Below are positions 1 through 36,549 of a stretch of DNA of 36,549 nucleotides, one piece after another. Below the pieces are notes generated by a model, which searched no databases, was not told the DNA's origin, and saw nothing but the letters and a program-made list of their open reading frames with translations. The stretch comes from an uncultured Paracoccaceae bacterium (GTDB lineage Bacteria; Pseudomonadota; Alphaproteobacteria; Rhodobacterales; Rhodobacteraceae): positions 1 through 36,549 of the forward strand of contig CALHAP010000004.1 in NCBI GenBank assembly GCA_937931795.1. The letters are read 5' to 3'. Every line of letters begins with the position of its first letter. Within the stretch, counting starts at the first letter, position 1. The translations under genes and the position numbers were made by a program.

Positions 1-1
1 T

Positions 2-79
2 CACGACATGATGTCAGCCATTCATGACGAAGCAACGGCGCTGTCGCAGCAGGAACGTATCAATAAGAGGGAGGCGTGA
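2..79 (+). CDS. 3' end of an unidentified gene (partial)
   Basis: An open frame enters from the left edge and stops with TGA at 77-79; the visible residues end in ...QQERINKREA. The stop lies one base before the ATG of the next gene, with GAGGGAGG inside the coding end serving as a ribosome binding site for it. This spacing suggests that the two genes form an operon. Too little is visible to name a function, and the frame could be chance. Confidence 0.45.
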   Translation, partial: HDMMSAIHDEATALSQQERINKREA

Positions 80-80
80 G

Positions 81-350
81 ATGGGATTTCTTATCAAACT
101 AACAGTCGCAGGTGCAGTCGTCATAGGCATTGGCTACTGGATCGCCGAAGGCATTGAGCGCCAAAATGTTCGCGACTGTCTGGCACAGCATAGCCAGCAA
201 TATGGCATCGCTAATGGCCACGATGTGTACCTTACCGATGTGGTCGAAGTGAACATTCATCGGACCTACGGCGACAACACTGAGACCCGCTTCGTTAAGT
301 ACCGCATTCAAGGGTCGGGTGACATCCAGTCGGCCACGTGCCGCTGGTGA
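81..350 (+). CDS. small membrane-anchored hypothetical protein
   Basis: An 89-residue protein starts MGFLIKLTVAG. Residues about 4-22 are a hydrophobic segment (LIKLTVAGAVVIGIGYWIA), followed by a hydrophilic domain of about 65 residues with two cysteines, so it is probably a single-pass inner-membrane protein with its bulk in the periplasm. The ATG at 81 was chosen over an upstream start at 24 because GAGGGAGG lies just before it and the earlier 19 residues are basic and look non-coding. I do not recognise a family. It follows a partial gene with a one-base gap. Confidence 0.5.
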   Translation: MGFLIKLTVAGAVVIGIGYWIAEGIERQNVRDCLAQHSQQYGIANGHDVYLTDVVEVNIHRTYGDNTETRFVKYRIQGSGDIQSATCRW

Positions 351-442
351 TCGGACTACGCATACCATCCACACACAATAACACCATTGATCCGCAATGG
401 CGCAACTCCACCCCAACAGCAGCCAACCATAGAGGACACAAC

Positions 443-784
443 ATGAAATCAACTATTCTCATGCTCACCGCCCTGATCGCAGTCTCCGCCTGTGCAGCGG
501 TCAGCACGACACCTGACCCCCTAGAACAGGCTGTCTCAGGGCGCACTCTTGTGGCTGGCGACACAAGGCTCACGGCGGGTGCGAACGGTGCCCTGGTCGG
601 CACCCTAGCCAGCAGGGACACCCTGTCTGGCACATGGCGCATCACCAACGGCAAGTGGTGCCGCACTCTCACGCAACCCGCTCGGTTCGCAGGGCCAGAA
701 GTGTGCCAAGACGCAGCGTTGGCAGATGGACAACTGGTTGTCATAGGATCGAACGGAAGTCCCACCACATACAACATCGAGTGA
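443..784 (+). CDS. small lipoprotein, hypothetical
   Basis: A 113-residue protein begins MKSTILMLTALIAVSAC: a short basic start, a hydrophobic stretch and a lipobox (VSAC, Cys17), which predicts a signal-peptidase-II lipoprotein anchored in the membrane. The mature part has GTW and NGKWC segments and two further cysteines, as in many small periplasmic lipoproteins of Rhodobacterales, but I cannot assign a family. The ATG at 443 follows AGAGGA, whereas the upstream in-frame start at 338 overlaps the previous gene and would bury the signal peptide. Function is unknown. Confidence 0.6.
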   Translation: MKSTILMLTALIAVSACAAVSTTPDPLEQAVSGRTLVAGDTRLTAGANGALVGTLASRDTLSGTWRITNGKWCRTLTQPARFAGPEVCQDAALADGQLVVIGSNGSPTTYNIE

Positions 785-879
785 TGCGGGACGCATGGTA
801 GCGAGCCACTGAAATCGTGCATGAGTAGTGCTGTGACCCCAATCGGTCACGGCAGCCCGTATCTACACAAGGACCCTAA

Positions 880-1293
880 ATGGCATCGATGAACGCAGCA
901 GCCAAGACTCTTGTCGGACCTCAAGAAAGGGAAGCTCTGTTCAGCAGATTGTGCCACCGTAACACCATAAGACGCGAGATCGGTAGAGAACCAATTGACG
1001 TTCCGACAGCCTTCCATCGCATAGTTCACATGAAAGCCGTGCAGGAATTTGATCGCCTGCTTGATCCATATCTGACCCAAGCTTTCAATGAGGTCGAATG
1101 GCCATCCCGACCTACGCCACGCCTGTTGCTGGGCGTGAAGCTGTATCGTCAGAGCGTTGAACGGCTATGCCGAGAACAGAACGTCGTTGATCCTAGAACC
1201 AAGAACCCAAATGTCTTGAAGATGATCGATCGGTACGCGCCAGACCAAGAAAGCAACGTAACCTTGCTTTCAGCTATCGGAGGCCAGACCTGA
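880..1293 (+). CDS. hypothetical protein of the accessory region
   Basis: A 137-residue soluble protein rich in Arg and Leu starts MASMNAAAK, with AAGGA about 10 bases upstream. No membrane segment or signal peptide is visible and I recognise no domain. A small ORF follows 6 bases after the stop, so the two may be co-transcribed. Position within the island, between small unknown genes and the Rep-like gene, suggests a mobile-element accessory gene, but that is inference. Confidence 0.45.
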   Translation: MASMNAAAKTLVGPQEREALFSRLCHRNTIRREIGREPIDVPTAFHRIVHMKAVQEFDRLLDPYLTQAFNEVEWPSRPTPRLLLGVKLYRQSVERLCREQNVVDPRTKNPNVLKMIDRYAPDQESNVTLLSAIGGQT

Positions 1294-1299
1294 TCGCCC

Positions 1300-1482
1300 A
1301 TGACACTGGTGCTGGGGGACCGTTTCAATCTTGCGCTCATCGAATGGTTTCGGCCACGCAGTGCGCAACATGTGCAAGTGTACGCGTGGGCAAAGGGACC
1401 GTTCAGGGAACACTTTCGAGAGATGGGCCTCCAAGTGCTATCAGTTGTTGAGACATTAACGACTGCCGCCCAAAAACAGTGA
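1300..1482 (+). CDS. small hypothetical protein
   Basis: A 60-residue frame, MTLVLGDRFN..., starts 6 bases after the preceding gene. It contains a WFRPRSAQHVQVYAWAKG segment but no recognisable domain. No strong separate ribosome binding site is visible (GGAGGCC lies in the end of the preceding gene), so translation would probably be coupled. It may equally be a chance open frame. Confidence 0.3.
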   Translation: MTLVLGDRFNLALIEWFRPRSAQHVQVYAWAKGPFREHFREMGLQVLSVVETLTTAAQKQ

Positions 1483-1489
1483 TAGGTAA

Positions 1490-1595
1490 GGCTCCGACTC
1501 AACCTCGCCCCTCTAAGAGAAAGGAAACCCAGCAGATGAACCGCTTCGTCAGGGCGAAGGAGTCAGAGCCTCAGACTGGGTGACTAGCCGAGTCC
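1490..1595. other. foldable intergenic element: nested stem with possible pseudoknot
   Basis: The spacer between the small ORFs and the RHH gene folds well on paper. Arms 1490-1500 and 1560-1570 pair over 11 positions with one mismatch. Inside them CGCCC (1506-1510) pairs with GGGCG (1552-1556). ACCCAG in the loop (1527-1532) is complementary to CTGGGT (1576-1581) after the stem, a possible H-type pseudoknot. A further small hairpin GACT-AGCCG-AGTC follows at 1583-1595. It could be a small RNA or a single-strand origin used by the adjacent HUH protein; no known family is recognised. Confidence 0.4.
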
Positions 1596-1656
1596 TTTGA
1601 AAAGAAACTACGTGAGAGTTTTGCCGTTTCAAGCCCATACAACCCGTCGATGCTCG

Positions 1657-1824
1657 TCATGTTAGATCGTGACCTTCAGCCTCATATTCACGCCAAAGTG
1701 CATCAACCGCATCGTCGATGAGACTGCCATACGACAACCGTGTGTAGACCTTCAGGTAGTCTAAGTGCGTTCGGGTCGTTGCTGCAATCGAGCGTACCGT
1801 AATGTCTCTGGTGTCTGGCTTCAT
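1657..1824 (-). CDS. ribbon-helix-helix (CopG/Arc-like) small DNA-binding protein
   Basis: A 55-residue protein begins MKPDTRDITVRS. The pattern is that of a ribbon-helix-helix fold: a short strand (about residues 7-14, ITVRSIAA), helix A (TRTHLDYLKVYTRL) and helix B starting SYGSLIDDAVDAL. Such proteins dimerise and repress promoters, including copy-control genes next to rolling-circle rep genes. The start at 1824 was chosen because GAGGAG lies about 8 bases upstream; the longer frame from 1896 lacks a site. It is divergent from the HUH Rep-like gene, so control of that gene is a reasonable inference. Family membership rests on pattern only. Confidence 0.6.
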   Translation of the reverse strand: MKPDTRDITVRSIAATTRTHLDYLKVYTRLSYGSLIDDAVDALWREYEAEGHDLT

Positions 1825-1928
1825 ATCAGTTCTCCTCGTTGTATTTAGCGATATCGCGCCAAGAAGTGCTGCGGATGTTGGCTTGCTGATCGACATTTAT
1901 CGCCGATCATCCAACGCTCTTGGGAAAT

Positions 1929-1948
1929 TTCACTATATATCCAGTGAA
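1929..1948. repeat. inverted repeat in the RHH/rep divergent spacer
   Basis: TTCACT (1929-1934) and AGTGAA (1943-1948) form perfect 6-bp arms around an AT-rich 8-base centre. It sits between the divergent RHH gene and the HUH-protein gene, where an operator would be expected. The centre ATATATCC could also be part of a promoter. No binding evidence can be seen. Confidence 0.35.
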
Positions 1949-2014
1949 GCATTTATCATCAGTCGTATGACACCTGTTGGACCACCACCTGCTTCATGAA
2001 GAAAGGAGCAGAGC

Positions 2015-3283
2015 ATGGTAGCCAGCGTCGAAAAGATGCACCGCAACGATCACAGCATTGGCGAGAATCATGTGCCTGCTGATCCGATGTTTCAGATGAA
2101 ATACAACATCGCCAACATGAAGATGGGCCGCATGGAACTTGGCCATAAAAAATGGTGGCAGCGCATGTCAGATGTCGTAAGCGAACTGGACTACCCCGAA
2201 CTCGAACAGGTCTTCAAAGGTCGGAGGTTGCCTAGCTTCGTCGCCGAGCGTCTTAACTCAGAACACCAACAATGGATCACAAGCGGGCAGAAGTACCCAG
2301 ACCGCAAACGGATCGGGAAGGCCCCTAGGTTCAACAGGCGTATTCGCAGGGCATTGGCAGTCTTCTCGAAAGCACCGTTGGGTAACATTGGCTTTCTTAC
2401 CATCGTCACTTCTTTCAAGGGGACAGAGGCCGAAGCGATAGCCGCCGCAGAAGCTGACGCTGTTCGTCTAGGTGCTTTCATCCGACGGCGGTTTCGTCAT
2501 GCCGTTAGCCTACTTTTCCCAGAGGTTGACCTAAAAGTGGCAAGCGATGTTCAGTCGGGCCTGTTACCCTTGGTAGGGTGGAAGCTGGAATACGATCCAA
2601 GGCAACGCATCTTCAAGATTCACTTTCATGGCCTGATCTATGTACCCGACCATACTCCCGCTGACATCGAAGCCGCTTTCAAGATCAACAAGAACGGGAA
2701 GAGGAACAAATTCTATTCTGGTTCAAACCAAGTACGTGTGATCCCCGTCAAAGAGGCTCCTGGTTTCGATGATGGCACAGCGGACGTTGAAGGCGTTGCT
2801 GGGTATGCGACGAAGTATATCTACAACCCGCCCGTCAAAGCCCGAATGCTAGAAGGATTCGTGAGTTGGCTTGTGGTGGCACATGCCCTGCTGAACAATC
2901 CAAAGAGCATTGTTGTCGTAGGCGTCCAGTCAGGTATCAAAGTTCGATGTGATGACTGTGAAACCTATCACGGGATCGATGATGGCTGCATGTGTGAACC
3001 TATCATTCAAAGAGATAATTCGTTTTATGATGTTGATCTGTGTGATGGCGTAGAAACCGCCCCGTTCGCATCGGCCATAGATGAAGGTTTGAGTATAACT
3101 CTAAGTGATGAACAGCCTTATGCTTTTCCCTCTACCCAAGACATATCTCTAAACTCTTCCGCCCCAAGTGCTTGGAATGTTTTGCGGAATAGAGCAAAGA
3201 AAAAACTTTTCAGTGTTTTCGTCTACGTCGGATCATTGATCGGTTGGTGGCTGATAAGCTGGGCAAAACCTCAAGGCCCGTAG
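2015..3283 (+). CDS. HUH-type replication initiator / relaxase-like protein
   Basis: This 422-residue protein carries the three ordered motifs of HUH single-strand endonucleases: motif I FLTIVTS (127-133), motif II with the metal-binding His pair HFH (203-205) in KIHFHGLIYV, and motif III GYATKYIY (263-270) with candidate catalytic Tyr264/Tyr268 and Lys267. Such enzymes nick one DNA strand and stay covalently bound through tyrosine to start rolling-circle replication or transfer. A later CxxC...CxC cluster (312-327) may bind zinc, and residues about 399-416 are hydrophobic, an unusual membrane-like tail. The start follows AAAGGAG. The divergent RHH gene fits copy control. Whether it replicates or mobilises the element is unknown. 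Confidence 0.72.
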   Translation: MVASVEKMHRNDHSIGENHVPADPMFQMKYNIANMKMGRMELGHKKWWQRMSDVVSELDYPELEQVFKGRRLPSFVAERLNSEHQQWITSGQKYPDRKRIGKAPRFNRRIRRALAVFSKAPLGNIGFLTIVTSFKGTEAEAIAAAEADAVRLGAFIRRRFRHAVSLLFPEVDLKVASDVQSGLLPLVGWKLEYDPRQRIFKIHFHGLIYVPDHTPADIEAAFKINKNGKRNKFYSGSNQVRVIPVKEAPGFDDGTADVEGVAGYATKYIYNPPVKARMLEGFVSWLVVAHALLNNPKSIVVVGVQSGIKVRCDDCETYHGIDDGCMCEPIIQRDNSFYDVDLCDGVETAPFASAIDEGLSITLSDEQPYAFPSTQDISLNSSAPSAWNVLRNRAKKKLFSVFVYVGSLIGWWLISWAKPQGP

Positions 3284-3368
3284 CGTGTTTCGGGGCTTAC
3301 TTTGACAAACAAGAACCAAAAATTCGACCAACTTGCCATCCTGCTGTGATGGTAGCCTATTGGTGTAT

Positions 3369-3399
3369 CTTTCTTTCCCTTCGGCGACGTGAAAGAAAG
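3369..3399. promoter_or_regulatory. 9-bp inverted repeat overlapping the methyltransferase ribosome binding site
   Basis: CTTTCTTTC (3369-3377) and GAAAGAAAG (3391-3399) are perfect complements around a 13-base loop. The right arm is the only purine-rich stretch before the ATG at 3405, so it probably includes the ribosome binding site. As RNA the hairpin would hide that site; as DNA it could be an operator for the gene's own HTH domains. Both readings imply autoregulation, which is inference. Confidence 0.5.
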
Positions 3400-3404
3400 C
3401 TAAC

Positions 3405-4871
3405 ATGCACCAAGTTTTCACTCTGACCCTAACCGCCCATCGAACCAATCAGGGCCTACGGCTTTCGGATGCGGCACAGATGTCGGGCCTTAGCGTTCCG
3501 ACGATCCGCAATCTGGAAGCGGGAAAGGGTAACCTCAGTTCGCTTCGAACTTATCTGACATCGCTCGGCCTTAAACTTCATTGGCTCGGTGCAGGTGAAA
3601 GTGGAGATGGCCAATCCCTTGCGCGTCGTCGTCAGAAGCTTGGCGTCAGCCAGAGAGCCATCGCGCAACGTATCAACGTCAGCCATCGCACCGTGATTGC
3701 ATTGGAAAACGATTTCCGTGGTCGGATCGACACATTGGATCGGTGCCTGTCGGAACTACGGTTGAGGCCGACATTGAAGCCGATTGGTGAACAGCCCCGT
3801 GACGACATCAATAGCGTCCAGACTGATGACCAACTTTTATCGGTGTGGAACGCATCTCGTAACGATCCACCACAGATGGCGCTACTACACGGGGATGCTC
3901 TCGACGTTATGCGTTCCATGCCGACCGCAATCGTTGATTGCATAATGACATCGCCCCCGTACTGGCAGCAGCGCACATATGCTGGCGGTGGCATCGGTGA
4001 AGAACAATCAGTCGAAGCGTATCTGAAAGACCTCAGAGCGGTCTTCAAGCAGGCCCACCGCGTTCTGAAGCCCCGTGGGTCACTCTGGATCAACATCGAT
4101 GACACATACCACCAGAGGTCGATGCAAGGCGTTCCATGGCGATTGATACTGGGGATGGTTGAAGACTGCGGTTGGTCTATCCGTAACGATGTGATCTGGC
4201 GCAAATCTGGAGGTGCGTTGAACCGTGCCGACAACCGTTTCGGCCATCGGCACGAACACCTCTTTCATCTGGTCAAACAGGACGACTATCATTTCGATGC
4301 AGATGCTGTCCGTCAGTACCCGACTTTGGCTCGTCTGGACGGAGAGGTGATCGCCACCGCGACTGGAGTCACGATGGAAGCCTGCCTGTCCCGTATCGCC
4401 GACGCCACCGACCTCAACAATGATGAAAGATGCAAAGCGACCGAAGCTGTAAAGGATGCATTCGTGGACATCGCAAAGGGGTTGCTGCACGATTTTCGCC
4501 TGATCATCCGTGGGCAGAACCGCGTCACGCACTCAGACAGCCAGCATACCTCGGCACGTGCAACCAGACTTGTACGCGATGGCTTCTACCTGTTGAAATA
4601 TGACCCACGCGGAAGCTTGTCGGGTGATGTTTGGACGTTGGCACCAGAGCGATCCAAAGGGCGAGACCTCCACTATGCTGCGTATCCAGAGGCCCTATGC
4701 GAAAAGCCGATCTTGGCGACATGCCCTATCGGTGGCGTAGTCCTCGACCCGTTCGTGGGTTCGGGAACGACACTCGCCGCCGCGCAGAGGTTGGGCCGCC
4801 ACGGGATCGGGATCGATCTGTCGGAGGAATATCTGAAGTTGGCCACGGATCGCTTGAACCTTCCCAATTAA
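3405..4871 (+). CDS. double HTH-XRE / DNA methyltransferase fusion (beta-class, probably N4-cytosine)
   Basis: A 488-residue protein. Residues about 5-57 and 69-122 are two tandem XRE-type helix-turn-helix domains (SGLSVPTIRNLEAGKGN; LGVSQRAIAQRINVSHRTVIALEN). The rest is an amino-methyltransferase: catalytic motif IV TSPPYW at 182-187, then a target-recognition stretch, and the AdoMet-binding motif I DPFVGSGTT at 448-456. The order IV before I is the beta class, and SPPY is typical of N4-cytosine enzymes, although N6-adenine is possible. No restriction endonuclease adjoins it, so it looks like an orphan enzyme. An inverted repeat just upstream suggests self-regulation like restriction controller proteins, here fused to the enzyme. 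Confidence 0.85.
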   Translation: MHQVFTLTLTAHRTNQGLRLSDAAQMSGLSVPTIRNLEAGKGNLSSLRTYLTSLGLKLHWLGAGESGDGQSLARRRQKLGVSQRAIAQRINVSHRTVIALENDFRGRIDTLDRCLSELRLRPTLKPIGEQPRDDINSVQTDDQLLSVWNASRNDPPQMALLHGDALDVMRSMPTAIVDCIMTSPPYWQQRTYAGGGIGEEQSVEAYLKDLRAVFKQAHRVLKPRGSLWINIDDTYHQRSMQGVPWRLILGMVEDCGWSIRNDVIWRKSGGALNRADNRFGHRHEHLFHLVKQDDYHFDADAVRQYPTLARLDGEVIATATGVTMEACLSRIADATDLNNDERCKATEAVKDAFVDIAKGLLHDFRLIIRGQNRVTHSDSQHTSARATRLVRDGFYLLKYDPRGSLSGDVWTLAPERSKGRDLHYAAYPEALCEKPILATCPIGGVVLDPFVGSGTTLAAAQRLGRHGIGIDLSEEYLKLATDRLNLPN

Positions 4872-4879
4872 ATTGGTGC

Positions 4880-4974
4880 GTCCGTTAGCCTATAGTGTAG
4901 CGGTCATCACACATCCTCGCCGCAAAGTGTCCGCAGAGGTTGATCACAACATATGTACACCGATATAAACGGAC
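4880..4974 (+). other. tRNA-like or recombination-site-like sequence before the serine recombinase
   Basis: GTCCGTT (4880-4886) and AACGGAC (4968-4974) are perfect 7-bp complements, like an acceptor stem. The sequence TAGTGTAGCGGTCATCAC (4893-4910) resembles a tRNA D-arm with GTG/CAC stem and GG in the loop. However, no convincing anticodon arm or GGTTC T-loop is found. GTCCG occurs twice directly (4880, 4929) and once inverted (4970), so these may instead be recombinase binding sites. Confidence 0.25.
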
Positions 4975-5002
4975 AGGAATCATACGTACACAAGGGGATG
5001 CT

Positions 5003-5635
5003 TTGACCACGATATTTTACGCACGTGTTTCTACACGAGACCAGATACTGGAACACCAAGTTACACAGGCCGAAACAGCGGGCTTCAAGATTGATGAAGT
5101 CGTAGCCGACCATGGGGCGTCAGGGGTGAAGCATCGGCTTCAGGACCGTCCAGAAGGGCGTAGATTATATGATAAACTGCGGTCAGGTGACACGTTGGTA
5201 CTGCGGTGGTTGGATCGACTGGGGCGCAACTATGAGGATGTCACAGACTCAGTTCGCCACTTCATCCGAAAGGGCATCATCATCCGAACTGTCATCAATG
5301 ATATGACCTTCGACGGATCAACTACAGACCCTGTTCAGCAAGCTGTGCGTGACGCAATGATCGCGTTCCTCGCCGCAACAGCCGAAGCACAATCTGAAGC
5401 TACTAAGATAGCACAGCGGGCTGGTATCGATCTTGCCAAAGAAAAAGGTGATCGGTTCCGAGGACGCAAGCCATCCTATGATCGAGCGACATTCGACTTG
5501 GCGGTGAACTTGCTGAACCTTGGCAATGGCCCCAGTGCGGTATCAAAGGAAACAGGTCTGTCACGTCAGACTTTGATCCGCATCCGTGACAAACCCGAAG
5601 ATGCTGCTGCGGTGCTAACAAGGTGGGGATTGTAG
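5003..5635 (+). CDS. serine recombinase (resolvase/invertase family)
   Basis: A 210-residue small serine recombinase. Counting from the TTG at 5003, the nucleophile is Ser10 in FYARVSTRDQ, followed by the conserved DRLGRN at 71-76 and a C-terminal helix-turn-helix at about 164-195 (GPSAVSKETGLSRQTLIRI). It cuts both DNA strands through a phosphoserine link to resolve cointegrates or invert or excise segments. The TTG start was chosen because AAGGGG lies 5 bases before it and family members start right there; the other in-frame start, TTG 4940, adds residues unlike the family. Its substrate site may lie in the 130-bp spacer upstream. Confidence 0.88.
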   Translation: MTTIFYARVSTRDQILEHQVTQAETAGFKIDEVVADHGASGVKHRLQDRPEGRRLYDKLRSGDTLVLRWLDRLGRNYEDVTDSVRHFIRKGIIIRTVINDMTFDGSTTDPVQQAVRDAMIAFLAATAEAQSEATKIAQRAGIDLAKEKGDRFRGRKPSYDRATFDLAVNLLNLGNGPSAVSKETGLSRQTLIRIRDKPEDAAAVLTRWGL

Positions 5636-5691
5636 TGCGATGCAAGGGCCGCAAAATCAGAGCGGGTTTCGTCTCTCTTGTCGAAGGTTAG

Positions 5692-6468
5692 TTAAAGCAG
5701 GGATGGCTGCGCCGAACGGTCGATGCGAACTACACCAGACAATAGCCACTTGTTCCATGCCTCTACTCGATGGGTACCCATTGCAAATGCTATCCCGCGT
5801 TGGGGCATGTCATCGCCCCATTTCGCCTGCATCAAATTTAGAGTTTCTGCTTCGCCGTATTCTTCGCGCCATTTGAAAAATGTCTGCTCCGTCTCCCAAT
5901 CGATGCAAGTATGCGTTAGGGTCGCACCTTCATGAACAAATCGGTAGTGAAACGAATATGGTGCTACATCCTTAGTCAGGATGGTTTCGTCGCCAGAGAA
6001 CATGTCGCTCTGACTAAGTAACGTGTCACGACGCCTTTGTCTTTTGCCCTTCGCTTCAGCACTCAGCGGGCGAATGATGAACTCTGGCGTCTCAGGTCGG
6101 ATCAGCGCGAACGAGTTACCCTTGGCTTTCTCCTCTGCCAGACTGTTAACAATCGCCCTGCGGCCAAATTCGTGCCTTGGTAAGCCTGATAGCTTATGTG
6201 ATTTGACCAGTGACTCGTGTTCTACCCTTTTACTTTCCTTTCGCATGTCACTGGGTGCGGCGCTCCTCCAACGAACCTTGATCACGTCCCATCTACCGAA
6301 CCGTTGGGCCGATGTAAGGTTCTTGAAGGGCATCGGGTACAGGCGATGCCACTTACCGTACATATCTATGCCTGCGACACACACTGTTTCGCCGTGCTTT
6401 TGCCCTGTCTCAGGCGCGGCCTTGACGATGACACATACTTCTACAGGGTCTTGCCAATACTCCGACAA
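5692..6468 (-). CDS. hypothetical protein paired with DUF488 protein
   Basis: A 258-residue soluble protein starting MSEYWQDPVEVCVIVKAAPE. The first 70 residues look like a small beta-rich domain (ETVCVAGID... KWHRLYPMPF... RFGRWDVIKVRW), followed by a longer mixed region with a basic KGKRQRRRD stretch near the middle. I recognise the pattern as recurring next to DUF488 genes but know no function for it. Its start lies 2 bases after the stop of the DUF488 gene, so the two are surely co-transcribed and probably act together. No nuclease motif is visible. Confidence 0.65.
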   Translation of the reverse strand: MSEYWQDPVEVCVIVKAAPETGQKHGETVCVAGIDMYGKWHRLYPMPFKNLTSAQRFGRWDVIKVRWRSAAPSDMRKESKRVEHESLVKSHKLSGLPRHEFGRRAIVNSLAEEKAKGNSFALIRPETPEFIIRPLSAEAKGKRQRRRDTLLSQSDMFSGDETILTKDVAPYSFHYRFVHEGATLTHTCIDWETEQTFFKWREEYGEAETLNLMQAKWGDDMPQRGIAFAMGTHRVEAWNKWLLSGVVRIDRSAQPSLL

Positions 6469-6470
6469 GT

Positions 6471-6923
6471 CTAAACTGCAATATGTTCGATTGGTGTGCC
6501 GAGAAGAGCAGAAAGCCGTTCTGCTACAATCTTACGATGACATCCTTCATGATCACGCTCAAAGCATGTCAGACAAACCCGCTTGCCCGACATCGCACCA
6601 GCAAGATCACTCAAGGCTTCCTGAGCGACTTCACCATCTATGTGCTTGGTAAAAATCTCTACAAATAGATCGTGATTTCCTGCTCGTGCAGCTTCTCGCC
6701 CTGGCTTTGGGTCACCTAACGCCTTGACATGTACGTAGTCGATACCCGCTGCGGATACTGCTGCGTTTAGACCGTTTTTGGAGAACCCCTTCTTACGGGA
6801 CAGCGGAAGGTCTCTAACATCTACCAGCACCTCGATGTTAGATTCCGAGAGTCGGCTCACGAAGTCATCGATGTCAGTCTTTTCATATCCAATTGTAAAT
6901 ATTGGTTCACTGCTCTTTGCCAT
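6471..6923 (-). CDS. DUF488 family protein
   Basis: A 150-residue protein with the hallmarks of DUF488: FTIGYEK near the N-terminus (9-15), LVDVRDLPLSRKKGFSK at about 33-49, and the C-terminal LTCFERDHEGCHRKIVAERL segment with conserved Cys, Glu, Cys-His-Arg residues. The biochemical role of the family is not established; members often occur in accessory regions and in pairs. The start at 6923 is preceded by AGAGGA about 10 bases upstream. It is the first gene of a two-gene unit with the 258-residue protein. Confidence 0.8.
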   Translation of the reverse strand: MAKSSEPIFTIGYEKTDIDDFVSRLSESNIEVLVDVRDLPLSRKKGFSKNGLNAAVSAAGIDYVHVKALGDPKPGREAARAGNHDLFVEIFTKHIDGEVAQEALSDLAGAMSGKRVCLTCFERDHEGCHRKIVAERLSALLGTPIEHIAV

Positions 6924-7064
6924 TGGTTGGTTCCTCTATTTTTCTGCCAATCGTAACTGTAAGCACAGCACTGTCCACCGAATTACGCTGACATCAGCCT
7001 AGTTAAAGCCCCAAAGCGTCCCGAAGCAGGTTCAGCGCAACATGGGCATCTAGCCCCTCGCGCA

Positions 7065-7616
7065 TCATAGAAACCTACTAACCTTGGCAGCGTACTCGGC
7101 ATATTGCTCACCGTAGGTCCGACACAACCAAGGCTCTTCTGCAAATGGGGCCACGATGAGGACCAAGACTGACGCCAAGCCGATTGCGAATGCCGAGGGT
7201 GACGCTGACATAACCACCCATCCCACAACGATCATGATATCTGATACATATTGCGGGTTACGAGAATAACGATACAGCCCTCCTGTCCGCAACTCCCCAG
7301 AAGCACCACCTGTCTGATCGACGCCAAACTTCAGCACTTCCGACCACACACCCAGATTGCCAAGGAAGATCAACGTCCCTCCTAAACCGTATCTGATTGC
7401 AACGGGAATGGTCAAAGAACCCCACTCCATGACACCAACAACGATCATGGTGCCAAACAGGGTGAACGTTGGCACCCAAACCAAGATCGGTGTCAGTGTT
7501 GTATATTTTTTCGGCGGCCACAGTCGGCGTTCGGGATAGGCGATGGACCAGACAATCGCGGCCAAAGTCCCGAACGCAATAACGACACCTATAGATGTAA
7601 ACAGAACGACCATCAT
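7065..7616 (-). CDS. isoprenylcysteine carboxyl methyltransferase family membrane protein
   Basis: A 183-residue protein with about five hydrophobic segments. The C-terminal half has the family signature: GGLYRYSRNPQYVSDI (AdoMet-binding RNPQY motif) and EEPWLC..YGEQYAEYAAKVSRF. Family members use AdoMet to methylate small-molecule or lipid substrates in the membrane; prokaryotic substrates are mostly unknown. The ATG at 7616 overlaps the TGA of the CDF gene (ATGA), so translation is coupled; a longer frame from 7817 would overlap that gene by 200 bases. It is the third gene of the MerR-controlled operon, and such genes are common in metal-resistance clusters. Confidence 0.8.
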   Translation of the reverse strand: MMVVLFTSIGVVIAFGTLAAIVWSIAYPERRLWPPKKYTTLTPILVWVPTFTLFGTMIVVGVMEWGSLTIPVAIRYGLGGTLIFLGNLGVWSEVLKFGVDQTGGASGELRTGGLYRYSRNPQYVSDIMIVVGWVVMSASPSAFAIGLASVLVLIVAPFAEEPWLCRTYGEQYAEYAAKVSRFL

Positions 7617-8251
7617 GTTGCACCGTGGATGTGCGGCATGGCGTCTCGTCGTTCCTGCAACGCCTGACGCACGATCTGGAATGCCGATGACAGGAACAAT
7701 GTTGCCATGATCCCCGCAACGATCAGGTCTGGCCAACCTGTCGCTGTCCCCCAGACGCCGAAGGCGGCCAAGACGACTGCTACATTGCCGATGGCGTCGT
7801 TGCGTGAACACAGCCACACCGATCTGACGTTGGCATCTCCGTCCTTGTATCGAACCAGTAGGAGTACGCTGGCTAGGTTTGTTGCCAGTGCCATAACACC
7901 TACGACCCCCATGATGCCCGCTTCAGGCACTCCAACATAAAATACGCGGTAAAGGGTCGAGCCAAAGACCCAAAGACCCATCAAGAGGAGGCTCAGTCCC
8001 TTTGCCAATGCAGCATTCGTGCGCACCTGAATGGACGCACCAATGACCGCCAGTGAGATTCCGTAGGTCAGGGCATCGCCTAAGAAGTCCAATGCATCGG
8101 CCTGAAGGGCCTGAGACTGGGCATAGTGACCCGCCGACATCTCGACCACAAACATCGTGGCGTTCAGGGCGATGACAACCCACAGGCGGCGTTTGTAGTC
8201 AGCAGATACACCTTCGAACTTGGCTTCGTGTCCACAGCAACCCGACATCAC
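7613..8251 (-). CDS. short CDF-type cation transporter
   Basis: A 212-residue membrane protein of the cation diffusion facilitator type, predicted to export divalent metals across the inner membrane. The TM2 metal site is D55-FLG-D59 in QADALDFLGDALTYG. The TM5 site reads C148-SRN-D152, with Cys in place of the usual His or Asp, which would favour soft metals. It starts MMSGCCGHE with a Cys-Cys-His cluster. It ends right after TM6, lacking the roughly 90-residue cytoplasmic domain of YiiP-type exporters. The start overlaps the preceding stop (ATGA). It is the second gene of the MerR-controlled operon. Confidence 0.85.
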   Translation of the reverse strand: MMSGCCGHEAKFEGVSADYKRRLWVVIALNATMFVVEMSAGHYAQSQALQADALDFLGDALTYGISLAVIGASIQVRTNAALAKGLSLLLMGLWVFGSTLYRVFYVGVPEAGIMGVVGVMALATNLASVLLLVRYKDGDANVRSVWLCSRNDAIGNVAVVLAAFGVWGTATGWPDLIVAGIMATLFLSSAFQIVRQALQERRDAMPHIHGAT

Positions 8252-9018
8252 ACAGCCTCCTTCACATTGGGCTGTTGAGGGGGCAAAGCAGATGCGGGAC
8301 CATTAGGGATGGTCGGCACAACGCCACGACGCAGGCGGTCCACACGTGCATTCATCCAGTGGCGGATCACGAGTCTATACAGCAATCCATTGATGCCACG
8401 CAGTTGTCGATGTTCTGCGTAAAAAGCATCTGGTGATGCGAATACTCCAAAGTCGGCGTTGATCCCCGCTCTTTGGATATATGTGTCACGCCCAGACCAG
8501 CCGACATCAGGGGCATGGAGCTTGTCCGTGCCTGCACCAAAGGCACAGATACTATCCTGATCGGGGAAAGCTGTTTGCAGAGCAGTCAGCACCGCATCAT
8601 CAAGGATGAAACCCTCATGGGTGACCCATCTCCCGTCTAGTGAAACCTCAACCCAAGAGTGCAGGATGTTGGTAGGTGCAAGGGGGTAAACGATTTCGGG
8701 GACGATACCACGTTGCAAAGACTTGTGGATCGTGAAGCCATGGAAACGGCACGGCAATCCCATAAGCCGCAGCAATGCCATCAGAAGCGTGGCCTTTGTA
8801 TTGCACTGACCGTAGCCATCCCGCAGCACGTCAGAGGCTGGCAAGGTATCGTCGCTGTTATACCCAAAAGCGATTTCATTCCTGACAAACTTATAGGCGG
8901 CTTTTGCCCGTTCAGCGGGTTCCAGTGCTGACCACCCACGATCCGCAATCAGTGACAGGATCGGGCCTGATGAATAATCAAGCAGCGGGGTCTCTTGGGT
9001 CATTGGATCAGAGGACAT
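8248..9018 (-). CDS. transglutaminase-like family protein
   Basis: A 256-residue protein with a transglutaminase/protease-like core: catalytic Cys72 in DGYGQCNTKATLL, His120 in ILHSWVEV, and at the third position Glu135 (RWVTHEGF), where the family usually has Asp. No signal peptide is seen, so it is probably cytoplasmic. Its substrate is unknown. The start at 9018 follows AAGGTG; the longer frame from 9045 would begin upstream of the expected transcription start and is rejected. It is the first gene after the MerR-type promoter and its stop overlaps the CDF start, so it is part of the metal-response operon. Confidence 0.8.
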   Translation of the reverse strand: MSSDPMTQETPLLDYSSGPILSLIADRGWSALEPAERAKAAYKFVRNEIAFGYNSDDTLPASDVLRDGYGQCNTKATLLMALLRLMGLPCRFHGFTIHKSLQRGIVPEIVYPLAPTNILHSWVEVSLDGRWVTHEGFILDDAVLTALQTAFPDQDSICAFGAGTDKLHAPDVGWSGRDTYIQRAGINADFGVFASPDAFYAEHRQLRGINGLLYRLVIRHWMNARVDRLRRGVVPTIPNGPASALPPQQPNVKEAV

Positions 9019-9047
9019 ACGAATCACCTTTTCTTTGTGTCCCACCC

Positions 9048-9078
9048 TATCTACAACCTCTAGTCACTAGAGCTTCAA
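9048..9078 (-). promoter_or_regulatory. MerR-family metal-responsive promoter/operator
   Basis: Reading the minus strand, the -35 box TTGAAG (9078-9073) and the -10 box TAGATA (9053-9048) are separated by exactly 19 bp. The spacer contains the perfect dyad CTCTAG-TGA-CTAGAG (9058-9072). A stretched 19-bp spacer with a centred dyad is the hallmark of promoters untwisted by CadR/ZntR/PbrR-type activators. It drives the transglutaminase-CDF-methyltransferase operon and lies 13 bp upstream of the regulator gene, so the regulator probably controls itself too. Confidence 0.88.
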
Positions 9079-9090
9079 GAGGTAAGTTGC

Positions 9091-9507
9091 ATGTTTTCTA
9101 TCGGGCAGTTGTCAAAGCAGACTGGTGTGAAAGTGCCTACCATTCGGTACTACGAGCAGGTCGGGTTGCTTGTGTCCGCAGGGCGTACCGAAGGAAATCA
9201 ACGACGTTACGACAAAGGCGGTCTGGAACGCCTTGGGTTCATCAGACATGCCCGTGACCTCGGATTCTCTATCGAGGCCATCACCGCATTGATTGATCTA
9301 CAGCAACATCCTGACCGCTCCTGCCAAGAGGCTACGCTGATCGCCCAGCATCAACTGACCGATGTGCGAGAGAAGCTGCTAAGACTCAAGGCACTGGAAG
9401 CCGAACTGGTTCGCATCGCAGACGGATGCGATGGTGAAGGAAATTCAGAGGAATGCTATGTTCTGGCATCTCTGGCCGACCATCAGCACTGTCGTGGAGA
9501 ACATTAA
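9091..9507 (+). CDS. MerR-family metal-responsive regulator (CadR/PbrR/ZntR type)
   Basis: A 138-residue regulator with the N-terminal winged HTH (FSIGQLSKQTGVKVPTIRYY, then GNQRRYD), a dimerisation helix and a metal-binding loop. Cys78, Cys113 and Cys122 align with the metal-binding cysteines of CadR/PbrR/ZntR proteins, and Cys134 with a C-terminal HQHC adds possible ligands. This points to divalent soft metals (Cd, Pb, Zn or Hg), not to copper sensors, which lack Cys78. It is divergent from the operon it presumably activates. The exact metal cannot be told from sequence. AGAGGTAAG upstream is a plausible ribosome binding site. Confidence 0.9.
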   Translation: MFSIGQLSKQTGVKVPTIRYYEQVGLLVSAGRTEGNQRRYDKGGLERLGFIRHARDLGFSIEAITALIDLQQHPDRSCQEATLIAQHQLTDVREKLLRLKALEAELVRIADGCDGEGNSEECYVLASLADHQHCRGEH

Positions 9508-9559
9508 TGCGCTTCGTCGTACCAAAATTACGACGCAAGTATGCTGGACATGATCGAAA

Positions 9560-11122
9560 CTATTCACCAACACAGTCCATCTTGTTGACCCATTCCAACT
9601 GGTTCTCCAAGTCTTCAAAGTGAAAACGATACCGCTTGGCCGAAGACGACTTTGAGTCGGACTTATGCCCCATGATGGCGTTACGCATTGTTTCGGACAT
9701 ACCCACATTCATGGACTCACCTGCCCAGCTATGACGCAGGCTATACAAAACCTTTTGCCTATCTGACGTTATGTGTTCTCGCAGATGCTCACTCCAGTCG
9801 GCCCCAATTGGCGTGGCATACCGCCCCTTGTCTGTCATCGGTTCAAACGATGGGAACAACAGACCCGCATTGCTGACCCGACGCACATGGTCGATGTGAT
9901 CGGACAACCTTGGAAGCAGTAGCCTATGGATCGGAACACCTTGTACCGACTCTTCGTTCTTGAGTTTACGATCAGGTGCCTCAAGGTCATCAGTCTCATT
10001 GGTGATCACAATCCCCATACGGTCCAGATCGACATCATCCAATCGAAGCTGGCATATCTCTTCTGGTCGCGCCCCTGTCCACACCAGCATATGCAATGCA
10101 GTGATCAAATCTGTCTTGCGAGACAACTGGGTCCGATGCGTTTGGTAACGTCGGCGGGTCCAGGCATCCGTCGCCACATCGATCAACTTACGCACCTCAG
10201 GTTTCGTAAATGGCTTGTAAACCTGATCACCTTGAGAGCGTGTATCCCTTGGGGCTTTGACAGTCTTGCTTACGTTATGGGGAACAGCTTCTGCAATTGT
10301 TGCGAACTCTAAAATCGCGCTCAACCTGTCGAGCCGTTGCCTCACAGTTGACGGTGCCAACGGCTGACCCTTGATCCTAACTTTGCCAAGATGTGCCACG
10401 TAGTCTGATAGATGCTGCTTGGTGATGTTCACTAAGGGCAGATTGCCATGCAACTCGATGAACTCTTCGATAGCCCGATAGTGGCCATCGATGGTTGGTT
10501 GGCGTGGCTTGTTCTCCTCATGCATCTTGGGGAGAATTGTGCGGAGGGTTTCACCATTTGGGGTTTCAAATTTATCGAGTCTCCGCCGTGTCTGTCCAAT
10601 TCTGAGCTTCGCCAGTTCCAGTTCGTCGGCATCGTCAGCTTTTATCGCTAGTGTGCGTTGCCTCATGAACTTCCCTTGCAGCATCATCTCGCTGCCCGTC
10701 ATCACAAGATATCCCTCGGCCTCCGCTTGCTTCAGGAACTCTGGGTCATTGCTACCCGCCACCTTGTAAGTCTTGATGATCTTGCCATCTCGGTAAAACT
10801 CAAATGGCGGCTTCTGCTTGTTGATTGGAAGGTTTTCGGGGCTGAAGTCCAACTTCATACTGAGCGTATCATCGACCTTGCTGTGCTGTACAATCGCCGC
10901 GTCTTCGAAACTGCCAAGCATCAAGCGATTATGTTTATGTGCCAAAGCACCTGCTTCAACCCTTCGGGCAGCCTCGGTGGCTCCTTCCAACTTGATGTTC
11001 CATTCTGTCCCGCTGTCAAAGAACTCACGGAACTCAGGTGGTATGGCGCGACGGTAGTAAAAGTGCTTACCACGCGGCTTTATGTAGTTGGCTTTGCCGC
11101 TTCGTGGCGTAAACTGCGACAT
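9560..11122 (-). CDS. tyrosine recombinase / phage-type integrase
   Basis: A 520-residue site-specific integrase. The N-terminus (KHFYYRRAIPPEFR, about 19-33) is the arm/head region typical of alphaproteobacterial island integrases. A core-binding domain spans about 208-290. The catalytic domain shows Arg352 (TGARPEE), Lys388, Arg463-His464 (LYSLRHS), His486 (MGHKS) and the nucleophile Tyr498 (KRYRF). The first His of the HxxR box is Tyr460. The start is preceded by AAGGGG. It lies at the border between accessory and core genes, pointing outward, and most likely integrates the element. Direct repeats upstream may be its arm sites. Confidence 0.92.
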   Translation of the reverse strand: MSQFTPRSGKANYIKPRGKHFYYRRAIPPEFREFFDSGTEWNIKLEGATEAARRVEAGALAHKHNRLMLGSFEDAAIVQHSKVDDTLSMKLDFSPENLPINKQKPPFEFYRDGKIIKTYKVAGSNDPEFLKQAEAEGYLVMTGSEMMLQGKFMRQRTLAIKADDADELELAKLRIGQTRRRLDKFETPNGETLRTILPKMHEENKPRQPTIDGHYRAIEEFIELHGNLPLVNITKQHLSDYVAHLGKVRIKGQPLAPSTVRQRLDRLSAILEFATIAEAVPHNVSKTVKAPRDTRSQGDQVYKPFTKPEVRKLIDVATDAWTRRRYQTHRTQLSRKTDLITALHMLVWTGARPEEICQLRLDDVDLDRMGIVITNETDDLEAPDRKLKNEESVQGVPIHRLLLPRLSDHIDHVRRVSNAGLLFPSFEPMTDKGRYATPIGADWSEHLREHITSDRQKVLYSLRHSWAGESMNVGMSETMRNAIMGHKSDSKSSSAKRYRFHFEDLENQLEWVNKMDCVGE

Positions 11123-11135
11123 AGATCAGACCCCT

Positions 11136-11168
11136 TATTGGGACAATTTACCCTCACTATTGGGACAA
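11136..11168. repeat. direct repeat pair upstream of the integrase
   Basis: TATTGGGACAA occurs at 11136-11146 and again at 11158-11168, 22 bp apart, or about two helical turns, immediately upstream of the integrase ATG (minus strand). Same-face repeats at this place are good candidates for integrase arm sites or a repressor operator. Confidence 0.5.
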
Positions 11169-11334
11169 AACAAGAGTCTTCAAAGTGGAGGGGCACCATG
11201 CTGAACGAAAATTACGCCTTAACTATCAGTAAGTTAAAGACATTTCGATTTCGCAACTCGCCCTATGGATGGTCATCCGAAAATATGAAATACATCTGCG
11301 CCAGCGTTTAATGCGCGATTAGCAGAAATTAAAT

Positions 11335-11370
11335 AGCCTGCCCAACGGTTTAACATCCATTGGGCAGGCT
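11335..11370. terminator. strong hairpin at the element/core junction
   Basis: AGCCTGCCCAA (11335-11345) and TTGGGCAGGCT (11360-11370) are perfect 11-bp arms around a 14-base loop. On the plus strand GGAAAAAATT follows; on the minus strand the hairpin is followed by ATTTAATTT, which is only a weak U-tract. It could be a terminator insulating the integrase from the LytTR gene or a recombination feature. Confidence 0.4.
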
Positions 11371-11476
11371 GGAAAAAATTTGGTACTAAAATACTCAAAC
11401 GCTTTCGCGTGGACCACTCACGGTCTCATTAAAGTGAACACCTAATCCCCCTTGTTTTCAAAGGCCGTTTCGTGAA

Positions 11477-12295
11477 ATGATGCTATCATTCGCGAATTTT
11501 AACCAAAGTATTTTGACGATGCGTAAGTATTATGCCGATGGGATGACTGACAAACGGGTGATCGTGGGATTTGCGTTCCTGATCGTTCTGGTGATCGTCG
11601 GACCGTTCGGAACCTATGAACAATTGACCCTTTCAGAGCGGTTTGTTTACTGGACCGTCCTGATGATGGGAATTGGCCTGTTTATGGCCATCTTCATTTC
11701 GGCAGCAGTCGAATCACCCAGCCTGAGCAAGATGTCGATCTATTTCAAATTGGCGATTGGATCAGGCCTTGCCGCCATTCCCGGCACGGCGGTGCTGATC
11801 TTTGTGAAGCGGGTCTTTGAGATGGACGGCGCGGACAGCCTTAACCCGGCGCTGCTGGCGGTGCAGATCGCCGCAGTTGGGTGGCTCTACGGGCTAGTCG
11901 AACATCTCGATTGGCGCAAACCCCACACTGATACCGTCGCGCCAAGTCGTCCCATGCCCGAAGCCATTACCACACGGTTTCACGCCCGCCTGGATCACGA
12001 CACAGGGCACAACATCATATCGCTCAGTATGCAGGATCACTATGTTGAGGTGACCACAGACACGGGGCGGCAAATGATCCTGATGCGGATGTCTGACGCC
12101 TTGGCCGAGTTGGACGCATTGCCCGGCCTGCGCATTCACAGATCGCATTGGATCGCCACGGCCCATCTCGACGCCCTGCACCGCGAGGGCGGCAAACCCC
12201 ACGCGCGGCTCAGTGATGGACGCAGCCTGCCGATTTCCAAGCCCAACGTCACGGCAGTCAGCGACATATTGGACCAGCGCGAAAATAATTCGTGA
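11477..12295 (+). CDS. membrane-bound LytTR-domain transcriptional regulator
   Basis: A 272-residue protein with four predicted membrane segments (about 28-44, 57-77, 88-110, 124-143) followed by a C-terminal LytTR DNA-binding domain (about 165-268: ISLSMQDHYVEVTTD, GLRIHRSHWIA, SDGRSLPISKPN). Such membrane-anchored LytTR proteins bind direct repeats and regulate nearby genes without a receiver domain. The start is uncertain: ATG 11477 or the in-frame ATG 11519, neither with a good ribosome binding site. It lies 43 bp before an ECF sigma gene on the same strand, so it may belong to the same regulatory unit. Confidence 0.82.
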   Translation: MMLSFANFNQSILTMRKYYADGMTDKRVIVGFAFLIVLVIVGPFGTYEQLTLSERFVYWTVLMMGIGLFMAIFISAAVESPSLSKMSIYFKLAIGSGLAAIPGTAVLIFVKRVFEMDGADSLNPALLAVQIAAVGWLYGLVEHLDWRKPHTDTVAPSRPMPEAITTRFHARLDHDTGHNIISLSMQDHYVEVTTDTGRQMILMRMSDALAELDALPGLRIHRSHWIATAHLDALHREGGKPHARLSDGRSLPISKPNVTAVSDILDQRENNS

Positions 12296-12338
12296 CGTCC
12301 GCCAAGGATTGCGCTGCCACGCCCGTCACACCATCATT

Positions 12339-12881
12339 ATGCGCATGACAACCCCAGACGAAGACTTGGCCAGTGCAGCGGCAGGTGGTGACAGACAGGC
12401 CTTTGCCAGCCTGCTCGACCGCCACTACGACCGCCTGTTCGGGCTATGCTTTCGCCTCACCGGCAGCCGCGCCGAGGCAGAAGACCTGTGCCAAGACATC
12501 TGCACTGCCCTGCCCGCCAAATTGGGCAGCTACAGGCGACAAGCAAAGGTCAGCACATGGCTTTACCGCGTCGCCGTTAACGCGGCCCACGACCGCCGCC
12601 GCAAACGCGCAACATATATAAAAGCCAGCGACGGCTGGGGCACGTGGGAGATCAACCGCCAAGCCGAACTGTCCGAGACCCAAGATCAGGTCTCATGGCT
12701 CCACCACGCCATGGCGCAGCTCTCCGACGATCTACGCGACACGCTGGCGCTGATCCTTGACGATATTACCCACGCCGAAGCAGCCGACATCCTCGGCATC
12801 TCCGAAGGCACCGTAAGCTGGCGCGTCTCCGAGGCGAAAAAACGCCTCCGCGCCCTCAAACAACAGGAGGAGGCACAATGA
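12339..12881 (+). CDS. ECF-type RNA polymerase sigma factor
   Basis: A 180-residue sigma-70-family factor. Region 2 covers roughly residues 22-90 (DRLFGLCFRLTGSRAEAEDLCQ, STWLYRVAVNAAHDRRR) and region 4 about 125-175 (LRDTLALILDDITHAEAADI, SEGTVSWRVSEAKKRLR with its HTH). The start at 12339 (or 12345) was chosen because the longer frame from 12213 runs through the LytTR gene. Its stop overlaps the ATG of the VWA gene (ATGA) and an AGGAGGAGG lies just before, so the two are translated together. The VWA protein may act as its membrane partner. Confidence 0.85.
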   Translation: MRMTTPDEDLASAAAGGDRQAFASLLDRHYDRLFGLCFRLTGSRAEAEDLCQDICTALPAKLGSYRRQAKVSTWLYRVAVNAAHDRRRKRATYIKASDGWGTWEINRQAELSETQDQVSWLHHAMAQLSDDLRDTLALILDDITHAEAADILGISEGTVSWRVSEAKKRLRALKQQEEAQ

Positions 12882-14845
12882 CCTCCGATGATGACTTTGA
12901 TCTGGACGACCTGAAGTCCGCGATAACCAGCGCGAACCCGCGCCCCGACCCCGCCACGCGGGAGGCGCATCTGCGGCTGGCGTCAGAGAATTTCGACAAT
13001 TTGCACGATAGCCGCCAAGGATCACCCGAGGCCGCCCGTCACACTGACAATGCCCCCCAGCGGGGTTTCATTGCAGGAGTGACCAAAATGCTAAGTGCTT
13101 TCACAACCAAAGGCGGCCTGACCGCGACCACAGCCATGGTGGCCTGTGGTGTGCTGTTCTTCACCCCTCAAGGCCAAGAGATTTGGCAAGGCGGGCTGCC
13201 ACAGCAAGCCCCCACCAGTGGTATAGAGAGCGAGTTGGACACAGCCGTTGCCACTATCTTGGAAAACGTCACGGTTGGGGCCATTGGCACAACCACCCCG
13301 CGTGGTCAGGATTTGGCGTTCGAAGCAGCACCAGAAAATGGTATTGGTTTGGACGTGATTGCCCCCGCGCCACGGACATCGTCACGGCAAGTTGCGACAG
13401 GTCTGGTCGCCCAACCCGACATGGTCGTCGCAGCAACGCCCAACACCGAAACCTTCGCCAACGAGGCCCCTAACGGTCTCAGCATCACCGCTGACAGCCC
13501 CGTCTCGACCTTCTCCATCGACGTCGACACGGCCTCTTATGCCATCCTGCGCCAGTCACTGAACGCAGGCCAATTGCCACCCGCGCAGGCGGTGCGGATT
13601 GAGGAGATGATCAACTACTTCCCCTACGCCTACACATCGCCCGACCGCGACGCAGGCCTGCCGTTTCAGCCAAACATCACCGTCACCGACACCCCGTGGA
13701 ACCCTGACACACAGCTGGTTCACATCGGCATCCAAGGCGTCATGCCAGATATCACTGAGCGCCCGCCGCTGAACCTCGTGTTCCTGATCGACACCTCCGG
13801 CTCGATGGACCAACCGAACAAGCTGCCGCTCTTGCGCCAGTCTTTCATGCTGATGCTCGACCAATTGCGCCCCGAAGATGAGGTGGCCATCGTCACCTAC
13901 GCAGGCTCGGCAGGCATGGCGCTGCCGCCCACACGTGCCGAAGATCGTAGCGCCATTACAGCCGCGCTTAACAACCTGCGCGCTGGCGGCGGGACCAACG
14001 GCCAAGGCGGACTGACCCAAGCCTACGCCGTGGCGGGTCAAATGACGGACGACGGCGAAGTCTCCCGCGTCATCCTCGCGACAGACGGCGATTTCAACGT
14101 CGGCGTCTCCTCGGTCGAGGGCCTCACAGATTATATCGAACGCCAGCGCGACAGCGGCACGTATCTCTCCGTCCTCGGCTTCGGGCGCGGCAACCTCGAC
14201 GACGCCACGATGCAGGCGCTCGCCCAAAACGGCAACGGCACGGCGGCCTACATCGACACGCTGAACGAGGCGCAAAAGGTGCTGGTCGACCAGCTCACCG
14301 GCGCGCTCTTTGCCATCGCAGGCGACGTCAAGGTGCAGGTCGAGTTCAACCCCGCCACGGTCGCCGAATACCGTCTGATCGGCTACGAGACGCGCAGCCT
14401 CGCGCGCGAGGATTTCAACAACGACGCCGTCGACGCAGGCGAGTTGGGCGCAGGTCATTCGGTCACCGCGATCTACGAGGTCACGCCCACAGGCTCGCCC
14501 GCCGTGCGCAACGATCCCCTGCGCTACGAGGACAACACGGTTGCTGCCGACACATCGGGCGAGCTCGGCTTCCTGCGCCTGCGCTACAAAAACCCTGGCG
14601 AGGACACCAGCCAGCTGATCGAAACCCCGATCCTACAGGGCGACGCTCCGGCGACAAACGACATTGCCTTCTCGATCGCCATCGCGGGCTTTGGCGAGCT
14701 GTTGCGCGGATCAGACTACACCGGCGATTGGGCCTATGACGAGGCCATCGAATTGGCGCTAGAGGGGCGCGGCGAAGACACGTTCGGCTACCGCGCCGAG
14801 GCTATCCAGTTGATGCGATTGGCAAATAGCCTATCATCAAATTGA
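12878..14845 (+). CDS. von Willebrand factor type A domain protein (YfbK-like)
   Basis: A 655-residue protein. A cytoplasmic N-terminus of about 79 acidic residues is followed by one membrane segment (about 80-97) and a periplasmic part. That part has the VWA-associated N-terminal module (SIDVDTASYAILRQSL, about 213-228, to YFPY), the VWA domain with an intact MIDAS motif DTSGSMD at 305-311, and a DUF3520-type C-terminal region (about 470-645). Such proteins bind metal and protein partners outside the membrane. The coupling to an ECF sigma gene suggests the short cytoplasmic N-terminus could serve as an anti-sigma-like tether, as seen with other sigma/VWA pairs; this is inference. Confidence 0.86.
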   Translation: MTSDDDFDLDDLKSAITSANPRPDPATREAHLRLASENFDNLHDSRQGSPEAARHTDNAPQRGFIAGVTKMLSAFTTKGGLTATTAMVACGVLFFTPQGQEIWQGGLPQQAPTSGIESELDTAVATILENVTVGAIGTTTPRGQDLAFEAAPENGIGLDVIAPAPRTSSRQVATGLVAQPDMVVAATPNTETFANEAPNGLSITADSPVSTFSIDVDTASYAILRQSLNAGQLPPAQAVRIEEMINYFPYAYTSPDRDAGLPFQPNITVTDTPWNPDTQLVHIGIQGVMPDITERPPLNLVFLIDTSGSMDQPNKLPLLRQSFMLMLDQLRPEDEVAIVTYAGSAGMALPPTRAEDRSAITAALNNLRAGGGTNGQGGLTQAYAVAGQMTDDGEVSRVILATDGDFNVGVSSVEGLTDYIERQRDSGTYLSVLGFGRGNLDDATMQALAQNGNGTAAYIDTLNEAQKVLVDQLTGALFAIAGDVKVQVEFNPATVAEYRLIGYETRSLAREDFNNDAVDAGELGAGHSVTAIYEVTPTGSPAVRNDPLRYEDNTVAADTSGELGFLRLRYKNPGEDTSQLIETPILQGDAPATNDIAFSIAIAGFGELLRGSDYTGDWAYDEAIELALEGRGEDTFGYRAEAIQLMRLANSLSSN

Positions 14846-14865
14846 AACCTTTTGACCATATACCT

Positions 14866-14919
14866 GTGTCATCGACCGGCGCGGATAGCCTCCTCCGTTT
14901 CGCGCCGGACCTATGACAC
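14866..14919. repeat. large interrupted hairpin after the VWA gene
   Basis: Outer arms GTGTCAT (14866-14872) and ATGACAC (14913-14919) enclose inner arms CCGGCGCG (14876-14883) and CGCGCCGG (14901-14908), with small internal loops and a 17-base apical loop. The GC-rich stem could end transcription of the sigma/VWA operon, but no U-tract follows. It may instead be a small palindromic repeat family. Confidence 0.5.
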
Positions 14920-15006
14920 GACGATCTTGCCCCGCTGTCTGTTCCCCCCAGGACCGTCACTTACGGCAAGATCACATGGCGCGGCCTCTGCTACGGGTCG
15001 CGCCAC

Positions 15007-15657
15007 CTACCCCTCTCCCCAATCTTCCAGCCCTTTGCGCCCGGCTTTGGTTAACCCATAAACCCCGGTGCTGACACGCTCAAACCAGCCATAATGATTG
15101 TTGCGCATGATCGCAGTCGCGGTCTTCACTTCGGCCCATTTTGCAACGACGGCACCCTTGTTCGGGCCATGGACGGCTAGAAACTGCGCGCAAGCAACGG
15201 CATCCTGACGGTAGCCTGTGACAATCCCATGCCGCGTCGCACCGCCCGCATTAGGATCGCCACGCATACGGTCATAGGCCTTGAGCAACCGCTCTTGTTT
15301 CTTTTTTGAGCGACGCGGCCCCGCATCACCGGGATCGCACATCGCCTCGACGGTGCCCTGCGGCAAACGCACGCTCAGCACGCCGAGGCCCGCAGCACGG
15401 GCCAGCGCCACATTCGCCCGCAGCGCCTTGTCCGACGCTGGGCGCGCCACGGCCAGATACACGCGGTCACTCACGGCCATACGCTCGACGCCTTGATGAA
15501 ACAGTTTCAGCGAAAACCCCAGCTTCAGCTCGACGATCAGCGGCGGCTCGTCCCCGCGTCGCGCCACCACATCAGCAGCGCCCACTTCGCCCTTCACAGC
15601 GTAACCTTGCCGCTGCAAATAGGCTTTGACGGGGGGGTATAGATCGGCCTCTTTCAA
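15007..15657 (-). CDS. DUF2161 family PD-(D/E)XK nuclease-like protein
   Basis: A 216-residue protein opening KEADLYPPVKAYLQRQGYAVKGEVGAAD... The residues GEVGAADVVARRG followed by PPLIVELKL (D-x14-ExK type) fit a PD-(D/E)XK nuclease core, as proposed for DUF2161. A basic KKKQERLLKAYDRMRG segment and a winged-helix-like C-terminus (VYGLTKAGRKGLEDW) follow. Substrate and role are unknown. The TTG at 15657 was chosen because family members start at this point and AGGGATG precedes it; the ATG at 15708 would add 17 unusual residues. The gene is divergent from the pyrophosphatase gene. Confidence 0.78.
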   Translation of the reverse strand: MKEADLYPPVKAYLQRQGYAVKGEVGAADVVARRGDEPPLIVELKLGFSLKLFHQGVERMAVSDRVYLAVARPASDKALRANVALARAAGLGVLSVRLPQGTVEAMCDPGDAGPRRSKKKQERLLKAYDRMRGDPNAGGATRHGIVTGYRQDAVACAQFLAVHGPNKGAVVAKWAEVKTATAIMRNNHYGWFERVSTGVYGLTKAGRKGLEDWGEG

Positions 15658-15725
15658 AACGTGACATCCCTGCGCGCGCGCCCTATAAGGCGGCCAAATT
15701 CCCAACATCCAAAGGTTTGCGCATA

Positions 15726-16643
15726 ATGACGACGCTCGTTTTCGGCCACAAGTCCCCCGACACAGATTCCACAGGCTCGCCCCTGATCTGGGAATGGTTC
15801 CTCAACCACACCGGCGGCGACGCAGCTGCGCAATTGCTTGGCACACCCAACACCGAGGCACAGTTTGTCGCTCAAAAATGGGGCTTTGACCTGCCGCCCA
15901 TCATGGACGACGTGGCCGACGACCAAGACTGCGTCATCGTTGACACCAACAACCCCGCCGAGCTGCCCGCTAATATTAATGGCGCCAACGTCACAGCGAT
16001 CATCGACCACCACAAATTGGTCGGCGGGCTCGAGACGAAAAACCCCATCGACATCACTATCCGCCCGCTGGCCTGCACCGCCACCATCATGCACGACCTG
16101 ATGGGCGACCACGCGGGCCACATGCCCGAGGGGATCAAAGGGCTGATGCTGTCGTGCATCCTGTCCGACACGCTGGCCTTCCGCTCGCCCACGACGACCG
16201 ACACGGACAAGGCCTTGGCCGAGAGCCTTGCCGCTGACCTCAAGATCGACATCCAAGCGTACGCCGACGAAATGTTCGCCGCCAAATCCGACGTCTCGGC
16301 CTTCTCCGAAGCCGAGCTGCTGCGCATGGACAGCAAGGAATACGAAGTCGATGGCGTGAAATTCCGCGTCTCGGTGCTGGAAACCACCTCCCCCGAGGCA
16401 GTCCTGTCGCGCAAAGACGCGCTGATGGCCGCCATGCCGCAGGTCGCGGGCGAGGATAAGGTCAACGAAGTCCTGCTCTTCGTCGTCGACATCCTGCGCG
16501 AAGAAGCCACGATGCTGATCCCCAACGACCTGTCCAAGCGCGTGGCCGAGGCCAGCTTTGGCGCGAGTGTCTCGGGCAACACAGTGGTCCTCCCCGGCGT
16601 GATGAGCCGCAAAAAGCAGATCATCCCCGCGCTCAAGGTCTGA
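15726..16643 (+). CDS. ppaC: manganese-dependent inorganic pyrophosphatase (family II)
   Basis: A 305-residue cytosolic enzyme that hydrolyses pyrophosphate to phosphate and so drives biosynthetic reactions. The N-terminal DHH-superfamily domain shows the metal ligands in GHKSPDTDST and VDTNN, and the signature DHH in AIIDHHKL. The C-terminal DHHA2 domain ends with SRKKQIIPAL, the substrate-binding SRKKQ motif of family II enzymes. Length is normal. The ATG at 15726 has AAAGG 10 bases upstream; an in-frame TTG nine bases earlier is less likely. Two hairpins follow the gene. Confidence 0.95.
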   Translation: MTTLVFGHKSPDTDSTGSPLIWEWFLNHTGGDAAAQLLGTPNTEAQFVAQKWGFDLPPIMDDVADDQDCVIVDTNNPAELPANINGANVTAIIDHHKLVGGLETKNPIDITIRPLACTATIMHDLMGDHAGHMPEGIKGLMLSCILSDTLAFRSPTTTDTDKALAESLAADLKIDIQAYADEMFAAKSDVSAFSEAELLRMDSKEYEVDGVKFRVSVLETTSPEAVLSRKDALMAAMPQVAGEDKVNEVLLFVVDILREEATMLIPNDLSKRVAEASFGASVSGNTVVLPGVMSRKKQIIPALKV

Positions 16644-16651
16644 GGTGGCGG

Positions 16652-16697
16652 CCAGTCCTTTAAAGGGACTGGCACTGCATTCTTTCAAAGAATGCAC
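16652..16697 (+). terminator. tandem hairpins after ppaC
   Basis: Two stems stand back to back. The first (16652-16674) pairs GCCAGTC with GACTGGC through a TTTAAA centre with one bulge. The second (16677-16697) is a perfect 10-bp palindrome around a single base (TGCATTCTTT-C-AAAGAATGCA). No long U-tract follows. They probably end or protect the ppaC transcript; the second could also be an operator for the HAD gene downstream. Confidence 0.5.
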
Positions 16698-16790
16698 TCT
16701 ATTTGAAAAACCCACACAGCTGTGCGCACACTGAGTGCACAGGTGGTGTACGCCAAGTGTCCCCTAATTTTCTTTAACACAGGTTACCAA

Positions 16791-17666
16791 ATGACCCAGA
16801 TAATCGAGACATTCGACGCCATCGCCTCCCAATATGACGTGGCCTTCGTCGACCTCTGGGGCTGTATGCACAACGGGATCGCGGCGTTTCCCGCAGCGGT
16901 CGCAGCCATGCAATCCTTCCGCGCATCGGGCGGCACCGTGGTGCTGGTGACCAACTCTCCGCGCCCATGGGATTCCGTGGCCACACAGCTCGACAGTTTC
17001 GGTGTGCCCCGCGACACATGGGACGCCATCGCCACGTCTGGCGACAGCGCGCGGGCCGCGATGTATATGGGCGCCGTTGGCTCGAAGGTTTGGTTCATGG
17101 GTGAGAGCCCGCGTGACGACGACTTCTTCAAACCGCTCAATATCATCGAAAACCCCGTCGACATTACCCAAGTCCCCTTGGACGAGGCAGAGGGCATCAT
17201 CTGCTGCGGACCCTTTGATACATTGGCCGATCCGGACGTGAACCGCCCCGAATTTCTGCTCGCCAAGCAAAAGGGGCTCAAACTGCTCTGCGCCAACCCC
17301 GACATCGTCGTAGACCGTGGCGAGACGCGCGAATGGTGCGCAGGCGCATTGGCCGCCCTCTACACCGAAATGGGCGGCGAGAGCCTTTACTTCGGCAAAC
17401 CACACCCGCCCATCTACGACCTTGCCCGCCGCCGCTACGCCGCCTTAACTGGTGCCGTTGACGATCCCCGCATCATCTGCATCGGCGACGGCATCCTCAC
17501 CGACGTGCGGGGCGGCATCGGCGAAGACCTCGACACGCTGTTCATCACTGGAGGATTGGCAGCCGCCGAGACCAAAACAAATGAACAGCCCGACAAGGAA
17601 GCTTTAACCAATTACCTTGCATCCGAGCAACTGTCCCCCAGCTATGCCATCGGCTTCCTAAACTAA
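16791..17666 (+). CDS. TIGR01459 family HAD-type hydrolase
   Basis: A 291-residue HAD-superfamily phosphatase of the NagD-like, class IIA cap group. The nucleophile motif reads VDLWGCMHNG at 20-29, with Asp21 as nucleophile and Trp-Gly in place of the second Asp, which is normal for this subfamily. Motif II is in VLVTNSPRP and motifs III/IV in FGKPHPPIYD and IGDGILTDVRGG. The substrate is not established. The ATG at 16791 was chosen since homologues begin at MTQIIETFDAIA; the upstream frame to 16722 lacks family likeness. It stands alone between pyrophosphatase and MaoC genes. Confidence 0.88.
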   Translation: MTQIIETFDAIASQYDVAFVDLWGCMHNGIAAFPAAVAAMQSFRASGGTVVLVTNSPRPWDSVATQLDSFGVPRDTWDAIATSGDSARAAMYMGAVGSKVWFMGESPRDDDFFKPLNIIENPVDITQVPLDEAEGIICCGPFDTLADPDVNRPEFLLAKQKGLKLLCANPDIVVDRGETREWCAGALAALYTEMGGESLYFGKPHPPIYDLARRRYAALTGAVDDPRIICIGDGILTDVRGGIGEDLDTLFITGGLAAAETKTNEQPDKEALTNYLASEQLSPSYAIGFLN

Positions 17667-17748
17667 CCATTTCCCTTGACTCGGATGCATTCGCAGCGTA
17701 ATAAAATTTCAATATCAGCGCCTCTTTGAGATTTTTGTTACGCACAGG

Positions 17749-18210
17749 ATGACCGACATGCTCGACACAACGCATAATTTGCCCCGTGGAACCATCTGCA
17801 TCGAAGATCTCGAAGTGGGCATGAAACGCTATCTGACCAAGGAAATCACCGACGCGGACATTGAGATGTTCGCAGAAATTTCCACCGACAGAAACCCCGT
17901 GCATCTCGACGATGACTACGCCCGCGACACGATCTTTGAGGGACGTATTGCCCATGGCATGCTGACCGCTGGTCTGGTCTCCGCCGTTATCGGAGAACAG
18001 TTGCCTGGTCACGGCACTATCTATTTAGGACAGAATATCAAGTTCTTAGCCCCCGTGCGCCCCGGTGATGTGGTGACGGCAGAGGTAGAAGTGCTCGAAA
18101 TTGACTACTCCAAACGCAAGGTCCAGCTCGGGACCCACTGCCGGATCGACGGAAAAAAAGTGCTGACAGGCGAGGCAACCGTGTTGGCCCCATCGGCCAA
18201 GTTCGACTAG
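17749..18210 (+). CDS. MaoC family dehydratase (hotdog fold)
   Basis: A 153-residue hotdog-fold protein with the (R)-specific enoyl-CoA hydratase signature: the catalytic Asp-His pair in ISTDRNPVHLDDDYA (D-x-N-P-x-H) and GRIAHGMLTAGLVSAV. It would hydrate trans-2-enoyl-CoA to (R)-3-hydroxyacyl-CoA, feeding polyhydroxyalkanoate or fatty-acid metabolism; the chain-length preference cannot be told. The start may be ATG 17749 or the in-frame ATG 17758, both close to AGGATG. It lies 48 bp before ribF on the same strand. Confidence 0.9.
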   Translation: MTDMLDTTHNLPRGTICIEDLEVGMKRYLTKEITDADIEMFAEISTDRNPVHLDDDYARDTIFEGRIAHGMLTAGLVSAVIGEQLPGHGTIYLGQNIKFLAPVRPGDVVTAEVEVLEIDYSKRKVQLGTHCRIDGKKVLTGEATVLAPSAKFD

Positions 18211-18258
18211 CCCCAAGCGCCCTTGCGCCCCCCTGATCCCCGCGCTACCTCAGCGCTC

Positions 18259-19194
18259 ATGCAGATCATCCGCGACGCACATTTTATCACCGAGACAGAC
18301 CGGGGCGCCGTTGCAGCCATCGGCAACTTTGACGGCGTGCATTTGGGGCATCAATCCGTCCTAGAGATCACCCGCGACATCGCTGCCAAGTTAGGCGCAC
18401 CTTTGGGTGTGATGACATTCGAGCCGCACCCAAGGCAGTTTTTCAACGCCGACGCTCCCCCTTTTCGCCTGATGAACGCCATCGCACGCGCGAACCGGCT
18501 GGAAAAGCTCGAAGTTGAAAAACTGTATGAATTGCCCTTCAATCCTGCCCTTTCAGCTCTCTCAGCGCAGGAATTTGCAAGCCTCATCATCGCCGAACAG
18601 TTGGGCCTTAAGCACGTCGTCGTGGGTGAGGACTTTTGCTTTGGGAAAGGCCGTTCCGGCACGGCCCAAGATCTTCAGCGCTTTGGGGCAGAGATGGGGT
18701 TCGGCGTCACGATCGCGCCTATGCTCGACCTCGGTGCGGGCGAGGTCAGCTCGACCGCGATCCGGCAAGCACTGGCAGAGGGCCGCCCAGCGGATGCGAC
18801 ACGCATGCTCGGCCATCACCACCGCATCGACGGGCCAGTGATCCGCGGCGAACAGCGCGGGCGTGACCTAGGCTACCCCACTGCCAATATGTCGATCACC
18901 GGGCTGCATCCTCCCAGATACGGTGTGTATGCGGTCGAAGTGGATGTCCTGCGCGGCCCACATGCCGGGCACTACCACGGGGCCGCCTCCATCGGGGTGC
19001 GTCCCATGTTTGGTGAAAACCAAGCCAATTGCGAGACGTATATCTTTGATTTCGCTGGTGATCTCTATGGCACCGATATCTCGGTCGCCTTGGTCGATTA
19101 CCTGCGTGGCGAAGAGAAATTCGACAGTCTTGACGCATTGATCACTCAAATGGACGCCGATTGCGCGCGCGCGAGAAAGATACTCCATGGCTGA
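18259..19194 (+). CDS. ribF: bifunctional riboflavin kinase / FAD synthetase
   Basis: A 311-residue enzyme that phosphorylates riboflavin to FMN and adenylates FMN to FAD in the cytosol. The N-terminal adenylyltransferase domain has AIGNFDGVHLGHQ (about 25-37), the nucleotidyl-transfer HxGH-type motif, and SSTAIRQAL (ISSTxIR-type). The C-terminal kinase domain has RGRDLGYPTANM and the GVYAVEV segment. The ATG at 18259 matches the usual MQIIRDA start; the longer frame begins with TTG and is unlike homologues. Its stop overlaps the start of the YcgN-type gene by 8 bases. Confidence 0.95.
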   Translation: MQIIRDAHFITETDRGAVAAIGNFDGVHLGHQSVLEITRDIAAKLGAPLGVMTFEPHPRQFFNADAPPFRLMNAIARANRLEKLEVEKLYELPFNPALSALSAQEFASLIIAEQLGLKHVVVGEDFCFGKGRSGTAQDLQRFGAEMGFGVTIAPMLDLGAGEVSSTAIRQALAEGRPADATRMLGHHHRIDGPVIRGEQRGRDLGYPTANMSITGLHPPRYGVYAVEVDVLRGPHAGHYHGAASIGVRPMFGENQANCETYIFDFAGDLYGTDISVALVDYLRGEEKFDSLDALITQMDADCARARKILHG

Positions 19195-19645
19195 TCTGCG
19201 CCCCCGCTTTTGGGAAACTGTCCCTCTCGATGACATGACCCGCCCTGAGTGGGAGGCATTGTGCGATGGCTGTGGCAAGTGCTGCATGAACAAGTTGGAA
19301 GACGACGACACCGGCGAGGTAGCGTTCACCCGAGTGGCCTGCCGGATGTTTGACGACAAAACATGCCAATGCAGCCAATATCCAATCCGCCACCAGTTCG
19401 TGCCAGAATGCATTGTTCTCAAACCAGAAAACATCGAAAATCACATGTATTGGCTGCCCACGACCTGCGCGTATCGGCTGCTGTACCTCGGTGAGCCGTT
19501 ATTCAATTGGCACCCGCTGATCACAGGCACAGCGCAGAGCACATTAGAGGCCGGGGTCTCGATGCAAGGCAAGACCATTCCCGAGACCGAAGTCGATGAC
19601 GACGATTGGGAAGACCATATCATCGCGGAACCCACAGGGAGCTGA
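19187..19645 (+). CDS. YcgN family cysteine cluster protein
   Basis: A 152-residue protein of the YkgJ/YcgN Fe-S or zinc cluster family: CDGCGKCCMNKLED (26-39), a second set CRMFDDKTCQCSQYP, and later ECIVL and TCAYRLL. The eight conserved cysteines probably bind a metal cluster; the activity is unknown. Length fits YcgN. Start overlaps ribF by 8 bases and its stop is 3 bases before the threonine aldolase start, so it is probably co-transcribed with both. Confidence 0.9.
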   Translation: MADLRPRFWETVPLDDMTRPEWEALCDGCGKCCMNKLEDDDTGEVAFTRVACRMFDDKTCQCSQYPIRHQFVPECIVLKPENIENHMYWLPTTCAYRLLYLGEPLFNWHPLITGTAQSTLEAGVSMQGKTIPETEVDDDDWEDHIIAEPTGS

Positions 19646-19648
19646 CCC

Positions 19649-20695
19649 ATGCAATTCGCCTCTGACAACACTGGCCCGGTGCATCCCAAAGTGATGGACG
19701 CCGTGCTGAAATCGAACAACGGCTATGCGATGGGATACGGCGCCGACGCGCTGATGGAAGATGTCCGCAGCCAATTGCGCCATTTGTTCGAGACACCAGA
19801 GGCGGCGGTGCATTTGGTTGTCAACGGCACCACCGCGAACGCGTTGTTGCTTGCCACGCTGGCGCAGCCATGGGACACGATTTTCTGCGCAGATGTCGCC
19901 CATGTGGAAGAAGACGAAGGCAACGCGCCCGAGTTTTTCACCGGCGGTGCCAAGCTAACGCTGGTGCCCACGACCAACGGCAAAATGACGCCCGAGGCCC
20001 TACGAACGGCGATCACATCGCAGGGCAATCGCGGCGTTCACGGACCTCAACGTGGCCCCGTGACCATCACACAAGCAACTGAAACCGGCTCTGTTTACAC
20101 GCTGAGCGAGATAAAGGCGCTGACAGATGTGGCCAAGGAATTTGGGCTAAAGACCCACCTTGACGGCGCGCGCTTTGCAAATGCCTGTGCTGCATTGGGT
20201 TGTACCGCCGCACAAATGAGCACGGACGCAGGGATAGATGCTATCAGTTTTGGTGGCACCAAGAACGGTCTGATGGGTGTTGAGGCCTGCATCATGTTTG
20301 ACCCCGCGCTGTCGTGGGAGTTCGAGCTGCGCCGCAAACGCGCGGGCCATTTGTTGTCAAAGCACCGTTATCTCTCTGCGCAGATGCAGCCCTATCTCAC
20401 CGATGATCTCTGGTTGGATATGGCCAGCAGCGCAAACGCGCGCTCCACCCAACTGCGCAGCGGATTGCACAAAACGAACATAGCGCAAATTGAAGGCGAT
20501 CCTACCAGCAACCTGTTTTTCGCCACCCTGCCCCGTGCTTCGCATCAGACCCTAATGGCGCAGGGGGCGGTTTATTATAAGTGGGGCGATGTAGAAACGG
20601 GCCCGGCCGATGAGATGATCCGCGCGCGGTTTGTGACGAACTGGTCCACCACGGAAGCGGAAGTGGACCAGTTTTTGTCGATCGTACGAGCCTAA
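19649..20695 (+). CDS. low-specificity L-threonine aldolase family PLP enzyme
   Basis: A 348-residue fold-type-I PLP enzyme of the beta-eliminating lyase/threonine aldolase family, cleaving beta-hydroxy amino acids such as threonine to glycine and an aldehyde. Visible are the N-terminal FASDNTGPVHPKVMDA, the cofactor contacts in HLDGARFANA, and the Schiff-base lysine in ISFGGTKNGLMG (Lys at about 209). Length is normal. It follows the YcgN gene by three bases. Its 3' end overlaps the convergent isomerase gene by 4 bases. Confidence 0.92.
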   Translation: MQFASDNTGPVHPKVMDAVLKSNNGYAMGYGADALMEDVRSQLRHLFETPEAAVHLVVNGTTANALLLATLAQPWDTIFCADVAHVEEDEGNAPEFFTGGAKLTLVPTTNGKMTPEALRTAITSQGNRGVHGPQRGPVTITQATETGSVYTLSEIKALTDVAKEFGLKTHLDGARFANACAALGCTAAQMSTDAGIDAISFGGTKNGLMGVEACIMFDPALSWEFELRRKRAGHLLSKHRYLSAQMQPYLTDDLWLDMASSANARSTQLRSGLHKTNIAQIEGDPTSNLFFATLPRASHQTLMAQGAVYYKWGDVETGPADEMIRARFVTNWSTTEAEVDQFLSIVRA

Positions 20696-21291
20696 CCAAG
20701 GCTCGCCAAATGCGCGTCAAGATCGTCTAGCCGGTCTTGTCCCCAGAACCGCTCGTCCTCGCCCGTGATGTAGAACGGCGTGCCAAAGACCCCGGCTGCA
20801 ACCGCGTCTTCTAGGTTGCGCGCGTATTCTTCGGCTGCCGACAGCATCGCGCTCTCGGCCAGGCCTGCGTCAAAACCGGCCTCCGTCAGGCAGGCTTTGA
20901 TCACATCGTCCTGTGCGATGTCTTTGTCCTGCGCCCAGCAGGCCGCGCCGATGCCATGCACCAAAGCCCCCAGATCGCCGCCGCCAGCATTTTGGGCCGC
21001 GATGATGGCATAGGCCGCAGGCGCGCCGTTCGTGGGCCAGTGCGCGGGTTTGAGGTGGAGCGCCAGCCCGGCTTTGGTGGCTTGGCGGCGCAATTCTTGG
21101 GCACGGTATTCGTTGCGGCTGATATGGCGATCCTTGGGCGGTGTGCCGCCCGTGCGCCCAAACAGGGCCACGACATCAAGCGGGCGATAGGTGATCTGCG
21201 CACCGTGCTTGGCCGCGATCTCTTCGAGGCGGGTGCCTGCGAGGTATACATATGGTGACAATGTCGCGCAGAAGTACTGGATATGGGCCAT
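20692..21291 (-). CDS. 2-hydroxychromene-2-carboxylate isomerase / DsbA-fold GST-kappa family
   Basis: A 199-residue thioredoxin-fold protein of the HCCA isomerase/GST-kappa family. The N-terminus IQYFCATLSPYVYLAG holds the glutathione-activating Ser8-Pro equivalent, the middle is a helical insert, and GVFGTPFYITGEDERFWGQDRLDD carries the cis-Pro loop and the C-terminal thioredoxin elements. It likely uses glutathione, but its substrate here is uncertain because no naphthalene-degradation genes are nearby. It is transcribed against the threonine aldolase gene and divergent from prs. Confidence 0.9.
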   Translation of the reverse strand: MAHIQYFCATLSPYVYLAGTRLEEIAAKHGAQITYRPLDVVALFGRTGGTPPKDRHISRNEYRAQELRRQATKAGLALHLKPAHWPTNGAPAAYAIIAAQNAGGGDLGALVHGIGAACWAQDKDIAQDDVIKACLTEAGFDAGLAESAMLSAAEEYARNLEDAVAAGVFGTPFYITGEDERFWGQDRLDDLDAHLASLG

Positions 21292-21390
21292 TTGGGCGTC
21301 CCTTTTGATTTTGCTAACTTTGCCTCACGGTAGGCATGTGCTAGTCGGTGTCAACGACGCGATTCCCCGTTTTTGCCTCAAGGACACCTG

Positions 21391-22410
21391 ATGCCACAGA
21401 TCACCGAACCCAAGCTGTTCGCCGGTAATGCCAACCCTAAATTGGCCTCTTCGGTCGCGCGGCGGATGTCGATGCATCGCGGTGTAAATGTTGGTCTCGT
21501 CGATGCGCGGGTCGAGCGGTTCAACGACGGCGAGATTTTCGTCGAGGTGTTCGAAAACGTGCGCGGCGAGGATATGTTCATCATCCAGCCCACCTCGAAC
21601 CCCGCCAATGATAACCTGATGGAATTACTGGTGATCGCCGATGCGCTGCGCAGATCGTCCGCCGCGCGGATCACCGCTGTCATCCCCTACTTTGGCTATG
21701 CGCGCCAAGACCGCCGGACCAAAGCCCGCACGCCGATCAGCGCCAAACTGGTGGCAAATCTGATCGTTGAGGCCGGGATCGAGCGCGTTCTGACCATGGA
21801 CCTCCACGCGGCGCAGATTCAGGGGTTCTTCGATATCCCTGTCGATAACCTTTACGCATCGCCGATCTTTGCGCTCGACATTCAGCATCATTTCAAAGGT
21901 AAGATGAGCGACGTTATGGTCATCTCACCTGATGTGGGCGGTGTGGCGCGCGCCCGCGAGTTGGCACAACGGATCGGCGCCCCGCTCGCGATTGTCGACA
22001 AACGCCGCGAGAAAGCTGGTGAAATCGCTGAAATGACTGTGATTGGCGACGTGAAAGACAAGACCTGCATCATCATTGACGACATCGTCGATACCGCAGG
22101 CACGTTGTGCAAAGCCGCCGATACGCTGATTGCCGCAGGTGCGAAAGAGGTCCACAGCTACATCACGCACGGCGTTTTATCAGGCCCCGCCGTGGACCGG
22201 ATCACCAAATCCGTGATGAAATCTCTGGTGATCAGTGACAGCATCCAGGCGACCGACGCCGTGAAAGCCTGCAAAAATATCCGTATCGTGCCGACGGCGC
22301 CGATGTTTGCCCAAGCGATCCTGAACATTTGGAACGGTACGTCCGTGTCATCCCTGTTCGATCACGCGACACTAGAGCCGATTTACGAAGGGCTGTATTC
22401 GCCGGAGTGA
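21391..22410 (+). CDS. prs: ribose-phosphate pyrophosphokinase
   Basis: A 339-residue PRPP synthase that transfers pyrophosphate from ATP to ribose-5-phosphate, the entry to purine, pyrimidine, His, Trp and NAD synthesis. Visible are the ATP-binding region [19 protein letters not shown], the flexible catalytic loop with [11 protein letters not shown], and the PRPP-binding loop [13 protein letters not shown]. Length is somewhat above the common 310-320, as is usual in alphaproteobacteria. The ATG at 21391 has AAGGA 6 bases upstream; an in-frame TTG 18 bases earlier is rejected. Confidence 0.96.
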
Positions 22411-22455
22411 TCGGATCGGTGTACGTGGTCGGCTACGAGGTCGACCCGCGTTCTC

Positions 22456-22656
22456 CTAGATCGCTATAGGTTGCGCACTCTGTGCCTGACGGAGGAATAA
22501 GACCTCACGCCCGAGGTTGGTCAAAGCGCACGGAGCTTGCCCCGAAAAACAGGTCACAAGGCGCAGGTCATAGAGGCGCGCCAACCCTTCCGTGTCTTTG
22601 GAGATCGGCACCTGGCCCATCAGATCCATTTCATAATCGGACAGGCTATCCGCCAA
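22456..22656 (-). CDS. small hypothetical protein with uncertain start
   Basis: A small acidic protein convergent to prs. From the TTG at 22656 it has 66 residues, beginning ADSLSDYEMDLMGQVP and ending with a helix, NLGREVLFLRQAQ. No family is recognised. The TTG has no ribosome binding site; a perfect AGGAGG (22685-22690) instead stands 7 bases before an in-frame ATC codon (22675-22677), which would give 73 residues. An unusual start codon or a sequence error is possible. Confidence 0.55.
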   Translation of the reverse strand: MADSLSDYEMDLMGQVPISKDTEGLARLYDLRLVTCFSGQAPCALTNLGREVLFLRQAQSAQPIAI

Positions 22657-22764
22657 TATTTGTGCGATCCGGTTGATAACGATTCCTCCTAATTCCCCGT
22701 TTCTTTAGGAAAAAAATCATCATCTGGCCTGAGGGAAACGCAAACGTCATTTCCCCCTAAACGC

Positions 22765-22792
22765 AAAAGACCCCACCAATACGGCGGGGTCT
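22765..22792 (-). terminator. rho-independent terminator of the atp operon
   Basis: On the minus strand AGACCCC (22792-22786) pairs with GGGGTCT (22774-22768), the stem extending inward to GCC/GGT-type pairs, and TTTTGCGTTT follows. It sits about 25 bp after the atpC stop and is the expected end of the atpHAGDC transcript. Confidence 0.85.
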
Positions 22793-22816
22793 CTCAAAAT
22801 CAGTACTTGGCGTTTG

Positions 22817-23251
22817 TTAGCCAAAATTACCTTGCTTTGGGTCCAGACCAATATGTGTGCCCATAGCCACCATATCCGAAATCAGCTTGGCAGCATCATC
22901 GACAGGGCCGGGCTCGTTTTCGAACGTGCTGGCCTTTTCATGCAGCTTACGCGCGGAGGCGATCATCTCGTCAAAGACCTCTTGCGTGACTTCGCCTTTC
23001 GGCAAAGCCTGCTCGGCCAATACGGACACGCCGCCCGCGCTGATCTCGGCAAAGCCGCCGGACACGACGTAGTCGTCCTCGCCGCCCGCATGCACCACAG
23101 TCAAAACGCCGGGGCGCAATGTCGTGATCGTCGGCGCGTGATCGGCCATGGCCGTCATGTCACCGTCTGCCCCCGGTATGCGCACTTCTGTCGCTTCCAA
23201 AGAGGCCAAACGCCGCTCGGGCGAGACCAGATCGAATTGTAGGTTTGCCAT
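22817..23251 (-). CDS. atpC: F1 ATP synthase epsilon subunit
   Basis: A 144-residue central-stalk subunit of F1. The N-terminal beta-sandwich (about 1-85) shows [27 protein letters not shown]-type sequence split over the family pattern, with the conserved [19 protein letters not shown] and VSGGFAEI segments. The C-terminal helical part is present but divergent, as in Rhodobacterales. It couples rotation and can inhibit ATP hydrolysis. It lies 12 bp after atpD and is the last gene of the operon, followed by a terminator. Confidence 0.95.
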
Positions 23252-23263
23252 GTCGGCTTCTCC

Positions 23264-24706
<1,443 letters not shown>

Positions 24707-25579
24707 TTAAAGCGCTTCCGCGCCCGAAATAATTTCGATCAGCTCGTTCGTGATGACGGCCTGACGCGAGCGGTTGAACTCGATTGTCAGCTTGTCGATC
24801 ATCTCGCCCGCGTTGCGTGTGGCGTTATCCATAGCGGACATCCGTGCGCCCTGCTCGGATGCGCCGTTTTCCAGCAGTGCCGAGAAGATCGCTGTGGCCA
24901 CGCCGCGCGGCAGCAGGTCAGCAAGGATCGCCTCTTCGCTGGGCTCGTAGTCATAGAGCGTCGTCTCAGCACCCTCTTCCGCCTCGAACGAGGCCGGAAT
25001 GATCTGCTGCGCCGTTGGGATTTGCGTCACGACGTTTTGGAATTCGGCAAAGAAGATCGTCGCTACATCAAACTCGCCCGCATCAAAGCGTGTCAGGATG
25101 TCCTGCGCGATGCCTTGCGCGTCGGAATAGGCCACGCGCTTGACCTCGGTGAGGTCCACGTGATGCACGAAATGCTCGCCCATATCACGACGGATTGCAT
25201 CGCGACCTTTTTTGCCGACAGTCACAATCTTTACCGTCTTGCCAGCCGCCAACAGCTTTTCGGCATGGGCGCGCGCCAGTTTGGCGATGTTACCGTTGAA
25301 ACCACCGCAGAGGCCGCGCTCGGCAGTGAGCACGACGAGCAGATGCACTTGATCCGCACCAGTTCCCGCGAGCAGCTTTGGCGCGCCAGCGGATGACCCC
25401 ACCGAGGCCGCAAGCCCTGCCATCACGGCGTTGAACCGTTCTGTGTAGGGGCGCGATGCCTCGGCTGCGTCTTGGGCGCGGCGCAATTTTGCGGCCGCGA
25501 CCATCTGCATCGCCTTGGTGATCTTCCGCGTGGATTTCACGCTTTCGATCCGGTTTTTTAGGTCCTTAAGACTTGGCAT
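24707..25579 (-). CDS. atpG: F1 ATP synthase gamma subunit
   Basis: The 290-residue rotor shaft. The N-terminal helix [33 protein letters not shown] and the C-terminal helix ([33 protein letters not shown] region) form the antiparallel coiled coil that turns inside the alpha/beta hexamer. The central part holds the Rossmann-like domain ([11 protein letters not shown]). Length and ends are normal. It lies 31 bp after atpA and 18 bp before atpD. Confidence 0.97.
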
Positions 25580-25610
25580 AGGCCGTAGTCTCCTATCGTA
25601 GGGTCAGGCT

Positions 25611-27146
25611 TCAGGCGAAATCGGCGGCAAACGCGTCGAGCGCTGCTTTGATTTTGTCTTCGGCGTCGCCTTTGATCTTTGGATCGTCCTTGGTGATCAT
25701 CGCGAGCACGTCGGAGGCTTTGGTCCGCAGGTGGTTCAGCAAACCGGCCTCGAAACGACCCACGTCTTTGACGTCGACCTTATCGAGGTAGCCTTTTGTA
25801 CCCGCATAGATGACACAAACGATCTCGGCGTTGGTCAGGGGCGAGTACTGCGGCTGTTTCATCAGCTCGGTCAGACGCGCACCACGGTTCAGCAGGGCCT
25901 GTGTGGAGGCATCCAAGTCAGAACCAAACTGCGCAAACGCCGCCATCTCACGGTACTGAGCAAGCTCTAGCTTCACCGGACCCGCCACAGATTTCATCGC
26001 GTTGGTCTGAGCAGAAGACCCCACACGAGAAACGGACAGACCCGTGTTTACCGCCGGACGGATACCCTGATAGAACAGCTCGGTCTCGAGGAAGATCTGA
26101 CCGTCGGTGATCGAGATTACGTTGGTCGGAATAAACGCAGACACGTCGCCGCCTTGGGTTTCAATGATCGGCAGCGCTGTCAGCGACCCGGACCCATTGT
26201 CCTCGTTCAGCTTCGCAGAGCGTTCCAGCAAACGAGAGTGGAGGTAGAACACGTCGCCAGGGTAAGCTTCACGTCCCGGTGGGCGACGCAGCAAGAGCGA
26301 CATCTGACGGTAGGACACGGCCTGCTTCGAAAGGTCATCATAGATGATCAGCGCGTGGCGACCATTATCGCGGAAATGCTCGGCCATGGCAGTGGCAGAA
26401 TACGGCGCGAGGTACTGCATGGGTGCAGGATCAGACGCAGTGGCCGCAACGACGGTCGTGTATTCAATAGCACCCGACTCTTCGAGCTTTTTCACCAACT
26501 GCGCCACTGTGGAACGCTTCTGGCCGATGGCCACGTAGATACAGTACAGTTTGTCGTACTCGTTCTCGGCTGCATCATTGTAGGATTTCTGGTTCAGGAT
26601 CGTGTCGAGCGCCACGGCAGTTTTACCTGTCTGGCGGTCACCAATGATCAACTCGCGCTGGCCACGGCCAATTGGGATCATCGCGTCCACTGATTTCAGA
26701 CCTGTCGCCATCGGCTCGTGAACCGATTTACGCGGGATGATGCCAGGTGCTTTGCTATCCGCAACTGCGCGCGAGGAGCTGGCGATATCGCCCTTGCCGT
26801 CCAGCGGGTTGCCCAGACCGTCAACGACACGGCCCAACAGTTCGTCGCCTGTGGGGACCTCCACGATGGACTTGGTGCGCTTAACAGTGTCGCCCTCTTT
26901 GATGTCCCGGTCGGAACCAAAGATAACACAACCGACGTTGTCGGCTTCGAGGTTCAGCGCCATGCCGCGAATTCCACCGGGGAATTCGACCATCTCACCG
27001 GCCTGAATGTTGTCCAATCCGTAGACGCGGGCGATACCGTCACCAACGGAGAGAACGCGGCCCACTTCGGCCACTTCGGCTTCTTGGCCGAAATTCTTGA
27101 TCTGGTCCTTGAGGATCGCAGAAATCTCAGAAGCTTGGATCGCCAT
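25611..27146 (-). CDS. atpA: F1 ATP synthase alpha subunit
   Basis: The 511-residue regulatory subunit alternating with beta in F1. The nucleotide-binding P-loop is GDRQTGKT at 169-176, and the arginine finger lies in the conserved [10 protein letters not shown] region. The N-terminus ([17 protein letters not shown]) is the helix that binds delta. Length is normal. The ATG overlaps the atpH stop by one base (TAATG), so translation of the two is coupled. Confidence 0.98.
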
Positions 27147-27712
27147 TAACGGACCTCTTTCATGCTATTCTGGAGTGCGTTGAGCTTGGAGGCGATTGAC
27201 GTGTCAATCATCTTCGAGCCGACTTTTACGACAAGACCGCCGATGAGGGATTCATCCACGGTCTCGGTGATTTTAACTGTTTTGCCCACTTGCTTGGACA
27301 GGGCCGCGGTCAACGCTGCCGTTTGATCCTTGGTCAGGGCCTTGGCGCTGGTCACATCAGCGGCAATCTCGCCCTTCTCATCCGCGATGCGCGCGCGCAG
27401 TGCGTCGACCAACTGCGGGACAACAAACAAACGACGCTTGGATGCCATCAGGCCTAATACGCTGGTTGTGGTGCCAGACAGACCCATTTTGCCAGCAATG
27501 GCAGCGATGGCTGTCTGCTGCTGGTCGCGGGTATAAATCGGCGATGAGATTAGATTTTTCAGATCGTCGCTGTCGGCCAATGCCTGACCCAAAGTCTCTA
27601 CATCAGACTCGAGACCTTTGAGGTCATTGCTCTCTTGTGACAGATCGAAAACAGCCGCAGCATAGCGCGCGGCAATACCTGTCGATATCGAAGCTGGTTC
27701 GGACACGTCCAC
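27146..27712 (-). CDS. atpH: F1 ATP synthase delta subunit
   Basis: The 188-residue peripheral-stalk subunit that holds the alpha/beta head still against the b subunits. The N-terminal six-helix domain shows [16 protein letters not shown], and the C-terminal part has [30 protein letters not shown], the signature of the family. It is the first gene of the operon, as normal in alphaproteobacteria, where the Fo genes are elsewhere. Confidence 0.96.
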
Positions 27713-27815
27713 CCTTTCGATGCGTTTGCGATGGAGGCTGCCTCGGCGCGGTGGGCCGGGATCAATCTCCCTCTGGACTGCCCCACGGTTACCCTAGGGA
27801 CGCTAAATCAGGGGT

Positions 27816-27844
27816 CGTCTAGCAGACAGGTTCTAGGGTCGCAA
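27816..27844 (-). promoter_or_regulatory. possible promoter of the atp operon
   Basis: In the 291-bp spacer before atpH, the minus strand reads TTGCGA (27844-27839), a 17-bp gap and TAGACG (27821-27816). The -35 and the spacing are good, the -10 weak. This would leave a leader of about 100 bases. The rest of the spacer shows only short palindromes such as CCCTAGGG. Confidence 0.3.
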
Positions 27845-28003
27845 GTCGCCATGAATGGCTTTTTCACCGCCGCGACGCTTTCCCATCGGATCGCCGCTTT
27901 CTGCGCTCGCAAACCCTTTATTTACAATTTGCCCACCCTATTTTCGCTGAAGCTCAGGTTGCTGGATATTCACCCTTCGCTGTGGGTACAGCCCTAGGTC
28001 GGG

Positions 28004-28747
28004 TTAGGCAGGCTCTGCGACAGGGGGCCGCACGATTCCCTCTAGCACGCCGCGCACAGGCTCGGCACGACGCGCCTTTCCGGTCGGGGCCGCCACATGT
28101 TTGCGCGCCTCAACCATCAAAACGCCACCAGTTTTGAACAATGGTATATTGTGCCCCACCCGCTCCATCACGTTGGCCGCGCGCCGCCAGACCCGTTTGT
28201 GCGACGGCGGTTGATAGAGCGTCGACAGATGTCGGTCGATTTGAAATTCATGCCGGCGCAATTGCGCCTCTAGCTGTCCCAGCGAATAGGGTCTGCCATA
28301 GCCAAACGGCGTATTGTCGGTGCGCGACCATAACCCCGCCCGATTGGGCACCACAAACACAGCCGATCCGCCCGGCCCCAACACCCGAAAGCATTCATCC
28401 ATCAAAGCGCCCGGATGATCTGACGTCTCGAGCCCATGCATCAAAACCAGCTTATCAACCCGCCCCGTTTCAATCGGCCACAAGGTATCTTCGCACAACA
28501 CGCTGACGTTGGGCTGGCCTTTGGGCCATGCCATCACCCCTTGCGGGCCGGGCATCAGCCCTACAACACGGCGCGCGTCCGGCAAAAACGGGCGCAGCAG
28601 GGGCACAGCGAAGCCAAAGCCAGCAACTGTTTGGCCGCCTGCATTGGGCCACCAATTGACCAATTGATCGCGCACAACCTTTTGGGCCGCACGCCCCAGA
28701 GCGCTGCGGTAATAGAAATTACTCAAATCCTGCACATCAAGATGCAT
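28004..28747 (-). CDS. SAM-dependent methyltransferase domain protein
   Basis: A 247-residue class-I methyltransferase-like protein. The Rossmann core starts with [15 protein letters not shown] (a degenerate glycine motif I), followed by [43 protein letters not shown], the typical motif between strands 4 and 5. The C-terminus is basic and proline-rich. The substrate is unknown; in Rhodobacterales it regularly sits divergent from the glyoxalase II gene, as here. Confidence 0.85.
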
Positions 28748-28809
28748 TGCAGGCGGACCTCACCTTCGTCACTCTTGGGCTAACCATAGCCGCAAACCGG
28801 AACATTACC

Positions 28810-29589
28810 ATGCCCCCCATGCCCCACGGTCTTGAAATTCTGACGATCCCTTGCCTGAGCGACAATTACGCCTTCCTAATCCATAACGCGGCGTCAGATG
28901 AAACCGTGCTGATCGACGCGCCCGAAGCCGCCCCTATTCAGGAGGCCCTGAAGGCGCGGGGCTGGACGCTGACGGATATCGTTCTGACCCACCATCACGA
29001 CGACCATATCCAAGCGGTGCCTGAATTGCGGTCAGACGGCGTAAAAGTCTGGGGCAACCCTGCCGACGCGCAACGTCTGCCGCCGCTGGACGGGCACCTG
29101 ACGCCTGACACGCAGGTCACGCTGGCGGCGCACGCATCCCACATCATCGACGTGCCGGGCCATACGGTCGGGCATATCGCGCTGCATATTCCGTCGCTGG
29201 GGGCCGCATTTACCGCAGACAGCCTGATGGCATTGGGCTGTGGCCGTTTGTTCGAAGGCACCCCAGATCAGATGTGGCAAAGCCTGCAAAAACTGCGCGC
29301 ACTGCCAGACGAAACGATAATTTATTCAGGCCACGAATACACCGCTGCAAACGCTAAATTTGCGCTCACCATTGAACCGGGCAATCCAGCGCTTATCTCT
29401 CGGGTCCAAGACATCACACGGGCGGTGGCCGCAGGCATACCAACCGTCCCTTCTTCACTCACCATCGAACGTGCGACAAATCCGTTTTTACGTGCCGATA
29501 TCCCAGAACTGATACAATCCGTTCATATCTCGGAAACTGATCCTGCCAAAGTGTTTGCACACCTGCGACACGCCAAGGACATCTTTTGA
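28810..29589 (+). CDS. gloB: hydroxyacylglutathione hydrolase (glyoxalase II)
   Basis: A 259-residue metallo-beta-lactamase-fold enzyme that hydrolyses S-lactoylglutathione to lactate and glutathione, the second step of methylglyoxal detoxification. The binuclear metal site is THHHDDH (THxHxDH) near residue 60, followed by PGHTVGHIALH, the bridging Asp in AFTADSLMALGCGRLFEG and the C-terminal SGHEYT. The ATG at 28810 (or 28819) was chosen; the longer frame starts with TTG at 28747 inside the divergent gene's start. Confidence 0.93.
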   Translation: MPPMPHGLEILTIPCLSDNYAFLIHNAASDETVLIDAPEAAPIQEALKARGWTLTDIVLTHHHDDHIQAVPELRSDGVKVWGNPADAQRLPPLDGHLTPDTQVTLAAHASHIIDVPGHTVGHIALHIPSLGAAFTADSLMALGCGRLFEGTPDQMWQSLQKLRALPDETIIYSGHEYTAANAKFALTIEPGNPALISRVQDITRAVAAGIPTVPSSLTIERATNPFLRADIPELIQSVHISETDPAKVFAHLRHAKDIF

Positions 29590-29661
29590 TACCGCACGCC
29601 TCGTTTTTAGGCTTTCAAGGCACGGTGCGGCATCTCATCACGACAAAAAGATCAGATTTCG

Positions 29662-29687
29662 CTTGAAGACGCGCGAATAAACCCGAT
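29662..29687 (+). promoter_or_regulatory. heat-shock (RpoH-type) promoter of clpA, putative
   Basis: CTTGAAG (29662-29668) and CCCGAT (29682-29687) are 14 bases apart counting from CTTGAA, matching the sigma-32 pattern CTTGAA-N13-15-CCCCAT. It lies about 75 bp upstream of the clpA start, a reasonable leader for a protein-quality-control gene. Confidence 0.45.
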
Positions 29688-29760
29688 CTTTATCTTAACA
29701 AGACACGGTCCGACACGCGGCAGTCCCGCCCCACGGTCCCCGATCAAAGGAGCACGCACA

Positions 29761-32085
29761 GTGCCGTCATTTTCGACAACCCTTGAGCAATCGATTCATT
29801 CCGCCTTGGCGCTGGCCAATGCGAACCGGCACGAGCTGGCAACGCTGGAGCATTTGCTGCTTGCGCTGATTGATGAACCAGACGCCGCGCGCGTGATGCA
29901 GGCCTGTTCGGTGAACCTAGATGCTTTGCGCAAATCGCTGGAAGATTTCATCGAAGACGATCTGTCGACACTGACCACCGATGTCGAAGGGTCCGAAGCC
30001 GTGCCGACCGCCGCATTTCAGCGGGTGATCCAGCGCGCCGCGATCCACGTCCAATCCTCGGGCCGCAATGAAGTGACAGGGGCAAACGTCCTCGTCGCCA
30101 TCTTTGCCGAGCGCGAGAGCAACGCCGCGTATTTTCTGCAAGAGCAAGACATGACGCGCTACGACGCCGTCAACTTCATCGCGCACGGTGTCGCCAAAGA
30201 CCCCGCGTTCGGCGAAAGCCGCCCGGTGTCAGGTGCGACGGACGAAGAGTTAAACGCAGACGACGCCCCCAGTGGTGGCGAAGAAAAAGAGAGCGCGCTG
30301 GCGAAATACTGCGTCGATCTGAATACCAAAGCTGCCGCTGGCGACGTCGATCCGCTGATTGGCCGCGACCACGAGGTCGAGCGCTGCATCCAAGTGCTCT
30401 GCCGTCGCCGTAAGAACAACCCGCTGCTGGTGGGTGATCCGGGTGTGGGCAAAACCGCAATTGCCGAAGGGTTGGCCTATAAGATCGTCAACAAAGCAGT
30501 GCCCGAGGTGCTGGCTGGTGCCACGATCTACTCGCTGGACATGGGCGCGTTGCTCGCCGGTACACGCTACCGCGGTGACTTTGAGGAGCGCCTCAAGGCG
30601 GTGATGACCGAGATGGAAGACCACGATGACGCGGTGCTGTTCATCGACGAAATCCACACAGTCATCGGTGCAGGTGCGACGTCGGGCGGGGCTATGGACG
30701 CGTCCAACCTGCTGAAACCCGCGCTGCAGGGTGGCAAACTGCGCTGTATGGGATCAACCACCTACAAGGAATTCCGCCAACATTTCGAGAAAGACCGCGC
30801 CCTGTCGCGTCGTTTCCAGAAAATCGACGTCAACGAGCCCTCTGTCGATGATGCGGTGAAAATCCTCAAGGGGCTGAAACCCTACTTCGAGGACCACCAC
30901 TCGATCAAGTACACCTCCGACGCGATCAAAACCGCCGTCGAGCTGTCCGCGCGGTATATCAATGACCGCAAACTGCCCGACAAAGCCATCGACGTGATCG
31001 ACGAGGCGGGTGCGGCCCAGCATCTGGTCGCCGAGAGCAAGCGTCGCAAAACCATCGGCGCCAAAGAGATTGAGGCCGTTGTCGCCAAGATCGCCCGCAT
31101 CCCGGCCAAGAACGTCTCAAAAGACGATCAAGAGGTGCTCAAGGATCTGGAACCAACGCTGAAACGCGTTGTCTTCGGGCAAGATAACGCCATTGTGGCC
31201 CTGTCGTCGGCAATCAAACTCGCCCGCGCGGGTCTGCGCGAACCTGAAAAGCCCATCGGCAACTACCTGTTCGCAGGGCCAACAGGCGTGGGTAAAACCG
31301 AGGTCGCCAAACAGCTCGCCGATACCCTCGGCGTGGAAATGCTGCGGTTTGATATGTCGGAATACATGGAAAAACACGCAGTCTCGCGTCTGATCGGCGC
31401 CCCCCCCGGCTATGTGGGCTTTGATCAGGGCGGCATGCTGACTGACGGTGTAGATCAGCATCCGCACTGCGTGCTATTGCTCGACGAGATTGAAAAAGCG
31501 CACCCGGATGTGTTCAACATCCTGTTGCAGGTCATGGACCACGGCAAGCTGACCGATCACAACGGACGCGGCGTGGATTTCCGAAATGTTATCCTGATTA
31601 TGACCTCAAACGCGGGTGCATCTGACATGGCGCGCGAGGCCATCGGATTTAACCGTGACAAGCGCGAGGGCGAGGATACGGCTGCGATCGAGCGGACATT
31701 CACACCCGAATTCCGCAACCGTCTCGACGCAGTGATCTCGTTTGGCGCGCTGCCGAAAGAGGTGATTGTTCAGGTCGTCGAAAAGTTCGTGCTGCAACTC
31801 GAAGCACAGCTTTTGGATCGCAACGTCCATATCGAGCTGACCCCTGCCGCCGCCGCTTGGCTTGCCGACAAAGGCTACGACGACAAGATGGGTGCACGCC
31901 CGCTAGGCCGCGTGATCCAAGAGCACATCAAGAAGCCACTGGCGGAAGAGCTACTGTTTGGCTCGTTACAAAAAGGCGGGCTGGTCAAGGTGGGCGTCAA
32001 AGACGGCGCCATCGACCTCACCTACGAATCGCCCGAGAGCAAACGCATCTCGGGGGATAAGCCCCCCCTGCTGACAGCGGATTGA
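29761..32085 (+). CDS. clpA: ATP-dependent Clp protease ATP-binding subunit ClpA
   Basis: A 774-residue AAA+ unfoldase that feeds substrates into ClpP. Order: Clp N-domain (1-145, two repeats), first AAA module with Walker A GDPGVGKT at 225-232, and second module with GPTGVGKT at 506-513. There is no long middle coiled coil, so it is ClpA and not ClpB or ClpC. An IGF loop (EAIGFNRDK) near residue 620 marks ClpP binding. The gene starts with GTG at 29761, preceded by AAAGGAG. No clpS gene stands upstream, unlike E. coli. Confidence 0.96.
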
Positions 32086-32095
32086 TCTAGGAGAC

Positions 32096-32123
32096 AGGCC
32101 CGGCATCGTCCGGGCCTTTTTCT
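32096..32123 (+). terminator. rho-independent terminator of clpA
   Basis: AGGCCCGG (32096-32103) and CCGGGCCT (32110-32117) form a perfect 8-bp stem with a 6-base loop, followed by TTTTCTT. It lies 11 bp after the clpA stop. Confidence 0.92.
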
Positions 32124-32157
32124 TGCCCTCTCCCCCACTGTCTGACAGGCTAATCCC

Positions 32158-32649
32158 ATGACAGACAAACCCACCCTCGTTTCCGCGGTTGAGATCGCGC
32201 GCGCCCAAGCGGTCGATAAAACGCACTTCCTGAACCCCAACGCGCGCCGCCGGAATATCTCGCTGGGGGATATGACGGGCCTCACGGGGCTGGGGTTTCA
32301 CATCATCGAAGTAGACCCGGGCCACGAGACGACCGAACACCATGTGCATCATCACGAGGACGAATGCGTCTATGTCCTGTCGGGCACTGCCACCGCGCAT
32401 ATCGGCGACGAAGATCACTCTATCGGCGCTGGCGATTTTCTGGGTTACCGCGCGGGTGGCCCGGCGCATTCGATAACCAATAGCGGGACAGAGGTGCTAC
32501 GCTGTATCGTCGTCGGCCAGAGGCTGCCGCATGATGTTGGCGATTACCCGCGTCAGGGCAAGCGTATCTACCGCAACGAGGGTTTGACGTGGGATGTTGT
32601 CGATAACGCGGACATTCAAACTGCTGGGCCAAACGCGGGCAAAAAGTAG
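32158..32649 (+). CDS. cupin domain protein
   Basis: A 163-residue single-cupin protein. Motif 1 is seen as HHVHHHEDECVYVLSGTATAHIG (His/Glu metal ligands) and motif 2 as GDFLGYRAGGPAHSITN. The N-terminus resembles the family of putative sugar- or small-molecule-binding cupins in Proteobacteria. A catalytic role is possible but the substrate is unknown. No clear ribosome binding site precedes the ATG. It is convergent with the MotB-like gene, with 3 bases between the stops. Confidence 0.85.
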   Translation: MTDKPTLVSAVEIARAQAVDKTHFLNPNARRRNISLGDMTGLTGLGFHIIEVDPGHETTEHHVHHHEDECVYVLSGTATAHIGDEDHSIGAGDFLGYRAGGPAHSITNSGTEVLRCIVVGQRLPHDVGDYPRQGKRIYRNEGLTWDVVDNADIQTAGPNAGKK

Positions 32650-32652
32650 CCC

Positions 32653-34569
32653 CTAGCGTTCGGTCAGCTTCAACTCGATCCGGCGGTTTTGAGCGCGGGC
32701 AGCAGCGCTGTTTTCCGGGTTCAACGGCTGATACTCGGCAAATCCGTTGGCCGCCAAACGGCCCGGCGGGATGCCTTCGCTCTCGATCATAAACAGCACA
32801 ACCGATAGCGCCCGCGCTTGGCTCAGCTCCCAGTTATTGGCGAAATCGCCCTCGCCGCTCAGGGGAATATTGTCGGTGTGCCCATCCACACGGATCACCC
32901 AATCAATGCCATCGGGAATATCCGCTGAAATCTGACGCAGCAGGCCCGCGACATTGGCGATCTCGGCCTCGCCTTGTGGGGATAGATCGGCACTGCCGGA
33001 GCCGAACAAGACCTCGGATGAGAAGACAAACCGGTCGCCTGCGATGCTGACGCCGTCCAATTCAGCCACAACTTCGCGCACGCGGCCAAAGAAGTCTGAA
33101 CGGAACTGCTCTAAATCTTGCGCTTCGGCCTCTAGGCGCGCAGCCTCTTCCGCCAGACGTGCGGTCTCGACTTCCAGTCGCTCACGCTCGGCTGTTTCCA
33201 AGGCAATCCGTCGCTGCGCTTCGGTGGCGGCCCGCGCCAGCGCTGTATTCAGCTGCGACGTCAGCGCTTCGATCTGCACCTCAGCCTCGCCATCGGCCTC
33301 ATCCGCGAGGTTCAACAGCGCCTGCAAGGACGACAATTGCGTGCGCAGGGCTTCGGTTTGTTGGTTGAGCAATGCGACCTGACGCTGCGCCTCGGCGGAG
33401 AGTTCTTCCTCTTGCGTCAGTCGGGTATTGGCGGTGTCCAACAGGGCTGACAAACGGTCCTGTTCTTGGCTCAACGCATCCTCTGCGGTTGTTTGCGCGG
33501 ACAATGCCGTTGCCAATTGCGCCTGCAATTCGGCCTGTGTCGCTTCCGATGAGGTGTCGTCTTCGCTCAGAACCGCAACTTGGGCCTGCAACCGCTGCAC
33601 ATCCGTCAAAGCTTCGGCCAATTGCGCTTGCAAGGCGGCCGCATCACCCTGTGCGGCGGCAAGATCCGCGTTCTCATCTTCGAGCAAAGCCTGCGCCGCC
33701 TGTTGTGCGCTCAGCGCCGCAAGGGTTTGCACCAATTGCGTATCAATGTCCGATTTGGCGGCGTCAGCGGCGGCCAGCAGGGTCAACGTGTCCTCAGCCT
33801 CTTGGCGTTGCTCTTCTAGGGCCAATGTCATCGCGGTCAATTCGGTATCCGCGTCCGCCAATCGGGCGCGCAGGGCTTCGGCAGCGGCGGCTTCGGCCAG
33901 ACGCGCGGTTTCTGCGGCGCTAAGATCGGCAGAGGTGCTGGCAATCGTCTCTTGATTTTCCAAGGCCTGCGCTTCGAGATCGGCCACCAGGGCGTCCAAC
34001 GCATCGGCGCGTGCGGCGGCAAGACGGGCGGTCTCGGCCTCGGCATCTATCTCGTCACGTGCGGTGGCCAAGGCGAGGTTGAGCGCATCGCTCTGGGTCA
34101 GCAATTCGGCCCGTGCCTCTTCCAATCCTGTGATTGTTGCGCGGTCTTGGGTTTGGCTGGCGAGCAATCCGGCGACCTGCGCCTCAAACCCGGTGATCGC
34201 TGTTTGCGCGTCGGCGAGCGAGGTTTGCGCCACATCACGCTCTAGCGTCACCGCAGCCACCTGCCCCGCCAAATCGCGCGCCAATGCATCTGCCGTCGCC
34301 AATTGGCCGCTCAGATCGTTCACTTCCAGATCCAGCTCGGCACCGCGTTGATCCGACAGATTCAGGGCCTCGGCCACAATCGCCAGTTCCGACGACAGCA
34401 GATCAAGTTGGGATTCTTGGCCCGAAATCGTGTCCCGCAACACGAACTGCACGACGGTGAAGATGGTCAAAACGAACATCAACACCAGCAAAAGGCCGGT
34501 CATCGCATCGACGAAACCGGGCCAGATCGAGGATTGAAACCTGTTGGAAGAGCGGCGCTGTAACCCCAT
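32653..34569 (-). CDS. MotB/OmpA-like peptidoglycan-binding protein with long coiled coil
   Basis: A 638-residue protein. One membrane segment (about 20-43) carries Asp21 in FVDAMTGLLLVL at the place of the proton-binding Asp of MotB-type stators. It is followed by an Ala/Gln/Glu-rich coiled coil of about 450 residues in the periplasm and a C-terminal OmpA-like domain (about 515-638: RVDGHTDNIPL, NWELSQARALSV, GFAEYQPL, QNRRIELKL) that binds peptidoglycan. With the upstream ExbB/MotA-like gene, 3 bp away, it likely forms an ion-driven complex at the cell wall. The job is unknown; no flagellar or tolB/tonB genes are adjacent. Confidence 0.88.
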   Translation of the reverse strand: MGLQRRSSNRFQSSIWPGFVDAMTGLLLVLMFVLTIFTVVQFVLRDTISGQESQLDLLSSELAIVAEALNLSDQRGAELDLEVNDLSGQLATADALARDLAGQVAAVTLERDVAQTSLADAQTAITGFEAQVAGLLASQTQDRATITGLEEARAELLTQSDALNLALATARDEIDAEAETARLAAARADALDALVADLEAQALENQETIASTSADLSAAETARLAEAAAAEALRARLADADTELTAMTLALEEQRQEAEDTLTLLAAADAAKSDIDTQLVQTLAALSAQQAAQALLEDENADLAAAQGDAAALQAQLAEALTDVQRLQAQVAVLSEDDTSSEATQAELQAQLATALSAQTTAEDALSQEQDRLSALLDTANTRLTQEEELSAEAQRQVALLNQQTEALRTQLSSLQALLNLADEADGEAEVQIEALTSQLNTALARAATEAQRRIALETAERERLEVETARLAEEAARLEAEAQDLEQFRSDFFGRVREVVAELDGVSIAGDRFVFSSEVLFGSGSADLSPQGEAEIANVAGLLRQISADIPDGIDWVIRVDGHTDNIPLSGEGDFANNWELSQARALSVVLFMIESEGIPPGRLAANGFAEYQPLNPENSAAARAQNRRIELKLTER

Positions 34570-34572
34570 CGG

Positions 34573-35775
34573 TTAGCCGCCCATCCGGGTGTCGCGGATT
34601 GCGCGCACGACGGCGGCCATATCTTGACGCAGCTCGCCCATGGTTTCTTGACGGCCCGCTGACATTTCTTCGAGCAAACGCAACATCTGCACATCAATAG
34701 AGCGCAGGCGCATCCGCGATTCCGCGTCCATGCCTTCGCCGCCGTCATTGGTATCCATTTTTGACACCAGCGCATCAATGCCAACGCGCGTGCTTTCGAG
34801 GTTATCAATCACCATCTGCTGACCCACAGCCATATCGACGATAGCCGCATTGGCGTCGCTTTCTTCCAGACGCACCGCCACTTTTGTCATCGCTTCGGCG
34901 AGATTGGCCAGTTTGGTGTCAACCGAGGCGCGGGCGGCGTCGGACTTGGTGAACATCTTTTCCAAGCCTTCGATCTGTTCTGCGAGATGATCCACGACGC
35001 TGGCCATCATCGAAGCCTCGGGGCTGCTGCCCTCGTCGCCACTGGCAAAGCCTACGCGAGTGATCCGCGACAACCATTCTTCCAACTCGCGGTAAAACCG
35101 GTTTTGACCATGGGTCGCGAACAATTCCAGCAGGCCCACAACCAGTGATCCCGCCAGACCCAACAGCGATGACGAAAACGCCGTGCCCATGCCACCAAGC
35201 TGCGCCTCTAGGCCCACTTGCAAGCGCCCGAACACTTCCGTGCCGCTTTCGCCCTCGGCCGGATTCAGGCCGCGGATGGTCTCGACCAGCGCTGGCACAG
35301 TGGTGGCAAGCCCGTAGAATGTCCCCAAAAGCCCGAGGAAGATCAGGACATTGCTGAGATAGCGGGTGATCTCGCGGTCTTCGTCGATACGCTGACCGAC
35401 CGAGTCTAAAATACTGCGCGACGATGTTGATGACAGTTGCATCCGCGCGCCACGTGACGCCAGCAATGTCGCAAGAGGTGCGAGCAATGACGGCACCTTG
35501 GCCCCTTCGCGGCGGGCCGGATCATCGGCAAAGGCTTCGATCCATTGTACCGATGCGTCCAACTGCACGACCTGCCGAAAACAGGCCAGAACCCCAAGCA
35601 GGAACACCGAAATGATCACCACATTGAGGTAAATGTTCGCAGTGACGATCCCCATAATTGTCGTGCGGCCAAAATACAGCCCCGCACCGACGACCGCCAA
35701 GACGATCAGCATCAAGGAAATCTGGCGCACGGGTTGGGTAAATTGTGCGCGCGGCTGGGGGGCCGTGTCGGTCAT
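34573..35775 (-). CDS. MotA/ExbB-like membrane protein
   Basis: A 400-residue protein with four predicted membrane segments (about 18-35, 47-65, 141-160, 195-218). The third and fourth are the conserved pair of MotA/TolQ/ExbB proteins (LSNVLIFLGLLGTFYGLATT; GMGTAFSSSLLGLAGSLVVG). A helical cytoplasmic C-terminus of about 180 residues follows. It is the likely partner of the MotB/OmpA-like protein, providing the ion channel wall. Database entries often call it biopolymer transporter ExbB, but no ExbD or TonB is nearby. Confidence 0.86.
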   Translation of the reverse strand: MTDTAPQPRAQFTQPVRQISLMLIVLAVVGAGLYFGRTTIMGIVTANIYLNVVIISVFLLGVLACFRQVVQLDASVQWIEAFADDPARREGAKVPSLLAPLATLLASRGARMQLSSTSSRSILDSVGQRIDEDREITRYLSNVLIFLGLLGTFYGLATTVPALVETIRGLNPAEGESGTEVFGRLQVGLEAQLGGMGTAFSSSLLGLAGSLVVGLLELFATHGQNRFYRELEEWLSRITRVGFASGDEGSSPEASMMASVVDHLAEQIEGLEKMFTKSDAARASVDTKLANLAEAMTKVAVRLEESDANAAIVDMAVGQQMVIDNLESTRVGIDALVSKMDTNDGGEGMDAESRMRLRSIDVQMLRLLEEMSAGRQETMGELRQDMAAVVRAIRDTRMGG

Positions 35776-35978
35776 GGGGGCGTTCGTCCTTCATCAGGCA
35801 TTTGGACTTGTGATAGGCCTGAACGCCCTGCCCCCCAACTCAAAACCACCCGTAGCCCGACCGCAGTTGGAAACTGTGGTGATCAATCAACACTTTCGGC
35901 ACGGGCATAGCCTTCATTTTTCGATCTATTTAGGGGACATTTGTGCCTGAGCACCCTCAAAATTTACATTCTGCGACT

Positions 35979-36515
35979 TTATGCCCGCAACTCGCCCACC
36001 CGACCGACCAGCCATTCCATGTCCTCATCTGTGATGCCCATGTCCCGCAAATGAGCGGCCGTGTTATTGAGATATTCACTATTTGGCCCCCGCCCACCGA
36101 CAGACCGCGCGATGCGCTGCGCCTGTTCTTCGAGGTCGAAGGTGCAATATTGTGCATGCGACCGCTCGATCACATAGGCCAGCGCCGTGACCTGGCGCCC
36201 GTCGTTTAGGGCCAGCGGGACGTGTTTTTCAACGTAGGCGGATGAAACCAATTCACGCGCGCGCAGCTCGGCCAGAACAACGTCCTGTTCAGCCCGCGCC
36301 ACCCGGAACGCCACGCCCGTGCAATGATCGTCGGGCGAGGCATCAAGCGCCAGCACCAATCCCGGCTGTTCGACTGTGCCGCGATGGTGGATCGACAGCA
36401 TACAAAAGGCCCGCCGATACCCAGGTAACGTGGCCGTCTCGGCCTCGGCTGGGGTAAATCCAGGGTTCCACAGCAGTGATCCATACCCAAACACCCACAT
36501 ATCGTCGCCTGTCAT
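35979..36515 (-). CDS. ChaC-type gamma-glutamylcyclotransferase
   Basis: A 178-residue cyclotransferase that releases 5-oxoproline from glutathione. The substrate loop VFGYGSLLWNPGF (8-20) and the family's ITDEDMEWL C-terminus (YLNNTAAHLRDMGI) are clear. Glu residues in the SAYVEKHVPLAL region are candidates for the catalytic acid. The start at 36515 is preceded by AAAGGACC. It is followed by a 200-bp spacer and the ExbB/MotB pair on the same strand. It may act with gloB in glutathione metabolism, which is inference. Confidence 0.92.
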   Translation of the reverse strand: MTGDDMWVFGYGSLLWNPGFTPAEAETATLPGYRRAFCMLSIHHRGTVEQPGLVLALDASPDDHCTGVAFRVARAEQDVVLAELRARELVSSAYVEKHVPLALNDGRQVTALAYVIERSHAQYCTFDLEEQAQRIARSVGGRGPNSEYLNNTAAHLRDMGITDEDMEWLVGRVGELRA

Positions 36516-36549
36516 TGCTCTGGTCCTTTGTTCCTCAAGTGGGGTAAAC

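Follow-up and report, generated by a model that had tools for sequence, protein, structure and literature searches.

A putative rolling-circle replication initiator with HUH motifs in integrative defense islands of Rhodobacteraceae-related bacteria

The window analyzed in this study is a stretch of 36,549 nucleotides that constitutes contig C4 of a 2.68-Mb genome in 251 contigs (82% complete). Its left part is occupied by an island, the left end of which lies off the contig. The rep gene (2015 to 3283, plus strand) encodes a 422-residue HUH endonuclease-like protein, a putative replication initiator with a single conserved tyrosine, Tyr264, and an amphipathic C-terminal region. It is faced by a gene of 55 codons on the minus strand (1657 to 1824) and followed on the plus strand by two further genes. 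One of these encodes a 488-residue orphan N6/N4 DNA methyltransferase with N-terminal HTH domains (3405 to 4871; PF01555, 2.8e-49; HTH_3, 3e-12), which may serve to mark the element or to control rep; the other encodes a small serine recombinase of the resolvase/invertase family (5003 to 5635; PF00239, 1.2e-24; phrog_125), the probable role of which is the resolution of multimers. Next come a 258-residue cargo gene (5692 to 6468, minus strand) that matches the candidate defense model PDC-M19B (PADLOC, 1.5e-31) and further cargo of low GC content (6471 to 9507), comprising DUF488, phospholipid-methyltransferase-like, cation efflux, and transglutaminase-like genes and a MerR regulator. A 520-residue tyrosine integrase (9560 to 11122, minus strand; PF00589, 1.5e-8), which is 62% identical to the integrase of a sister island (L003), lies at the edge of the island, as the initial annotation had stated, next to the 3' end of a gabD-like gene.

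The right boundary of the island is formed by this 3' end (attR, 11285 to 11311, plus strand), which encodes MKYICASV followed by a stop codon. Two exact TATTGGGACA repeats, starting at 11136 and 11158 and thus 22 bp apart, occupy positions 11136 to 11167 (plus strand) and are probable arm sites of the integrase. The same pair is found at both ends of L003, and a pair with one base changed, 23 bp apart, is found at the left end of the island in genome G136. The count of this decamer in the window is not unusual, as 31 of 100 shuffled sequences contain at least two copies when one mismatch is allowed; its weight lies in the shared placement in three islands. The GC content is 52.5% inside the island (1 to 11285) and 59.0% outside (beyond 11310), and that of the bin from 10501 to 12500 is still 53.1%. 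Neither a second copy of the att sequence nor a further match to the gabD C terminus was found elsewhere in the genome. Evidence that the window island is integrated comes from attR, the shared arm sites, and the gene order of the host, its left end lying beyond the contig. In the related genome G301, the matched part of a sigma-factor gene (window position 12296 onward) starts 70 bp after the gabD stop codon, and a VWA gene comes next, as it does beyond the window island; the flank of the window is therefore host DNA. The two genes are placed together in three of the seven relatives in which both could be located (G301, G099, and G296), with a distance of approximately 2.1 to 2.2 kb in G099 and G296, and lie on separate contigs in G292, G294, G295, and G299. 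A LytTR-domain gene (11477 to 12295), in a region still low in GC, is situated between the island and the sigma-factor gene and is absent from this place in G301.

The three HUH motifs proposed for the Rep in the initial annotation are all present in the protein. Motif I (GFLTIV) spans residues 126 to 131, motif II (HFHG) residues 203 to 206, and motif III (GYATK) residues 263 to 267. The resulting order, I-II-III (residues 126, 203, and 264), is typical of plasmid Reps, whereas Mob proteins have the reversed order, III-II-I (PMC5714925). Seven members of the family and one remote relative, both described below, were aligned. The relative positions of the motifs are identical in the six full-length members once their starts are aligned; motif II occurs in all seven, and GYxxK is kept in the six full-length proteins and in the remote relative, which has HVH at the position of motif II. 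Even with this 20%-identical sequence included, 21 columns are invariant, among them Gly126, Val131, His203, His205, Gly263, Tyr264, Lys267, and the last residue, Pro422. Because the residue after the motif III lysine is tyrosine or lysine in the members and arginine in the remote relative, the conserved catalytic tyrosine is a single one. The full-length sister Reps are 31 to 53% identical to the window protein.

The cysteine cluster of the initial annotation (C-x2-C-x9-C-x-C, residues 312 to 327), which may be a zinc site, is present in five of the six full-length proteins and missing from that of L011. The window protein does have the hydrophobic tail, with a best 19-residue Kyte-Doolittle mean of 1.65 within the last 60 residues, but this is not a family trait: the same value is 0.37 to 0.98 in the other five full-length proteins, which means that no membrane helix is conserved. 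Accordingly, we rejected anchoring in the membrane through this tail as a property of the family. By contrast, although the residues that precede it are poorly conserved, the very end of the gene (3272 to 3283, plus strand) reads [QR]-Gly-Pro-TAG in all six full-length members. TAG stops 53 of the 219 mechanically called ORFs of at least 150 residues in these loci, so its use in six of six is unusual, bearing in mind that the members are related; the conservation of this end may concern the protein or the DNA. One Rep of the seven, that of L003, ends after motif II and before motif III. This locus (L003:1476-2769, in a Pelagimonas MAG) is a decayed member in which the cut Rep overlaps a shortened serine recombinase.

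Profile libraries do not recognize the protein. The window sequence matched no Pfam or PHROGs model up to an E value of 1, and the seven members gave no credible match to Pfam, PHROGs, or NCBIfam (best E values of 0.03, 0.019, and 0.12, respectively, reached by one member in each case). The family profile found no PDB chain below an E value of 1.8. AlphaFold models of the full protein and of residues 96 to 312, built on alignments of three sequences, had pLDDT values of 38.4 and 36.9; because this confidence is low, the outcome speaks neither for nor against an HUH fold, and a Foldseek search with the model of residues 96 to 312 gave nothing meaningful (best E value, 0.79). A profile of eight sequences (the seven members and the remote relative) was also compared with eight VP4 Reps of microviruses. 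The score was 26.2 (P = 0.016), and the alignment pairs HFHG with HWHV and GYATK with RYAAK of VP4. Four unrelated families scored 11.7 to 18.6 over both profiles, i.e., with and without the remote relative, and the reversed profile scored 19.8 against VP4; 26.2 was reached by 2 of 200 column shuffles and by none of 200 shuffles of five-column blocks. The likeness to the gokushovirus/microvirus initiators, in which the HUH and YxxK segments pair within one profile alignment, is nevertheless marginal and is lost when the remote relative is left out: the score then falls to 18.8 (P = 0.17), the level of the unrelated controls, and the motifs are unpaired. The VP4 proteins compared are phage-borne and have 276 to 344 residues, whereas the window Rep is island-borne and has 422. 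The match obtained with the remote relative favors an HUH reading without proving it.

The gene that faces rep was described in the initial annotation as a ribbon-helix-helix gene. A divergent gene that resembles a regulator lies upstream of rep in all seven loci and encodes 55 to 67 residues with 17 invariant columns and 45 to 67% identity to the window copy, compared with 32 to 61% for the Reps, but the ribbon-helix-helix pattern (one strand and two helices) is a reading by eye. With the seven proteins, Pfam gave no ribbon-helix-helix match (the best hit was to an unrelated family, with an E value of 0.085), a PDB profile search gave nothing up to an E value of 10, and a PF01402 search gave no match in any of four carrier genomes. 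The gene probably encodes a repressor of rep. In the region between the two genes, a TATTTA hexamer (1842 to 1847) adjoins the divergent gene upstream, is unchanged in the seven aligned loci, and is a probable promoter or operator element. The inverted repeat TTCACT-N8-AGTGAA (1929 to 1948) has no perfect counterpart in the other loci, although a CTA-N2-TA block inside it is common to all seven; it may be an operator or part of an origin. When the intergenic regions were aligned in search of a conserved origin, only TATTTA and CTA-N2-TA were constant, which is too little for an origin to be named.

Relatives of the Rep are rare in the genomes searched. A scan of genome contigs with the window Rep found two, on a contig of an uncultured Rhodobacteraceae bacterium and in the Pelagimonas MAG. 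Matches were found in 6 of 292 genomes of the order (including the window's own genome and one artifact), in 3 of 394 of the family, 2 of 385 of the class, and 2 of 398 of the phylum (each including the window's own genome), in 3 of the 56 genomes sampled from one genus, and in 1 of 101 relatives, again the window's own genome; these samples overlap, and the counts are not additive. The second match of the phylum sample, in G1077, is weak (E = 0.006 over 66 positions). A match in G121 was rejected, as it is antisense to a 599-residue ORF, reads through a stop codon, and stops short of the HUH motif. The Rep family consists of seven loci, distributed over six genomes that are all assigned to the taxonomic family of the window: the window, G028 (L011), G603 (L003), G104 (L012), G136, and G161, which has two (on C4 and C21; L010 and L014). 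In tblastn or seeded scans of plasmids, phages, and IMG/VR, the last of which depend on seed peptides, neither the remote homologue nor the Reps of the window and L014 had a relative, and the family alignment likewise had no match on plasmids, phages, or viral contigs. No free circular form was seen in consequence.

The sister loci bear out the integrative element postulated in the initial annotation, and in three of them both ends are fixed by exact att repeats. The element of G104, 13.1 kb long, lies between two copies of a 24-bp sequence from the 3' end of tRNA-Tyr. The two elements of G161 measure 23.5 kb, between 23-bp copies of tRNA-Ala sequence, and 19.7 kb, between 20-bp copies of tRNA-Cys sequence. 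All three enclose rep. The site in G028 is tentative, because the 16-bp repeat at tRNA-Arg, 15.1 kb apart, has one mismatch and only 12 bp are exact (E = 0.049). At either end of L003, a gabD-like 3' end is accompanied by a pair of TATTGGGACA repeats. In G136, where the right end of the island is not on the contig, an intact gabD-like gene precedes repeats of the TATTGGGACA type. The window island, L003, and the island of G136 share the gabD 3' end as their target. Homologues were not confined to a nonmobile context, the outcome that would have counted against the initial annotation. The check that it proposed, for a shared gene order in relatives, was positive for the HUH protein, the divergent small gene, and the serine recombinase, which form a core common to all seven loci, but not for the methyltransferase, which occurs in three (the window, L014, and L012 of G104, where it is split over two overlapping ORFs). 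An XRE regulator of 139 to 145 residues is present in five of the seven islands; the window is cut off there, and none was seen in G104. Two families of small ORFs are each found in four of the seven islands. At the left of the window, a small ORF with a possible membrane segment, judged by eye (24 to 350, plus strand; no Pfam match), is 55% identical to the ORF at the same place in L011, and a 137-residue ORF (880 to 1293, plus strand), which has no Pfam or PHROGs match, has relatives in L011 and L010 directly and in L013 via L010. The recombinases of the window and G136 are 85% identical, whereas their Reps are 33% identical, a pattern that indicates the shuffling of modules among islands. 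The two islands of G161 (L010 and L014), at tRNA-Cys and tRNA-Ala, carry Reps that are 34% identical.

At least one gene in each of the seven islands matches a defense model, that of the window being only a candidate (PDC-M19B). The defense cargo of the window comprises this candidate and the orphan methyltransferase. By model match, the cargo is HsdM and HsdS in G028; HsdM, GmrSD, E1-E2/JAB, and a metallo-beta-lactamase-like protein in G161-C4; an MmeI-type IIG enzyme, DarT, and DarG in G161-C21; an MmeI-type enzyme and RmrA in G136; a type II methyltransferase and restriction enzyme and a DndB/DpdB-like protein in G104; and a ThsB-like (Thoeris-like) TIR protein in L003. Nine of 20 cargo proteins had no PADLOC match at an E value of 0.001. 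No model underlies the assignment of the HsdR genes and of the integrases in the two islands of G161, which were recognized by eye or from similarity. In the G028 island (L011:1310-2614), a dGTPase-like gene, identified by eye, lies between hsdS and the probable hsdR. The initial annotation had not recognized the sister elements as defense islands.

The remote homologue (L064:9674-10795, on C82 of G874) belongs to the same class but to a different alphaproteobacterial family. Its contig (L064:1132-17900) also carries type I restriction-modification genes, an XRE-like ORF, and an integrase-like ORF. The HsdM and HsdR proteins of G874 are 46 to 47% identical to their counterparts in G161-C4, and the HsdS protein is 29% identical. 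No further copy was found in the order of G874 (1 of 9 genomes, G874 itself). Because a homologue and restriction-modification genes occur together in a different family, the association of the HUH protein with defense islands may predate the family of the window.

These loci display a conserved HUH-motif protein, site-specific integration, a shared core, and differing defense cargo. We consider it probable that the window contains the right-hand part of an integrative, plasmid-like defense island with a rolling-circle HUH Rep. Weighing against this are the low profile score once the remote relative is omitted, the lack of a credible library match for the Rep, the fact that neither an origin nor a free circular form was found, the separate contigs of gabD and the sigma-factor gene in four relatives, the missing left end, the candidate status of the window's own defense model, and the loss of motif III in one Rep of seven. 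The most likely role of the HUH protein is to initiate rolling-circle replication. The tyrosine integrase inserts the island at the 3' end of the gabD-like gene, as shown by the att remnant, the arm repeats common to the sister islands, and the gene order of the host; in the mechanism that we propose, it would also excise the island. After excision, the HUH protein would nick an origin on the circle via Tyr264, while the two motif II histidines would hold a metal ion, and rolling-circle copying would start. The divergent ribbon-helix-helix-like protein would keep the expression of rep down, the serine recombinase would resolve multimers, and the island would spread by helper mobilization or by a route that is not visible in the scanned genes.

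The same protein could instead be a relaxase that nicks an oriT for transfer by a helper type IV secretion system, the island being integrative and mobilizable and its replication secondary. The nicking chemistry is common to Reps and relaxases, helper mobilization has been found for many genomic islands (PMC5714925 and PMC11389934, respectively), and the contig of the remote homologue bears a relaxase-like ORF, identified by eye (L064:16776-17900). We regard this as rather unlikely, however, since the motif order is that of Reps, a regular expression for relaxase-like histidine clusters found no ORF of at least 70 residues in the seven islands, and no transfer gene was detected among the scanned proteins, which cover the ORFs of the sister islands in part. 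The tyrosine integrase at tRNA ends, the size of 13 to 24 kb, the defense cargo, and the XRE regulators of the islands would all fit phage satellites, whose helper phage would package rolling-circle concatemers, with rep serving helper-induced amplification. Satellites, too, have a tyrosine integrase at tRNA ends, a size of 13 to 24 kb, and XRE regulators, and defense cargo is known in them; the last point is documented in PMC11389934. Against this reading, which appears quite improbable, stand the lack of a phage structural or packaging match among eight window proteins compared with PHROGs and the failure of searches in phage records and IMG/VR to find a relative.

We give the least credence to the reading in which the HUH gene is a nonfunctional remnant of an integrated plasmid and the islands move, if at all, only by the integrase and transduction. 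The L003 rep, cut before motif III and overlapping a shortened recombinase, would fit such decay, as would the rarity of the Rep family in the samples searched, but six of the seven Reps are full length and keep the catalytic residues and the C-terminal end at 31 to 53% identity to the window protein, which suggests selection. Within the interpretation of the island as an integrative element with a rolling-circle Rep, a more specific proposal is offered tentatively and with some doubt: the protein may represent an unnamed family of HUH Y1 initiators dedicated to excisable rolling-circle defense islands, the copy number of which, and thereby the dosage of their defense genes, would be switched by the divergent ribbon-helix-helix-like protein. 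Such a family would be found in Rhodobacteraceae-related bacteria and, remotely, in other Alphaproteobacteria, with a C-terminal cysteine cluster in most members and a Gly-Pro carboxyl end in all full-length ones.

Integrated plasmids with HUH Reps are an already known kind of element, to which the window island is comparable. Kazlauskas et al. (2019) described pCRESS groups and five taxon-specific clusters of integrated HUH-Rep elements (PMC6668415); these unassigned clusters come from Clostridiales, Actinobacteria, Neisseriales, Bacteroidetes, and MSBL1. Like the islands described here, those elements are integrated site specifically into the chromosome and bordered by direct repeats, with no viral structural proteins reported in the groups examined there; by description, they differ in that they belong to other taxa, and islands of the window type carry defense cargo. 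The main text of that article, at least, does not contain the words "Rhodobacter," "Alphaproteobacteria," "restriction," or "integrase." A literature search, the scope of which ended short of most subscription papers and preprints, recognized no paper on this gene set.

By analogy, the best functional parallel would be the AICEs such as pSAM2. AICEs integrate at tRNA targets. Those of the pSAM2 type combine a tyrosine integrase with a Rep that drives rolling-circle replication once the element has been excised (PMC3218068). On the other hand, they are actinobacterial, i.e., from a different phylum, and the Rep described here is not recognized by Pfam. No FtsK/SpoIIIE-type transfer protein was detected by Pfam among the main ORFs of the window island and part of the ORFs of the sister islands. 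The PICI, P4-like, and PLE satellites are small integrase-bearing chromosomal islands with anti-phage cargo. The islands described here share with these defense satellites their small size, integrase, and cargo (PMC11389934), but no packaging or capsid gene was detected among the eight window proteins scanned with PHROGs.

The seven islands, three with both ends fixed, have a common core and varied cargo and provide a concrete vehicle to test. The route by which defense islands travel is often obscure, as many have no obvious transfer genes. If the HUH reading is true, the protein represents a further lineage, unrecognized by any of the profile libraries used, and such islands may for that reason be undercounted; the replication of an excised circle would also be tied to the dissemination of anti-phage systems and possibly to their dosage. 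In the methyltransferase of the window (3405 to 4871), the gene for which lies downstream of rep in three islands, two HTH-like stretches are found at the N terminus.
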